Source: Sulfurovum lithotrophicum | GTDB lineage: Bacteria > Campylobacterota > Campylobacteria > Campylobacterales > Sulfurovaceae | DNA length: 64,000 nt | Assembly (NCBI RefSeq): GCF_000987835.1 | Contig: NZ_CP011308.1 | Location: forward strand, 1,674,001-1,738,000 | Direction of reading: 5' to 3' | Part shown: positions 1 through 64,000 of the stretch, one piece after another | How the letters are laid out: each line of letters opens with the position of its first letter | How positions within the stretch are numbered: the stretch's first letter is position 1 | Program-made: the position numbers and the translations under genes | The notes under the pieces: model-generated | The model's database searches: none | What the model was told of the DNA's origin: nothing | What the model saw: the letters and a program-made list of their open reading frames with translations, nothing else

Positions 1-231
1 AAATGATCTTATTCCACTCATACTTGCACCTATTGCTGCACAAATACCTGCGATCTCATCTTCCATTTGAATTGCCGTTCCACCTTTTTTAGGTAGCAAA
101 TCAGAACTGACATGCATTACCTCACTTGATGGTGTCAGTGGGTATCCGGCAAAAAACATACATCCGGCATCCACTGCTGCCATTGCAGACAGTTCATTTC
201 CACTTGAAATAACTTCTCTTGTTGCTGACAT
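1..231 (-). CDS. oorA: 2-oxoglutarate:ferredoxin oxidoreductase subunit OorA (N-terminal part only)
   Basis: Only the first 77 residues are present; the rest lies beyond position 1. OorA is the subunit carrying the pyruvate:ferredoxin oxidoreductase N-terminal fold in the complex that carboxylates succinyl-CoA to 2-oxoglutarate in the reductive TCA cycle. What is visible: the family motif GYPLTPSSE around residues 33-41 and the EDEIAGICAAIGAS segment around residues 60-73. The start ATG (229-231) shares its A with the TAA stop of oorD (TAATG), so the two are translationally coupled. OorB and OorC are expected next but are outside the window. Confidence 0.9.
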   Translation of the reverse strand, partial: MSATREVISSGNELSAMAAVDAGCMFFAGYPLTPSSEVMHVSSDLLPKKGGTAIQMEDEIAGICAAIGASMSGIRSF

Positions 232-563
232 TAGTTAGCCTCCTTATAATCTTCGGGTAATCTCCACCCATTGTTGATAATTGCTTCCTGTCTCGCTTTT
301 GAAGCATCTGTGAGTTTTGCGAATTTAAATTCTTTTTTCTCTGCTACATAAATTGCGAAATCCGGACAAACAAGCTCGCACTCGTTACATCCTATACATG
401 ATTCCGGTGCGACGATGCTGATCATCGCTCCCAGAACCGATGTTGGTTCCTGTTTCATTGAAAGTACACCTGCAGGACATGAATCCACACAGATATCACA
501 GGCTTTACATCTATCGGTGTTTACCCATACCGGAGTATTTTCCGGAGCTGCCATTGTTGACAT
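231..563 (-). CDS. oorD: 2-oxoglutarate:ferredoxin oxidoreductase ferredoxin-like subunit OorD
   Basis: A 110-residue electron-transfer subunit with two [4Fe-4S] motifs of CxxCxxCxxxCP type: Cys19, 22, 25, 29 and Cys56, 59, 62, 66. It passes electrons between ferredoxin and the Oor catalytic subunits. The usual Campylobacterota order oorDABC fits, because oorA follows with a one-base stop/start overlap. A GGGG-type ribosome binding site lies about 6 bases before the ATG at 563. A second Met at residue 4 is a possible alternative start. The gene is separated from sucD upstream by 229 bases that hold the sucD terminator, so it probably has its own promoter; I could not fix that promoter with confidence. 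Confidence 0.92.
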   Translation of the reverse strand: MSTMAAPENTPVWVNTDRCKACDICVDSCPAGVLSMKQEPTSVLGAMISIVAPESCIGCNECELVCPDFAIYVAEKKEFKFAKLTDASKARQEAIINNGWRLPEDYKEAN

Positions 564-739
564 ATTTTCCCCTTTTTATTTTTGAAATATTAAGTGAGAT
601 TTGTTATTCACTAAAATTAGAATAGCTTACTTTTAATAATTTAACTATAAATAAGTGGTAATTATGTGGAGTATAAGTGGGGTTGTTACCTTTTGAAGCA
701 ACAAAAAAAGTGTAATATTTGGAAATTTTATATGACGTA

Positions 740-770
740 GGAAAAAGAGGAACGGGGTGAGAACACCCCG
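740..770 (-). terminator. Rho-independent terminator after sucCD
   Basis: On the minus strand a stem CGGGGTG/CACCCCG with a 4-base loop (753-770) is followed by a T-rich run (740-750). It lies 23 bases beyond the sucD stop. Confidence 0.75.
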
Positions 771-792
771 CTAAACCGTTAAAGCCAAATGG

Positions 793-1665
793 TTATTTTG
801 ACAGTACTTCTTTTACAGCTTTACCGATCTCCGCAGGAGAAACAACTACTTTTACACCGGCTGCTTCTAATGCTTCCATCTTCTCTTTTGCTGTACCGGC
901 ACTGCCGCTTACGATAGCCCCGGCATGTCCCATTGTTTTACCTTTTGGCGCAGTTTGACCCGCAATAAAAGCAACAACAGGCTTCGTGATCTGCTCTTTG
1001 ATCAGTTTTGCCGCCTGAATTTCAAGGTCTCCGCCAATCTCACCGATCATTACGATGCATTCCGTATCCGGATCCGCTTCGAACATAGGAAGAATCTGCT
1101 TGTAGGAGAGACCGATGATCGGGTCTCCGCCGATACCGACTGCTGTAGTGATACCATACCCCACATTACACACCTGGTTTGCACCTTCATAGGTCAATGT
1201 TCCAGATTTCGAGATAAGCCCGACATTCCCTTTTTTGAAGATCATACCCGGCATAATACCGATCTTGCACTCTTCTGCCGTAATAATACCCGGACAGTTT
1301 GGCCCGATAGTCTTCATACCGTGTTTTGTCGCATACGCTTTGGCTGCCTGCATATCTTTAACCGGAGCACCTTCCGTAATGATCACAGCAAGCTCAATGC
1401 CCGCTTCTGCCGCTTCCATCACTGCATCACCGACGAATGCAGGTGGAACGAAGATCATAGACACTGTAGCTCCTGTCTCTTTGACCGCTTCTGCTACCGT
1501 ATTGAATACCGGCTTGCCCAAATGTACCTGGCCACCTTTGTTCGGTGTAACACCGCCTACAATGTTCGTACCGTAGTCAATACACTGCTCCGCATGAAAA
1601 GAACCTTCTTTACCTGTAAAGCCCTGAACGATTACTTTTGTATCTTTATTTACCAAAATTGACAT
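793..1665 (-). CDS. sucD: Succinate-CoA ligase (ADP-forming) alpha subunit
   Basis: A 290-residue alpha subunit of succinyl-CoA synthetase, which makes succinyl-CoA from succinate in the reductive direction. It has an N-terminal CoA-binding Rossmann domain ([10 protein letters not shown] near residues 15-24), the GPNCPG segment near residue 122, and the active-site phosphohistidine in GHAGAIVSG near residue 246. Length is normal for the family. Its ATG (1663-1665) overlaps the sucC stop as TAATG, and the ribosome binding site AGGAGAG sits inside the sucC tail, so the subunits are made in a coupled 1:1 fashion. A strong terminator follows. Confidence 0.96.
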
Positions 1666-2840
1666 TATATCTCTCCTTTCGCCGCAGCAACTGCTTTTGC
1701 AGCGCCGTCACCCAGATCTTCAGCAACGATCAGGTTTGAAATGTTCGCATTTTTAAGGATCTCTGCTGCTTCCGGAGCATTCGTTCCATCAAGACGTACG
1801 ATCACAGGCACATGCACATCCGTAATATTCGTCGCTTCGATAATACCATTCGCTATTCTGTCACATCTTACGATACCACCGAAGATATTGACGAAGATCG
1901 CTTTGACATTTGGATTCTTGAGAATGATCTCGAAACCTTTTGCAACGGTCTCCGCATTTGCTGAACCACCTACATCAAGGAAGTTCGCCGGTGTACCACC
2001 CATGTGGTTGATCGTATCCATCGTACCCATTGCAAGACCGGCACCATTTACCATACAACCGATCTCACCGTCAAGCGCTACATAGGAAAGACCATACTTT
2101 GCCGCTTCAACTTCATCAGGATCTTCTTCGCTAAGATCTCTCATCGCCGCGATTTCCGGCTGTCTGTAGAGCGCAGAATTATCGAAGCCCATTTTCCCGT
2201 CAAGTGCCAGGAATTCACCCGAACCTGTTCTTACAAGCGGGTTGATCTCGATCATCTCTGCATCTTTGTCCATGTAAAGTTTATAAAGCTTCTGTGCAAA
2301 TGTAATGATATTCTTCTGTTCCGCTTTGTCCGTAATACCAAGACCGAACGCCAATTCACGCCCATGGAATCCCTGGAAACCGATCGTCGGATCTACCGGA
2401 ACCGTAATGATCTTTTCGGGTGTATTTTCTGCAACATCCTCAATGTTCATTCCTCCTTCGGTAGAAGCCATGATCAAAGGCATTTCCAGTTTTCTGTCCA
2501 GAATGACAGAAAGGTAGAACTCATCTTTAATGTCTGCACCGTCTTCGATGTAGAGCTTCTGAACCAGTTTTCCTTCAGGACCTGTCTGGTGTGTCACCAA
2601 AGTCATCCCAAGAATTTCATCTGCCAATTCTCTCACTTCATCCAATGATTTCGCAAGCTTGACACCACCGCCAAGCCCACGTCCGCCTGCATGGATCTGG
2701 GCTTTCACGACCCAGATAGGTCCGCCCAGTTCTTTTGCTGCTTCAACAGCTGCATCAACGCTTTCCGCCATTATACCTTTTGGTGTGGGAACACCATATT
2801 CGGCAAAGATCTGTTTTGCCTGATATTCATGTACGTTCAC
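1665..2840 (-). CDS. sucC: Succinate-CoA ligase (ADP-forming) beta subunit
   Basis: A 391-residue ATP-grasp beta subunit. It begins [12 protein letters not shown] and carries the glycine-rich [12 protein letters not shown] nucleotide-binding segment near residues 51-62 and the INPLV motif near residue 200. The start is GTG at 2838-2840: AGGAG lies 6 bases upstream, while the overlapping ATG two bases earlier runs straight into TGA. sucC is the first gene of the sucCD pair; a TATAAT box lies about 30 bases upstream of the start. In a reductive TCA organism this enzyme activates succinate with ATP and CoA before carboxylation by Oor. Confidence 0.96.
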
Positions 2841-2870
2841 ATAGTCTCCTTTTTTACAATAAGTTCCTTT

Positions 2871-2876
2871 ATTATA
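2871..2876 (-). promoter_or_regulatory. -10 box of the sucCD promoter
   Basis: Minus-strand TATAAT in the context GCGTATAATAAAGG, about 30 bases before the sucC GTG start. No good -35 hexamer, but upstream DNA is very A/T-rich, as is common in Campylobacterota. Confidence 0.6.
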
Positions 2877-2961
2877 CGCCTATTAATGATAATATTTTAT
2901 TAATTGAATTATTATGAGAGGTGATTTTAAGAAAGTGTTAAATTTTTACACAGTTTTAAAG

Positions 2962-2994
2962 CAAAAAAGGAGGAAAAGATAGCAAAATGCTACC
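2962..2994 (-). terminator. Terminator after fumC
   Basis: Minus-strand stem GGTAGC/GCTATC (2978-2994, one G-T pair) followed by TTTTCCTCCTTTTTTG. It lies about 70 bases past the fumC stop. Confidence 0.65.
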
Positions 2995-3061
2995 TTTTGT
3001 AAAAAATATAAGATTTAGGCCTTATACGATTCGGCATTTAGTGCCTCACTTGCATTGGCCT

Positions 3062-4459
3062 TTACGCCTTAGGCGCTATCATCTCTTTGGGCTGTACGTA
3101 ACGGTCGAATTCCTCTTCCGTAAGCAGTCCGAGTGCGACTGCTTCCTCTTTGAGTGTCGTACCGTTGGCATGTGCTGTTTTGGCGATCTTTGCCGCATTC
3201 TCGTACCCGATGTACGGATTGAGTGCCGTAACCAGCATAAGGGAGTCGTTGAGGAACTTCTCTATCTTCTCTTCGATCGGCTTAATACCGATAGCACAGT
3301 TGACATCAAAACTTCTCATGGCATCAGAAAGCAGTCGGACAGACTGCAGGATATTATAGGCGATCACCGGTTTAAAGACATTGAGCTCAAAGTTCCCCTG
3401 TGATGCAGCAAAACCGACAGCAGCATCATTTCCCATGACCTGCACAGCCACCATAGTAAGCGCTTCCGCCTGCGTCGGGTTGACCTTGCCCGGCATAATG
3501 GATGATCCCGGTTCGTTGGCTGGGATGGATATCTCACCAATACCGCACCTTGGACCACTTGCAAGCCATCTGACATCATTGGCGATCTTCATGAGATTGG
3601 CCGCCAACGCTTTGAGCGCTCCCGAAAGTACTACTTCCGCATCATGTCCTGTCAGGGCATGGAATTTGTTAGGCTGGGAAACAAAACCGTAATTTTTCTC
3701 CATGAAACGGTTCAGCTGGATTGCAACCCTCTGTGAAAATTCCGGATGAGAGTTAAGCCCTGTACCTACAGCTGTACCCCCAATGGCAAGTTCCCTGCAA
3801 TATTTCAGTGCATCTTCTATCTGCTTCAGGTTTGTCTCCAGCATTGCGACGTATCCGCTGATCTCCTGTCCAAGGGTCAGCGGTGTGGCATCCTGCAAAT
3901 GCGTACGTCCTATCTTCACGATATCGGCAAAGGCTTTTGACTTCTCTTCGAGTGTACCCTTAAGCTGCTTGAGTGCAGGAATGAGATTGTCTGTTACAGC
4001 AACTACTTCGGCGATCCGCATGCCTGTGGGATAGGTATCGTTGGAGCTCTGCCCTTTGTTCACATCATCGTTGGGATGAACAAGGTGCTCTTTGGTGAAA
4101 TCGCCACCCAGGATCTCTGTGGCTTTGTTGGCAACTACTTCATTCATATTCATATTGGACTGTGTTCCCGAGCCTGTCTGCCAGACCACCAAAGGAAAGT
4201 TGTCATCAAGTTCACCGACAAGCACAGCATCACAGGCTTTGACGATAGCGTTTGTCTTCTCATCATCAAGGCGTCCAAGCTCATTGTTTACCAGGGCACA
4301 GGCTTTTTTCAGGTTGGCAAATCCATGAACCACTTCCATCGGCATCTTTTCCACACCGATCTGAAAGTTCTGTACCGAACGCTGTGTCTGTGCTGCCCAA
4401 TATTTGTCTGCAGGTACCTGCATTTCACCCATCGTATCTTTTTCTATTCTGTATTGCAT
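3062..4459 (-). CDS. fumC: Class II fumarate hydratase (FumC)
   Basis: A 465-residue iron-independent fumarase that interconverts fumarate and malate. It has the fumarase/aspartase superfamily signature [11 protein letters not shown] near residue 318, the [12 protein letters not shown] substrate segment near residues 97-108 and the TGHDAEVV segment in the middle. The gene sits directly downstream of a two-subunit class I iron-sulfur fumarase, so both unrelated fumarase classes are encoded side by side. An aspartase identity was considered, but the spacing and GSGTQ(S/T)NMN motif fit fumarase better. A terminator follows at 2962-2994. A 159-base gap with a REP-like palindrome separates it from the class I genes, so it is probably a separate transcription unit. 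Confidence 0.94.
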
Positions 4460-4570
4460 GGTTGATCCTTTGTATCTTGTAATATATTATTCTGAATAGG
4501 TTATGGTACTACTGTTTGGTTAATGAATATTTGGAAAATGAAGAAAAATAATGTTTGGAGGATGAAGAGA

Positions 4571-4593
4571 GGTGCGTGGTTACGCACCCTACG
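4571..4593 (-). repeat. REP-like palindrome with GTAG foot
   Basis: A hairpin GGTGCGT / ACGCACC with loop GGTT (4571-4588); on the minus strand it is preceded by CGTAG. It lies between the class I fumarase beta gene and fumC. Related copies are at 38321, 39907 and 60376. Confidence 0.6.
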
Positions 4594-4618
4594 AGATATT
4601 AATGGGAAGGGAAGGATT

Positions 4619-5176
4619 TTAATCCTTTACCTCGAATTGTTCTCTTCCCATCTGGTAGAGATCATTTCCGTACGTATCATTAATGACAGTGACCGGGAAA
4701 TCTTTGACCGTGATCTTGCGTACCGCTTCGGGGCCGAGTTCAGGATAGGCGATCACTTCGGCTGAAGTGATCTTTTTACCAAGCAGTGCACCTGCGCCAC
4801 CGGTCGCACCAAAGTAAATACCATCATACTCTTTACAGGCATCTTTGACTACCTGATTGCGTTTTCCTTTACCGATCATTCCTTTGGAACCGTACCGAAG
4901 CATAGTTGGAGAGTAGCTGTCCATCCTGTATGAGGTAGTCGGTCCGGCAGAGCCTATCGGATCTCCGGGTTTTGGCGGTGTCGGTCCTACAAAATAAATG
5001 ACAGACCCCTCAATATCAAACGGTAGTTCTTCCCCTTTTTCAAGAAGCTCTACCAGGCGTTTGTGTGCCGCATCACGTGCAGTAAAGATAGTACCGTTAA
5101 GTAGCACTGTATCACCTGCTTTAAGTTGTCTTGTATCTTCCGATGTCAATGGTGTCGTTAATGTATATTGTGCCAT
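4619..5176 (-). CDS. Class I fumarate hydratase, beta subunit (TtdB/FumA C-terminal type)
   Basis: The beta subunit of the two-subunit, oxygen-sensitive [4Fe-4S] fumarase, 185 residues from the chosen start. It matches the C-terminal swivelling domain of single-chain FumA. Visible features are the glycine-rich GPTPPKPGDPIGSAGPTTS substrate segment and the GKGKRN motif. I chose the ATG at 5174-5176 (MAQYTLTTPL) because GGGAG lies just upstream and 12 bases separate it from the alpha-subunit stop; the longer in-frame start at 5224 would overlap the alpha gene. Tartrate dehydratase TtdB is the main alternative, but the neighbouring TCA genes favour fumarase. Confidence 0.9.
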   Translation of the reverse strand: MAQYTLTTPLTSEDTRQLKAGDTVLLNGTIFTARDAAHKRLVELLEKGEELPFDIEGSVIYFVGPTPPKPGDPIGSAGPTTSYRMDSYSPTMLRYGSKGMIGKGKRNQVVKDACKEYDGIYFGATGGAGALLGKKITSAEVIAYPELGPEAVRKITVKDFPVTVINDTYGNDLYQMGREQFEVKD

Positions 5177-5187
5177 TTTCTTCTCCC

Positions 5188-6039
5188 TTATATCGTAATA
5201 TGTGTATGTCTTGATGAGTGACACTGTACATTAACTGAAACCGGCAGTGAAGCAATATGGCACGGGTTGGACTCAATATGAACCGCCAGTGCCGTTTTGG
5301 TTCCGCCCATTCCCATGGCACCGATACCCAGTTTGTTGATCTCCTCAAGAATGGTCGTTTCAAGCTCAGCCATTTCAGGATCTTCATTCACTGAACCGAT
5401 ATCTCTGAACAGTGCATGCTTGGAAGAGATACAGGCTTTCTCGAAAGTACCACCGATCCCAACACCCACAGTAATAGGAGGACAGGGGTTCCCGCCCGCA
5501 TCTGAAATCACCTCTTTGACATAATTGACGATCCCCTCTTTACCAGCGGCAGGAGGGAATACTCTCGCTCTTGAAACATTTTCGGAACCGCCGCCTTTGG
5601 CTGCGTACTCAATATCTATTTTATCCCCTGCAACGATATCGAAATGAATGATAGCAGGCAGGTTATACCCCACTGTATCTTTCAGGTTCGCACGGGAGAA
5701 CGGTTCACAGGTGGATGCCCTGAGGTAGGCGTCTGTATAGCCCTGTTCCGTCCCTTTATTGATGGCATCTTTGAGCAATCCGCCCTTGATCTTCACCTCA
5801 TCACCTACCTTGACAAAGAATACTGCCAATCCTGTATCCTGACAAAGCGGCCTTTTTTCATCTTTCGCGATATCAGCATTCTCAAGGATCTGTCGGATCA
5901 CCTCTTTACTGACAGGTGATTTTTCAGTTTCCATTGCCTCTTTGAGCGCGTCATAGGTATCTTGCGGAAGATCTGTACCGCAGTGAACGATAATATCTCT
6001 TACCGCTTTTACTACTTCATCAAATTCAATCTCTCTCAT
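5188..6039 (-). CDS. Class I fumarate hydratase, alpha subunit (iron-sulfur)
   Basis: A 283-residue alpha subunit carrying the [4Fe-4S] cluster that hydrates fumarate. Three conserved cysteine contexts are present: RPLCQDTG, TCEPFSRAN and the FEKACISSK region that follows GNPCPPITVGVGIGGT. It is transcribed after the malate dehydrogenases (stop of mdh1 at 6048, start here at 6039, ribosome binding site AAGGA) and followed 12 bases later by the beta subunit, so four genes form one operon that converts oxaloacetate to fumarate. Tartrate dehydratase is a formal alternative. Confidence 0.92.
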   Translation of the reverse strand: MREIEFDEVVKAVRDIIVHCGTDLPQDTYDALKEAMETEKSPVSKEVIRQILENADIAKDEKRPLCQDTGLAVFFVKVGDEVKIKGGLLKDAINKGTEQGYTDAYLRASTCEPFSRANLKDTVGYNLPAIIHFDIVAGDKIDIEYAAKGGGSENVSRARVFPPAAGKEGIVNYVKEVISDAGGNPCPPITVGVGIGGTFEKACISSKHALFRDIGSVNEDPEMAELETTILEEINKLGIGAMGMGGTKTALAVHIESNPCHIASLPVSVNVQCHSSRHTHITI

Positions 6040-6047
6040 TTTTTTCC

Positions 6048-6992
6048 TTAGTCAAAAAATTTGTTCTGTTTTAAAATAGCGATATTCTCATTGATGGAAT
6101 CTACTGATATTTTAAACTTTTCTATGGTCTCACTGTCCAGATCGATCTCAATGATCTTCTCTACACCGTTCTTTCCCAGTACTACAGGCACGCCTGCTGT
6201 CACATCACTATATCCGTATTCACCATCCAGAAGTACGGAAGAAGAAACTACTATCCTGCTGTCATTCAGTAATGCCTCTACCATATATGCAATAGCACGG
6301 CCAGGGGCATAATAGCCCGAAGTACCCAGATACTTGACGATCTCCGCACCGCCTGTTCGTGTACGCTCGATGATCTCTTCCATCTCTGCTTTACTCAACA
6401 GTTCATTCACCGGTACATCACCCACCTGTACTTTCTGAGGCAGGGGGATCATATTTTGCCCATGGTCACCAATCACCAAAGTACCGATCTGTCCTGCACC
6501 GTAACCGAGTTTATTGTAGATCTGATAGGCCATTCTGGCACCGTCAAGTGCACCTGCCATACCGATGATACGGTTACGCTCCCAGCCTGTCATCTTCTGA
6601 ATGACATAAGTCATGACATCCAGAGGGTTTGAGACACAGATGATCACGGCATCGGGGGAATAGGTCTTGACATCTTCCACCACTGTCTTCATGATCTTTG
6701 CATTGATCATCAGCAGATCTTCACGTGTCATATCACCTTTACGCGGAACACCTGCCGTAATGACAACGATATCACAGTCATTGACATCTGCCGGACTCTC
6801 TGCTGCAGTAACGATGGTACTGTTGGGTGCATAATGGCTTGACTGTGCAATATCGATCGCTTTGCCCTTTGCCACACCTTCGGCAATGTCAAAAAGAACG
6901 ATCTCGTTACATGTTCCCATCATGCACAGACTGTATGCTGCTGTCGCACCGACCGCCCCTGTACCGATGATCCCTACTTTACGTCTATGCAT
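6048..6992 (-). CDS. mdh: Malate dehydrogenase 1 (NAD-type, LDH-like family)
   Basis: A 314-residue member of the lactate/malate dehydrogenase superfamily, reducing oxaloacetate to malate. The Rossmann motif GTGAVG (residues 10-15) is followed by Asp35 at the end of the second beta strand, the classic NAD-selecting acid. Arg84 in PRKGDMTR occupies the position that is Gln in lactate dehydrogenase, so this is a malate enzyme; Arg90, the ALDGARM Asp/Arg pair and the catalytic His in GDHGQ are present. The gene is immediately downstream of a second malate dehydrogenase gene with a gap of 4 bases. The ribosome binding site is weak, which suggests coupling to the upstream gene. Confidence 0.93.
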   Translation of the reverse strand: MHRRKVGIIGTGAVGATAAYSLCMMGTCNEIVLFDIAEGVAKGKAIDIAQSSHYAPNSTIVTAAESPADVNDCDIVVITAGVPRKGDMTREDLLMINAKIMKTVVEDVKTYSPDAVIICVSNPLDVMTYVIQKMTGWERNRIIGMAGALDGARMAYQIYNKLGYGAGQIGTLVIGDHGQNMIPLPQKVQVGDVPVNELLSKAEMEEIIERTRTGGAEIVKYLGTSGYYAPGRAIAYMVEALLNDSRIVVSSSVLLDGEYGYSDVTAGVPVVLGKNGVEKIIEIDLDSETIEKFKISVDSINENIAILKQNKFFD

Positions 6993-6996
6993 CTAT

Positions 6997-7959
6997 CTAT
7001 TTCTTGTCATCGTCGAAAAAATTTGCTTTATACAATGTATCAACCATCTCCTGTACCGAAGCAACCGAATTCTTGAATCGTGTCTGCTGAAGCGGCTTAA
7101 GTGCCATATTGATGACCTTCTCCGCACCGCCTGCACCGATCATGACAGGTACACCTGAAACGATATCGGAATAGCCATAATCATTTTTCAGCATGATGGC
7201 ACAGGAGTGGATCTGGTTGGTGTCTTTCAGGATCGCCTCAACCATCACAGTCGTGGATTTTGCCGGTGCATAATAGGCCGAACCGTTACCCAGAAGATTT
7301 ACGATCTCCGCACCGCCGTTCCTTGTTTTTCTAACGATCTCACCGATCTCTTCCGAGTCCAGGAGGTCTTCGATAGGTACACCGGCAACCGTGGTGAACT
7401 TTGGAAGCGGTACCATAGTATCGCCGTGTCCTCCCATGACTGTTGCACGGATCTGACCGGCACCGTACTCAAGTTTTTCATAAATGAAGTGTGCCATTCT
7501 CGCTGCATCAAGTATCCCCGCCATACCGAGTACACGCTGTCTCGGGAAGCCTGTCTCTTTGAGTGCCACATAGGTCATAACATCCAGGGGGTTGGATACA
7601 ACGATCACAATTGCGTCGGGAGCATACTCTTTTATCTCTCTTGCATAGCATTTAACGATATCTGCATTTTTGAAAAGAAGGTCATCCCTGCTCATACCCG
7701 GTGTTCTTGGTGCACCCGCAGTGATGATGACCACATCGGAGCCTTCCATATCTTCAGGCCCTTTAGCCGCTTTGACGATGGTATGCTGTCTTGCAGCATT
7801 GGCTGCCTGTGACATGTCGAGCGCTTTACCTTTAGCGATATCGTAGTTACGCCCTCTGAGCATGACATGGTGACACGAACCGTTCATTGCAAGAATGAAT
7901 GCGACCGTTGAACCAAAATTACCTGTACCGATTACCGTTACTTTTTTTCCTTTTGCCAT
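6997..7959 (-). CDS. Malate dehydrogenase 2, probably NADP-type
   Basis: A 320-residue paralogue of the next gene. The Rossmann motif GTGNFG (residues 11-16) is intact, and Arg85 (PRTPGMSR), Arg91, the ILDAARM pair and the catalytic His in GGHGD define a malate dehydrogenase. At the end of the second strand, where its neighbour has Asp35, this protein reads LRGRN, with Gly36 flanked by Arg35 and Arg37. Loss of the acid and gain of positive charge at this point is the established hallmark of NADP preference in this family (chloroplast NADP-MDH has GSERS here). The NADP preference is inference. First gene of the mdh2-mdh1-fumarase operon, with AAGGAA ribosome binding site and a long leader. Confidence 0.9.
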   Translation of the reverse strand: MAKGKKVTVIGTGNFGSTVAFILAMNGSCHHVMLRGRNYDIAKGKALDMSQAANAARQHTIVKAAKGPEDMEGSDVVIITAGAPRTPGMSRDDLLFKNADIVKCYAREIKEYAPDAIVIVVSNPLDVMTYVALKETGFPRQRVLGMAGILDAARMAHFIYEKLEYGAGQIRATVMGGHGDTMVPLPKFTTVAGVPIEDLLDSEEIGEIVRKTRNGGAEIVNLLGNGSAYYAPAKSTTVMVEAILKDTNQIHSCAIMLKNDYGYSDIVSGVPVMIGAGGAEKVINMALKPLQQTRFKNSVASVQEMVDTLYKANFFDDDKK

Positions 7960-8069
7960 TGATTTCCTTTTGTGTGAGAATCATAGAATTATCTTCAGGG
8001 AAGCTGCAAACAAAACATAACTCATAACTTAGATGATTATCAATAATGTTTTGCAATGCCTGTGAAGCG

Positions 8070-8145
8070 TTATTACCGCATCAGGTAATAAATCCTATGT
8101 TGAAGAACATTGAACACGTTAATTGCGTTCAAAGGTTCAATTATA
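8070..8145 (-). promoter_or_regulatory. Promoter and structured leader of the mdh2 operon
   Basis: Minus-strand TATAAT at 8140-8145 is followed by repeated TTGAAC half-sites: two direct copies (8135-8140, 8127-8132) and an inverted copy (8110-8115). A hairpin TTATTACC/GGTAATAA follows at 8070-8091. The predicted leader before the mdh2 ATG is about 170 bases. The role of the repeats (operator or leader structure) is inferred. Confidence 0.45.
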
Positions 8146-8175
8146 ATAATACTGGAAAATTATTATAAAAGTGTT

Positions 8176-8199
8176 ACACAGGGGCACATTGCCCTGTGT
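8176..8199 (-). terminator. Terminator after icd
   Basis: Hairpin ACACAGGG/CCCTGTGT (8176-8199) about 40 bases past the icd stop, followed on the minus strand by AACACTTTTATAAT. Confidence 0.6.
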
Positions 8200-8239
8200 G
8201 AAGTACCCATCTGTGTCGATAGGTAATAGTAACCTTTAG

Positions 8240-10423
8240 TTAGATAGCGTCAATAATACTGTTAAGTGTTTCAGACGGTCTCATTGCCGCTTCCGCTTTG
8301 GAATCATTCGGATGGTAATAACCACCGATATCTTTTGCAGAACCTTCAGCTGCAAGCAATTCAGCAATGATCTTCTCTTCGTTCTTTCTGAGTGCATCTG
8401 CCACAGGAGCGAATTTCTCAGCCAGTTCAGCATCCGCTGTCTGTGTTTCAAGTGCTTCTGCCCAGTAAAGTGCTACATAGTAATGAGATGCTTTGTTATC
8501 AGCTTCTCCTACTTTTCTTGATGGTGCCTTGTCATTGTCAAGGTATCCCTGGTTCGCTTTGTCAAGTGCTTCCGTCAATGCACCGATTTTGCTGTCTTCG
8601 GATTTCTGATATTCCATTCTGAGTGATTCAGCCAAAGCAAGGAACTCACCAAGTGAATCCCATCTGAGGTGACCTTCTGCAAGGAACTGGTCTACGTGCT
8701 TAGGTGCTGAACCACCTGCACCTGTTTCAAAAAGTCCTCCGCCTGCAAGCAGTGGAACGATAGAAAGCATTTTTGCAGAAGTACCAAGCTCAAGGATCGG
8801 ATACATATCTGTCAGGTGGTCTCTGAGAACGTTTCCTGTTACAGAGATGGTATCTTTACCTGCTCTTACTCTTTCGTTGGTGTATCTTGTCGCTGCAGCT
8901 ACATCCATGATCTTGATATCAAGACCTGTTGTATCATGTTCTTTAAGATACTGATTGACCTTCTTGATCATTTCTGCATCGTGTGCTCTGTTCTCATCCA
9001 ACCAGAATACTGTAGGATTTCCTGTAAGTCTCGCTCTTTCAACTGCCAGTCTTACCCAGTCTTTGATCGGGATGTCTTTGGCACGTGACATTCTCCAGAT
9101 ATCTCCAGCCTCTACTTCATGGCTCATCAATACATCACCATTCTCGTTGACAACATCAACCGTCCCGGCTTCAGCGATCTCGAATGTAGTCGGGTGAGAA
9201 CCGTACTCTTCCGCTTTTTGTGCCATAAGACCAACGTTTGCAACATTACCCATAGTCGTGACATCAAACTGTCCATTCTTGACACAGTCCGCTACCATTT
9301 CCTGATGGAACATTGCGTAGGTACTGTCAGGGATGACCGCTACACATTCAACTGCATCACCATTTCTGTCCCACTGCTTACCACCCTCTCTTACCACTAC
9401 CGGCATAGAGGCATCGATGATTACATCGTTGGAAGCATTGAAGTTCGTCTGACCTTTGTCAGAATCGACCATAGCGATCTTTGGAGCATCGGCATCCACC
9501 ACTGCCTGGAATGCCGCTTTGATCTCAGCTTCTTTTGCATGACCAGCGATCTTCTTCTCAAGGTCTGACATACCAAGGTTAGGGTTGACTTCGAGTTCTT
9601 TGAAAACATCTGCATATTTGTCGAACACTTCCTGGAAGAATACTTCGAAGGCATGACCGAACATGATCGGGTCAGAGATCTTCATCATTGTTGCTTTAAG
9701 GTGGATCGACCAGAGTACACCGTTCGCTTTTGCATCATCGATCGTTTTTTTGATGAACGCTCTGAGTGCTTTGGCTGACATGAAAGTTGCATCAAGAATT
9801 TCACTCTCAAGTGCATCGATCGTTTTAAGCTCTTTACCGTTCAGCAGGATCTTGACTGTTTGTGCCTTATCCATAGTTACTGACTTCTCATTACCGTAGA
9901 AATCTCCGTTACCTTCCATGTGCGCAACATACGCTTTGGAGTTCTCAGCAAACGGCTTGAGTCTGTGCGGATGCTGCTGTGCATACTTTTTAACCGCTGC
10001 TGCTGCACGTCTGTCAGAGTTTCCTTCTCTAAGTACCGGGTTAACGGCAGACCCGAGACAAGGGTTATACTTTGCTCTGACCGCTTTTTCTTCTTCTGTT
10101 TCAGGGTTTTCCGGGAAATCAGGAATATCGAATCCCTGAGACTGCAGCTCAGCAATACACTCTTTGAGCTGGCCGATAGAAGCTGAAATATTTGGGAGTT
10201 TAATAATGTTAGCCTCAGGTTTATGTACCAATTCACCCAACTTTGAAAGTTCATCTTCAGCCAGGCCCATAGCAGCAAGTACTCTTCCTGCAAGAGAGAT
10301 ATCGCTTGTTTTTACATCGACACCTGCCGCATTCGTAAATTTGCTTACGATTGGAAGAAGTGAATAGGTTGCCAAAGCCGGAGCTTCATCGATTTTTGAC
10401 CAAATAATAGTTGGTTTAGACAT
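8240..10423 (-). CDS. icd: Isocitrate dehydrogenase, NADP-dependent, monomeric type
   Basis: A 727-residue monomeric isocitrate dehydrogenase, unrelated in length to the roughly 400-residue dimeric enzyme. The N-terminus ([20 protein letters not shown]), the substrate segment [11 protein letters not shown] near residues 131-141 and the ending [18 protein letters not shown] are typical of this family, which is NADP-specific. In a reductive TCA organism it works as the carboxylating enzyme that makes isocitrate from 2-oxoglutarate with NADPH. It starts the minus-strand carbon cluster, with ribosome binding site AAGGAA before the ATG and TACAAT in a TGCTACAAT context about 40 bases upstream. Confidence 0.97.
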
Positions 10424-10458
10424 GTATGTTCCTTAATAAATTGATTTTATGTGGAAAG

Positions 10459-10464
10459 ATTGTA
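10459..10464 (-). promoter_or_regulatory. -10 box upstream of icd
   Basis: Minus-strand TACAAT within GTGCTACAAT, 36-41 bases before the icd ATG. It matches the extended -10 form seen elsewhere in the window. Confidence 0.5.
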
Positions 10465-10538
10465 GCACTATTTGATTATGAAGGTAGGTAAATTGACTAT
10501 TTTTTAAAACTTATATTAGTTATTTGTTTCCATTCTAC

Positions 10539-10566
10539 ACAGAAAATAGCAGGCACTATTTTCTGT
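10539..10566 (-). terminator. Terminator-like hairpin after the 349-residue gene
   Basis: An 11-base perfect stem ACAGAAAATAG/CTATTTTCTGT with a 6-base loop, 15 bases past the stop at 10581. No clear T-run follows, so terminator function is likely but not certain. Confidence 0.55.
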
Positions 10567-10580
10567 ACGTTACATTTGAT

Positions 10581-11630
10581 CTATTGATAGGCTCTTTTGA
10601 CATCTTTTTCAATCTCGCCCGGTGCTGAAGCGATCTTCATGAACTCAGACATACTCAACTGCGGAATAGAAAGGGCCAAATAGAATTTCGGATCAAGCAT
10701 TACTGCCTTCTTTCCTTTGATCATAGACTCGTACGGAAGGATATTCGCATCACGCTCCGCTTCGATCTTCTGAAGAAACTTGTTGGTTATGTTTCTGAGC
10801 TTATGCCCTACAAGGACATTTCCGTTGGGAAGTTTCAAGGTATATGCAACATATTTGTTTCCGTTTCCACCTGCAACTTTGGCAAGAAGGTCATCTCCTT
10901 CACCCACTTTGATGGTATCGTTCAGGTACGGCATACCAAACATGAACTGATACTTTGGTAGATCATCGAGTGCATACTTCTCATCCACCTCGTACATATC
11001 ACCCAGTACTGCCTGCAGTGCCTTAAGTGTTTTGGTGAACTGCCCATACTTGTACTTGTCCTGAAGATAGGCTGCCCCAAAATAAGATGGGTTCTGCACG
11101 CGTATTTCATTGCCTTCATTGACAAGCAGATGCAGTGCAGCCATCCAGGTATTGGTCTGAAGCAGTTCATCGTTGGTAATGCTCAATACGGTCTTGCCTT
11201 TCAGTATGGGCGTTACTGCCAGGACCTCGAATCCGTTGGCTTCCAGTTTTTGCTTGAGATCATCGATATTCTGCAGTCGTGCCGCATAATAGGTAGAGAG
11301 TTTTTTAGGTACTTTACCGCCAATGACAAGTTTGGCACCCTTAAAGACCTTGGGTGGCACTTCAACCTTCACAGACGGTTCAGATTTTACCTCTACGGTT
11401 ACATCATCTTCTTTAAGTGTTTCTATCTGTGCTTCAAGTTCCTTTACTTTTTCTTTAAGACGCTCATTCTCTTCCTCAAGCGAAATAATTTTAGATACTT
11501 TTGGATCCTGGGTCTTGAACCCAAGTCCTGGATCAGCAGTAGATTCTGCTTTTGTTTGGCCCAAAGATACATCTGCCTGAAGATAGGTAAAAAACAATGC
11601 AAACATTATTGCAACTTTATATAAATTCAC
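10581..11630 (-). CDS. Exported coiled-coil protein, paralogue of the C-terminal half of the protein at 20170
   Basis: A 349-residue protein of unknown function. It starts with GTG at 11628-11630 (AAGGAT just upstream; the overlapping ATG is out of frame) and a signal peptide (KVAIMFALFFTYLQA). Residues about 45-75 form a charged coiled coil (EEENERLKEKVKELEAQIE). From about residue 95 to the end it aligns with the C-terminal half of the protein encoded at 20170-22257: both share a YQFM-GMP motif, a GD-LL-K segment, an LPY segment followed by a DPKFYLAL/EPKYYISV stretch, and the ending MSEFM-IA--PG-I. The coiled coil suggests a periplasmic oligomer. It stands alone between icd and dnaE. I cannot assign a biochemical role. 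Confidence 0.8.
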   Translation of the reverse strand: MNLYKVAIMFALFFTYLQADVSLGQTKAESTADPGLGFKTQDPKVSKIISLEEENERLKEKVKELEAQIETLKEDDVTVEVKSEPSVKVEVPPKVFKGAKLVIGGKVPKKLSTYYAARLQNIDDLKQKLEANGFEVLAVTPILKGKTVLSITNDELLQTNTWMAALHLLVNEGNEIRVQNPSYFGAAYLQDKYKYGQFTKTLKALQAVLGDMYEVDEKYALDDLPKYQFMFGMPYLNDTIKVGEGDDLLAKVAGGNGNKYVAYTLKLPNGNVLVGHKLRNITNKFLQKIEAERDANILPYESMIKGKKAVMLDPKFYLALSIPQLSMSEFMKIASAPGEIEKDVKRAYQ

Positions 11631-11747
11631 ATTAATCCTTTTATTAAAAATCCTGATATTATTCTATCAGAGATAATTTAAGATAAAAATATATTTATAC
11701 AAACTAGAACAAATTCACTTGTTTTATTTGCGCTAAGAAGCATTTTA

Positions 11748-14700
11748 TTATTCAACACTCAAATTCTCTTCGAGATAGGCACCCAGTTCCTTCGCCTCTC
11801 CAAGGATCATTTCACTCACTTTCCATTTTGATTCGATGATCACATCTGCCAGCTTTGACTTGATACGGAGTTCCAGAGGACGCTTGCCCGGGTAACGCTC
11901 CACAAGGCACATCAGATCCTCCACCGTTTTGGCATCAGGCATCAGGTTCAAAGCCAGGATCAGCGGCGGCTGTTCCGGTTCCAGCGTGTGCTTCTCCTCT
12001 TTTTTGACCTTGACTTTCTCTTTCTTGGCATCTTTGAGCGATTCGATCTTGATGATATTCATACGGGTGAAATCACCATCTTTGCTGATCTTGACCTTGA
12101 AAGCGATCGGCTTGGTCGTATCGAAACCTTCATCGAGCTCTTTGAGACGGTTCTCAAAAAGCATCAGTTCAATGTTCCCATGCAGGTCCATAATGTTCGC
12201 GATTCCGAACTTATTCCCTTTCTTGGATATCTTCTCGGTAATGCTTTCTATTTTTCCAATGAAAAGGGCCTGTGAACCGTCTGCCAGATCATCAATCTCA
12301 GAACTGAGTGTATAGTTGATACCTTCCAGCGTTTCACGGTACTTGTCAAGCGGGTGACCAGAGACATAAAAGCCCAGTGACTCCTTCTCCATCTCAAGGA
12401 TCTCCATAGGTTCAAATTCTTCCATATGGGAGAGTTCAAGGGTGACAGAAGTCATTTCCTGCCCTTCGCCAAAAAGGGAACCGACAGCCATTTTCTTGGC
12501 CTCTCCGGCTTTTTTGGCCGTATCAATGATATCTTCTATCTGTGAGAGCATCGCTTTACGGCTGTAACCGAAACTATCCAGCGCCCCTGCTTTAATGAGT
12601 GATTCTATGACCTTTTTATTCACTTTGCTCGAATCAATACGGGAAACAAAGTCAGAGAAGTCGCTGAATTTCCCCTCTTCTCTAGCTTTAAGCATGGAAT
12701 TAATAGCAATATCCCCGGCACCTTTGACCGCACCCATACCGAACATGACAACCTCATCACCATCGATATTCGTCGCTTCAAAGACCAGTCCGGACCTGTT
12801 GATGTCAGGCGGCAGCAGTTTGATGCCCATCTGTTTCAGTTCATCTACATATTTGACGACTTTGTCGGTATTATTCTTTTCCAGAGTCAGAATGGCCGCC
12901 ATGAACTCTGTAGGATAATAATATTTCAAATAGGAGGTATAGAAGGTGACCATCGCATAGGCAGCCGAGTGCGATTTGTTAAAACCGTAGCCGGCAAATT
13001 TCACGATAAGGTCGAAAAGATCCGCCGCTTTGGCTCTGTCAAATCCTTTCTTGGCAGCACCGTCGGCAAACTCGTCTTTGAGTTTATCCATCTCCTCTTT
13101 GATCTTCTTACCCATTGCCCGTCGCACGAGGTCGGCACCACCGAGTGAGAAACCGCCGATGGTCTGCACGATCTGCATGACCTGTTCCTGGTAGACAATG
13201 ACCCCGTAGGTCGGTTTAAGGATAGGTTCAAGTTCCGGGAAGGCATAGGTAATCTCTGCCCGGCCGTGTTTACGTTCGACGAAGTCATCGAGCATTCCCG
13301 ACTCCATCGGCCCGGGACGATAAAGTGCAAGCATCGCGATAATATCTTCGAAACCGGACGGTTTCAGTTTTTTCGCCAGATCCTGCATTCCGGCCGATTC
13401 GATCTGGAAGAGGCCAAGCGTCTCACCCGTTGAAATGTAATCATACACTTTGGGATCCTCGATGTTCTCTTCAACGAAATTGATACGCTTACCGTGCCTT
13501 TTCTCGACCAGTTGCAGTGCCTCTTCGATCACGGTGAGTGTTTTGAGCCCCAAAAAGTCAAACTTAATCAGGTCAACATCTTCCACATATTTCCCCGAAT
13601 ACTGTGTCGCCAGCGTATCAAGCCCCGAAGGCTTGAAAAGCGGTGTCTTCTGCCAAAGTGCTTCGTTCGAGATAACAACACCGGCAGCATGGGTACCCGC
13701 ATTCCGGTTCAGCCCTTCGAGTGCGAGTGCATACTCCCAGGTACGTTTGGCCTGGGGATCACTCTCAAGCAATTCCTTTATCTTGGGTTCTTTTTCATAT
13801 GACGCTTTCAGGTCGATCCCCAGTTCATCGGGGATCAGTTTTGCCATCGCATCCGCTTTGGAGTATGGCATGTCAAGCACACGTGCGACATCACGGATGA
13901 CCCCTTTGGCAAGCAGTTTACCAAAGGTAATGATCTGCGCCACGTTCACACGACCGTACTTTTCCACCACGTAGTCAAGTATCTCCTGACGACGCGCCTG
14001 ACAGAAGTCCATATCGATATCCGGCATGGAGATACGTTCCGGGTTCAAAAATCGCTCAAAGAGCAGGCCGTAAGGCATGGGGTCGATATCGGTAATACGA
14101 AGGGCATAAGCCACCAGCGAACCCGCCGCGGACCCACGACCGGGACCTACGGGGATCCCCATACGCTTAGCCGCATCGACGAACTCCCATACGATCAGCA
14201 TATAGCCGGGGAACTTCATATTGTTGATGATGTCTATCTCTACCTGCAGACGGTGCCAGTACTCCTGATGCTTCTCTTCGGGAACGATCTTCAAACGTTC
14301 GGCCAATCCTCTTTTCGACTCTTCGATGAAAAGCGTTTTGTCGTTCTCCAGCGAATACTCCACTTCAGGTTCCGGCAGTTCGAGTCCAATCTCATCTGCC
14401 TTCTCTCTGGCGAACTTGAAATTCGGCGGTGTCGGGTTCCCCAGTTTGATCTCAAGATTGCACTTGTCCGCGATCTCCTGCGTCGCCTCCAATGCTTCGG
14501 GAATATCGGCGAAAAGTTCGGCCATCTGCTCGGGGGATTTCACATAGAACTCATGTACGGAGTGGCGCAGACGGTTGGGATCGTCATAGAGTTTGTTCAT
14601 CGCTATACACATAAATGCCTCATGCGCGTCCGCATCCTGAGGATTGGTGTAGTGGGTATCGTTCGTTGCAACTATTTTAATGCCTGTCTCCTGCGAGAGC

Positions 14701-15314
14701 TGAAGGATCTGCTTGTCTATACGGTGCTGGTCCCCAATGCCGTGACGCATCAGTTCAAGGTAGAAATCATCCCCGAAAACCTCTTTGTATTTCAGAGCAA
14801 TACGTTTGGCCTCCTCGTACCCTTTGGCACCGAACTTGAGATTGCGCTCAGAAAGGTTGAGATGCCAGTTCACTTCCCCCTGAAGACAGGCAGAAGAACA
14901 GACAAGCCCTTCCGCATGATCTTTGAGCAGATCCCAGTTAATACGCGGATAATAATAGAACCCCTCGATGTAAGCTTTGGAGCTGAGGAACATCAGATTC
15001 TTGTACCCTGCTTCATTTTTTGCATACAAACAGAGGTGGAAACGCTGTCGAACCGACTTGTCTCCCAGTTCAGGCTGATTGTGTACATAGGCTTCCATAC
15101 CGATGATCGGCTTGATACCTTCTTTTCGCATGGTATTGTAGAAATCGATAGTACCGAACATATTTCCGTGGTCGGTCATCGCTACCGACGTCATTCCCAA
15201 CTCTTTGACCTTTTTTGCCAGGGCTTTGATCTTGTTGGCGCCGTCAAGCAGTGAATACTCCGTATGAAGATGAAGATGGGTGAATTGCGGTTTGCTTTTT
15301 GGTTCTTCTGACAT
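11748..15314 (-). CDS. dnaE: DNA polymerase III alpha subunit
   Basis: The 1188-residue replicative polymerase. In order: PHP domain beginning FTHLHLHTEYSLLDGA (residues 11-26), the C-family polymerase core with GRGSAAGSLVAYAL near residue 395 and the catalytic acids in PDIDMDF near residue 430, a fingers/HhH region (GYGFNKSHSAAYA near residue 775), and a C-terminal OB-fold region (ALFIGKIESI near residue 1020). Length is normal for DnaE1. The ATG at 15312-15314 follows AAGG; a TATAAT box only 15 bases upstream of the start implies a very short leader. It is followed by about 120 bases before the stop of the next minus-strand gene. Confidence 0.97.
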   Translation of the reverse strand: MSEEPKSKPQFTHLHLHTEYSLLDGANKIKALAKKVKELGMTSVAMTDHGNMFGTIDFYNTMRKEGIKPIIGMEAYVHNQPELGDKSVRQRFHLCLYAKNEAGYKNLMFLSSKAYIEGFYYYPRINWDLLKDHAEGLVCSSACLQGEVNWHLNLSERNLKFGAKGYEEAKRIALKYKEVFGDDFYLELMRHGIGDQHRIDKQILQLSQETGIKIVATNDTHYTNPQDADAHEAFMCIAMNKLYDDPNRLRHSVHEFYVKSPEQMAELFADIPEALEATQEIADKCNLEIKLGNPTPPNFKFAREKADEIGLELPEPEVEYSLENDKTLFIEESKRGLAERLKIVPEEKHQEYWHRLQVEIDIINNMKFPGYMLIVWEFVDAAKRMGIPVGPGRGSAAGSLVAYALRITDIDPMPYGLLFERFLNPERISMPDIDMDFCQARRQEILDYVVEKYGRVNVAQIITFGKLLAKGVIRDVARVLDMPYSKADAMAKLIPDELGIDLKASYEKEPKIKELLESDPQAKRTWEYALALEGLNRNAGTHAAGVVISNEALWQKTPLFKPSGLDTLATQYSGKYVEDVDLIKFDFLGLKTLTVIEEALQLVEKRHGKRINFVEENIEDPKVYDYISTGETLGLFQIESAGMQDLAKKLKPSGFEDIIAMLALYRPGPMESGMLDDFVERKHGRAEITYAFPELEPILKPTYGVIVYQEQVMQIVQTIGGFSLGGADLVRRAMGKKIKEEMDKLKDEFADGAAKKGFDRAKAADLFDLIVKFAGYGFNKSHSAAYAMVTFYTSYLKYYYPTEFMAAILTLEKNNTDKVVKYVDELKQMGIKLLPPDINRSGLVFEATNIDGDEVVMFGMGAVKGAGDIAINSMLKAREEGKFSDFSDFVSRIDSSKVNKKVIESLIKAGALDSFGYSRKAMLSQIEDIIDTAKKAGEAKKMAVGSLFGEGQEMTSVTLELSHMEEFEPMEILEMEKESLGFYVSGHPLDKYRETLEGINYTLSSEIDDLADGSQALFIGKIESITEKISKKGNKFGIANIMDLHGNIELMLFENRLKELDEGFDTTKPIAFKVKISKDGDFTRMNIIKIESLKDAKKEKVKVKKEEKHTLEPEQPPLILALNLMPDAKTVEDLMCLVERYPGKRPLELRIKSKLADVIIESKWKVSEMILGEAKELGAYLEENLSVE

Positions 15315-15328
15315 TTAGGACCTTACTC

Positions 15329-15334
15329 ATTATA
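15329..15334 (-). promoter_or_regulatory. -10 box upstream of dnaE
   Basis: Minus-strand TATAAT in TTTTATAATGAGTAAGG, 15 bases before the dnaE ATG. The predicted transcript would have a leader of only about 8 bases that still holds AAGG. Confidence 0.45.
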
Positions 15335-15400
15335 AAATTAGTGTTTTGAATATAGCAGAGTTTAGGTAAAAATGGATTGAAAAGAAATACTTTGACAGGA

Positions 15401-15428
15401 GAAAAAGTAGATGGTTTATTTGACCATC
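15401..15428 (-). terminator. Terminator after the small secreted protein gene
   Basis: Minus-strand stem GATGGT/ACCATC (15410-15428) followed by TACTTTTTC, 15 bases past the stop at 15443. Confidence 0.7.
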
Positions 15429-15442
15429 CTTAGAAAGACATA

Positions 15443-15733
15443 TCAGTCGCTATAGACCCCTTCATCCATGTCGAAATCGTAGTCAGGTTCAATAGCAGGT
15501 ACCTTTTTTAAAGTTTCAGGGTCAAACTCCTTGCTTTTCAGGTCATATTCACTCCCCTGATAGAAACGCTGCTCTTTGGCATATTTTTTCTCAAGCTCCA
15601 TCGCTTTTTTTACTGCTTCTTTGGTTTTGTTGTTATCTATAGTACTGTTATTCTCTTTTGTAGTGTTATGTTCACTGCCAAAGCCCATTACAATAGTAAA
15701 GCTCAGCAGTACAGCAATTATCGATAGTTTCAT
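15443..15733 (-). CDS. Small secreted protein of unknown function
   Basis: A 96-residue protein from the ATG at 15731-15733. GGAG lies 7 bases before that ATG, inside the longer GTG-initiated frame, so I chose the ATG. An N-terminal signal peptide (MKLSIIAVLLSFTIVMGFG) has no lipobox cysteine. The mature part is first Asn/Thr/Lys-rich (low complexity), then a short charged helix (EAVKKAMELEKKYAKEQR), and ends acidic (EPDYDFDMDEGVYSD). No family is recognised. It is monocistronic, with its own terminator, between dnaE and the DJ-1 gene. Confidence 0.7.
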   Translation of the reverse strand: MKLSIIAVLLSFTIVMGFGSEHNTTKENNSTIDNNKTKEAVKKAMELEKKYAKEQRFYQGSEYDLKSKEFDPETLKKVPAIEPDYDFDMDEGVYSD

Positions 15734-15833
15734 AATAGTCTCCACTTTGCATTCTTAACAAAAACTATATCAGAATGAAACTTTAATAAATATAAAATAA
15801 ACTAATGATTTTAAGAATTTAAACTTATGCTAC

Positions 15834-16394
15834 TTAGCAGTATCCCAAAAGCATTCCCTCTTTCACCGCCTGCATACTCTCTTCACCTACCAGTCTTTTG
15901 ACAATGGCCAGGCCGAAACACACTGCCGTTCCAGGCCCCTGTGAAGTCATGACATTTCCATCTTCCACAACTTTTTCGTCCGCTACATAGCCGGGATGGT
16001 CTATCTCCTCTACCGCACCGGGATACGCGGTATATCTTTCACCCAATACACCGGCTTGTTTTAAAGCGAACGGTGCTGCACACATGGCACCGACGATCTT
16101 TTTTTCCTTGAACTCTCTGAGTAGTTCCTGTACTCTGGCATTTTCCGCCAGTGCATAGGTACCGCCCCACCCTCCGGGAAGTACCATCATATCGAAGTCA
16201 TCGGAAATGACATTCTTGATGGATGTATCCGCTTTAATGGTAATGCCGTTGGCACCCAGTACCAGGTCACTTTGCATTTCATCTTCAAGATATGCCACAC
16301 GTACTTCAATGCCTCCTCGACGCATCACATCGATAAGTGCAACCGCTTCGAGTTCTTCAAATCCTTTTGCCAATGGTATCAATACGCTTGCCAT
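15834..16394 (-). CDS. DJ-1/PfpI family protein (YajL/ThiJ-like)
   Basis: A 186-residue DJ-1 superfamily protein. It has the starting strand ASVLIPLAKGFEELEA with the conserved Glu in FEELE, and the nucleophile elbow GAMCAAP with Cys at about residue 103. The family includes chaperone-like redox proteins, and glyoxalase or deglycase activity is debated. The ATG at 16392-16394 lies one base after the stop of the upstream flavoprotein gene, and the ribosome binding site AAGGAGAAT is formed by the last codons of that gene, so the two are tightly coupled. This suggests a shared redox or oxidative-damage role, which is inference. Confidence 0.88.
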   Translation of the reverse strand: MASVLIPLAKGFEELEAVALIDVMRRGGIEVRVAYLEDEMQSDLVLGANGITIKADTSIKNVISDDFDMMVLPGGWGGTYALAENARVQELLREFKEKKIVGAMCAAPFALKQAGVLGERYTAYPGAVEEIDHPGYVADEKVVEDGNVMTSQGPGTAVCFGLAIVKRLVGEESMQAVKEGMLLGYC

Positions 16395-16395
16395 G

Positions 16396-17349
16396 TTAAT
16401 TCTCCTTACTTAAAATATGATTGACGATCCTGTATCCGTGGTTCAAAGCGATGGCGATACTCCCGCCACTGTTGAACACGATATCGCCTGCGATGTAGAG
16501 CCCGGGGACTTCACTCTCGTAGTTGTCATCGAAAACAGGTTCACCCGTTTCATCCAGGGTGATACCGCAGCTTTTAAGAAAATCTTTCGGGGTGGTCCCG
16601 CCTATGGCATAAATAACCCTGTCAAAAAGTTCCGAGCCGTCCGTAAAATTGACTTTCACCTGTCCGTGTTCACTCTCCAGGCCTTCAATATCTACACCCA
16701 GTTTCAATCTGACCGCTTCATTGTCACAATATTCTGCGATCATCTCCTGATTGGTCGGATTGGGGCGCGTCAGATCTTCACGTCTGTAGTTGAGTGTCAC
16801 TTCGTTCGTCGCACTCAGTTCACAGGCATACTCCACTGCACTGTCCCCACCTCCGACAACGAGTATATGTTCTCCGTTACTGCATTTGTCAAGATTGAAA
16901 TTGATCTGTGATCTCAATGAAGGGGGAATTTTATAGGAAGGTTTATTCGGTTTTCCCATCCGTCCGATCGCAACGATGACATTTTTGGCCCTGTCTACAC
17001 CACAGCCGGAAACAACATGAAAAACACCATCCTTTTTTTCAACTTTTTCCACCGCACAGTTAAAACGGGTATCGATCTTTTCATCATCCAAAAGTGAATC
17101 AAAGAAATCAAGCGTACTCTCTTTGGTGCCGTCAGTGAACTCTACATTGCCTTCCATATCTACTGCCTGGCCCTGCCAGTCCTTGTCGACACGCTTCATA
17201 TCTTTGTAGAATTTACGAATGGTATGAGAGTGATTGTCTGTTTTTTCTATCATGAGAACTTTTTCAAGGCCAAGGACCTTCGCTTCGACTGCCGAACCTA
17301 TGCCCCCCGGACCGCCGCCGATGATAATGAGATCATATATTTTTTCCAT
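16396..17349 (-). CDS. FAD/NAD(P)-dependent oxidoreductase (thioredoxin-reductase fold, no CxxC)
   Basis: A 317-residue two-dinucleotide-binding flavoprotein. The N-terminal FAD motif is IIGGGPGGIGSA (residues 9-20), the second motif VVGGGDSAVEYA near residue 155-166 binds NAD(P)H, and the C-terminal FAD signature is GLYIAGD near residue 287. The redox-active CxxC of thioredoxin reductase is absent. The layout resembles YpdA-type and ferredoxin/flavodoxin-NADP reductases of the thioredoxin-reductase-like class; I cannot choose between them. It is translationally coupled to the DJ-1 gene that follows. Confidence 0.85.
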   Translation of the reverse strand: MEKIYDLIIIGGGPGGIGSAVEAKVLGLEKVLMIEKTDNHSHTIRKFYKDMKRVDKDWQGQAVDMEGNVEFTDGTKESTLDFFDSLLDDEKIDTRFNCAVEKVEKKDGVFHVVSGCGVDRAKNVIVAIGRMGKPNKPSYKIPPSLRSQINFNLDKCSNGEHILVVGGGDSAVEYACELSATNEVTLNYRREDLTRPNPTNQEMIAEYCDNEAVRLKLGVDIEGLESEHGQVKVNFTDGSELFDRVIYAIGGTTPKDFLKSCGITLDETGEPVFDDNYESEVPGLYIAGDIVFNSGGSIAIALNHGYRIVNHILSKEN

Positions 17350-17427
17350 TTGAACACCATCCTTCTTGTAGAGTAGAATAAGTGTACCATTTTCTCAAAA
17401 AGAAATCCATACTTTGCTTGCAAAAAG

Positions 17428-18228
17428 CTATTTTTTATCAGGAATGATTACTTTGGCATACATGCCCGGGAAAATATTGTTATCCCCTTTATCAAATGAA
17501 ACACGCATTTTGATCTTGTGTGTCATAGGGTTGGCATCAGGAATGATCGCTTTGATCTTCCCGATCGTTCTATATTCAATGGAAGGGATCACCACTGCAA
17601 GTTTTTGTCCTTCATGTACCCGGTTTATGATCCCTTCCGATAGAGAAACATCAATCTCAAGATGCTCTGTATCGACGATCATAATGGCCAACATACCGGG
17701 CATAAGCATATCACCTACTTTGATATTTTTTTGTACTACGACACCGTCTGCCGGAGCTTTCATCTTGAGATAATTGAAGACCACCGCCATCTGTTTGACC
17801 TGCTCCGCAGCATGCTTGACCATGATCTTGGTCGATTCAAGCATCGCTTTGACGGTCTCAATCTGTCCTTCAAGATCATCCATACCAAACCCGGTCATAC
17901 CATACTTCTTTTTGACGTTCTCTTTCTTTTTATTGATCACACGCAGACGGTCTTTCCAATATTCCAACGCTATCTGTGACTGCTCAAGCATCAAGTTGGC
18001 CTGCGTTTTCATAATGTCGAATTCAGCTGACTCCATCTCATAGAGATCATCTTCACGCTTGACTTTGTCACCCAGTTTGACATAAACTTTTTTCACGTAA
18101 CCCATATATCGGCTTCCGATCATTTTCTGTCCGTCGGAAACCACTGTCCCTGTCAGTGAAATACTGCCGGCATGTACAAAACTTCCCAAAAGAAGCAGAA
18201 AAAGGGTAATTTTTTGTAGTCTTAACAT
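17428..18228 (-). CDS. Periplasmic efflux adaptor (HlyD/RND membrane-fusion family), orphan
   Basis: A 266-residue membrane-fusion protein with signal peptide (KITLFLLLLGSFVHA), a split lipoyl-like domain around a central helical hairpin (coiled coil about residues 60-155), and a C-terminal beta-barrel ending FPGMYAKVIIP. It is clearly paralogous to the adaptor at 26408-27202: both share a VVSD-QKM--SRYMGY segment near the mature N-terminus and the NPMTHKIK/NPMTHKFK segment near the C-terminus. No pump or outer-membrane channel gene is adjacent, so it may serve the RND operon 5 kb away or a pump elsewhere. The ribosome binding site is weak. Confidence 0.85.
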   Translation of the reverse strand: MLRLQKITLFLLLLGSFVHAGSISLTGTVVSDGQKMIGSRYMGYVKKVYVKLGDKVKREDDLYEMESAEFDIMKTQANLMLEQSQIALEYWKDRLRVINKKKENVKKKYGMTGFGMDDLEGQIETVKAMLESTKIMVKHAAEQVKQMAVVFNYLKMKAPADGVVVQKNIKVGDMLMPGMLAIMIVDTEHLEIDVSLSEGIINRVHEGQKLAVVIPSIEYRTIGKIKAIIPDANPMTHKIKMRVSFDKGDNNIFPGMYAKVIIPDKK

Positions 18229-18325
18229 ATAGTGTTTCTTTTCATAATAAAATGCAACATCACATAATATTCAATATTGCTGGATGCCATTTTACAACTT
18301 CTATGGTTAATGATCACCTATAGAG

Positions 18326-18748
18326 TTACCATTTTCTCAGACGTACATGGCATTTCATGCACTGTCCTGAGATCTTGCTGTATGCCTGTAGGGCCTGGAC
18401 TGCATCTCCGTCAGAGAAACGCTCTTCAACATCGTTTGCTTTGTTCTTGATTTTCTTTTGGATTTTCCGTGTCATCTTCAGATCATTATTCAACCATTTT
18501 TCATAAATATCTTTATTGTTCACTTCTGAATCGATCGGTCTGACATTTGTGATGGTCTCCTTAAGCACTTTTGTTCCCGCTTTGATAATATCGACATTGT
18601 TATAGAAGAAGCCGGACTGTATATCCTGCATCGCCTGTGCCATCTTCTGCATATCTGCAATCCTGTCTGCCTGCGTATACCCTTCTGCCATCGCAAAAGC
18701 CGTTGTTACAGCCGTTAACAGTGTAAACCGACGTAATAATTCTACCAT
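18326..18748 (-). CDS. Cytochrome c-prime-like periplasmic monohaem protein
   Basis: A 140-residue exported protein: signal peptide up to about residue 21 (ending AFAMA), then an alpha-helical body, then a single haem c motif CMKCH at residues 130-134, six residues from the end. A helical bundle with the haem motif at the extreme C-terminus is the layout of class II cytochromes c (cytochrome c-prime), which bind NO or CO or act as electron carriers. The sequence match is by architecture only. The ribosome binding site AAGGGGATG precedes the ATG. It lies upstream of the orphan adaptor gene with a 97-base gap. Confidence 0.75.
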   Translation of the reverse strand: MVELLRRFTLLTAVTTAFAMAEGYTQADRIADMQKMAQAMQDIQSGFFYNNVDIIKAGTKVLKETITNVRPIDSEVNNKDIYEKWLNNDLKMTRKIQKKIKNKANDVEERFSDGDAVQALQAYSKISGQCMKCHVRLRKW

Positions 18749-18944
18749 TTTATCATCCCCTTATCGATAATATTATTAGATAACAACATTGTAACCAATT
18801 ATCTTTAATGAAACAATTACATTTATTATCATCATCAAGTTTAATTACATTTTTTTATACAGTTTAAGTTTTAATTTAAATATTTGTTGATAAGATGCTG
18901 ATAGGTGATACCTACAAATCAACAACCAAACAAAAGGATGGTAT

Positions 18945-20030
18945 ATGAAAAAAACAGTAATTTCATGTGTAGCAGCAGCGGCACTTTTAACAAGTGCTCA
19001 AGCAGATTTCAGCTTTGGAGACATGTTCAAAGATATGAAAGAAGCAGCGATTTCTATGAGTAAAGATGCTAAAGACAGCGTCGAGTCCATGAAAGACGGT
19101 GCAGTAGAAACAAGTAAGAGTGCTGAAAGAACCGTAACAAATGTAAGTGCGGATGCAAAAGATACATCTGTCAAAGTATCTGACGACCTTAAAACAGCAC
19201 AAGTTTCAACAAGTAAAGATGTCAGAGATGCAACAGTGGAAGTAGCGGAAGATACAAAAGATTCTATTACTAACACAACAAAAGATCTTAAAGACTCTAC
19301 TACGATCGCATCCAAAGATATGAAAGATTCGGCTATTTCCGTTTCAAAAGATATCAATGATGCAACGAAAACTGTTTCAAACGACTCAAGAGACTCAGTC
19401 AAAACTGTTTCAAATGATTCAAGAGATTCCGTAAAAACTGTCTCGAATGATACAACTGATTCAGTCAAAACTGTTTCCAACGACTCAAGAGACTCAGTCA
19501 AAACAGTTTCAAACGACTCAAGAGATTCTGTTAAAACTGTTTCAAACGACACAACTGACTCAGTCAAAACTGTTTCAAACGATTCGAGAGATTCCGTTAA
19601 AACCGTTTCCAACGATTCCAGAGATTCTGTTAAAACAGTTTCAAACGATACAAGAGATTCCGTTCAAACCGTTTCCAACGATCTTGATGATACAACAAAA
19701 ACAGTTTCCAACGATTCAAGAGATTCTGTAAAAACCGTTTCAAATGATTCAAGAGATTCTGTACAAACTGTATCCAACGATACAAGAGACTCTGTAAAAG
19801 AAGTTTCCAACGATCTTGATGATACAACAAGAACAGTATCCAACGATTCCAGAGATTCTGTCAAGAGAGTTTCAGACAATGTCAACGACTCTACAAAAAC
19901 GATCTCCAACGATTCAAGAGATTCTGTAAAAGACGTTTCCGACAATGCGAACGACTCTACAAAAACGATCTCAAAAGAGACAAGAAAATCAGTAAAAGAA
20001 GTGGCTGACGATAACGACGCGCACAAATAA
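18945..20030 (+). CDS. Exported hendecad-repeat protein, LEA-like
   Basis: A 361-residue protein with a signal peptide (residues 1-20, ending SAQA) and a mature part built almost wholly of 11-residue units. Degenerate units run from about residue 39 (SKDAKDSVESM) with one 7-residue interruption; 19 close copies of the unit TVSNDSRDSVK span residues 143-351. Hydrophobic residues recur at unit positions 2 and 10, with a variable one at position 6, spaced 3-4-4 as in right-handed hendecad coiled coils. The same spacing is found in the 11-mer motif of group 3 LEA proteins. No Cys or Trp occurs in the mature chain, and Asp, Ser, Lys and Thr dominate. The ATG has AAGGATG upstream. A desiccation, osmotic or membrane-protective role in the periplasm is inference. 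Confidence 0.85.
   Translation: MKKTVISCVAAAALLTSAQADFSFGDMFKDMKEAAISMSKDAKDSVESMKDGAVETSKSAERTVTNVSADAKDTSVKVSDDLKTAQVSTSKDVRDATVEVAEDTKDSITNTTKDLKDSTTIASKDMKDSAISVSKDINDATKTVSNDSRDSVKTVSNDSRDSVKTVSNDTTDSVKTVSNDSRDSVKTVSNDSRDSVKTVSNDTTDSVKTVSNDSRDSVKTVSNDSRDSVKTVSNDTRDSVQTVSNDLDDTTKTVSNDSRDSVKTVSNDSRDSVQTVSNDTRDSVKEVSNDLDDTTRTVSNDSRDSVKRVSDNVNDSTKTISNDSRDSVKDVSDNANDSTKTISKETRKSVKEVADDNDAHK
19371..19997 (+). repeat. 33-base tandem coding repeat, 19 units
   Basis: Nineteen in-frame 33-base units encode the hendecads. Two three-unit blocks (19371-19469, 19470-19568; pattern SR, SR, TT) are followed by two four-unit blocks (19569-19700, 19701-19832; pattern SR, SR, TR, LD). Units of identical protein sequence differ at synonymous positions. 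Confidence 0.9.
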
Positions 20031-20048
20031 TCTTTCCATCCACACTTC

Positions 20049-20079
20049 GAAAAGCTACCGTAACTTTTGGTAGCTTTTC
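20049..20079 (+). terminator. Terminator after the hendecad-repeat gene
   Basis: An 11-base perfect stem GAAAAGCTACC/GGTAGCTTTTC, 18 bases past the stop, followed by ACTTCTATT. Confidence 0.7.
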
Positions 20080-20169
20080 ACTTCTATTGATCAAAAATCA
20101 TTAATTTCATTTATTTTATATATAAATAATATGCTATTCTATATTATTAATTATTCTAAGGATATGCCT

Positions 20170-22257
20170 ATGTCGCTTTTTAAAAAGTTCTTCATTCTAA
20201 GCCTGCTGTTCATCATCCCTCTCTCTCTTTTTTCTGCTAATACCAAAAATGACGATTCACTTGCAGTGATCTATACGATCAAAGGCGATGCCGAGAAGAA
20301 ATACAATGCCATGATGGAAGAGAAACTAAAGACCATAGGATTCAACCTCACCGACCCGCACAAAAGGGTCAATGACCAATACAAAAAGAAATATGGTTCG
20401 ACCGTTCTGGATGTACTGAGCTTCATGCCCGTTGTCAATGACAAAATGATGCTTCCCCTGCTCAACATCGATCCCCGCATTTCCGGTTTCGGCCCTTTCA
20501 ATATGCTCATTGCCAAGAAGCTGGATGAAGATTTCACACAGGTGGGGCATCTCTCTCCCAAAGTGATGCTGGATATCCTTGGCATCAAAGATCAAAAGAT
20601 CCGGGATACTTTCACGGCCAGCTTTGCCTCGCTCGATGCAATGGTCGAAAAGGAACTGGGAGGCAAGAAAAGCTATCTGCCGCTGAAAAAACTGCCAAAG
20701 CAGACAATGCTGACTTACGAATACACCTTCGAACCCGTAGACGATATTGAAGACTTCATGGATGAGTTTCAAGGCAAATTCGAAGATGCCTTTATCAAGA
20801 AAGAATATCTCATAGCCGGCTATCATAACTTCATGGAGAGCACACCCGATGCCACGGAAGTCCTGAAAGACTACGATGCTTTCTGGACCTATTCCCTCTG
20901 TCACCTTGAATTCTCCTACAATATGTTCGATACTGAAAATGCAAAGCCGCTTGCAGGACTCTTCGCACCCTGTACCATGTATATGTTCATTCCCAAAGGG
21001 AGCAACAAACTCATTGTGGGTATGTACAGACTGCATAACTGGACCGACAGTCTTGGTATCACCGATGAAAAAAGAGTCAAACTTGTAGAGAAGCTTGACA
21101 GGGAGATACCTGAACTTCTCACTTCCCTGGGAATGAAGGCCACTCCGAATGTCAATCCACTGATCGGTTCACCAAAACCGATTGCAAAACCAGCCGTAAC
21201 ACAGAAGAGAAAAGTACCGACAGTACCTGCCAAACCATCAGCTAAAAAAGAAGAAACAAAAGCAAAAGCAGTCGCGACTACAGAGACGAAGAAAACCATC
21301 AATATCCCAACAAGTAATAAGACAGTTGAGATCACACTTCCGATACCGCCAAAGCCTGTAAAACCAGTTAAGATAAAAACGTTCCATACACAACAGAAGA
21401 TACTGGACCGCTCAATAAAATTTTCCAAACGTATGCCTCCGAATTACATTCCCCCGGAACAAAGAATAGCTAAAGGGAAAGCGAAAAATACGGCAACGGA
21501 TATAGGTGAAGTAGTTCACGGCAGGGTACCTGCCTATATCAGAGGTAAATACATTGATGTTAAAGAAGCTGAAAAACGACTCAAAAAAGCCGGTTTCACC
21601 ATTTTGGGAGAAACAACACTTGATAAAAAAGGAAATCTGGTCTCCATCGTCTTTACAGACAAAGGGCTGAGAAAAATGGCCGGCAAAAAGAACCGTGGTT
21701 TCGCGGCTTCACTGCGTCTGCTTGTCGACAAAAAAGATAACCATATCAGTATTACCAACCCGATATACATGGCCAAGGCATTCATGCAGGATCAGTATGA
21801 TGACAAGGCAGCCAAAGCAACACTCAAGAAGATCACAGATAACTTCGAAAATCTGCTGAATTCCAAAGACAAACTGAAGTTCCAGCTGCTTCCAAACTAC
21901 CAGTTCATGCACGGCATGCCAAAATACCAGGATATGGTCGTGGTAGCAAGAGGGGACAATCTGCTTTCCAAAATCAAGAACAACAAGAAAGTACTCTTCG
22001 TACAGAAACTGGATAACGGTGCGACCCTGATCGGCGTAGCACTTGGCAGACGTACCGGTAAATTCATCGGACGTATCGGTACGAACAATGCCGCCCTGCT
22101 TCCTTACCCTGTCCTCATAGAGAACGGTGAAGCCAAGATCATGGAACCGAAGTATTATATCTCTGTCATGTACCCGCTGCTTCAAATGTCAGAGTTCATG
22201 ACCATTGCAACCGTACCGGGCGCGATCATCAGAGATTGCGGGAAAGTGTTTAAGTAG
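20170..22257 (+). CDS. Two-domain exported protein with DUF302-like N-terminal region
   Basis: A 695-residue protein from ATG 20170 (AAGGA ends 7 bases upstream; the ATG at 20164 is too close to it). Signal peptide FFILSLLFIIPLSLFSA. Residues about 25-320 resemble DUF302-type domains, with a GLFAPCTMYMFIP segment near residue 260. A linker rich in Lys, Pro, Ala and Thr (about 325-400) leads to a C-terminal domain (about 440-695) paralogous to the protein at 10581-11630, sharing YQFM-GMP, GD-LL-K and the MSEFM-IA--PGAI ending. The linker looks extended and could span the cell wall. Function unknown. It follows the hendecad protein gene with a terminator between, so it probably has its own promoter. 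Confidence 0.8.
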   Translation: MSLFKKFFILSLLFIIPLSLFSANTKNDDSLAVIYTIKGDAEKKYNAMMEEKLKTIGFNLTDPHKRVNDQYKKKYGSTVLDVLSFMPVVNDKMMLPLLNIDPRISGFGPFNMLIAKKLDEDFTQVGHLSPKVMLDILGIKDQKIRDTFTASFASLDAMVEKELGGKKSYLPLKKLPKQTMLTYEYTFEPVDDIEDFMDEFQGKFEDAFIKKEYLIAGYHNFMESTPDATEVLKDYDAFWTYSLCHLEFSYNMFDTENAKPLAGLFAPCTMYMFIPKGSNKLIVGMYRLHNWTDSLGITDEKRVKLVEKLDREIPELLTSLGMKATPNVNPLIGSPKPIAKPAVTQKRKVPTVPAKPSAKKEETKAKAVATTETKKTINIPTSNKTVEITLPIPPKPVKPVKIKTFHTQQKILDRSIKFSKRMPPNYIPPEQRIAKGKAKNTATDIGEVVHGRVPAYIRGKYIDVKEAEKRLKKAGFTILGETTLDKKGNLVSIVFTDKGLRKMAGKKNRGFAASLRLLVDKKDNHISITNPIYMAKAFMQDQYDDKAAKATLKKITDNFENLLNSKDKLKFQLLPNYQFMHGMPKYQDMVVVARGDNLLSKIKNNKKVLFVQKLDNGATLIGVALGRRTGKFIGRIGTNNAALLPYPVLIENGEAKIMEPKYYISVMYPLLQMSEFMTIATVPGAIIRDCGKVFK

Positions 22258-22265
22258 AAATATGA

Positions 22266-22291
22266 ATGTTCAACGTATTGCGTTGAACATT
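22266..22291 (+). terminator. Terminator after the two-domain exported protein gene
   Basis: A strong hairpin AATGTTCAACG/CGTTGAACATT with a 5-base loop, followed by TTACTCTTTG, 8 bases past the stop. It lies between convergent genes and may act in both directions. Confidence 0.75.
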
Positions 22292-22371
22292 TTACTCTTT
22301 GATTCTAAGTAAAAAGCAGAGGTAAAGTAAGATTGGAACGGGCGAGTAAAGTCACCCGTCAAATATAAATA

Positions 22372-22938
22372 TTATTTGGCTTTCTCCAGGTACTTCCCTT
22401 CAACCGTATCCACCTTGATCATTTCTCCTTCAAGTACATGGAAAGGTACCTGAACTACCGCACCGCTCTCGAGTGTGGCAGGCTTCTTGCCGCCCTGTGA
22501 GTCACCTTTGAAGTTAGGCGGTGTCTCAACGATCTTGAGTACCACTGTCTGAGGGATCTCGACAGAAATCGCTTCACCGTTATGGAACAAAATATCCGCT
22601 TCCATACCGTCTATCATAAATTCGAATGTCTCTTTACCTACCTGCTCATGTGTCAGGCCGATCTGGTCAAACGTGGTCGTATCCATAAACTGAAGCATCT
22701 CGCCATCATCGTAAAGATACTGCATTGTCTTCTGTTCGAGTTCAGGCACTTCAAATTTATCACCCGCATGTACAGTTTTTTCGATCACCTTACCTGTTTT
22801 GAGGTTCTTGATCTTGACACGTACGAACGCCGCGCCTTTACCCGGCTTAACGTGTTGGAATTCAGTTACTTTATACGGGTTGCCGTCCAGTTCAAGTCTT
22901 ACGCCTTTTTTGATATCACCCATTCCGATTGTTGCCAT
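22372..22938 (-). CDS. efp: Translation elongation factor P
   Basis: A 188-residue EF-P that relieves ribosome stalling at polyproline. Three beta-barrel domains fit the length. The N-terminal KOW-like domain carries the loop [11 protein letters not shown] with the Lys at about residue 34 that is modified in many bacteria; the C-terminal OB domain has the signature region ending [17 protein letters not shown]. It is preceded by AAGGATATATC and a TATAAT box, and transcribed alone on the minus strand, convergent with the gene at 20170. Confidence 0.96.
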
Positions 22939-22965
22939 GATATATCCTTAAAAATAAATTGAGTG

Positions 22966-22971
22966 ATTATA
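22966..22971 (-). promoter_or_regulatory. -10 box upstream of efp
   Basis: Minus-strand TATAAT within TTTGCTATAATCAC, 28-33 bases before the efp ATG. Confidence 0.6.
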
Positions 22972-23004
22972 GCAAAGAGTTGGTAAAAGGGTAATGGACA
23001 GCAC

Positions 23005-23030
23005 CGGAGAGTGAGTAAAAACACTCTCCG
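23005..23030 (-). terminator. Hairpin after the RND operon
   Basis: A 9-base perfect stem CGGAGAGTG/CACTCTCCG with an 8-base loop, 19 bases past the stop of the RND C-half gene. No T-run follows on the minus strand, so it may be a stabilising or attenuating hairpin instead. Confidence 0.5.
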
Positions 23031-23048
23031 ACACAGAAAGAAGGTTTG

Positions 23049-24773
23049 TTATTTTGTAATAGAAATACTGTCTTTGCGTTTACCGTGTTCATCAAGATGG
23101 AAATCCATCGCTTTTGAATTGTGCATCAGTACCGGTACGAAGATCAGCGATACAAAGACCGCCGCTACCGTACCAGAGATCAGTGCGACACCCAGACCGC
23201 CAAAGACAGGGTCGGAAGCAAGCAGTGCCGAACCAAGGATGATCGCAACAGCGGTCAGTGCGATTGGTTTCGCTCTGGTCGCCGTTGCAGTGGCAATTGC
23301 CTCTTTCTTGTCCATACCGTGATATTCCATCAGCGACTTGGCAAAGTCGATCAGAAGCAGTGAGTTCCTCGAACTGATACCCATCAGGGCGATAAAGCCG
23401 ATCAGCGAGGTCGCTGTCAGGAAGAAGGTCTCACTCGTAAAGAAGTTGGCCACCCAGTGCCCTACGATCACACCAATAAGAGAGAGGAACGATCCAAGCA
23501 GGATAATACCCGAAATGGCAAAGCTCTTATAGTAGATCACCAATAGCAGGAAGATCAGTACCAATGCAGCGATGAACGCACCACCAAGATCCCTGAAGGT
23601 ATCAAGTGTCACTTTCATCTCACCGTCCCAGCGAAGCAGGAACTTTTCTCCGGTCTTTTTATCCGTCAGGTAAAGATCGAACATATAGGTTGTAAATCCG
23701 GCCTTCTCGATCTCATAATCTTTGGAGAATGCTTCTATCATTTTCTCTCTTGCATCAAGCAGCGGATAGACCTGAGAGACCATGTCCGTTTCGGCAACAA
23801 CATTGACCATACGGGAAAGGTCTTTGTGCATAATCATCGGACTCGATTTTACCTTCCTGATCGTCACCACTTCACTGAGTGGTACCATCATCCCTTTCAT
23901 GTTCATCAGGTTCAAAGAAGAAAGTTTGCTTCGCAATTCATTTTCATTACGTCCATTCAGTGTTTTACTCTCTTTTTGTAATATGAGGAATATCGGTATC
24001 TGGTCAGGCACGTCTTTTGAGTTCTTGTGTGCTATGACCATCCCCTCGAATGCCAGATAAAGAATGTTGTTTACCTGTTCAACGCTCAATCCGCTTCTGG
24101 CCACCTTTTCTTTGTCTGGAATCAGTTCAAATTTATCAAAAATATCGTCCATCATCACGTCAATATCGACAAGACCTTCGGTTTTTGCAAAAATATTTGC
24201 AACACGTACAGAAATGTCACGGACTTTCTTCAGGTTCTCACCATGCACTTCAAGTACAATAGAAGCCAGTGTCGGAGGTCCGGCAGGCTGTTCAACGAAT
24301 TTGATGTTGGTTCCCTTGACCAGAGGCAGACATTTCTTTTTAACGATGGGTCTAAGTCTCTGTGTCATGAGAAAAGAGGGTTCTGCTCTCGTATGTTTGT
24401 CCGTAAGATTGACAGAAATTTCTGAAACATTCTCCGTACTTTTCATCGCTGCACCTTTGACAAGTCCCGCATAATCAAGTGGTATACCCTGCCCGCGGAA
24501 GAGCTCAAGGTTCATGATCTCTTTTTCATCTTTAAGTATATCGATGACACACTGGTTGACCTTGTCTGTCTGTTCTATGGAAGATCCCGTCGGTGTATCC
24601 ACATAGACAGAGAAGGTATTGTCGCTTTTTCCGGGAAGCATTTTTGCCAGCACCATTTTGGTGGGAAACATCATCAAAGAGAGGAAGAAAGCCGCTGCTG
24701 TCAATACAATGACCAGCATCTTCTTGCTTTTACTGCTAAGGATGCCGTAAATGAATTTTTCCAAACCTTTCAT
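23049..24773 (-). CDS. RND efflux permease, C-terminal half (TM7-12)
   Basis: A 574-residue protein equal to the second half of an AcrB/CusA-type RND pump. An N-terminal membrane helix (MLVIVLTAAAFFLSLMMF) is TM7, then a large periplasmic region beginning KSDNTFSVYVDTPTGSS, then TM8-12 with the family segment SRNSLLLIDFA. It begins exactly at the cytoplasmic TM6-TM7 junction of a normal pump. The ATG overlaps the upstream stop as TAATG with GGAGG just before it, so it is made by coupled translation. Intact RND pumps are single chains of about 1030-1100 residues; the two halves here total 1116. A sequencing frameshift is unlikely because both ends carry proper translation signals. Confidence 0.9.
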   Translation of the reverse strand: MKGLEKFIYGILSSKSKKMLVIVLTAAAFFLSLMMFPTKMVLAKMLPGKSDNTFSVYVDTPTGSSIEQTDKVNQCVIDILKDEKEIMNLELFRGQGIPLDYAGLVKGAAMKSTENVSEISVNLTDKHTRAEPSFLMTQRLRPIVKKKCLPLVKGTNIKFVEQPAGPPTLASIVLEVHGENLKKVRDISVRVANIFAKTEGLVDIDVMMDDIFDKFELIPDKEKVARSGLSVEQVNNILYLAFEGMVIAHKNSKDVPDQIPIFLILQKESKTLNGRNENELRSKLSSLNLMNMKGMMVPLSEVVTIRKVKSSPMIMHKDLSRMVNVVAETDMVSQVYPLLDAREKMIEAFSKDYEIEKAGFTTYMFDLYLTDKKTGEKFLLRWDGEMKVTLDTFRDLGGAFIAALVLIFLLLVIYYKSFAISGIILLGSFLSLIGVIVGHWVANFFTSETFFLTATSLIGFIALMGISSRNSLLLIDFAKSLMEYHGMDKKEAIATATATRAKPIALTAVAIILGSALLASDPVFGGLGVALISGTVAAVFVSLIFVPVLMHNSKAMDFHLDEHGKRKDSISITK

Positions 24774-26401
24774 TACTTGACCTCCTTGTTCTTTTTATCT
24801 TTTTTATGATGATGGTGCTTATGTACCGGTTTTTTCAACAGTTTCAAACTCAAATACGGTGTAAAGATATACGCCACAAAAAGTGAAGCGATCAATGCCA
24901 CCGGTACATTATAGGGGATAGGCTTCATGAACGATCCCATCATGCCCCCGACAAATGCCATCGGTACCATCGTCAGAATGATCGCAAGTGTCGCAACGTT
25001 TGTAGGTGCACCGATCTCATCAGTCGCTTCGATCAACAGCTGATCCATCTCTTTCTCATCAACATCATGTGCATGCAGGTGCCTGTGGATATTTTCGATC
25101 ACAATGATCGCCGCATCCACCAGTAGTCCCAGCGAGAGCAGGAAGGCAAAGAGGGTGATCCTGTTGATCGTCTGTCCGGAGAGATAGGCTACGAAAAGTG
25201 TGATAGCCAAAATAGCCGGCACGGTAAAGGTAACGATCAGAGACTCTTTCCATCCCAAAGCAAATACCAGCATCAAAGCGATGATGACAATGGTGATGAT
25301 CAGGTGATTCATCAACTCGTTAACCGCTTCATTCGCACGTTCACCATAGTTTCGTGTAATAATGTAACCTATCCCCTCTTTGGCGAATTCTTTTTCATGT
25401 TCCTTCAGGACTTCGAGTACATCTTCGGCAACGAAGACCGCATTGGTCCCGGCAAGTTTTGCCACAGTAAGCGTCACCTGGTTTCTCTCTTCGCCGAGTT
25501 TGGTCGCATTGGCATCTTCCTTAAAACGCACTGTCGCTGTTTTAAAGTTCTGTATGTCCATACCTTCGGTTACTTTGGCAACGTCCCTGAGATAAATCGG
25601 TGACCCCATGTACTGTGCCACTATAACAGAACCGACATCCTGAACATTCTCTATAGCATTTTTGACACCGAAGATCACCAGCTCATTATTTTTAGTACGT
25701 CCTTTGACATCGGGAACATCCACAGCAACGGACTGTACCGCCTTCATGATCTGCCCCATCGAAAGGTGATAGGCGGAGAGTTTGCTCATATCCACCTCGA
25801 TGTTGTATTGCGCCTTTCTGGCACCCTTCAGGGTTGTTTTAGCCACATTATCCACGGCATTGATCTTCTGCTGTATTTTTCTCACCATTTCAAAGAGTTT
25901 AACATCATCAACATTACTCCCTTTTTTTGGGTAGAATGCCACAGTGACAATAGGAATATCGATGTCGATATCAAACGGTTTGATCAAAGGTTGCATGACC
26001 CCTTTTGGCATCAGGTCCATGTTCTGCATGACCTTGTCATAGAGTTTTAGGTTAGAATCTTCACGGTTCTCACCGATATAGTACATAACACTGACGACCC
26101 CATAGTTATTAAATGCCTGTCCGTAAATATGCTCAATACCTTTGACCTCACGCAGTTTACGCTCCAGGGGATTGATAATGATATTCTCGATCTCACGAGG
26201 CGTTGCTCCGGGCATCGCTACGACAACCCCACCACCGGAAATTGCGATCTGTGGATCTTCCTCTCTTGGCATGATATTGAGTGCCAAATATCCCATAAGG
26301 AGCAAAAATACACCCAGTACCGCGGTCAAAGGATTGCGTAAAAATCCTTTTGCAAGCTTCCCGGCATAGTCCGTTACCTGATATTCATTTTTTTCAGCCA
26401 T
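24773..26401 (-). CDS. RND efflux permease, N-terminal half (TM1-6) with His/Lys-rich tail
   Basis: A 542-residue first half of an RND pump: TM1 (LTAVLGVFLLLMGYLAL), a periplasmic porter and docking region, and TM2-6 with the TM4 motif GLLVDAAIIVIEN containing a single Asp, unlike the Asp pair of AcrB. It ends after TM6 with a cytoplasmic tail HKHHHHKKDKKNK that could bind metal or contact the other half. The Asp and the TM10 region of the other half would together form the proton relay, so both chains should be needed. It follows the adaptor gene (start 26401, adaptor stop 26408). Substrate unknown. Confidence 0.9.
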   Translation of the reverse strand: MAEKNEYQVTDYAGKLAKGFLRNPLTAVLGVFLLLMGYLALNIMPREEDPQIAISGGGVVVAMPGATPREIENIIINPLERKLREVKGIEHIYGQAFNNYGVVSVMYYIGENREDSNLKLYDKVMQNMDLMPKGVMQPLIKPFDIDIDIPIVTVAFYPKKGSNVDDVKLFEMVRKIQQKINAVDNVAKTTLKGARKAQYNIEVDMSKLSAYHLSMGQIMKAVQSVAVDVPDVKGRTKNNELVIFGVKNAIENVQDVGSVIVAQYMGSPIYLRDVAKVTEGMDIQNFKTATVRFKEDANATKLGEERNQVTLTVAKLAGTNAVFVAEDVLEVLKEHEKEFAKEGIGYIITRNYGERANEAVNELMNHLIITIVIIALMLVFALGWKESLIVTFTVPAILAITLFVAYLSGQTINRITLFAFLLSLGLLVDAAIIVIENIHRHLHAHDVDEKEMDQLLIEATDEIGAPTNVATLAIILTMVPMAFVGGMMGSFMKPIPYNVPVALIASLFVAYIFTPYLSLKLLKKPVHKHHHHKKDKKNKEVK

Positions 26402-26407
26402 ATTACT

Positions 26408-27202
26408 TTACCTGATAATGATTTTGGCATACATGCCGGGATAAACCGACTTGCCTTTGTGGTCAAACTCTATCTTGATCTTGAATTTGTGTGTCATAGG
26501 ATTGGAACTCGGTATGATAGACGAGATCTTTCCTGTCGTTTTCAACGCCAGAGATGGTATTTCCACTTCGACTTTTTTACCCAGACTAATATGGGGTAAC
26601 TGTGTTTCAGAGATCTCCGCAACGATCTTGAGACGACTTAGGTCTGTCAGAACCACAGCAGGCATTCCGGGAATGGCCATCTCCCCCTCATTGATCTTTT
26701 TTGCAACAATAACACCGTCATTGGGAGCGGTGATCTTCAGGTAATTATACTGATTAAGCACTTCTTCTTTTTTTGCCAAGGCCTGGTTGACCTGCTCCTG
26801 GGATATAGTTACCATATCTTTAAGGTTCTTTGCTGCCAGTTGAAGAGTTTCCAACTCATATTTGGAAACCATCTTCTTCTCATAAAGTCTTTTGTGTCTC
26901 GCTAAGTTGAGTATAACGTTGTTATATTGGTTTTTGTTCATCTGCAGTGCCAGTCTTGCCTGTGAGATCGCAAGATCAACCTGTCTTTCCGCTGCTTCGA
27001 TCTCTTTGGAGTCGATCTCGTAAAGCAATTGCCCTTTTTTTACGATATCACCTTCCGATACCGCCATGTTTTTAATATAACCCATATAACGGCTTGTCAT
27101 CATCTTCTGGTTATCAGATACAACCGATCCGCTCAAGTCAATTTCTACTGCACTCAGCGTTGTCAGTAGGGCAGCTGCCATTAGTGTAATGATCTTTTTC
27201 AT
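26408..27202 (-). CDS. RND efflux periplasmic adaptor
   Basis: A 264-residue membrane-fusion protein with signal peptide (IITLMAAALLTTLSAVE), lipoyl halves flanking a helical hairpin (about residues 60-145), a beta-barrel, and the ending YPGMYAKIIIR. It bridges the inner-membrane RND pump and the outer-membrane channel. The start at 27202 overlaps the end of the upstream channel gene (27199) by four bases, and the pump genes follow within 7 bases, so this is one tripartite operon. It is paralogous to the orphan adaptor at 17428-18228. Confidence 0.9.
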   Translation of the reverse strand: MKKIITLMAAALLTTLSAVEIDLSGSVVSDNQKMMTSRYMGYIKNMAVSEGDIVKKGQLLYEIDSKEIEAAERQVDLAISQARLALQMNKNQYNNVILNLARHKRLYEKKMVSKYELETLQLAAKNLKDMVTISQEQVNQALAKKEEVLNQYNYLKITAPNDGVIVAKKINEGEMAIPGMPAVVLTDLSRLKIVAEISETQLPHISLGKKVEVEIPSLALKTTGKISSIIPSSNPMTHKFKIKIEFDHKGKSVYPGMYAKIIIR

Positions 27203-28617
27203 ACATCTCCTCCTTTGTTTATAATACTTTCAAGTTCGAATATTTTGGTATTTCTCTTGTTGACCACCGTTAAGAGTTTTAAGAGTGATTCAAGCTGTTT
27301 GGACTGCTGGATCAGCACATCTGTAATAGAAGCAAGTCCTTCTTCATAGCGTGTCCTATAGTTTTCATAGACTCTTTTGGCAAACTGTAGCTGTTTCTTA
27401 TAGCTCTTGATATCCGCATCTGCACTCAATATCTCTGTTTTGAGTTTTTTTGCCTTAAGTACGATCCCTTTTTTAGCCAACTCGACCTGGTCACGCACCT
27501 GCAGACGTTTGAGTTTCGCTTTCTCAAGTCTGGCATCGTCCTGCCCGCCGTTGAAGATGTTCCATTTTGCCTGAACACCGAAAGTATAGGAATCTTTTCC
27601 GGTAAAATCGTTAAAGAGCGTATTGTCTGCACTTCCATACTCTGCAAAACCACCCACCGTCGGTAAAAAACTTGACTTTTCCACTTTAACTGCCATTTCA
27701 GAAATCTGTAATCCAAGCTTGGCTTTTTGAATATCGATATTGTTTAATTCAAGCGTATGCTTGTCCACATGTGGCATTGGTGCTCTGGCACTGACCTTAT
27801 GAATGGAACTTATATCTCTATTAAGCAGGAAAGAAAGAAACTGGTAAGCAAGATCTCTGTTAAGTTTTGCCTGGTTATACATACTATCAGCCTCGGCTTT
27901 TCTCGCCTGTACTTCAAGCAGATCCATCTCTTTGGCATAGCCTTCCTTCTGCATATTCCTAATCACATCTTCGAGTGTATTAATGTTCTTCCTGATCTTG
28001 GAGAGATTGGTAATATAACGTTCCACCAGAGAAATATCGTAAAAAGCTTTTTTTACTTCATATATTTTAACATTCAAGAGTTTTTGCGTATCGTATTTGC
28101 TCATACGGTACATTGATTCCATGATATGTTTATACTCTGTCAGTTTACCGCCGGTATAGATAGGTAGCATATAGGAGAGTTTTGTCTGGTAGTTGTTTCT
28201 GGCGCCGGGATAATTCAGGTCATGTGGCTGAATTTCCAATATACTGCTCATACCTTGAAGCATTTGCGGTGTCAATTGCCCGTTATTCGCAGCCATTAAT
28301 GCATTTCCTATCGGTTCAAGGAATTGGCTGAAACCAAAATCTCCAAATGTCGCTTCCCTGTCCATCAGCTTAAAACCAAAAACATTCAAAGCATCGTTGG
28401 AGCGCATTCCTGAAAGAGTGACATCAAGAGAACCGTAGTTCATACCTTCTGCCACCTTTACTTCCATAGCCTGCATCTGTTCATTGAAACGTGCGACCTT
28501 TACTTCCAGGTTATCATGCTTCACCATATCCAATGCCTCGCGAAGTGGCAGGTTCTTTACTCCCGCAACAAGCGGTAAAGAAAGAGATAATAAAAGTATC
28601 ACTCTTTTCATCATCAT
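27199..28617 (-). CDS. TolC-family outer-membrane efflux channel
   Basis: A 472-residue outer-membrane factor: signal peptide (VILLLSLSLPLVAG), then two repeated long helical and beta segments typical of TolC (for example SLVERYITNLSKIRKNINTLEDVIRN region and the later KRVYENYRTRYEEGLASITDVL segment). It is the first gene of the efflux operon and ends with a four-base overlap into the adaptor gene. Two candidate promoters and two palindromes precede it (28642-28699). No regulator gene is adjacent. Confidence 0.9.
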   Translation of the reverse strand: MMMKRVILLLSLSLPLVAGVKNLPLREALDMVKHDNLEVKVARFNEQMQAMEVKVAEGMNYGSLDVTLSGMRSNDALNVFGFKLMDREATFGDFGFSQFLEPIGNALMAANNGQLTPQMLQGMSSILEIQPHDLNYPGARNNYQTKLSYMLPIYTGGKLTEYKHIMESMYRMSKYDTQKLLNVKIYEVKKAFYDISLVERYITNLSKIRKNINTLEDVIRNMQKEGYAKEMDLLEVQARKAEADSMYNQAKLNRDLAYQFLSFLLNRDISSIHKVSARAPMPHVDKHTLELNNIDIQKAKLGLQISEMAVKVEKSSFLPTVGGFAEYGSADNTLFNDFTGKDSYTFGVQAKWNIFNGGQDDARLEKAKLKRLQVRDQVELAKKGIVLKAKKLKTEILSADADIKSYKKQLQFAKRVYENYRTRYEEGLASITDVLIQQSKQLESLLKLLTVVNKRNTKIFELESIINKGGDV

Positions 28618-28641
28618 TGTATCTCCTCAATATAATCGTTT

Positions 28642-28699
28642 ATTATAGCACAAGATGTAGCATTATTGTGCTTTTTTTGTAGTATTCGCGCGAATTATA
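28642..28699 (-). promoter_or_regulatory. Control region of the RND efflux operon
   Basis: Two minus-strand TATAAT boxes (28642-28647 in TGTGCTATAAT, and 28694-28699). Directly upstream of the first is an inverted repeat GCACAA/TTGTGC (28648-28671). The perfect palindrome ATTCGCGCGAAT (28684-28695) touches the second -10 box. Both palindromes are placed as repressor operators would be. Confidence 0.5.
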
Positions 28700-28794
28700 T
28701 CAGAATTAATTTAAAATAATGAAGAATAACTATCTTTTTCATCAATTTGTTTGAATGGAATATGAATAAAGAGTTAAAGTAAAAAATTCAGTTG

Positions 28795-28824
28795 ACAAAC
28801 TACAGGCAAATGCCTGTAGTTTGT
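28795..28824 (-). terminator. Terminator after serA
   Basis: A 14-base perfect stem ACAAACTACAGGCA/TGCCTGTAGTTTGT with a 2-base loop at the serA stop, followed on the minus strand by AACTGAATTTTTTAC. Confidence 0.75.
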
Positions 28825-30413
28825 TAAAGCGTTGCGTGACTTACACTGATGCATGCCTCAAGCGCAGAGAGCGCATCGAGTACATCTTTGGAAACCTGAC
28901 CGTCAACACGGACCACGGCAAGTGCCTGCTGTTTCTTGTCCCGTCCCAGTCTGAAGTCAGAAATGTTCAGACCATTTTCTGCAAGAATACGGCCTACGTC
29001 ACCGATCACACCCGGAGTGTCCGTATTTCTAAAGAAGATCATCGTCCCTTTTGGTTCAACATCCAGAATATAGTCATCAATCTCGATAATGCGCTGTACA
29101 GTATCGTCAAAAACAGTTCCCGCGATCATGATCGTACTGTCAGCCGTAGTAAGCTTGATCTTCACTTTGTTCGTGAAACCACTGGTGTTAGGCAGCACTT
29201 CATTGGCAAGTTCGATGCCACGCTCTTTGGCAACAAATTCGGCATTCACGTAATTCACCTGATCTGCAAGCGATTCGGTCAGTACACCTACGGTAGCGAA
29301 TGTCTGCATAGAGGCAAGATAATCCGATACCGGGCCTTTGGCAGTCACTTTGATAGACTTGACTGCAGATTTTGTCACCTGTGAAGAGAGATGCCCCATT
29401 TTCTGGATCAGTTCAAGGTACGGACGTACAAAGTCCGGCAATTCATTTTCTTTGATCGGAAGGTTCAGTGCATTCGGATAGGCAATACCTTTTGCCGCCG
29501 CAATCGCATTTTCCGCTGCCTGAATGGCAATGTTACGCTGAGACTCTTTTGTATTGGCACCAAGGTGAGGTGTCACCGTTACATTATCAAGATCCAATAG
29601 AGGATGATCTGTAGCCGGCTCTTTGTTGAAAACATCGATACCTGCCATGGCGATCTTACCTGATTTCAAGCCTTCAAGAAGTGCTTCTTCATTGTATAAC
29701 CCGCCACGTGCACAGTTGATGAGGATCACACCATCTTTCATTTTGGCGATCTCATCCTTACTGATCATACCAATGGTCTCTTCAGTTTTCGGTGTATGGA
29801 TCGTAATGATGTCGCAAGCAAGAATATCTTCAAAATTCTTGGTATATCCGATATCAAGATCGGTTGCTTTGCTAGGATCGATATACGGGTCATATGCCAG
29901 TACATCCATCTCAAAAGCTTTGGCTCTTTTACCCACACGCGAACCGATGTTACCAAAACCGATGATACCCAGTTTTTTGTCTTTCAGCTCTGTACCGTAC
30001 CAGTCCTGTCTTCTCCAGACACGGTCCAGCTTAAGATTATTGTGCGCATAGGGAAATTGTCTGACACAGGAAAGCATGTGTGCCAAAGTCAGCTCGACCG
30101 CAGCGATCGTATTGGCTGTAGGTACGTTCATGACTACGATACCCTGCTTGCTTGAACCGGGTATATCTACATTGTCCACACCTACACCCGCACGTACAAT
30201 GGCAGTGATCTTTTTGGCTGATTCAAGAAAAGCCGCATCTACATCTGTAGATGAACGCGTAATGGCAACATCCGCCAGTGGGATGATCTCCGCAATGAGT
30301 TTGTCTTTGGGTTCATCCGCTGCATTGATAAGTTCAATCTCGCTATCGTTCGCAAGTATATCCAAACCGCTTTGGTGAATATGGTCACAAACAACAATTG
30401 TTTTTTTTGACAT
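28824..30413 (-). CDS. serA: D-3-phosphoglycerate dehydrogenase
   Basis: A 529-residue long-form SerA for the first step of serine synthesis. It has a substrate/nucleotide-binding core with the Rossmann motif GFGNIGSRVGKRA near residues 150-162, the catalytic Arg/Glu/His region (NCARGG near 233 and PHLGANT near 283), an intervening domain, and a C-terminal ACT domain (GTMIFFRNTDTPGVIGDVG near 455) for feedback by serine. It follows rpsA with an 84-base gap that contains an imperfect hairpin at 30461-30483 but no clear terminator, so it may be cotranscribed with rpsA. Confidence 0.96.
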   Translation of the reverse strand: MSKKTIVVCDHIHQSGLDILANDSEIELINAADEPKDKLIAEIIPLADVAITRSSTDVDAAFLESAKKITAIVRAGVGVDNVDIPGSSKQGIVVMNVPTANTIAAVELTLAHMLSCVRQFPYAHNNLKLDRVWRRQDWYGTELKDKKLGIIGFGNIGSRVGKRAKAFEMDVLAYDPYIDPSKATDLDIGYTKNFEDILACDIITIHTPKTEETIGMISKDEIAKMKDGVILINCARGGLYNEEALLEGLKSGKIAMAGIDVFNKEPATDHPLLDLDNVTVTPHLGANTKESQRNIAIQAAENAIAAAKGIAYPNALNLPIKENELPDFVRPYLELIQKMGHLSSQVTKSAVKSIKVTAKGPVSDYLASMQTFATVGVLTESLADQVNYVNAEFVAKERGIELANEVLPNTSGFTNKVKIKLTTADSTIMIAGTVFDDTVQRIIEIDDYILDVEPKGTMIFFRNTDTPGVIGDVGRILAENGLNISDFRLGRDKKQQALAVVRVDGQVSKDVLDALSALEACISVSHATL

Positions 30414-30497
30414 CTGAAAACCTTTTAATTTGGGTTGTGTTTAAGTGTATCTATGAAGATAGTGCATGCAGAAGATGCATACACCGTTTTTATTCGA

Positions 30498-32156
30498 TTA
30501 TTTTTTGAACTTGTCACCGAAAGCATCGCCGAGTGTCATGCTATCATCCTGGTTAAGATTGAGTTGTTCCATCGCTTCTCTCTCTTCCTGTCGCTCAAGT
30601 CTCTTGACGGATACTCTGATCCTGTCATTGTTCTCGTCGATGAAAGAGATCACACCTTTGATCTCCTGGCCTTTTTCGATCTCGTCGAATTTAAGCGGGT
30701 GGAGGTCTTCCGTTCTGATCAGTGCATCGACATTGTCGTCAAGTGCGATAAATACACCGAAATCTTTTTTGTCCTTGACAGTACCGGTTACGATAGAACC
30801 GTTCTTGTGCGTCTGTGCAAATGCTTTGATCGGAGAATCTTCAAGCGCTTTTTTGCTCAGAGAAATTTTCCCTGCATCTTTGTCGATCTTAATGATCTTC
30901 ACTTCAACTTCGTCACCGACTGCAAGTTCAGACTTGGCATTCTTGCTCTTATCCCATGATATCTCCTGGTTATGAAGAAGACCTTCTACCGAACCTACTT
31001 TTACAAAAGCACCAAAATCTGTAATGGAAGTGACTTTACCTTTGACGACATCACCGACTCTGTACTGCTGTACAAATGCATCCATAGGTTTAGGAAGAAG
31101 GCTCTTGAGGCTTACTCTGAGTCTTCTGCCTTCTTTGTCAACTTCGATCACTTCAACATTGATCTCTTCGCCGTTTGTCAGATAATCTTTGGGGTGCTTG
31201 ACATTTTTATCCCAAGAAATTTCAGATACATGAAGGAACGCTTCAAGATCTTCACCAAGATCAACGAATACACCGTAAGGCTCAATGTTGGAAACTGTTG
31301 CTGTTACTGTATCGCCTACACCGATGATAGAATCGATATCTGCCCAAGGATCAGGATTGGCATCTTTGATAGAAAGAGAAAGATGTCTTTTTTTCTTATC
31401 ATATTCAAGTGCAATGACATTGACCTCGTCACCTTCCTGGAAATATTTGGAAGGATTGACCGGACCTTTATGGGAGATCTGTGAATAGTGAACAAGACCG
31501 TCCATTCCACCCACATCTACAAACATACCGTAAGATGTAATCTTTTTGATCGTACCTACGACAGGCTCTTTATTCTCTAGAAGTTCTCCAACGATCTCAT
31601 CTGTTTTCGCCTTATCTCTTTCGATAAGTTCTTTTCTTGAAACAACAACTGACCCTTTGTCTTTATCGACTTTTACGATAACTGCTTTGACTTTTTTGCC
31701 AATAGCTTCAAAACCTGGCTTCGAAGAAAGGTATGAAAGTGTGCGTGGCATGAAGAATTCAAGACCATCCACCTCAACGACGTATCCGCCTTTGTTCTTC
31801 TTGGTCACAACACCTTCGATGATATATTCCTGCTCTTCGTCATACTCAGAGATGAACTCGTTCAATGCCGCTCTTCCGAGTGCCGCTTTGTAAGAGATAC
31901 GTCCCCTACCCATGTTCAATACATCAATGTTGTCACCGACATTAAAGAGAATATTTCCCTCTTCATCTTTGATCTCGTCGAGTGCTAGGTTTGCATCTCT
32001 ACCGCCACCGATATCCACTACAGCCAAATTGTCTTTCTCATCGATCTTAACGACCGTACCGGTTACCAAATCACTTCTTGATTCTGATTTTTTAAACGAT
32101 TCCTCAAGCATCGCCTCAAAATCTACATCTTCTATTTCGATATCTTCGAACTTCAT
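30498..32156 (-). CDS. rpsA: 30S ribosomal protein S1
   Basis: A 552-residue S1 protein that binds mRNA on the small subunit. About six S1/OB repeats are visible, each with a G-x-(V/I)-x(n)-G-(A/M/V)-F-V pattern: for example KKITSYGMFVDVGGMDGLVHYSQIS, split as KKITSYGMFV and GGMDGLVHYS, and SITDFGAFVKVGSVEGL. Its own TATAAT box lies 33 bases upstream, and AAGGATAGGT precedes the ATG. In this lineage it lies downstream of ispH and aroA, here separated from aroA by a pair of inverted REP-like elements. Confidence 0.96.
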   Translation of the reverse strand: MKFEDIEIEDVDFEAMLEESFKKSESRSDLVTGTVVKIDEKDNLAVVDIGGGRDANLALDEIKDEEGNILFNVGDNIDVLNMGRGRISYKAALGRAALNEFISEYDEEQEYIIEGVVTKKNKGGYVVEVDGLEFFMPRTLSYLSSKPGFEAIGKKVKAVIVKVDKDKGSVVVSRKELIERDKAKTDEIVGELLENKEPVVGTIKKITSYGMFVDVGGMDGLVHYSQISHKGPVNPSKYFQEGDEVNVIALEYDKKKRHLSLSIKDANPDPWADIDSIIGVGDTVTATVSNIEPYGVFVDLGEDLEAFLHVSEISWDKNVKHPKDYLTNGEEINVEVIEVDKEGRRLRVSLKSLLPKPMDAFVQQYRVGDVVKGKVTSITDFGAFVKVGSVEGLLHNQEISWDKSKNAKSELAVGDEVEVKIIKIDKDAGKISLSKKALEDSPIKAFAQTHKNGSIVTGTVKDKKDFGVFIALDDNVDALIRTEDLHPLKFDEIEKGQEIKGVISFIDENNDRIRVSVKRLERQEEREAMEQLNLNQDDSMTLGDAFGDKFKK

Positions 32157-32188
32157 ACCTATCCTTATGTGTACACAAATTTTGCGAT

Positions 32189-32194
32189 ATTATA
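32189..32194 (-). promoter_or_regulatory. -10 box of rpsA
   Basis: Minus-strand TATAAT within TTTAGATATAATATC, 33-38 bases before the rpsA ATG. Confidence 0.6.
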
Positions 32195-32242
32195 TCTAAA
32201 TTTTTTATCAGAATGCTTAGGATGGAAACAAATTTTAGGTAC

Positions 32243-32270
32243 CGTAGGTCGGGGTGCCCTCGTCCCGACA
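32243..32270 (+). repeat. REP-like palindrome, first of an inverted pair
   Basis: CGTAGGTCGGGG followed by GTCCCGACA: a stem GTCGGG/CCCGAC with a GTAG foot. Its partner at 32313-32338 is in inverted orientation. Confidence 0.6.
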
Positions 32271-32312
32271 TTAAATGGTAAAAAATGTTTATTTGTATTT
32301 AAAATCTAAATT

Positions 32313-32338
32313 GTCGGGGTAAGGCTACCCCGACCTAC
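32313..32338 (-). repeat. REP-like palindrome, second of an inverted pair
   Basis: Stem GTCGGGGTA/TACCCCGAC with a 4-base loop and, on the minus strand, a GTAG foot directly 5-prime. It ends 4 bases before the aroA stop codon and may also terminate aroA transcription. Confidence 0.6.
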
Positions 32339-32342
32339 ACCA

Positions 32343-33626
32343 TTAATAACGGGAAATACTCTCAAATACCTCAAAATAGGTTGGGAAAGTCTTAGCCGTA
32401 CATTCAGGTTCGTTGATTGTCACGGAGACCGGGTCAAGTGCGAGTAGTGAAAAACACATCGCCATGCGATGATCATCATAGGTATCGATGGAGGCATGCT
32501 TGAGCTGCACAGGAGGGGTAATGGTGAGATAATCCTCACCCTCTTCCACTTCCGCACCTACTTTACGCAATTCCGTTGCCATGGCATGGAGCCTGTCCGT
32601 CTCTTTGACACGCCAATTGTAGATGTTACGCAGGGTAGTCGTCCCTTCGGCGAACAGTGCCGTGGTCGCAATGGTCATCGCCGCATCGGGGATATGGTTG
32701 AAATCCATATTGACCGCATTGAGCTCTCCCCTACTGACGGAGACATAGTCATCTCCCCATTCTACTTTGGCACCCATCTTCTCAAGTACATCTGCAAAAG
32801 CGACATCTCCCTGTATAGATGCTTTCCCTATACCTGTCACTTTGACCGTCCCGCCCTTAATGGCCGCTGCCGCCAGGAAATAGGAAGCCGAAGAGGCATC
32901 TCCTTCGACCATGAAAGTTTCAAGCGCCTGGTAGGTTTGTCCACCTTTAATAAAGAAACGTTCATAATTCTCATTACGAACCTCCACACCGAACTGCTTC
33001 ATGATATGCAATGTTATGTCGATGTAGGGTTTGGATACAAGTTCGCCCACGATATCAATCTGCATGTCTCCCCGAGCCATCGGTGCAGCCATCAGGAGTG
33101 CCGTCAAAAACTGGCTCGAGATCGAACCGTCTATCCTGACCTCTCCGCCTTTGAGTCCGTCAGCTTCGATCTTCAACGGCGGATACCCTTCATTCTCAAG
33201 GTAAGTGATCTTCGCCCCTGCTTCTCTAAGTGCATCCACCAGATGGCCTATAGGCCGCTCTTTCATACGCAGTTCTCCGGTAAGCACATAGGTTCCGCTT
33301 CCCAGCGTCAAAGCAGCACATAGCGGGCGCATGGCTGTTCCGGCATTTCCCAAAAAGAGTTCCAGAGGTTTTTTCGTATGAAAGGGGCCGCCGTTTCCAA
33401 CCACGGTACATTCCGTTCTGTCTTCCGAAAGTGTATATTCCACACCCAGAAGTTTAAGCGCATTGAGCATATGCCGGGTATCGTCACTCTCAAGCAGATT
33501 GGTGATCCTGGTTGTTCCTTCTGCCAGTGCCGCGATCAGCAGCGCTCTGTTGGAGAGACTTTTGGAGCCGGGAAGATTTACTTCTCCTTCGATGTATCTG
33601 ATCGGCTTGAGTGTGATGCTGTTCAT
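32343..33626 (-). CDS. aroA: 3-phosphoshikimate 1-carboxyvinyltransferase (EPSP synthase)
   Basis: A 427-residue EPSP synthase of the shikimate pathway, joining PEP to shikimate-3-phosphate. It starts with the substrate Lys/Ser segment [13 protein letters not shown] near residue 18, has [13 protein letters not shown] near residue 90 (PEP binding), and the C-terminal YDDHRMAM motif near residue 385. Length is normal. It follows ispH by 11 bases in the pheS-pheT-ispH-aroA operon. Confidence 0.97.
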
Positions 33627-33636
33627 GCTGCTCTGC

Positions 33637-34470
33637 TTACTTTAATGCTTCGATTTTATCAATAACGTTTTGAACGATCCAGTCCGGTGTTGAAGCACCC
33701 GCCGAAATACCGCAAAGCTTCTTCCCCCCGAACCATTGGGGATCCAGTTCCGATTCATTCTCTACCAGGTAGCTGTCATCACAGTAACTTTTGCAGATAG
33801 AGTGCAGCTGTTTGGTATTGGAAGAGTGTTTCCCTCCTATCACGATCATGACATCTGCATCCCTGGCAAGCTCTGCCGCTGCATCCTGGTTTTCGAATGT
33901 CGCATTGCAGATCGTATTGAAGACACGTACCTCTTTATGGTTGAGGATCAGCGCATTGACGATCTTTAGAAAATCTTCCGGCTTTCGGGTAGTTTGCGCT
34001 ACCACTGCTACTTTTGAAAGGATAGGAAGCCCTTCAAGTTCATCTTCATGCCTGACGATGAAAGCGTTGCGAAGGTCTTTTGCATAAGAGACAACACCTT
34101 TGATCTCAGGGTGCTCTTTGTCACCGAAAATGACAATACTGTAACCTTTTTCACTCATATTTGCAACGATATTCTGGGGTGTCGTCACATAGGGACAGGT
34201 CGCATCAATGATCGGGTTCTCCTGTGCTTTAAGCTGGGAAAGTTCATCTTTGGGGATACCATGTGTACGGATAACCACGGAATCTTCCGGTGTCACATCA
34301 TCGAGTTTTTCGGCCAGTCCGATATCAAACCCTTCTTTGAGGCGGTTAATCTCGTCTTTGTTATGGATAAGCGGTCCGTAGGTCTTGCTTCCCTGATGCT
34401 CTTCAGCGATCTTGATGGCGCGCTTCACCCCGAAACAGAAACCGTAACTCGATGCAAGCTGTATCTTCAT
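33637..34470 (-). CDS. ispH: 4-hydroxy-3-methylbut-2-enyl diphosphate reductase
   Basis: A 277-residue IspH, last enzyme of the MEP isoprenoid pathway, with an iron-sulfur cluster held by three conserved cysteines seen here at residue 12 ([11 protein letters not shown]), in DATCPYV near residue 91, and in [11 protein letters not shown] near residue 190. The ATG lies one base after the pheT stop, so expression is coupled. Length is slightly short but typical for Campylobacterota. Confidence 0.97.
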
Positions 34471-34471
34471 G

Positions 34472-36805
34472 CTATCTCAACTCCGCATTGCAGTTGGTCT
34501 CGAGTGCCTGCATCACTTCTGCCATCACGGCTTCTATATCGCTGTCTTCGAGTGTTTTTTCCATGGACTGGATGAAGAACCTGATAGTCAGACTTTTTTT
34601 GTTCCCCAGTTTTTCATCTTCATAAATATCCACCGGGTAGCTCTCTTTAAGTGTCGGAATATCCAATCCGTTCAGTACTTTGGCCACTTCATAGTATGAG
34701 AGAGATTTGTCTATTACGATACTGAGATCTTTATAGACTCCCTGGAATTTTGAAATAGGTGTTGCATTGATATGTTTTGGCAACAGGGCATCCAAAGAAA
34801 GCTCTGCAATGAATGTTACAGGAATCCCGTACTCCTCCTGTACCGTCGGATGCAGTTTGCTCATATATCCGCATACTTTGCCGTTCACAATAATATCGGC
34901 AGACTGGTAAGGATGGAGTAGTGCATTATTCCTGGTACAGGGTACCAGATCAAAGTCACCGACCACAGCACCGATCTTCTGTGTGAAGGAAGCGAAATCC
35001 ACCATTTTCGGTTTACCCGCATTACTTACATTTTCCCCTTCTATCTGCCCGGAAAAGACAAAGGAGAGCACCTCGGACTCTTCTCTTTGACTCCCGAATA
35101 CCGTACCGATCTCAAAAAGTGGAATAGACTTTTTGGTATAACTGACATTACGCTTGACAGCATTTAGCAGGTTTGTCAGAATCGTACTTCTAAGCGTATT
35201 AAGCTCTTCCGCAATCGGATTGGCAAGGTCAAGCGCTGTCTCCACTGTTTCAAAGCCGTATTTTTCCAATACTGCTCTTTCAGTAAAGACATAAGAAACA
35301 TTCTCATAGAAACCATTTCCTACGGCACGATTTTTAATACTTTTCTTGGCTTTGAAACGATCTGAAGTGGCATTCAGACGTCTCTTCTCTGCAAAAACAA
35401 ACGGTTTGGCTTCAATATTGTTAATGCCAATGATACGAACAATCTCTTCAGTAATATCCTGAATATTCCTGATATCATGTCTGAACAATGGTACAGTCAC
35501 AGCCACATGTTCATGGTCCATCATCGTAATCTCAAACCCCAGCTTTTTCAGGATAGTAACAATCTTGTTCATCTCCACATCCATACCGATAATGGATGAT
35601 ACTTCCCCGGAATCCACAATGATCTTCTTGTTCTGACGTTCCACACGTACATCAAGCGAGCCTTCATAGCAGTTTATATCGCTGTAGTTATCCATCAGGT
35701 AAGCCAGGAACTGCAGACCAAGACCAAGATCGGGATTGGACCCTCTGGATGTCTTATAGTAAAGCTCATCTGTTTTTAATTGATGTTCAGCTACGGCTTC
35801 AACCAAAAGATCAGGATCAATGTAACTTGCTTCGATCAATAGTTTTGCTGTATTGTCCGTTGCTTTATGATCCTCTACCTGATTCACACCGACGATACTT
35901 AATATTTTCTCATGGGCAGATATCTCTATGATACCTTTAGCTTTGGCTCTGGGACTCACCACGATCTTGTCATCTTCATTGCAGAGTGGCACACAGTCAT
36001 ACGCACGCAGAATCACTCCTGTCGTATGGGTGGCATAGGCAAGTATTCTGTCCAGTTTGCCTTCTGCTTCCACATTGACCATTGCCAAACGAAGTCGGAT
36101 CAGGAGGGCGTCATCAATATATTCTATGCTTGCCAGCTTATAGCGCAGATCGGCATCTATTTCACCTTCAGTATGTAACTCTGCATCTCTGGCGATACCA
36201 AGCTTCATTCTCTCAGCCTGCTTGTACTCGAACGGTTTCATCTCTATATTGAGCGCTGCACTGAGATCTCTTGCCACACCATAGATACTAAGACAGTCGC
36301 CTCTGTTGGCCGTGAGTTCAAGCTCTATGACCGTATCGGCAACGGTTGGGTATTCACCAAGCGCTTTCCCTACTTCAAGCTCCCCGATGCTCTCATCGAG
36401 TATCATGATCCCTTTGCCCATTTCAGGCAATCCGAGTTCAGAAGAGGCACAGACCATACCGGCACTCTTCACACCGCGAAGTTCTGCATCTTTGATCTCA
36501 AAATTACCCGGCAGCACGGCACCGATGGTCGCCACAGCCACATACTCTGCATCAAGCACATTGGCTGCTCCACAGACGATCTGCTCGACCCTGCCCCCCA
36601 CATCGATCTGACAGACATTCAACTTGTCTGCGTCCGGATGTTTCTCACAGGAAATGATCTTCCCTACCACAACTTTGGGGTCGATCTCTACCTGGTCGAT
36701 ACTGTCGACTTCCAGTCCAATGGCATTGAACGTTTCATAAAGGGTATCGTTGCTAACCTCGCTCAGATCTATAAATTCATTTAACCAACTTCTTGTTACT
36801 ATCAT
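34472..36805 (-). CDS. pheT: Phenylalanyl-tRNA synthetase beta subunit
   Basis: A 777-residue beta subunit. In order: N-terminal tRNA-binding OB domain ([24 protein letters not shown] near residues 45-70, seen as [11 protein letters not shown]), the B3/B4 editing region, the B5 domain ([19 protein letters not shown] near residue 410), the catalytic-like core, and a C-terminal anticodon-binding FDX domain ([15 protein letters not shown] near residue 690). Its ATG overlaps the pheS stop as ATGA. Confidence 0.96.
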
Positions 36806-37794
36806 CTAAACTGCTCCAACAAACGAATATCTCCCTCGAACAGACTTCTAAGGTCCGGTATCTTATGCATCAACATCGCAAAACGTTCTACGCCCAGTCC
36901 AAAGGCATAACCGCTTACATCTTCATAGCCTACCGCTTTGAAGACATTGGGATCGACGATCCCACAACCAAGTACTTCCAGCCATCCAGTGTGTGAACAG
37001 ACACGACACCCCTTGCCTTCACAGAAAATACAGCTGATATCTACTTCCGCAGAAGGCTCGGTAAACGGGAAGAAGCTCGGTCTGAAACGTACCTCGACAT
37101 CTCCAAACATATACTGTAAAAAGTCGGTCAGTATCGCTTTGAGATTTGCAAAACTCACTTTACCCTTTTCGTCGACCACAAGTCCTTCGACCTGATGGAA
37201 CATCGGCGTATGTGTCAGGTCATAGTCACGTCTGAAAACAGAACCCGGAGCGATCATCCTGATGGGAGGTTTGGTCTCCAGCATCGTTCTGATCTGCACG
37301 GGTGAAGTGTGTGTTCTCAACAGCCCACTGTCTTTAAAGTAGAACGTATCCTGCATATCTCTTGCCGGGTGGTATTTGGGGAGGTTCAAAGCTTCAAAGT
37401 TATGGAAATCATCTTCGACCATCGGCCCGGTCTCGACTGCAAAGTTCAATGCCACAAAGTAGTCAATGATCTTGTCCATCGTCTCCATGACCGGATGCAG
37501 TGCACCCTTTTGTGCCACTGCTCCATACAGGGAAATATCGATCGCTTCACTCTTGAGCATTTTTTCTATTTCTTCGGTCTTCAGCACTTCATATCGTGCA
37601 TCGAACGCTTCCTGAAGTGCTGCTTTTTGCTTGTTCAAGCCTTCTGCAAAGGCTTTCTTCTCCGGCCCGGGGATATCTTTCATCTTGGCAAACTGTGCTG
37701 CAAGCAGCCCTTTTTTACCGAACAGTTCTATACGTACTTTTTCCAATGCTTCAAGCGAATCTGCCTCAAGTATCTTTGCTTCCAAATTCTCCAT
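36802..37794 (-). CDS. pheS: Phenylalanyl-tRNA synthetase alpha subunit
   Basis: A 330-residue class II synthetase catalytic subunit. An N-terminal coiled coil is followed by motif 2 (the [13 protein letters not shown] segment near residue 185) and motif 3 ([10 protein letters not shown] near residue 305). The sequence [12 protein letters not shown] (four cysteines, C-x2-C-x4-C-x2-C) near residue 255 is a feature of many bacterial PheS proteins. It is the first gene of a pheS-pheT-ispH-aroA operon and is divergent from the HIT gene. Confidence 0.97.
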
Positions 37795-37876
37795 AATGCT
37801 CCATTTATCGCATAATAATTGCCGTGATTTTATCCAAAAGTAACTAATAGTGGGGTTTATTGCGATTTTTCTATGA

Positions 37877-37882
37877 TATAAT
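37877..37882 (+). promoter_or_regulatory. -10 box of the HIT-family gene
   Basis: Plus-strand TATAAT in CTATGATATAATCC, 44-49 bases before the ATG at 37926. Confidence 0.5.
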
Positions 37883-37925
37883 CCACAATATAAAAATCAA
37901 TAATTAATTTAAAAAGGATAATACC

Positions 37926-38279
37926 ATGTGCATATTCTGCAAGATCGTCAATGGAGAAATACCGAACAATACCGTGCATGAGAGTGACCATTTTCTGGCA
38001 TTTCATGACCTTTACCCCAAGGCGCCGGTTCATATACTTATCATCCCAAAACAGCATGTGGACTGTTTTCAGGTTGTGTCACCCGAAATGATGGCCGATA
38101 TGACACCATTTATCCAGGAAGTCGCAACAAAAGTCGGTATTGACCAATCCGGATACAGACTGATCACCAATAACGGAGCTGATGGAGGACAGGAGGTAAA
38201 CCATCTGCATTTCCATATGCTTGGCGGAGCAAAACTTGTTTGGGACCATTCTCACGAAGACCCGCATAAAAGTATCTAA
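37926..38279 (+). CDS. HIT-family nucleotide-binding protein (HinT-like)
   Basis: A 117-residue histidine triad protein, a purine nucleoside phosphoramidase of the HinT branch. It opens CIFCKIVNGEIPNN, with a Cys pair typical of HinT relatives. The catalytic triad is HLHFHML near residues 98-104. It is a single gene on the plus strand between pheS and argH; AAGGAT lies upstream of the ATG. Physiological substrate unknown, as for most HinT proteins. Confidence 0.93.
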   Translation: MCIFCKIVNGEIPNNTVHESDHFLAFHDLYPKAPVHILIIPKQHVDCFQVVSPEMMADMTPFIQEVATKVGIDQSGYRLITNNGADGGQEVNHLHFHMLGGAKLVWDHSHEDPHKSI

Positions 38280-38320
38280 ATTCCAAACCAGGTGCAATTC
38301 ACGGCACCAGCTAAACATGT

Positions 38321-38343
38321 GGTGTGCTAAAGCACACCCTACG
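38321..38343 (-). repeat. REP-like palindrome with GTAG foot
   Basis: Hairpin GGTGTGC/GCACACC with loop TAAA (38321-38338); its minus strand begins CGTAG. A second small palindrome GGTGC/GCACC lies at 38291-38308. Both are between the convergent HIT and argH genes. Confidence 0.55.
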
Positions 38344-38408
38344 AACAGCACACTCCACCAAAACCATCATCCATTTTAATACTTCCTGTACCCGAAGCAA
38401 TATGTTTA

Positions 38409-39803
38409 TCATTTTTCCTCTTGTTTTTCAAGCCATTTCTTCAGGTCCTCTATCTGCTCCAAAGTCCTCACCGTAGCCGTACCACCCTCAGACTGACGGG
38501 CATTCATTGAAGCACGGTTATCAAGGAGAGCTACTACATCTTCAGCAATGCGTTCATCAATACTTTGCAAATCTTCCAAAGAAAGTTCAGAGATATCAAG
38601 TCCCTTCTCTTCAGCAAGATTCACCACATTACCGGTAATATGGTAGGCATCACGGAATGGAAGTCCCTGTTCTTTGACAAGGTAGTCTGCAAGGTCAGTT
38701 GCAGAAAGGTGACCCACCATACAGGCACGTTCCATAGCTTCTTTGTTCACCGTCATATCGGAAATCATCTCTTCGAGTACCTGTAGTGAAAGAATAGCTG
38801 TTCTTACAGAGTCAAACACACCCTCTTTATCCTCCTGCATATCTTTGTTGTAGGCAAGAGGAAGGCCTTTCATGACTGTAAGCAGTGCTACAAGATTACC
38901 GTTGACACGTCCTGTTTTCCCCCTGAGGAGTTCAGGGATATCCGGATTTTTCTTTTGCGGCATGATGGAGGAGCCTGTCGCATGACGGTCACTAAGTGTC
39001 ACCCATTTGAACTCTGCGGCAGACCATAAGATGAGCTCTTCACTCAAACGGCTCATATGCATCATCATAGTGGAAATGTTAAAGAGTATTTCGAGTGCAA
39101 AATCACGGTCACTCACTGTGTCCAGACAGTTAAGCGTGGGCGCATTAAATCCCAACTTATCAGATGTAGTCTGACGATTAATGGGGTGTGGTGTGCCAGC
39201 CAACGCTGCACACCCAATTGGTGAATAGTTATTGCGCTCATAAGAGCTCATAAAACGCTCATAGTCACGTTTGAACATACTGGCATAAGCCATCATATGA
39301 TAACCGAAATTAATCGGCTGTGCATGCTGTAGATGTGTCATGCCCGGCAGCATTGTTTCCGCATTTTCCTCAGCCACATTTACAAACGTTTCAATATTTT
39401 TCAAAAGCAGTTCTGCAATGGTTTTGGTATTCCGCTGAACATAAAGTCTGAAATCCAGTGCCACCTGATCATTACGGCTTCTAGCTGTATGCAGACGCTT
39501 CCCAGCATCACCTATACGTCGTGTAAGTTCACCCTCTATCGCCATATGAATGTCTTCATCATTACCCTCAAGTTTAAACTGACCTGACTCTATATCGGCA
39601 AGTATATCCTGCAATCCTGCATCGATCTTTTCCTGATCTTCCCTGGAGATGATCCCCTGTTCACTGAGCATGAAAGCGTGTGCACGTGACCCCTCAATAT
39701 CCTCTCTGTAGAGTACTTTGTCAAAAGGGAGTGAGTTGTTGAGATCCTGAAGAAGTTTGGAACTCTTCTCTGAAATTCTGGCAGATGCGATTTTTTTAGA
39801 CAT
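38409..39803 (-). CDS. argH: Argininosuccinate lyase
   Basis: A 464-residue lyase that releases arginine and fumarate. The superfamily signature [12 protein letters not shown] near residue 275 and the [13 protein letters not shown] segment near residue 105 distinguish it from fumarase and aspartase. Length is normal. AGGAT precedes the ATG and a TAAAAT box in GCTAAAAT context lies about 32 bases upstream. It sits alone between two REP-like palindromes, next to the rRNA operon. Confidence 0.96.
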
Positions 39804-39833
39804 AGCAGTATCCTGTAAATAATAAATTAAGGT

Positions 39834-39839
39834 ATTTTA
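39834..39839 (-). promoter_or_regulatory. -10 box of argH
   Basis: Minus-strand TAAAAT in TCGCTAAAATACC, 31-36 bases before the ATG. Confidence 0.4.
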
Positions 39840-39906
39840 GCGAAAAGTTGATGTAGGGAAGGCTAACGCTGTTATTGGTTATTGGTGTATTGGTTATTAG
39901 GAAGCC

Positions 39907-39929
39907 GTAGGGTGCCGTTTCATCGCACC
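39907..39929 (+). repeat. REP-like palindrome with GTAG foot
   Basis: GTAG followed by stem GGTGC/GCACC (39911-39929), between the argH start and the 5S rRNA end. It is the only clear hairpin downstream of the rRNA operon, so it may serve as its terminator. Confidence 0.5.
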
Positions 39930-40055
39930 ACTAACATGAATAGTGAGCAGTTTGACATAGATTAAAAGTTTAATTAAGTGTTATGTGTGAATGTTTGAAT
40001 AAAAAATAAGTGATTTTATAATTATTGTAAAGAGTAGAAGTTAGTTATAACTCAA

Positions 40056-40171
40056 AGTGGCAGCGACCTACATTCCCACAGACGTAGCCTGCAGTATTAT
40101 CGGCGATGGGAGGCTTGACTTCCAGGTTCGGAATGGAGCTGGGTATGACCCTCCCTCTAGCCCCACCACTA
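40056..40171 (-). rRNA. rrf: 5S ribosomal RNA
   Basis: Minus-strand gene of about 116 bases. Its 5-prime strand (TAGTGGTGGGGCTAGAGGG) pairs with the 3-prime end near GGTCGCTGCCACT, and the internal GAACCTGGAAGTCAAGCC segment is typical. Ends are estimated to within a few bases. Confidence 0.9.
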
Positions 40172-40209
40172 AGAGAAGTAAATACACTGATTTGTGTACT
40201 TAATTCTCT
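40172..40209 (-). other. Inverted repeat in the 23S-5S spacer
   Basis: AGAGAAGTAAATACA pairs imperfectly with TGTGTACTTAATTCTCT, giving a long stem just 5-prime of 5S. It is probably an RNase processing site. The rest of the spacer up to 40334 shows no gene. Confidence 0.5.
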
Positions 40210-40334
40210 TTGCTTATGGAAAGCTTGAGAAGCTTAGTATTGTTAAGAGCCTATCGAATGTTGTTTTTGGTAATTACAACTTTAAGAAATACATCTTGTA
40301 AGTTTGCACTTAGCAAGGTAGTACCTATTGAAGA

Positions 40335-43217
<2,883 letters not shown>

Positions 43218-43652
43218 ATTCTAAGGTACTACCTTATTAAATGCAAAATGAACTGTTTGTGTCTTACCACTTTGGTTCGTTTTTGGTTGTTTAATAAGTT
43301 TGAAGATTCTTACATCTTCTTTTTTATTGAGTTTCTTGCACATGAAAGATATCATTATCAAAGAATAAATTCTTTTCAAACAATATGTTTATGTTAAATT
43401 GTAATTGTTCTGTAAAATTTGACTTGATCTCTTAAATAAATAATCAATCGCGTCTCGTTTTGCAACATTACGTTAGACTCTTAACAATAATAAGTTAAAT
43501 AACTTTAGGTGTAAAACCTAATATAAATACTCTTGAAATGAATATTTATATTAAGTTTTTTCTTCCACATGATTTCGAGTGGAAAGTGCTTTGGTAGTTT
43601 ACGAAGCGTACTAAAGTACGTGTGTAAGCTATCAAAGTGCTTTACGCCGAAA
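43218..43652 (-). other. 16S-23S spacer between tRNA-Ala and 23S
   Basis: About 435 bases without a protein gene and without a tRNA-Ile, which often accompanies tRNA-Ala here. Close to the tRNA three nested hairpins are visible: TTCCAC/GTGGAA (43563-43583), TTTGGTAGTTTAC/GTAAGCTATCAAA with G-U pairs (43590-43636), and CGTACT/AGTACG inside it (43607-43620). The remainder is A/T-rich with nothing recognisable. The hairpins are probably processing or antitermination structures. Confidence 0.5.
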
Positions 43653-43728
43653 TGGTGGAGAATAACGGGATCGAACCGATGACCTCCTGCGTGCAAAGCA
43701 GGCGCTCTCCCAGCTGAGCTAATTCCCC
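43653..43728 (-). tRNA. tRNA-Ala (anticodon TGC)
   Basis: A 76-base cloverleaf including encoded CCA. It begins GGGGAATTAGCTCAGCTGGG, has anticodon TGC in the loop CTTTGCACG, and the T arm GGTTCGATCC. It lies in the 16S-23S spacer. Confidence 0.96.
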
Positions 43729-43854
43729 AAATTAAGTCAAAGATCCCAATGATCTTTATCAACCAAACATAAGCTACTGAACAAACAGTGCAAACAAACC
43801 ATCGTCTTATCGATTGTGATGATACTCTGTGAGGAAATATCATCTATACTCTTG

Positions 43855-45366
<1,512 letters not shown>

Positions 45367-45494
45367 AATAGAATGGTTTGAACCATTGTCAGAATCACTT
45401 AAGTTATTTCTACTTAAGTTAATTCATATCACTTTTTTGTTAAAAAGTGCAAAAATTAAATCTCAAATAGACGTTGATTTGTTTACTTATATTT

Positions 45495-45509
45495 GGTTGT
45501 CAAAGATCA
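45495..45509 (-). promoter_or_regulatory. boxA-like antitermination site in the rRNA leader
   Basis: Minus-strand TGATCTTTGACAACC resembles the boxA core (GCTCTTTAACA) and lies about 50 bases into the leader. The leader (45367-45558) also holds hairpins ATGGTT/AACCAT near 16S and CACTTTTT/AAAAAGTG. Otherwise the 473 bases between 16S and aclA contain only the promoter and the aclA terminator. Confidence 0.5.
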
Positions 45510-45564
45510 CTCAATAACACTCTTTCTAGCAACTCGCTAGCTCTCCATGTGTTGTTGGACGCGT

Positions 45565-45593
45565 ATTATAGCACCGAATCCCTTCCTTGTCAA
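45565..45593 (-). promoter_or_regulatory. Consensus sigma-70 promoter of the rRNA operon
   Basis: Minus-strand TTGACA (45588-45593) and TATAAT (45565-45570) separated by exactly 17 bases, with TGC before the -10. Both hexamers are perfect consensus, unlike every other promoter in the window. Start of transcription is expected near 45558. Confidence 0.9.
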
Positions 45594-45794
45594 GGGTTTT
45601 TGCGAAATATTTGTGTTTTTTTTTGTTTTTTTTCTTTGCTTACATTATATAATATATAAAAAATTATCTTAAATGATACTGTTTATGGAAAATTTGAATT
45701 AGTAGCTATTCAGATGTTTACCTGTTGTCGGAGTAACAGTAATAAAAATGGATAATGAAGTATAGAATGTAGGTTATAAAAAATAGAGAAAAAT

Positions 45795-45823
45795 GACACA
45801 AGGGATAAACTATCCCTTGTGTC
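45795..45823 (-). terminator. Terminator after aclBA
   Basis: A 13-base perfect stem GACACAAGGGATA/TATCCCTTGTGTC with a 3-base loop followed by ATTTTTC on the minus strand, 17 bases past the aclA stop. Confidence 0.85.
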
Positions 45824-45839
45824 CTGAAAAAATATTGTA

Positions 45840-47663
45840 TTATGCGATAGGTTCAGCTTTCTGAACGTCGTAAAGGATATCATCCATTGGGTGTCTATAC
45901 ATTGGCATAGCCAATCTTTTTTCATCAAGTACGTGACCGATGAATCCGATGGATCTACCAACGATGAAGAAGGCATTGAGTGTACCTGACTCGATGAACT
46001 CATTGATCTCTTCTTCAGAGTATCCCAGTGCTCTCCACATATCTACCATAAGAATACCGATAGTACCATCCACGTTAAGAATGAGATTCTCTTTCTTGCT
46101 TGTCGTGAGCGCTTCAACTGTTCTTGCATAATCCAGCAGTGGTGTTGCAGGGAAATTCTCTGCCGCAAAGTTCATAAGACCCGTTACACGAAGATCAGGG
46201 TTCTTCAATGATTTGATTCTGTGTCCAATTCCCGGAATCGGCACACCCTCACCTTTCATATAGTTCAAAAACTCTGCCGGTGTCAGATCATTGTCATCTG
46301 CATACTTGAAGTATTTTGCCGCACCATCAATGGCACCACCGAATCTTGGTCCAATAGTAAGAAGACCTGTTACCAAGGCTTCAACCACCGATTTTCCCGC
46401 TCTTGCCGTTACCTTGGCATTATGTGCACCTGAAACGGCAGGGCCATGGTCTGCAACAGTTTTGATAACTGTTTCAATGAACTCTGTCGCCCACTTCGGG
46501 TACTGTTTTTTGAACCAGAGAAGTGAAATGACATCACCGATACCTTTGCCCGTATCAGGAGTCGCTACTGAAGAGATAGGGAAGCCGGCATAAGTCGCTT
46601 CTTCACCTCTGTCATCAGAGATCGTACAGATGAACTGCTTGGGTCTTCTGACCTTTGGAACAATTCTGAGCTCAGGCTCTTCGATCTCACCAATGATACC
46701 TTTTGATTTAAGATCATTATAAACTTCTGCGATCGTAGCAGGAAGGTCATTGAATGATTCAGGTACATAGATACCGGCTTCTGCCATTGCTTTGTTCTTC
46801 GCAGCAGCTGTTTCGGCATCTGCATTTGCAGAAGCACCTGCGTGACCGAACTGAACACCTGAAGAAAAGTGCTTGGCGATCGTACCGATACACCATGCAA
46901 TGATCGGCTTTTTGATCCTGCCGTCTTTGACAGCTTCAATCACTTTGTACTCTTCCGTACCACCCACTTCACCAAGAAGGATCATGTATTTGACATCCGG
47001 ATTCTCTTCCATTCTTAGAAGGTGATCGATAAATACGGAACCGACAAATCTGTCACCACCGATCGCTACACCTTCTGCAATACCGTCAGCGTTGATGGCA
47101 ATAATGTTTGAAAGCTCGTTGAAAAGACCACCTGAACGTGTTACAAGACCACAGCTTCCCGCTCTGTGAAGTTTGGAGTTCACGATGTTCTCAATCGTAC
47201 CACCGATATTGGCGATCTTGAATGCGCCTGGAGCAATGGCACCAACCGTTGCAGGTCCAATAACAATGATACCGGCATCTCTTGCTGCCTGATTCATTTT
47301 TCTAGCCAGTCTTTCGGGGATACCTTCGGCTGTGATCATAATGGATTTGAACTGGTCACCCATTTCGATCGCCTCCATGGTTACATCGTAAGCCGTTCTG
47401 AATGATGCGAAGTTCAAAAGTACATCTGCCTGAGGCTGTTCTTTGACAGCATCTGCTGTCGACTTGTAAAGAGAAATCATGATCTCATCTGGACCATAGA
47501 AGAATTTCTCAAACTTATTTCCGCTCGTAGGCGCAACGATCCCTGCTACGGATGGCTTTTCTCTACCGATCGTATAGTCGTAATCCAACATTCTCTGGAT
47601 CGCTGTTTTGTTGTTGTTCCAAAAAATCGCTTGTGTATCTTTAGTATATAATCTACTGCTCAT
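45840..47663 (-). CDS. aclA: ATP-citrate lyase alpha subunit
   Basis: A 607-residue large subunit of the two-subunit ATP-citrate lyase, which cleaves citrate to acetyl-CoA and oxaloacetate and defines the reductive TCA cycle. The N-terminal part resembles succinyl-CoA synthetase alpha, with the phosphohistidine segment FGHAGASAN near residue 271. The C-terminal part is a citrate-synthase-like lyase domain with GGAIDGAAKYF near residue 437 and PGIGHRIKS near residue 465. AGGAG precedes the ATG, 15 bases after the aclB stop. A strong terminator follows, separating it from the rRNA promoter. Confidence 0.96.
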   Translation of the reverse strand: MSSRLYTKDTQAIFWNNNKTAIQRMLDYDYTIGREKPSVAGIVAPTSGNKFEKFFYGPDEIMISLYKSTADAVKEQPQADVLLNFASFRTAYDVTMEAIEMGDQFKSIMITAEGIPERLARKMNQAARDAGIIVIGPATVGAIAPGAFKIANIGGTIENIVNSKLHRAGSCGLVTRSGGLFNELSNIIAINADGIAEGVAIGGDRFVGSVFIDHLLRMEENPDVKYMILLGEVGGTEEYKVIEAVKDGRIKKPIIAWCIGTIAKHFSSGVQFGHAGASANADAETAAAKNKAMAEAGIYVPESFNDLPATIAEVYNDLKSKGIIGEIEEPELRIVPKVRRPKQFICTISDDRGEEATYAGFPISSVATPDTGKGIGDVISLLWFKKQYPKWATEFIETVIKTVADHGPAVSGAHNAKVTARAGKSVVEALVTGLLTIGPRFGGAIDGAAKYFKYADDNDLTPAEFLNYMKGEGVPIPGIGHRIKSLKNPDLRVTGLMNFAAENFPATPLLDYARTVEALTTSKKENLILNVDGTIGILMVDMWRALGYSEEEINEFIESGTLNAFFIVGRSIGFIGHVLDEKRLAMPMYRHPMDDILYDVQKAEPIA

Positions 47664-47678
47664 CTGATTCTCCTACCC

Positions 47679-48989
47679 TTACTTCTCTAATGCCATTCTA
47701 ACAATGTCAGTGACATGTGTTTCCGGCCCATAAACTTCAATATAAAGACCCAATCTGTCAGCGGCTTCTTTAATATCTTTCAGCCCTTTTTCATAGTTTG
47801 GTCCACCACGTCTTACATAGATCTTTGTCTTATGCTCTTTGAGCTTGTCCGCATAGATCTCAAATGCCTGGATGATACCCGTAAATGTTTTGGCAACATC
47901 GGTAAAGTTCGCAATCGCACCACCGATGATAAGTACTTTCCCTCTCGGGTCATCGTATCTTGTCATCAGATCAAAGATAGTCTCTGCATAGAACTTCGTT
48001 TCACCTGTTGTCGGCCCGCCTGAGTATTCACCGTAGTTCGCCAAGTCCTCAACACCGGCAAAGTCGGCAATCGTATCAGCATAGACCACTGATGCACCAC
48101 CACCGGCGACCATTGTCCAGATGCGGCCCATCGGGTTAAGGATCGTCAGTTTGAGAGAAGCGCCTGATTTGCTATCCGCTTCTGCGATTGCTTTTTCTTC
48201 ATCAGACATATCCTCCATACCGAATGCAGTCGGGAACTCGATGTCACCCCATGCATCTTTCATCATGAATCCTGCGGTATCGTCCAGTCTTGCAACCAAG
48301 TCAAGGATTGCCATTTCACCGCCGTCAAGCATAACGATCGGGTTGATCTCAAGGTAAGCGAAGTTCATATCTCTGTAGAATTTGAAGAACTGGATTGCAA
48401 AGGATGCAAATGCCGTTTTGTTCTCGTCAGGAATATCGGCAGGGATATGTGATTTGACCATCTTTTCCATGTCTGCATCAGGCATATTGATAGGGATATG
48501 GACTTCATTGACCTTTTCGTCCCATCCCTCTTCAACTTCCATACCACCTTCTGCGGACATGAAGAGGACATCATCTTCACCCACAGTCGTTGCGGAGATA
48601 TAGTATTCCTGCTCCTGTGTATGTGGCGTAAACGGCTCAACGATGAAGTGTGTCAAATGACCTTTTTCACCAGAAAGAAGTGTTACATCATGAGACTGCT
48701 TCTCATCGATCCACTTTGCAGCATCTTCAAGTGTGACATCACCCGGCTTCTCCACTCTAAAAAGTACGAGGTCGTTCTTACCTCTTTTACCGAAAAGCAT
48801 GTCCGGTTTTGCAACCAACGGCTCCTGATTCAACCATTCAAAACCGTGTTCTTTTGCCTTCTCTCTCAGTTCATCTCCACTGCTAACCAATACTGATTTG
48901 AATCCATAATGGAAACCATCAAAATATTCGTTCCAATGTCTTGCAAAAATTGCTTTACCATCGTACTCTCTAATCGCTTTTTGAGCCAT
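47679..48989 (-). CDS. aclB: ATP-citrate lyase beta subunit
   Basis: A 436-residue ATP-grasp subunit related to succinyl-CoA synthetase beta. It supplies the ATP-binding and citryl-CoA forming domain (LEINPIVMLDG near residue 210) and the CoA-ligase-like C-terminal flavodoxin fold (VLIIGGAIANFTDVAKTF near residue 345). I chose ATG 48987-48989 (MAQKAIREYDG) because AGGAG is correctly spaced before it; the in-frame start at 49016 would place the ribosome binding site inside the gene. It is the first gene of aclBA. No convincing -10 box was found in the 112 bases upstream. Confidence 0.95.
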   Translation of the reverse strand: MAQKAIREYDGKAIFARHWNEYFDGFHYGFKSVLVSSGDELREKAKEHGFEWLNQEPLVAKPDMLFGKRGKNDLVLFRVEKPGDVTLEDAAKWIDEKQSHDVTLLSGEKGHLTHFIVEPFTPHTQEQEYYISATTVGEDDVLFMSAEGGMEVEEGWDEKVNEVHIPINMPDADMEKMVKSHIPADIPDENKTAFASFAIQFFKFYRDMNFAYLEINPIVMLDGGEMAILDLVARLDDTAGFMMKDAWGDIEFPTAFGMEDMSDEEKAIAEADSKSGASLKLTILNPMGRIWTMVAGGGASVVYADTIADFAGVEDLANYGEYSGGPTTGETKFYAETIFDLMTRYDDPRGKVLIIGGAIANFTDVAKTFTGIIQAFEIYADKLKEHKTKIYVRRGGPNYEKGLKDIKEAADRLGLYIEVYGPETHVTDIVRMALEK

Positions 48990-49101
48990 CGAGTTCTCCT
49001 TTTGTTTAGTTCTCAATAGTCTATCATGAGATTGTTTTAACTTTTGATTAGGTAATCCAAACTATAAGTAGAAAAAAAATATTGTGTATTTTAGAAACAG
49101 T

Positions 49102-50196
49102 TTATCGGTCATTTCTACAAGATCGGATACCGTAATATCTCAACTGATATCTTTCACGTTGATTTTTGGTATCGTAGCAATGTCTATTCTTGGATTTCAG
49201 CTCTTTTGCAAGATAGTAGGGTTGATAGATACGTTTAGCAAAATGTTTTTGTGGATTTGAGGACATATCATAGGTTACTTTGTGAAAAATAATCAGCAGG
49301 GCGCTCAGGATCAACGAAGCTGTAACAATGTAAAAACCGCGTCTGTACCATGTCTGAAACTGTGGAAGTCTCACTCTGAGACTTTGGTTGTACTGATCTA
49401 TCATCAGGAGAACTGCCCCAAGTACATAAGGTGCGACATCAGTCAGATAAATACGCTGTCGGATCGACAGCAGCAGTGAAAATGCAAATGCCGTAAATGA
49501 GATATACCAGATAAGATTCTTCTTCCCCCTAAGCAATATTCGGTACATGGTGTAAAAAAAGTACAAAAACACCAGAGGTGAAAAGAGTGCTGCATAAAGT
49601 CCAAAAATCTCAGCAAAATGTCCTGACGGCCTGCCGCCAATGGCAATACCTTTTGCCAGATAGATAAATACCAGAAGAAAGGCAGAAGCAGCGATGGCAA
49701 GCCTCTTGTCTTTATATATGATCCCGTACAGGAGTAAAGCTACGAAAAAAAGAATGGATGCTTCATGAACAAAAAAAAGTACAAGCATGATGAAAGGCAG
49801 AAAGATCATTTTTTTCTCTTCATAGAGCAAGATAAAAAGTAACACAAGCGGCAGTACGATAATACCGACATTGGCCAGTGTACTCGCCGTGATGATCCCC
49901 GGCAGCAACATAAAAACAAATGTGGCGAGATAGGCATCTCCCCGTTTTTCAAAATGCCTGCGGCTAAGCTTATAGAAAAACCAGATACTCAGAAAACCCA
50001 ACAGAACAAAGAAGATTCGCAAGCCTATAAAGCCAGGGAGAAGTCCACTACTCCAGTGCATCAGAACAGATGCCACATTGTGTGAAATATAAAGAAGTTT
50101 TGCCTCGTGCGGGCTGAGCGGTGTGGTAATAGCCAGATAAAAAACAGCAAAAATATAAAATGGCAGAAGCAAAAGAAAATACTGTTTTTTCATCAT
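49102..50196 (-). CDS. Polytopic membrane protein, GT39/ArnT-like
   Basis: A 364-residue protein with about ten membrane helices. The first loop has TPLSPHEAKLLY near residues 25-36, which resembles the acidic first-loop motif of GT-C glycosyltransferases of the dolichyl-phosphate-mannose mannosyltransferase (GT39) type; these transfer sugars from polyprenyl carriers on the periplasmic face. The C-terminus is a short basic cytoplasmic or periplasmic tail. The assignment rests on topology and this motif only. It starts 11 bases after the stop of the amidotransferase gene, so the two are cotranscribed. Confidence 0.6.
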   Translation of the reverse strand: MMKKQYFLLLLPFYIFAVFYLAITTPLSPHEAKLLYISHNVASVLMHWSSGLLPGFIGLRIFFVLLGFLSIWFFYKLSRRHFEKRGDAYLATFVFMLLPGIITASTLANVGIIVLPLVLLFILLYEEKKMIFLPFIMLVLFFVHEASILFFVALLLYGIIYKDKRLAIAASAFLLVFIYLAKGIAIGGRPSGHFAEIFGLYAALFSPLVFLYFFYTMYRILLRGKKNLIWYISFTAFAFSLLLSIRQRIYLTDVAPYVLGAVLLMIDQYNQSLRVRLPQFQTWYRRGFYIVTASLILSALLIIFHKVTYDMSSNPQKHFAKRIYQPYYLAKELKSKNRHCYDTKNQRERYQLRYYGIRSCRNDR

Positions 50197-50207
50197 ATAT
50201 TTAGAAC

Positions 50208-50777
50208 TTAGAGTTTAAGGAAGTTGTCAAGCATCTCATGTCCATATTCACTCATAATGGATTCGGGATGGAACTGCACACCGTAAATGGGCCTGTCCTT
50301 GATCTGCAACGACATGATCTCGTCATCGTCTTTACTATGGGAGGTAGCGATGATATTTTCTGGTAGATTCTCTTTATTGACCGTCAAAGAGTGATAACGC
50401 GTTGCACGGAATTCTTCGGGTAAGCCATTGAAGATCGGGGTATCGGCATCCACCTCTACTTGCGATGTCTTTCCGTGCATCATATGTTTGGCACGGATCA
50501 CCTCACCCCCAAAGGCCTGTGCAATACTCTGATGCCCCAGACAGATACCGAAGATTGGCGTAGTGTCTGCAAATTCCTTGATGACATCCAGTGTAACACC
50601 AGCATCATCCGGAGTGGAGGGTCCGGGAGAGAGAATGATCTTTTCAGGATGCAGCGCTTTGATCTCATCAATAGTCAACTCGTCATTTCTGATCACTTTG
50701 AGATCTGCTCCGAGTTCACGGCAATACTGTACGACATTGTAGGTGAAACTGTCGTAATTGTCTATCATTAGTACCAT
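50208..50777 (-). CDS. trpG: Glutamine amidotransferase, anthranilate/aminodeoxychorismate synthase component II
   Basis: A 189-residue class I glutamine amidotransferase. It starts MIDNYDSFTYN, has the nucleophile Cys in GICLGHQ near residue 80, and the His-Glu pair in FHPES near residue 170. It supplies ammonia to TrpE or PabB; with no partner gene adjacent, TrpG and PabA cannot be told apart. It lies between mqnE and the GT39-like gene. Confidence 0.9.
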   Translation of the reverse strand: MVLMIDNYDSFTYNVVQYCRELGADLKVIRNDELTIDEIKALHPEKIILSPGPSTPDDAGVTLDVIKEFADTTPIFGICLGHQSIAQAFGGEVIRAKHMMHGKTSQVEVDADTPIFNGLPEEFRATRYHSLTVNKENLPENIIATSHSKDDDEIMSLQIKDRPIYGVQFHPESIMSEYGHEMLDNFLKL

Positions 50778-50826
50778 TATTATTTCCTAAACTTTTATCA
50801 TAATCTATTTTATCATGCTTTGACTA

Positions 50827-51906
50827 TCAATATACTTTGAGTTCATTATAGAGACTGTCTCTCTCTATAGGCTGGAAACCCGAATTCTTGATCATCGCAA
50901 CGAAGTCGTCCAGGTTCATACCATGTGCAGATGCCGCTCCGGCTGCTGACTGGATGGACTCTTTTTCTATGGTACCGTCAAGATCATCTGCGCCGAACTC
51001 CTGGGCGATCAGTGCCAGGTTGATAGAGGCGGTTACCCAATAGGCTTTGATGTGAGGGATGTTGTCCAGCAGAATACGTGAGATGGCATAGGTCTTTAAT
51101 ATCTCCTGTCCTGAAGGGAACTCTTTGACCTTTAAAAAGTTGTTGTCTCTTTGGTAAACCAGAGGGATAAAGGCATTGAAACCGCCGGTCCTGTCCTGTA
51201 GATCACGTAGTCGAAGCATATGGTCAATACGGTGCGCCCGTGTTTCCACATGCCCGAAAAGCATCGTAGCGTTGGACTCTTTGCCTCTTTGGTGCCACTT
51301 TTCATGGATCTCCAGCCATTGATCGGAAGTGACTTTTCCTTTGCAGAGATACTCACGTACATCCTCATCAAAAATCTCTGCTCCACCGCCGGGCATGGAA
51401 TCCACACCATTTTCTATCATCAGATCAAGCACCTCATCATAAGAGAGACCATACTCACGCTTGAGAAAATCTATCTCCGCGGCGGTCATTGCTTTAATGT
51501 GCACATCAGGGAAAGCCTCTCTGATCTTTCTAAAGGCTCCCATATACCACTCTACCCCGTCATTGGGATTGTGTGCAGAAACAATATGCATCTCTTTGGC
51601 ACCGTTGGCTACGGAGTTTCTGACGATCTCAAGTATCTCTTCGTGACTCATGGTGTACTGATTGGGATTTTTGCGACTGGCAGAATAGGCACAGAACTTG
51701 CAGATGTCGGCACAGACATTGGTCGGATTGATGTGGCGGTTGATGTTGAAATAGCTTTTGTTTCCGTACTTTTCACGGCGGATCTCATCCGCGAGTTCGC
51801 CCAGGGTATAGAGGTCGAGTTCATAAAGCGCTTCACCCTCTTCCTGGCTCAAGCGTTCTTTATTGCGTACTTTTTGTATTAAATCCTGCTCTTGCTTTAA
51901 ATCCAT
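50827..51906 (-). CDS. mqnE: Aminofutalosine synthase (menaquinone biosynthesis)
   Basis: A 359-residue radical SAM enzyme of the futalosine menaquinone route. The cluster motif is CADICKFC (C-x3-C-x2-C) near residues 67-74, and the SMPGGGAEIFDEDVR segment near residue 172 is typical of MqnE. MqnC, a close relative, is the main alternative, but the INPTNVC lead-in and GAEIF motif fit MqnE better. The ATG at 51904-51906 is preferred to the adjoining GTG. A minus-strand TATAAT lies 29-34 bases upstream, divergent from glnD. Confidence 0.87.
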   Translation of the reverse strand: MDLKQEQDLIQKVRNKERLSQEEGEALYELDLYTLGELADEIRREKYGNKSYFNINRHINPTNVCADICKFCAYSASRKNPNQYTMSHEEILEIVRNSVANGAKEMHIVSAHNPNDGVEWYMGAFRKIREAFPDVHIKAMTAAEIDFLKREYGLSYDEVLDLMIENGVDSMPGGGAEIFDEDVREYLCKGKVTSDQWLEIHEKWHQRGKESNATMLFGHVETRAHRIDHMLRLRDLQDRTGGFNAFIPLVYQRDNNFLKVKEFPSGQEILKTYAISRILLDNIPHIKAYWVTASINLALIAQEFGADDLDGTIEKESIQSAAGAASAHGMNLDDFVAMIKNSGFQPIERDSLYNELKVY

Positions 51907-51934
51907 CACTGTTCATCCATAAATATTTTTGGGT

Positions 51935-51940
51935 ATTATA
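51935..51940 (-). promoter_or_regulatory. -10 box of mqnE in the divergent mqnE-glnD region
   Basis: Minus-strand TATAAT in GTGTTATAATACCC. The same bases read TATTATAAC on the plus strand and may serve glnD, which starts 26 bases away. Confidence 0.45.
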
Positions 51941-51965
51941 ACACTTATATATTAGGAGTTACCCA

Positions 51966-54443
51966 GTGGAGAAAGTCAAAGCGAAGATAGAAGAGCTACT
52001 TTATGAAAACGCCCCCCATTTCGAGATCGCAAAAGTACTCAAAGGGGAGATCAAACGTTATTTTGACACGCTCGAAGAGACCTTTGCTACTTCAAGTGGC
52101 AAAGATTTTCTGGTCAAACACACCAAAAAGATAGATACTATCCTCAAACTGGTCTATCAGGTCGCACACAGGGATATGTTCGGCAACTATGCTCCTATGA
52201 AGAATTCTATTCCCCTGGCACTCGTGGCACTTGGCTCCTACGGACGTGAACAGCTCTGCGTCTACTCCGACATTGACCTGATGATCGTTTATAAGGATAT
52301 CCCGGGTTACAATACAAAGGAAATGATCGAGAAAATACTCTACATTCTCTGGGATACCGGGTTGAAACTCGGACACCGTGTCCATACGGTCGAAGAACTT
52401 TACGATGTCTCGAAGACGGACATTACCATCAAGACCGCACTGATCGAATCTCGTTTTATAGACGGTTCGCACTTTCTATGGACCGAAACACAGAATGCAC
52501 TTTACAAGATCCGCCATGACGATCCGGGAACATTCATCCGTCTCAAACTTGAAGAGCAGGCACAAAAACATAAGAAATTCCCTCTTACCATGGAACCCAA
52601 CCTCAAAGAGGGATCAGGAGGGTTCAGGGATGCCAACCTGGTTTTCTGGATCGGGAAGATCCTCTACAATGTAGACAGTATCAAGGATCTTCCTACAGAT
52701 ATCGTGGAAGAGAAAGAGTACCGTCCTTTTCGCATTGCACTGGAGTTTCTCTTCCGGGTACGCTCCGCCCTGCATCTTGCCACACACAAAAAAGAGGACC
52801 GACTGCGTCTTGACCTCATCCCGTCTCTTGCCGGACTGTTGGGCTATGAAGAGAGTAAAAGCGGTCATATCAAGTTTGCCATGAAGGTGACTGAAAGCCT
52901 GAAGACTATCCGTCTCTACAGTACGATATGGCTGGAAAAACTGACCAGGGACTACATGGAGATCCCTTCCGAAAAACGATATATATACCCCAAGGGTAAA
53001 GATTTCAATGCCATGCTGAAACATCTTTGCAAAGAGGCAAAAACACCTTACAGGGCACATCCTACTCTTCTAAAAAAACTACTGGATGCCGAACGGCCCG
53101 AACGGCCTGACAACAGGCTCTACGAAACGATCGCAACGATCTTCTATCAGCCGTATGCCTACTCTATTCTGAGTACGCTCTCTTACACCAAACTGCTGCG
53201 CTATACCATACCGCCCATCAAAAAGGTAGTTGATATGCCACAATTTGACGGATATCACCAGTATGCCGTCGATATTCATTCTTTACGCTGTGTTTATCAC
53301 CTTGAACATATTGGGGAGCCGCTTGTTCTGAAACTTTATGAAACATTGGAGAAAGAAGAAAAAGCCATGCTGAAACTGGTTGTTTTCCTTCACGATGCAG
53401 GGAAAGGACGAAAAAGGGACCATCATCTAGTCGGTGCCTCACTTTTCAAGATCTTCGCACAGAAACTGCAAATCAGCACCCCTCTCATTGAAATGGGAGA
53501 ACGGTTGATCCAGTACCATACACTGATGAGCAACACCGCCCAGCGTGAAGATATCTACAACGAAAAAGTCATTTTTGGATTCGCCTCACATTTTCCCATC
53601 CCAAAGCTGCTTGATATGATCTATATTCTTACCTATGCCGACATGAATGGCGTAGGCGGAGATATCTACAACTCTTTCAGTGCAAAGCTGATCCGTACGC
53701 TCTACAAACATTCCCTGGAAATCCTTGGGCAGACCGAACTGCTTGACGAAGCGGCAAAACGTGCCACAAAAGAAGCGGCACTGAAACGCCATCCGGCATT
53801 CAAGGCACTTAAAAAAAGCGAACAGAAGAAGATACTTCAAATGCCTTCAAACCTGCTTTTCTTGCGTTATCGGCCTGAACGCATCATAGACATTGCCAAA
53901 AAAGCATTTGAAACAGAAGATTTTACGTACCAGATCAGCAATGAAGCACACCTGACCATCGAGATTATCCGTACAGGTTCTTTCAATCTGAGCTATCTGC
54001 TCGGTAAACTCACCAATCTTGAAGTAGTTAATATGGATATCAGCAAGCTTTTCAATGAACTCAAATATTTCAAGATCGACTTTGCTACAAAGGTGGGAAC
54101 AGATGAAGTATATCTTGTCGAAGAGATCATCGCTGATGCTTTCGATCCCACAAAGAAGAGTATCAAAAAGGTACCCCATATCGAAAGAGAGGATATTGAT
54201 ATTGACTGCGAGCACTCAAAGACCTATGCGCTTATGCATCTCAAGAGCAAAAACCAGAAAGGGCTACTGGCCTATGTCATTAACCTTTTCGACGACCTGG
54301 GCATCGATATTGTCACAGCAAAGGTGCATACCCTGAAAAACAGGGTACGGGATATGTTCCTTATCGAAAAGAATGGAAACTTTTGTCATAATGTTGAGAT
54401 CATAATAGAAAAACTGACTACTGAAAAGAATGAGGGAAAATAG
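51966..54443 (+). CDS. glnD: GlnD-like protein (PII uridylyltransferase/HD domain)
   Basis: An 825-residue nitrogen-status sensor enzyme. In order: nucleotidyltransferase domain with GSYGRE and the acids in YSDIDLMIVY (residues 90-109), the GlnD linker domain, an HD phosphohydrolase domain (FLHDAGKGRKRDHH near residue 475), and two C-terminal ACT-like regions, the clearer near residue 755 (SKNQKGLLAYVINLF). It would uridylylate and deuridylylate PII according to glutamine. The start is GTG at 51966 with AGGAG before it. glmS begins directly after its stop codon, linking nitrogen sensing and glutamine use. Confidence 0.88.
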   Translation: MEKVKAKIEELLYENAPHFEIAKVLKGEIKRYFDTLEETFATSSGKDFLVKHTKKIDTILKLVYQVAHRDMFGNYAPMKNSIPLALVALGSYGREQLCVYSDIDLMIVYKDIPGYNTKEMIEKILYILWDTGLKLGHRVHTVEELYDVSKTDITIKTALIESRFIDGSHFLWTETQNALYKIRHDDPGTFIRLKLEEQAQKHKKFPLTMEPNLKEGSGGFRDANLVFWIGKILYNVDSIKDLPTDIVEEKEYRPFRIALEFLFRVRSALHLATHKKEDRLRLDLIPSLAGLLGYEESKSGHIKFAMKVTESLKTIRLYSTIWLEKLTRDYMEIPSEKRYIYPKGKDFNAMLKHLCKEAKTPYRAHPTLLKKLLDAERPERPDNRLYETIATIFYQPYAYSILSTLSYTKLLRYTIPPIKKVVDMPQFDGYHQYAVDIHSLRCVYHLEHIGEPLVLKLYETLEKEEKAMLKLVVFLHDAGKGRKRDHHLVGASLFKIFAQKLQISTPLIEMGERLIQYHTLMSNTAQREDIYNEKVIFGFASHFPIPKLLDMIYILTYADMNGVGGDIYNSFSAKLIRTLYKHSLEILGQTELLDEAAKRATKEAALKRHPAFKALKKSEQKKILQMPSNLLFLRYRPERIIDIAKKAFETEDFTYQISNEAHLTIEIIRTGSFNLSYLLGKLTNLEVVNMDISKLFNELKYFKIDFATKVGTDEVYLVEEIIADAFDPTKKSIKKVPHIEREDIDIDCEHSKTYALMHLKSKNQKGLLAYVINLFDDLGIDIVTAKVHTLKNRVRDMFLIEKNGNFCHNVEIIIEKLTTEKNEGK

Positions 54444-56252
54444 ATGTGTGGAATCGTAGGGTATATCGGCCCCAAAGAAAAAAAAGAAATACTGCTGGAC
54501 GGACTGCAGGAGCTTGAGTACAGAGGCTATGACTCCGCAGGGATCGCGGTCATAGAGGGTGAAAAGCTCAACAGTTTCAAAGCCATCGGAAAACTGGAAA
54601 ACCTTAGAGAGAAAACCAAAGAATATAGCAGTGAAGGCTTTGGCATCTCCATCGGACATACACGCTGGGCAACCCACGGCAAACCGACAGAACTCAATGC
54701 CCACCCGCATCTGGGGGCCTACTCCTATGTCGTACACAACGGGATCATCGAAAATTATCAGGAATTGAAAGAGGAGCTTCAAAAAGAAGGGGTCCATTTT
54801 CTAAGCCAGACCGATACGGAGACGATCGTCCACCTCTTTGAAATATACAATAACAAAATGAACGATCCGTTTGCAGCTTTTGAAAAGACGATCGGACGAC
54901 TTGAAGGGGCTTATGCGACCCTGCTCATCACCGAGGCGGCACCCGACACCATCTTCTTTGCGAAGAACGGTTCTCCTATGCTTATCGGTTTTGACGGAGC
55001 AGAGGTCTACTTTGCTTCTTCCGATACGCCTATCATAGGAAAAGCGAATGAAGTCTATTACCTTGAAGACGGCGAATACGGCTATGTCAAAGAGGGAGAG
55101 GTCCACCTCTTCAATGCGGAAGGTGAAAAAACTTTTACCAAACAGCCTTTGACCGCAGACAAACTCTCCGCGCAGAAAGACGGGTACCGCTTCTTTATGG
55201 AGAAAGAGATCTATGAGCAAAGCACTGTCATGTCTGAAACTATTATGGGACGCGTGCTGGCTGATAAGATCATATTGGATGAGCTGGATGACGATTTCTT
55301 TGAAGGCATCAACGCTATCAAGATCTGTGCCTGCGGAACCTCTTATCACTCCGCACTGACCGCCGCCTATCTGTTTGAGCGCATTTCAAAGATCCGCTGC
55401 GATGTGGAGATCGCTTCAGAGTTCCGATACAAAGAACCGCTTTTAAGCGAAGATACCCTCTTTATCACTATTTCTCAGAGCGGTGAAACGGCCGATACGC
55501 TTGAAGCCTTGAAGATGGCCAAACGTGCGGGACTCAAAAGCCTGAGTATCTGTAACGTGGACAACTCTTCCATCGTACGGGAGAGTAATGCTGCCATCCT
55601 GACACGTGCAGGCATAGAAAAAGGAGTCGCCAGTACCAAAGCGTTTGCTACACAGACCATGGTACTCTGGATACTCGCACTCTATATGGGCCAGGAGAAG
55701 CAAACCGTTTCTCCGGATGTATTGGCAAAAGAGATCGATGCAATCCTTCATACACCCAAAGCCCTTGTCGTCACAGACCGACTGCATGCCAAACTGACCC
55801 GGCTTTCCAAACGTTATCTTCACGGGCACGGATTTTTCTTCATCGGAAGGGACATCTTCTTCCCACTTGCCCTCGAAGGTGCGCTCAAGCTCAAAGAGAT
55901 CTCCTATCTGCATGCGGAAGGCTACCCGGCGGGCGAGATGAAACATGGTCCTATCGCACTTGCAGACAGCGATCTCTTTACCATCGCACTCATGCCAAAG
56001 ACCATGCATTACGACAAGATCAAGTCGAATGTGGAAGAGCTTTCTGCCAGAGATGCCACCATCTGTGCCATCTCACCGGAGTCTTTTGAGTTAGCAGACG
56101 ATTTCATCCAGACCAGGTATGACACTCACCCGATGTTGGAATTTTTTGAAATGATGGTGGTCACACAACTGCTTGCCTTGGAGATCTCTGTAAGACTTGG
56201 GAATGACGTGGATATGCCGAGGAATTTGGCAAAGTCTGTGACTGTGGAATAA
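54444..56252 (+). CDS. glmS: Glutamine-fructose-6-phosphate aminotransferase (isomerising)
   Basis: A 602-residue GlmS that makes glucosamine-6-phosphate for peptidoglycan and LPS. The N-terminal Ntn glutaminase begins MCGIVGYIG with Cys2 as nucleophile after Met removal. Two SIS domains follow (CACGTSYHSALTA near residue 295, SQSGETADTLEAL near residue 343), and it ends with the family tail PRNLAKSVTVE. The ATG follows the glnD stop with no gap, and its ribosome binding site GAGGGAAAA lies in the glnD tail. Confidence 0.97.
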   Translation: MCGIVGYIGPKEKKEILLDGLQELEYRGYDSAGIAVIEGEKLNSFKAIGKLENLREKTKEYSSEGFGISIGHTRWATHGKPTELNAHPHLGAYSYVVHNGIIENYQELKEELQKEGVHFLSQTDTETIVHLFEIYNNKMNDPFAAFEKTIGRLEGAYATLLITEAAPDTIFFAKNGSPMLIGFDGAEVYFASSDTPIIGKANEVYYLEDGEYGYVKEGEVHLFNAEGEKTFTKQPLTADKLSAQKDGYRFFMEKEIYEQSTVMSETIMGRVLADKIILDELDDDFFEGINAIKICACGTSYHSALTAAYLFERISKIRCDVEIASEFRYKEPLLSEDTLFITISQSGETADTLEALKMAKRAGLKSLSICNVDNSSIVRESNAAILTRAGIEKGVASTKAFATQTMVLWILALYMGQEKQTVSPDVLAKEIDAILHTPKALVVTDRLHAKLTRLSKRYLHGHGFFFIGRDIFFPLALEGALKLKEISYLHAEGYPAGEMKHGPIALADSDLFTIALMPKTMHYDKIKSNVEELSARDATICAISPESFELADDFIQTRYDTHPMLEFFEMMVVTQLLALEISVRLGNDVDMPRNLAKSVTVE

Positions 56253-56281
56253 TAAAGGTGAAAAAGGAAAATAAATCTTGA

Positions 56282-56311
56282 CTCGTTACCATGTTGTACG
56301 TGGTAATGCAT
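56282..56311 (+). repeat. Palindromic interspersed repeat, copy 1 of an inverted pair
   Basis: CTCGTTACCA / TGGTAATGCAT around a central ATGTTGTACG. It aligns with the reverse complement of the copy at 56361-56390. The form is that of the widespread CTCGTTCCCACGC...GCGTGGGAATGCAT elements. Confidence 0.6.
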
Positions 56312-56360
56312 ACTTCACCGCTTTATTACAGAACAAACTGCATATTATTTACACACTCAT

Positions 56361-56390
56361 ATGAATTCCCACGCAAAGCATGGGAACTAG
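56361..56390 (-). repeat. Palindromic interspersed repeat, copy 2 of an inverted pair
   Basis: Minus strand CTAGTTCCCA / TGGGAATTCAT around TGCTTTGCG. The TAG stop codon of the kinase gene lies inside it. The third stem pair is C-G here and A-T in copy 1, a compensatory change. Confidence 0.6.
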
Positions 56391-57079
56391 CATGTATAAA
56401 ACCATTGCTTACATAAGGCTTTGTAAATCACCTTGTAAGCCTTCAATTTTTCTTTTTCCCATTCTATTTTACCAAAATATGAAACCAGCATATATGCTTC
56501 ATCTGCCTGGTTCAATCCAAACTCCACACAAACACAAGCCAGATCAAAATATCTGTCATTTACGCTTGCATATTCAAAATCTATGAACTTTACATCATTG
56601 GGAAAAAAGATATTTTGCGGGTTAAGGTCATTATGACAGAGGACATACTCTTTGGGGTAGTTCTCTATGGTTTTGAATGCTTTCTGGACTTCATCTGTTT
56701 TATTTTTTATTTGGAGTTCTATGGGTTTTGCATCTATACTGATGCTATGCAGTTTTTTTAAAGTTTCAGCCAAACATTGTACATCGTTTTTATCAAGCTT
56801 TCTCTTATGTTCCCCCTCTAAAAATGCAAACACCATAAAGCCATTGGCTTTGTCAAACACCAAAGGTTCTGCTGCAATACCTTGCTTGTAAGTTACGTTT
56901 TGCACTTTCCACTCAAAGTCTCTGTCTATATCTTCCTGTAAAAGTTTACGGACAATATATTTAACCCCATTGGCCACCACTAGATAGTTTTCATTACAAT
57001 ACCCTTGATTTTCCAAAAGTGTACATGAGTCTATTGTTTTATTTTTAAAAAATAGGTGTTTTTTGAGTCGTGCTATCAT
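56387..57079 (-). CDS. Choline-kinase-fold phosphotransferase, probable thiamine kinase
   Basis: A 230-residue APH/choline kinase family protein. The catalytic loop is CHNDLNPQNIFF near residue 148 and the metal-binding segment FIDFEYAS near residue 166. Its ATG overlaps the thiQ stop as ATGA, making it the last gene of the thiamine transport operon; E. coli ThiK, a thiamine kinase, is of this same fold, so thiamine phosphorylation is the best inference. LicA-type choline kinase is the alternative. The gene looks clearly more A/T-rich than thiQ and thiP, which hints at separate acquisition. Its stop codon TAG lies inside a palindromic repeat, so the native C-terminus may have been altered. 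Confidence 0.75.
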   Translation of the reverse strand: MIARLKKHLFFKNKTIDSCTLLENQGYCNENYLVVANGVKYIVRKLLQEDIDRDFEWKVQNVTYKQGIAAEPLVFDKANGFMVFAFLEGEHKRKLDKNDVQCLAETLKKLHSISIDAKPIELQIKNKTDEVQKAFKTIENYPKEYVLCHNDLNPQNIFFPNDVKFIDFEYASVNDRYFDLACVCVEFGLNQADEAYMLVSYFGKIEWEKEKLKAYKVIYKALCKQWFYTC

Positions 57080-57717
57080 TGTTTTACAAGTGTATGGTTT
57101 TGCATCTTATAGACTTTATCGGCAATACGCTCAGCATCCAGGAGATCATGCGTGACCATGATCGTATGCAAATGGTTTTCTGTAGTGATCTTTTTGACCA
57201 GGTCAAGCATTTCAATTTTTGTCTCTCTGTCCAGCCCGGTAAACGGTTCATCCAGCAGAAGTATAGGTTCTCTCCTCAGCAAGACACGTGCCAGTGCCAC
57301 ACGCTGCTGTTGGCCGCCGGAAAGGGATGCAACAGGCGCGTATTCATACTTTTCCAGACCAACCTCTTTAAGTATCTCCCCTACTTTTTCAAACTCCTTC
57401 CGACTGCTTTTCAATGTTCTGCTTACACCCAAAAGAATGTTCTTTTGTACGGAGAGATGTTCAAAGAGATTATGATTCTGAAACAGTATGCTTACCGGTC
57501 TTTTTTCTACAGGTAGATCGGTCAATTCTCTTCCGTCCAGGCTAATATTTCCGCCTGATGCCGGGAGAAAACCTGCAATGATATCCAGCAGTGTGGACTT
57601 TCCGCTTCCGCTTTGTCCAAGTATGGCAGCGATCTCTCCCCTCTCCACGGAGAGGGCATAGGTATAGAGATCATCGGCATTTTTATATCGGTATTTCAAA
57701 TCATTTATGCTCAGCAA
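57076..57717 (-). CDS. thiQ: Thiamine ABC transporter ATP-binding protein
   Basis: A 213-residue ABC ATPase: Walker A GQSGSGKST near residue 31, Q-loop LFQNHN near 73, signature LSGGQQQR near 129, Walker B ILLLDEP near 149, switch His in MVTHD near 185. I place the start at TTG 57715-57717 because GGAGG lies 5 bases upstream within the thiP tail; the upstream in-frame ATG at 57771 would add 18 residues without family resemblance. It overlaps thiP by 17 bases and the downstream kinase gene by 4, consistent with one operon powering thiamine import. Confidence 0.88.
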   Translation of the reverse strand: MLSINDLKYRYKNADDLYTYALSVERGEIAAILGQSGSGKSTLLDIIAGFLPASGGNISLDGRELTDLPVEKRPVSILFQNHNLFEHLSVQKNILLGVSRTLKSSRKEFEKVGEILKEVGLEKYEYAPVASLSGGQQQRVALARVLLRREPILLLDEPFTGLDRETKIEMLDLVKKITTENHLHTIMVTHDLLDAERIADKVYKMQNHTLVKQ

Positions 57718-59347
57718 CTTCGCCTCCGGATACTTTTCTTTCAAACAGCCTTGGCACAGCCACAAATACACTCAGTATGATCACCAACAGGATCAGCGCA
57801 ACCCCTGCGGCGTCATTGGTTCGATAGGAGCCCATAAGCTGATAGAGATACCATGGCAGGGTCGAGAATTCATCTGACCCGAAAAGTGCTATGATACCCA
57901 AATCCCCCAGTGAAAAACAAAAAGCCAGAGCAAAAACATAGCCTATGGAGGATTTCAGATAAGGATATTCGCAATAGATCCATCTCTGCACTTTGCCAAG
58001 GTTTAGTGAAAATACCAGTTTGTCATACCGCTGTGCCGTTTTCTGCATCACGGGACTCAGTACAGAAAGTGCAAAAGGCAGAGACATCAGTACATTTGCC
58101 GTCAATACGGCTGCCGAGGCCCAGACCACTATAGGAGCCTCATATTTTTGGGACAGCAGAAAAAATCCCAGCCCCATCACGAGTGAAGGAATGGCGAGGT
58201 AGAGATTACCGGAAAAAGAGATCAGCAGACTCAAAGGTTTTGAAAAAACCCTGTCCGCCAAACGGTTCTTTAAGGTAAAATGGCGTTTTGCATCACTTAA
58301 GAACAGAGCAAGCACAACGGTCAGTATGCTTGAGGCAACGGCAAACACTAGACTCGTCAGAAACGATTTTACAAAGAGTGACTCAGCAAATATACGTCCG
58401 AAATCCGCACCTGAACCATCGGCAATGATCACAAGAAGCGGCAAAACAAAAAAGAGAGTGAAAAGTGCGATCACTGTTCTCTGTATCCACCCGATATGTT
58501 CTGCTTCTTTCCAGGGTATCCGGACAGAAGCGGTTTTCAGGTTGCTCAGCCCTGTCCTGAAATTGGAAGAGAAGATCACCAGCAGTGTAGAGATAGCAAG
58601 CTGTATCAGTGCCAGTTTCAAAGCCATAGCAATGTCAAAATCAATCCTTACCGCTTCATAGATGGCAACTTCCAGAGTATTGTACGCCGGAGAGCCGCCC
58701 AGGATAAGCACAATGGCGAATGAACTGAAGCATAAAAGGAATATGGTTGAAGCAATACTCAAAAGTGTGGGCTTCAAAGCAGGCAGTTCCACATAGATGA
58801 ATCTTTGGAATGTGCTAAACCCCAGACTTTTGGCAAGCTTGTATTTTTCTTTGGGGATACTTTCGAAAGTGTGCAGCAGGGAACGTGATGCAAATGAAGC
58901 ATTCAGGTAGGTATGTGCCAGCAATATCCCGCTCAGGCCGTAAAGGTAGGAACCGAAAGAATGATCGAAAAGAGCGATGCTGATCTGGTTGATCCACCCG
59001 TTACGTCCATAAATACCGATGAGCCCGAAAGCGACAAGCAGCGTGGGCAAGACCAGTGAGGAAGAAAAAAGAGCGACCAGTACCGAGCGTCCTTTAAAGT
59101 CTGACTGATGCGCCAGGCTCCAGGCAAGCACAATACCTACAGCCAGAGAAAGCAGCGTGGACAAAAACGCCTGATAAAGCGTAAATTCCAAAAGTCCATA
59201 CACCCTCTCGTCAAGTCGGGTAATCTGTACCGGGTCCTCTGCCCCCAAAAGTGTCATAAAAAGCAAAAGTGCGAAGCCCAGTAAAAAGAAAGAAACAAAA
59301 AGACCCGGCAGCAAAGAGCCTTTAAAGCCATACAATCTCTTTAGCAT
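57701..59347 (-). CDS. thiP: Thiamine ABC transporter permease
   Basis: A 548-residue fused permease with about 12 membrane helices and two binding-protein-dependent transport domains. The first EAA-type loop is ESIPKEKYKLAKSLGFS near residue 180; the second half starts near residue 290. ThiP of E. coli has the same two-domain form and similar length. I chose ATG 59345-59347 (MLKRLYGFKGS), two bases after the thiB stop, instead of the in-frame ATG at 59374 inside thiB. Iron permeases (FbpB, SfuB) share the fold, but the neighbouring ThiB and riboswitch context support thiamine. Confidence 0.86.
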   Translation of the reverse strand: MLKRLYGFKGSLLPGLFVSFFLLGFALLLFMTLLGAEDPVQITRLDERVYGLLEFTLYQAFLSTLLSLAVGIVLAWSLAHQSDFKGRSVLVALFSSSLVLPTLLVAFGLIGIYGRNGWINQISIALFDHSFGSYLYGLSGILLAHTYLNASFASRSLLHTFESIPKEKYKLAKSLGFSTFQRFIYVELPALKPTLLSIASTIFLLCFSSFAIVLILGGSPAYNTLEVAIYEAVRIDFDIAMALKLALIQLAISTLLVIFSSNFRTGLSNLKTASVRIPWKEAEHIGWIQRTVIALFTLFFVLPLLVIIADGSGADFGRIFAESLFVKSFLTSLVFAVASSILTVVLALFLSDAKRHFTLKNRLADRVFSKPLSLLISFSGNLYLAIPSLVMGLGFFLLSQKYEAPIVVWASAAVLTANVLMSLPFALSVLSPVMQKTAQRYDKLVFSLNLGKVQRWIYCEYPYLKSSIGYVFALAFCFSLGDLGIIALFGSDEFSTLPWYLYQLMGSYRTNDAAGVALILLVIILSVFVAVPRLFERKVSGGEVAEHK

Positions 59348-59349
59348 GA

Positions 59350-60354
59350 TTATCGTCTCAAGGCATTCAGCCATTCATCGATGTATGCTTTTCGGCTGGC
59401 TTCTACCTTTTTGCCATCCATTAAAAGCATTTTGGATGGTACGATCAACTGTTCAAAAGCATTGGGTAACCCTTTTGTGGTCTTTACCACCGGATATGCC
59501 CAGTTGGTCGTAGGGATGATATCTGCAAAGGCAGGGGAAAGCATAAAAGAGAGAAACTCCCTCGCCAATGCTTTATGTTTGGATGATTTCAGCATCGCTG
59601 CCACTTCTATCTGCCCGTAATGGCCCTCTTTGAAACTGGCCGCTTTGATATTGTTTTTCTTCTCTTCTATCATATGGTATGCGGGTGAAGTGGTGTAGGA
59701 GAGTACCATATCGGCCTCACCTTTCAAAAAGAGACTATAGGATTCAGACCACCCTTTGGTGATCGTCAGAATATGGGGAGCCAGACGTTTCCAGTATGCC
59801 CCGGCTTTTTCACCATAGAGCTCTTTGATCCATAAAAGAAGACCCAGCCCGGAAGTAGAAGAACGCGGGTCCTGAATGAGAATTTTAAAATTCTCGGGCA
59901 TAGATGCCAACGCTTCAAATGAGTCAGGTACCTCTTTGAGCTTATCACTGTCGTATACAAAGGCAAAATAGCTGTAGTCATACGGTACAAAATTTTCATC
60001 TTTGTAAGGTACAGGCAGGAGAAGCATGGAAGTATTGAGATCGTGCTTTTCAAAAAGCCCGGTCTTATTCGCTGTTTGTGCGATACTTGTATCCAGCCCC
60101 AGTAAAATGTCTGCTTTGGTATGTTTTCCTTCCAGCTGTATTTTCCGCAATGCACCTATAGAACTGGAAGTAGAAACAAACTTCAGCGTGCAGTTACACT
60201 CTCTTTCAAAAGCTTCTTTTATCTTGGGAGCCGCACCCCATGAAGCCGTGAAAGAGTTGTAGGTGTAGACGGTCAGTGTGGGTTTTATGTCCTGCCCGAA
60301 TGCAACGGATGTAAACATGAAAGTGATAAGAAGAGTATGAATGATTTTAAACAT
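59350..60354 (-). CDS. thiB: Thiamine/TPP periplasmic binding protein
   Basis: A 334-residue binding protein with signal peptide (IIHTLLITFMFTSVAFG). The mature start LTVYTYNSFTASWG, the CNCTLKFV segment near residue 54 and the KADILLGLD segment near residue 78 closely follow E. coli ThiB, which binds thiamine, TMP and TPP. It captures thiamine in the periplasm for ThiPQ. There is no ribosome binding site before the ATG, and a TATAAT box ends only 5 bases upstream, so the transcript may be leaderless or nearly so. Confidence 0.9.
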   Translation of the reverse strand: MFKIIHTLLITFMFTSVAFGQDIKPTLTVYTYNSFTASWGAAPKIKEAFERECNCTLKFVSTSSSIGALRKIQLEGKHTKADILLGLDTSIAQTANKTGLFEKHDLNTSMLLLPVPYKDENFVPYDYSYFAFVYDSDKLKEVPDSFEALASMPENFKILIQDPRSSTSGLGLLLWIKELYGEKAGAYWKRLAPHILTITKGWSESYSLFLKGEADMVLSYTTSPAYHMIEEKKNNIKAASFKEGHYGQIEVAAMLKSSKHKALAREFLSFMLSPAFADIIPTTNWAYPVVKTTKGLPNAFEQLIVPSKMLLMDGKKVEASRKAYIDEWLNALRR

Positions 60355-60359
60355 AGGGG

Positions 60360-60365
60360 ATTATA
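60360..60365 (-). promoter_or_regulatory. -10 box immediately before thiB
   Basis: Minus-strand TATAAT in TATGGTATAATCCCC, 6-11 bases before the thiB ATG; the expected transcription start falls at or next to the start codon. Confidence 0.45.
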
Positions 60366-60375
60366 CCATATCGCT

Positions 60376-60399
60376 GTAGGGTGCGTTTGGCCACGCACC
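60376..60399 (+). repeat. REP-like palindrome with GTAG foot
   Basis: GTAG followed by stem GGTGCGT/ACGCACC with a 6-base loop. It lies between the receptor stop and thiB; on the minus strand it is preceded by a T-rich stretch on the receptor side. It may attenuate read-through from the receptor gene. Confidence 0.6.
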
Positions 60400-60410
60400 T
60401 TTTTAAGTGA

Positions 60411-62471
60411 TTAAAAATCGTAGGTCAGTGTCAGACCGAAGGTTCTTGGTGTCCCTTTTTGCGTATAGAGTTCCGGCTCGTAGAATTTGGACGGATCGTT
60501 ACCAAAATAAAATCCGCGAACATCATATTCCTTGTCTGCGAGATTCCTTCCCCACAATGTTGCACTGAAGTTACCGTAAACATATTCTATGCTGCTGTTG
60601 AGAAGTGCATATGAGTCAGACTTCTGGTCATGTGTATCGGAGAAATAATAGCTGCCCATTCCCTCTACATTGGCTTTGAATCTCCAGTTCTCCAAAAAGC
60701 TGTAATCCAATCCCACATTATACTGATATTTCGGTGACTGTGCCGGTGCACGTCCTGTCATTTCAGGCGTATACTCATCAAATTCTGCATGGAGCAGCCC
60801 CAGTTTGCTGTAGAGGTGCAGAGTGTCATTGGGGTAGTAATCCAATTCAGATTCAAGACCATAATACGTTCCCTTTGCCGCATTGTCGAAATAGTCGGAA
60901 AAACTTCTATCGTTCTCTATATAGGCTTTGACCTGCTGGTCTCTTCGTTTACCGTAAAAGAAGTTGAGACGGTTGACAAGTGTGTTATCAAAGTATTTTG
61001 AATTCACACCTACATCGAGATTCCAGAGGGTCTCAGTCTCAAAAGTTCTGTCTTCACTCGGAAGCGTATTGTCCGCATTGACACCTCCTGGCTTGTAGCC
61101 TCTGGAAAGAGTTGCATAATAGAGAGCATTCTCATCCGCCTTGTAAGAAAGTCCGATCTTTCCTCCGTACAGATTCTCATCCGTATTTTCGGTAAAGGCA
61201 TTGGAATCACTGTAATCCACATCCCAATTCTCCGCTCTCAGCCCCAAAGTGAAAACAAGTTTGTCTGTCAGATCACTGTCTATTTGTCCGTAGATTGCTT
61301 TATTCGTCGTATCATAATTATGGGTAAACGTTTCCCAGTGGTCATCCTTGAAATGGTTTCTGTTCAACCCTTCACTGTAGTCTTTATAATACATGCCGAC
61401 TGTCCAGGCAGTAGTACCGTTAAATATCTTTCCTGCCTTATCCGAGACCATACGCATGTCAAAATCTGTCTGCTTTCTGTTTCTAAGATACCGGTCAAAC
61501 CAGTCGTACGGCCAAAGTGAGTCATCAAATTCCCCTACATACGACCAGTCCTCGTCATAACTGTATTCAGAATCAGTGTCACTGTGACTTACTGCGGCGA
61601 TCAAGTGCATTGCATCATTGATCTGATTGGTATATTTGAGTGAGAATGCATCTGTCAGCTGTGTATCTTTACCCGGTTTGTCTGCATGGGACACTCGTGA
61701 ATTGTCCAGTGTAAACGCATCATAACCATTGTCTATATCTGCATGAATGTAGTTAATATTCATCGTACTGGTATCGGTAATAAGCCATTTGAGTGCTGCT
61801 TTTACTGTCAATTCATCGATATTGTTCGTATCGTCACGCCCGAGATAGCTGTTCTCCATATACCCGTCACTACTGTTCTTGTAGACAGAGATACGTCCAA
61901 GCAGTGTATCATCGATAATGCTGCCACCGACTGCCGCACCGACCGCTTTGGTATTGTAGTTTCCCACTGTTGCTTCAAAATGGCCGTTCGTTTCTGCCGT
62001 AGGTTCATTACTTTGGACCACGATCACACCGGCCATGCCATTGGCACCGAATGTCGTTCCCTGCGGTCCACGGAGTACTTCTACCTGTTTCGTGTCGAAC
62101 AGTGTAATCCCCAGAGGGTTTTGTGAAAAGTCCATGCCATCAATGATGATACCGACCGAAGGATTGATCGGTGTTTCAAACTGGCTACGCTCACCGATAC
62201 CTCTAATCTGCACATATTTTGCCTTGGATGCTCCTGCAGAAAAGTTGACATTGGGTGCCTGTGTAAGCGTTTCTATAAAAGGCTCTGTCGCCTTGTCATA
62301 TAGATCCTCTTCGGCGAAGACCGTCATACTGTTGGTAACCTGTGAAAGGTTTGCTTCCCTGAAGTCTGCGCCGACTACAATAGGGTCAATGTTTACCTCT
62401 TCTGCGTAAAGTGCTGTCGAGACAAGTGCCGAAGCCGCCATGACCGATAATGTTAAAAATCTGGATTTCAT
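60411..62471 (-). CDS. TonB-dependent outer-membrane receptor, probable thiamine transporter
   Basis: A 686-residue receptor with signal peptide (ending STALYA), a plug domain (residues about 40-150, with VEVLRGPQGTTFGANGMAG near 131-149), and a 22-strand barrel ending in an aromatic residue (LTLTYDF). Thiamine as the substrate is inferred from the TPP riboswitch in its leader and the thiBPQ genes that follow. AGGAG lies 9 bases before the ATG. No TonB or ExbBD gene is in the window. Iron-siderophore uptake is the default alternative for such receptors, but the riboswitch argues against it. Confidence 0.9.
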   Translation of the reverse strand: MKSRFLTLSVMAASALVSTALYAEEVNIDPIVVGADFREANLSQVTNSMTVFAEEDLYDKATEPFIETLTQAPNVNFSAGASKAKYVQIRGIGERSQFETPINPSVGIIIDGMDFSQNPLGITLFDTKQVEVLRGPQGTTFGANGMAGVIVVQSNEPTAETNGHFEATVGNYNTKAVGAAVGGSIIDDTLLGRISVYKNSSDGYMENSYLGRDDTNNIDELTVKAALKWLITDTSTMNINYIHADIDNGYDAFTLDNSRVSHADKPGKDTQLTDAFSLKYTNQINDAMHLIAAVSHSDTDSEYSYDEDWSYVGEFDDSLWPYDWFDRYLRNRKQTDFDMRMVSDKAGKIFNGTTAWTVGMYYKDYSEGLNRNHFKDDHWETFTHNYDTTNKAIYGQIDSDLTDKLVFTLGLRAENWDVDYSDSNAFTENTDENLYGGKIGLSYKADENALYYATLSRGYKPGGVNADNTLPSEDRTFETETLWNLDVGVNSKYFDNTLVNRLNFFYGKRRDQQVKAYIENDRSFSDYFDNAAKGTYYGLESELDYYPNDTLHLYSKLGLLHAEFDEYTPEMTGRAPAQSPKYQYNVGLDYSFLENWRFKANVEGMGSYYFSDTHDQKSDSYALLNSSIEYVYGNFSATLWGRNLADKEYDVRGFYFGNDPSKFYEPELYTQKGTPRTFGLTLTYDF

Positions 62472-62549
62472 AATAATTTTCTCCTAATGATTGATCATAG
62501 TGGAAGAGGAGTGTTTCAAGCGGGATAAATATCTTGCTGTAGACATTCG

Positions 62550-62631
62550 ACTCTTCCTTACGCCGGTATGAACCGGGTCAAGTTCTGCGGGTGGTTTTCT
62601 CAGCCTTTATTACAAAAGACACCCCGAGAGT
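62550..62631 (-). promoter_or_regulatory. TPP riboswitch (THI element)
   Basis: Minus-strand aptamer with all conserved blocks: P1 strand ACTCT then CGGGGTGTC, the pyrimidine-sensing GGCTGAGAAA, CCACCCGC, GAACTTGACCCGGTTCA, TACCGGCGTAAGGAA, and P1 closing AGAGT. It lies 79 bases upstream of the receptor ATG. Binding of TPP normally switches the downstream gene off. Confidence 0.95.
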
Positions 62632-62644
62632 GATCTGTAGGTAT

Positions 62645-62650
62645 GTTATA
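62645..62650 (-). promoter_or_regulatory. -10 box of the riboswitch transcript
   Basis: Minus-strand TATAAC in TTTTGTATAACATACC, 14 bases before the aptamer P1. Start of transcription is expected near 62638. Confidence 0.45.
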
Positions 62651-62698
62651 CAAAAAATAATATTGTATTATCCTTAAATAGGACTATTTTACTCTCAT

Positions 62699-63511
62699 TT
62701 AAAAGATCGGCTCCCTTTTTTCCTCATTTTTGGTATGATATTGCAAGTCTAATTCATCAGCATGTTCCAGCTTCCGGGAAAGAAAGTCTTTGGCTTCCGA
62801 CACGCTTTCATTCATTTCCAGCCCTTTTGCAAGCCCTGTTGCTACTGCTGAAGAGAGAAGACAGCCTGTGCCGTGTGTATGGGTGGTGTCTATTCTTCTG
62901 TGAGCGAACGACTCCATAGTATCGTCTCGCTGTACAAGATGATCAATCGCCTCTTCAGCTTCACTATGACCGCCTTTAAGCAGTACTGCGTTCACACCCA
63001 GATCAAAAAAGGCTTGGGCAACCTCTTGGGTCTCACTTTCTTTTCCACTGTATGTGTGATGCTGCAGGGTATTGACCTCCGGAATGTTTGGTGTTATGAG
63101 ATCGACCAGAGGGAAAAGTTCCTTTTTCATAACCTCTACAGCATCCTCTCGGATCAGTTGCCTGCCGCTTGAACTGACCAATACCGTATCTAAGACGATA
63201 TTTTTCAAATCGTATTTTTGAATGACCTCAACAATACTTCGAACCACCTCTTTGTCGGCAAGCATACCGATCTTCACTGCATCCACACTGATGTCATCCA
63301 AAAGTACTTCAAGCTGTGCTCTGAGTATTTCGGGTGAAATATTCTGAACACTTTTAACACCCGTTGAATTTTGCGCAGTAACGGCAGTAACCGAAGAGAG
63401 AGCATACCCTCCCAATGCATGGATCGTCTTTACATCCATCACTACCCCTGCCCCACCATACGGATCAAATCCGGCAATGGTCAGTACCGTCGGCGTATGC
63501 TCAGACCCCAT
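62699..63511 (-). CDS. thiD: Hydroxymethylpyrimidine/phosphomethylpyrimidine kinase
   Basis: A 270-residue ribokinase-fold enzyme that phosphorylates HMP and HMP-P for thiamine synthesis. It begins with VLTIAGFDPYGGAG, a substrate and phosphate segment (the usual Ser of AGSD is Phe here), has TAQNSTGV near residue 44, and the anion hole DTTHTHGTGCLLSSA near residue 215 with catalytic Asp/Gly/Thr/Gly/Cys context. The ATG at 63509-63511 is chosen; an in-frame TTG at 63520 is too close to the GAGG signal. The start overlaps the thiE stop by 11 bases. It ends 48 bases before the riboswitch promoter. Confidence 0.92.
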   Translation of the reverse strand: MGSEHTPTVLTIAGFDPYGGAGVVMDVKTIHALGGYALSSVTAVTAQNSTGVKSVQNISPEILRAQLEVLLDDISVDAVKIGMLADKEVVRSIVEVIQKYDLKNIVLDTVLVSSSGRQLIREDAVEVMKKELFPLVDLITPNIPEVNTLQHHTYSGKESETQEVAQAFFDLGVNAVLLKGGHSEAEEAIDHLVQRDDTMESFAHRRIDTTHTHGTGCLLSSAVATGLAKGLEMNESVSEAKDFLSRKLEHADELDLQYHTKNEEKREPIF

Positions 63512-64000
63512 AGGTTTCAAATACCTCTATGAGTACTTTTGTTTTTTCCTTACTGACCTTGTCTGCCTCCAATACACCGGAGATCATCGCGATGCCACTG
63601 GCTGCTTTCGTCTGTGCAACCTCTTTGATATTATCGAGGGTAATCCCGCCGATAGCCACCACCGGATAGTCCACACTTTCCGCCCACGATTTCAGCAGTC
63701 CAATGCCCACCGTATTGTACTTCAACTCCTTGGAGATCGGTACAAAAACAGGGCCGATCGCGATATAGGAAGGTTCAAATCCCAGGGCGATATCGATCTC
63801 TTCTGGCGTGTGTGTGCTGATGCCCAGACGGATACCTGCATCAAATATGGCCGCTACATCCGCTTCCCGGATGTCTTCCTGCCCCAAATGAATACCGTAG
63901 GCATCATGCTCGATGGCAAGCTGCCAGTAGTCATTGACAAAAAGTCTGGCTTTGAATTCTTCAGATATCCTGATCGCTTCTATGATCTCTTGCTCAAGCG
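63501..64000 (-). CDS. thiE: Thiamine-phosphate synthase (N-terminus beyond the window)
   Basis: The C-terminal 166 residues of ThiE, a TIM barrel that joins HMP-PP and THZ-P to thiamine phosphate. Visible landmarks: the FVNDYWQLA segment, HLGQEDI, GISTHTPEEI, YIAIGPVF and the phosphate-binding VAIGGI near the end. The usual GPVFPT(P/Q)TK motif reads GPVFVPISKE, a deviation at a substrate-binding position. The reading frame stays open to position 64000, so the start lies outside. It overlaps thiD by 11 bases. Confidence 0.92.
   Translation of the reverse strand, partial: LEQEIIEAIRISEEFKARLFVNDYWQLAIEHDAYGIHLGQEDIREADVAAIFDAGIRLGISTHTPEEIDIALGFEPSYIAIGPVFVPISKELKYNTVGIGLLKSWAESVDYPVVAIGGITLDNIKEVAQTKAASGIAMISGVLEADKVSKEKTKVLIEVFETYGV

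Follow-up and report, generated by a model that had tools for sequence, protein, structure and literature searches.

An exported 11-residue-repeat helix protein predicted to serve an RND envelope module in Sulfurovum lithotrophicum

Long amphipathic helices built from 11-residue units are best studied in the apolipoproteins, perilipins and synucleins of animals. Tripartite RND pumps, such as those of the CusABC and AcrAB-TolC type, are a second group of relevance here, and we know of no described RND pump with a cytochrome, a DUF302-like protein or an 11-mer helix protein; in the literature searched, no RND pump with such extra components was found. Perilipin 4 has an 11-mer amphipathic helix that coats oil (PMC8064757), and the published hydrophobic moments of helices of this kind are 0.39 for ApoA-I, 0.35 for Plin3 and 0.257 for Plin4 (PMC5889406).

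Sulfurovum lithotrophicum 42BKT, a deep-sea bacterium, is described as a sulfur-oxidizing chemolithoautotroph in PMC5588614. A window of 64,000 nucleotides from its genome, the whole stretch of DNA that was analysed, encodes an exported protein that consists almost entirely of 11-residue units, here called FAM. A sequence-only reading had described it as an LEA-like protein of an autotrophic bacterium; the autotrophic host is in line with the description above, and the LEA assignment is revised below. A literature search, including Sulfurovum combined with LEA/repeat or with apolipoprotein, found no paper on the FAM protein. The comparisons presented here indicate that FAM probably belongs to a cell-envelope machine that has not been described before.

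Repeat architecture and helical character

The FAM gene (18945-20030, + strand) is an open reading frame of 361 residues with an ATG start preceded by a ribosome site, AAAGGAT, graded good, and it lies exactly where the sequence-only reading had placed it. Two antisense open reading frames (18998-19612 and 19664-20026, - strand) were rejected as genes and are a by-product of the 33-base repeat period. Residues 1-20 (18945-19004, + strand) were recognised by inspection as a signal peptide, MKKTVISCVAAAALLTSAQA followed by DF, with a site of the signal-peptidase-I type and predicted cleavage after A20, between AQA and DF. A signal-peptidase-I-like site and a similar N-terminus are present in 93 of the 94 full-length relatives, and the signal peptide claimed earlier is upheld. 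Residues 21-144 (19005-19376, + strand), distinguished by cross-species identity, form a conserved N-terminal part made up of FSFGDMFKDMKEA... and divergent 11-residue units. This part holds a single, conserved 7-residue interruption, KDGAVET (residues 50-56; 19092-19112, + strand), and is followed by a regular array of 19 units with the consensus SNDSRDSVKTV, the most frequent unit of the protein (residues 145-353; 19377-20003, + strand).

With a register parser, residues 28-353 resolve into 29 units of 11 residues and the one 7-residue interruption, close to the earlier estimate of about 28. The lag-11 identity is 0.54, compared with 0.12 in shuffled sequences (maximum 0.18), and is 0.32 in the divergent N-terminal part alone (shuffle maximum 0.21). 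Exactly one register break, the heptad insert at approximately residue 50, is found in 85 of 89 relatives, and no other break of the 11-residue register is common among them. Since the resulting 11+7 pattern preserves the helical stripe, this break is compatible with a helix. Hydrophobic residues occupy columns 8 (V/T), 11 (V) and 4, which gives the 3-4-4 spacing noted before, with a weak third position: columns 8 and 11 are strong, and column 4, which is 47% hydrophobic, holds M/L/A in the N-terminal units and mostly S/T in the C-terminal units. The composition is one of Val, Thr, Ser, Asp and Asn, low in Ala (4.7%) and Glu, with 0.6% Gly, 0.9% aromatics and a D/E ratio of 6.9; the net charge is about -18 and the mean hydrophobicity near 0. 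Across approximately 23,000 residues of the mature relatives, proline amounts to 0.017% and Cys to zero.

In FAM, hydrophobicity has its spectral maximum at 98 degrees per residue, and in 77 of 77 non-redundant relatives the maximum lies at 98-99 degrees. The share of helical-harmonic power is higher than in 98% of column permutations (p = 0.016), in which the 11 columns are reordered with period and composition unchanged. The mean hydrophobic moment of 0.37 (mean of 0.33 in the relatives) falls within the published range for the lipid-binding helices mentioned above. Counted from the hydrophobic centre, K/R residues lie at +102 and +135 degrees and D residues at -94 and -160 degrees, a charge asymmetry that is not significant by column permutation (p = 0.07). 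AlphaFold2 with 50 relatives returned helix only, with mixed confidence (pLDDT of 71-90 at residues 231-350 and below 50 at residues 1-208); a model of a short relative was all helix with a mean pLDDT of 53 and is uninformative. Foldseek gave no useful match to a solved structure, such rods being poor Foldseek queries, and no useful solved-structure relative was found by sequence. The repeat and its helical periodicity are well established, as the earlier reading had anticipated, and export together with a helical fold is considered highly probable from the sequence.

Protein-level selection is evident in the gene. Between units, pN is 0.20 and pS 0.62 (pN/pS 0.32), and the many synonymous differences between unit copies indicate that the array is kept by selection on the protein and does not reflect a recent DNA expansion. 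The N-terminal 120 residues of the mature protein are 94-99% identical between species, with pN of 0.03-0.05 at pS of 0.60-0.77, where synonymous sites are saturated, and D30, D41, E55 and E61 are among the invariant residues.

Family distribution and the surrounding gene module

In a scan of GTDB genomes, 77 distinct FAM loci were found, all in Campylobacterota where named, mostly in Sulfurovum and also in Sulfurimonas, Nitratifractor and others. These loci and the relatives searched yielded 94 full-length distinct proteins. The relatives are 161-477 residues long with varying repeat number, and each locus has one to five copies, several loci having two or more in tandem. A plasmid search returned only low-identity matches to unrelated repeats. 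A C-terminal tail, [DE]Y.EY.[KR]LK, is conserved in shorter relatives (loci L067, L063, L070, L076, L035 and L065) and is absent from the protein of the window; judged from its sequence, it is possibly a docking motif.

Two genes are divergent from FAM. CYTC (18326-18748, - strand) encodes an exported c'-like monoheme protein of 140 residues with CMKCH near its C-terminus, which matches the Pfam Cytochrome C' profile at E 0.005, below the cut-off (0.0016-0.0028 in orthologues), and MFP1 (17428-18228, - strand) encodes an exported HlyD/CusB-type membrane-fusion protein of 266 residues (HlyD_D23, E 8.6e-28). Downstream of FAM lies P708 (20131-22257, + strand), an exported, weakly DUF302-like protein of 708 residues (DUF302, E 0.096) that adjoins FAM in most loci. 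Close by are the two halves of a split RND permease, RND_C (23049-24773, - strand; ACR_tran, E 1.5e-45, profile positions 846-1016) and RND_N (24773-26401, - strand; ACR_tran, E 1.3e-75, profile positions 5-499), a second membrane-fusion protein, MFP2 (26408-27202, - strand; HlyD_D23, E 1.1e-31), and a TolC-type outer-membrane efflux protein (27199-28617, - strand; OEP, E 2.5e-43). The permease region (23049-26401) thus encodes an N half of 542 and a C half of 574 residues, and many C-half relatives in other Campylobacterales are likewise found as open frames of approximately half length. This arrangement persists in other Campylobacterales families with differing surroundings (L130, L131, L133-L136, L139 and L140), and the genes stay next to each other in several families, at 43-65% identity. 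It is very likely that FAM belongs to a conserved gene module.

The partners of FAM are fixed across genomes. FAM is present in 17 of 199 sampled Campylobacterales genomes, and MFP1 orthologues (E < 1e-70) occur in exactly the same 17 and in 0 of the 182 others, the next matches, at about 1e-62, resembling the MFP2 type. CYTC orthologues (E < 1e-20) occur in 16 of the 17 FAM genomes and in none of the others; both thresholds were chosen after the gap in scores was seen. The Fisher p values of 6e-25 for FAM with MFP1 and 1e-22 for FAM with CYTC overstate the strength of the link, since the thresholds were set in this way and the genomes are related by descent. The RND permease is widespread, being present in 138 of the 199 genomes, and P708-type domains, in 62, are also more broadly distributed. 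FAM, MFP1 and CYTC therefore have the look of a specialised set added to an RND pump of a common type.

The divergent intergenic region (18749-18944) is strongly conserved and carries a ATTGATAATCATCAT-like box, common to many relatives, that resembles a Fur-type dyad. A mafft alignment of 30 such regions revealed a promoter-like element upstream of FAM, TTTAAGT...TTGATAAGAT (18863-18896, + strand), and a second conserved block before CYTC; a scan with the sigma-70 consensus did not detect the element before FAM. Between FAM and P708, a sequence scan identified a terminator-like stem-loop of 12 pairs (20049-20079, + strand), and FAM may therefore be made in larger amounts than P708.

Several other observations concern the surroundings of the module and related clusters. 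OmpP1/FadL/TodX lies beside the module in L134 and L140, and in L135 by sequence likeness only; a LolA-like protein is encoded in the L084 locus and PqiA in L139. These lipid- or hydrophobe-related genes were singled out post hoc and are suggestive only. The genome of S. lithotrophicum has a second MFP1-like and split-RND cluster without an 11-mer protein (L142, G000:C1:863282-866241), which adjoins an OmpP1/FadL porin, with a Ysc84-type protein near. Matches to the DUF302-like N-domain of P708 at G000:C1:1763645, 1767528 and 1771411 have identical scores and lie exactly 3,883 bases apart, a pattern suggestive of a tandem triplication located beyond the window. In locus L141 (G124:C1:1242000-1261500), cytochrome and DJ-1-type genes form an inverted repeat flanking the 11-mer gene, which may reflect an inverted duplication or, alternatively, an artefact of assembly.

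Proposed role and alternative readings

Profile searches place FAM nearest to lipid-binding helices. In Pfam, FAM matches Apolipoprotein A1/A4/E (PF01442; E 3.5e-7, 30.6 bits against a gathering cut-off of 90) and apolipophorin-III (PF07464; E 1.2e-6, under the gathering score), and LEA_4 (PF02987) gave no match to FAM even at E <= 10. Among 50 relatives, the Apolipoprotein profile matched 49 (best E 5.9e-14) and apolipophorin-III 45, below curated cut-offs, synuclein matched 6 and LEA_4 matched 5, with a best E of 0.054. The apolipoprotein-type matches are obtained in the native register and were lost in 4 of 4 column permutations and in the one full shuffle, indicating that the likeness depends on register and not on mere composition. 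The best NCBIfam match is the Ag473 family lipoprotein (NF047840; E 1.3e-5, 25.9 bits, cut-off 100); membership was rejected, given this score and a signal-peptidase-I-like site in place of a usable lipobox. The profile check proposed by the sequence-only reading has therefore turned out on the apolipoprotein side, below cut-offs, and not on the LEA_4 side, and membership of group 3 LEA was rejected despite the 11-residue period. In place of the LEA label, FAM should be described as an exported helix, apolipoprotein/perilipin-like in kind, of an envelope module with RND and cytochrome components.

By analogy, FAM is tentatively regarded as a predicted periplasmic helix of the apolipoprotein/perilipin kind that serves an RND envelope machine, and this reading is preferred here. 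FAM would be exported by Sec and, once in the periplasm, have an unfolded or loosely helical state; nearly all of it would form one long, weakly hydrophobic 3-11 amphipathic helix, in the periplasm or at the surface. On contact with lipid or another hydrophobic surface, it would fold with its Val/Thr/Met stripe lying along that surface, and the helices could pack side by side through the Asp flank and the Lys/Arg flank. The conserved N-terminal part may dock to the MFP1-cytochrome-RND machine, and that machine (MFP1, the c'-like cytochrome, the DUF302-like protein, the split RND permease and TolC) would load, export or rearrange lipid or hydrophobic cargo. We infer surface binding, lateral assembly, the cargo and physical contact with the partners, and a surface-coat or carrier mechanism is held about as tentatively as the reading itself. 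As a hydration protectant would allow many conservative changes, the near-invariant N-terminal part suggests a specific partner, for which MFP1 or the cytochrome, inherited together with FAM, would be the simplest candidates. Against a surface helix stand the mostly Ser/Thr column 4 of the regular array, the very low overall hydrophobicity, the apolipoprotein score far under its cut-off, the non-significant charge asymmetry and the low confidence of both AlphaFold models over the N-terminal part. In addition, FAM carries a net negative charge, unlike Plin4, and would therefore bind acidic bilayers only weakly. That lengths vary threefold among the relatives speaks against a ruler, a fixed spacer or a fixed tether.

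The leading alternative is that FAM forms a hendecad coiled coil: helices would pair or trimerise in water, and the resulting rod or filament in the periplasm would scaffold or tether MFP1-RND. The 3-4-4 register, unbroken but for a single heptad, the beta-branched core positions and the lack of proline agree with such a structure, and D and K/R on opposite flanks could give inter-helix salt bridges. However, there are only two good hydrophobic core positions per 11 residues, the third being Ser/Thr in the regular array, the lengths of the relatives span a threefold range, and a helix of 340 residues, at about 50 nm, exceeds the usual periplasm; no solved coiled coil was matched by sequence or fold, in a search to which rods are poorly suited. 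This reading is considered rather unlikely. The protectant proposed earlier would be disordered in water, turn helical on drying or osmotic stress and shield membranes and proteins. The hydrophilic, 11-residue-periodic sequence rich in S/T/N/D/K and the weak LEA_4 matches in a few relatives would suit it, whereas FAM itself has no such match, its composition is unlike that of LEA proteins in being low in Ala and Glu, and both its N-terminal part, almost invariant across species, and its strict occurrence together with MFP1 and the cytochrome would be better explained if it were a component of an envelope machine; a protectant is quite improbable.

Two further readings concern what the helix might carry or contact. 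As a surface protein contacting elemental sulfur or another solid, FAM would coat a hydrophobic particle and not lipid. The host uses reduced sulfur, perilipin 4 coats oil with a helix of this kind (PMC8064757), and in Sulfurovum indicum with elemental sulfur, HlyD-family genes and a TolC gene were up 1.65-9.64 fold (PMC10045233). A tie of the induced genes to the FAM module is at most putative, PMC10045233 does not name the FAM family, and there is no evidence for FAM secretion past the periplasm; this role is improbable. In the other reading, the N-D-S/T sequon present in most regular units would be used by the PglB of the genome for dense N-glycosylation. FAM has 18 N-x-S/T sites against 7.4 expected from shuffling, and in distinct C-terminal units, Asn at position 2 and Ser/Thr at position 4 are associated, with an odds ratio of 2.7. 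The genome encodes a PglB of 707 residues. Locus L090 (G000:C1:214856-216037) holds a full PglB-type oligosaccharyltransferase with the WWDYG motif and an Arg331 equivalent. In Campylobacter lari PglB, Arg331 reads the acidic residue at position -2 of the sequon. The PglB of S. lithotrophicum is reported as an active enzyme in a work cited in PMC6025236. None of the FAM sites has D/E at -2, the relatives have fewer D/E-x-N-x-S/T sequons than expected (40 against 89), and the PglB retains the Arg aligned with Arg331 of the C. lari enzyme, which together make heavy N-glycosylation highly improbable.

Beyond the preferred reading of FAM as an apolipoprotein/perilipin-like helix, it is conceivable, and unlikely at the present level of evidence, that the FAM helix, acting with a membrane-fusion protein dedicated to this task and with the c'-type cytochrome, turns a common RND pump into an undescribed system for trafficking or coating hydrophobes, possibly sulfur, as a bacterial analogue of apolipoproteins. 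The module would point to an envelope function not yet known in Campylobacterota, which are dominant at sulfidic vents. A bacterial, exported 11-mer helix tied to named genes would allow the search of such helices for hydrophobic surfaces to be studied by genetics, and the 17 of 17 link between FAM and MFP1 makes the function of FAM directly testable by deletion.

Comparison with known helices and pumps

The likeness of FAM to perilipin 4 and the apolipoproteins is understood as one of working principle, and homology is not claimed. With the apolipoproteins and apolipophorin-III, FAM shares an 11-residue periodic amphipathic helix and register-dependent profile matches. It differs from the apolipoproteins in having no proline punctuation, a low hydrophobicity and Val/Thr/Ser in place of Leu/Phe, and also in being bacterial, predicted periplasmic and encoded next to an RND pump, with scores under the gathering cut-offs. 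Perilipin 4 (PMC5889406, PMC8064757) has in common with FAM a monotonous 11-mer helix with a weak, Val/Thr-rich hydrophobic face almost without aromatics, and a preference for Asp over Glu and Lys over Arg. In perilipin 4 the positive charges lie on one side of the helix; those of FAM tend the same way, with the non-significant p of 0.07 given above. Unlike perilipin 4, which is net positive, FAM is net negative, has almost no Gly, is exported and is much shorter.

Group 3 LEA proteins share the 11-residue period and the hydrophilic character, and FAM differs from them in composition and conservation and in having fixed gene partners. The Ag473 lipoprotein has the closest NCBIfam profile, and FAM differs in having no usable lipobox. 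Tripartite RND pumps of the CusABC and AcrAB-TolC type are represented next to FAM by MFP1, MFP2, the RND permease and TolC; in contrast to these pumps, the permease here is encoded by two genes and is accompanied by an extra cytochrome, a DUF302-like protein and the 11-mer helix protein. FAM represents a variant of a familiar type of helix, in genomic surroundings that are new.
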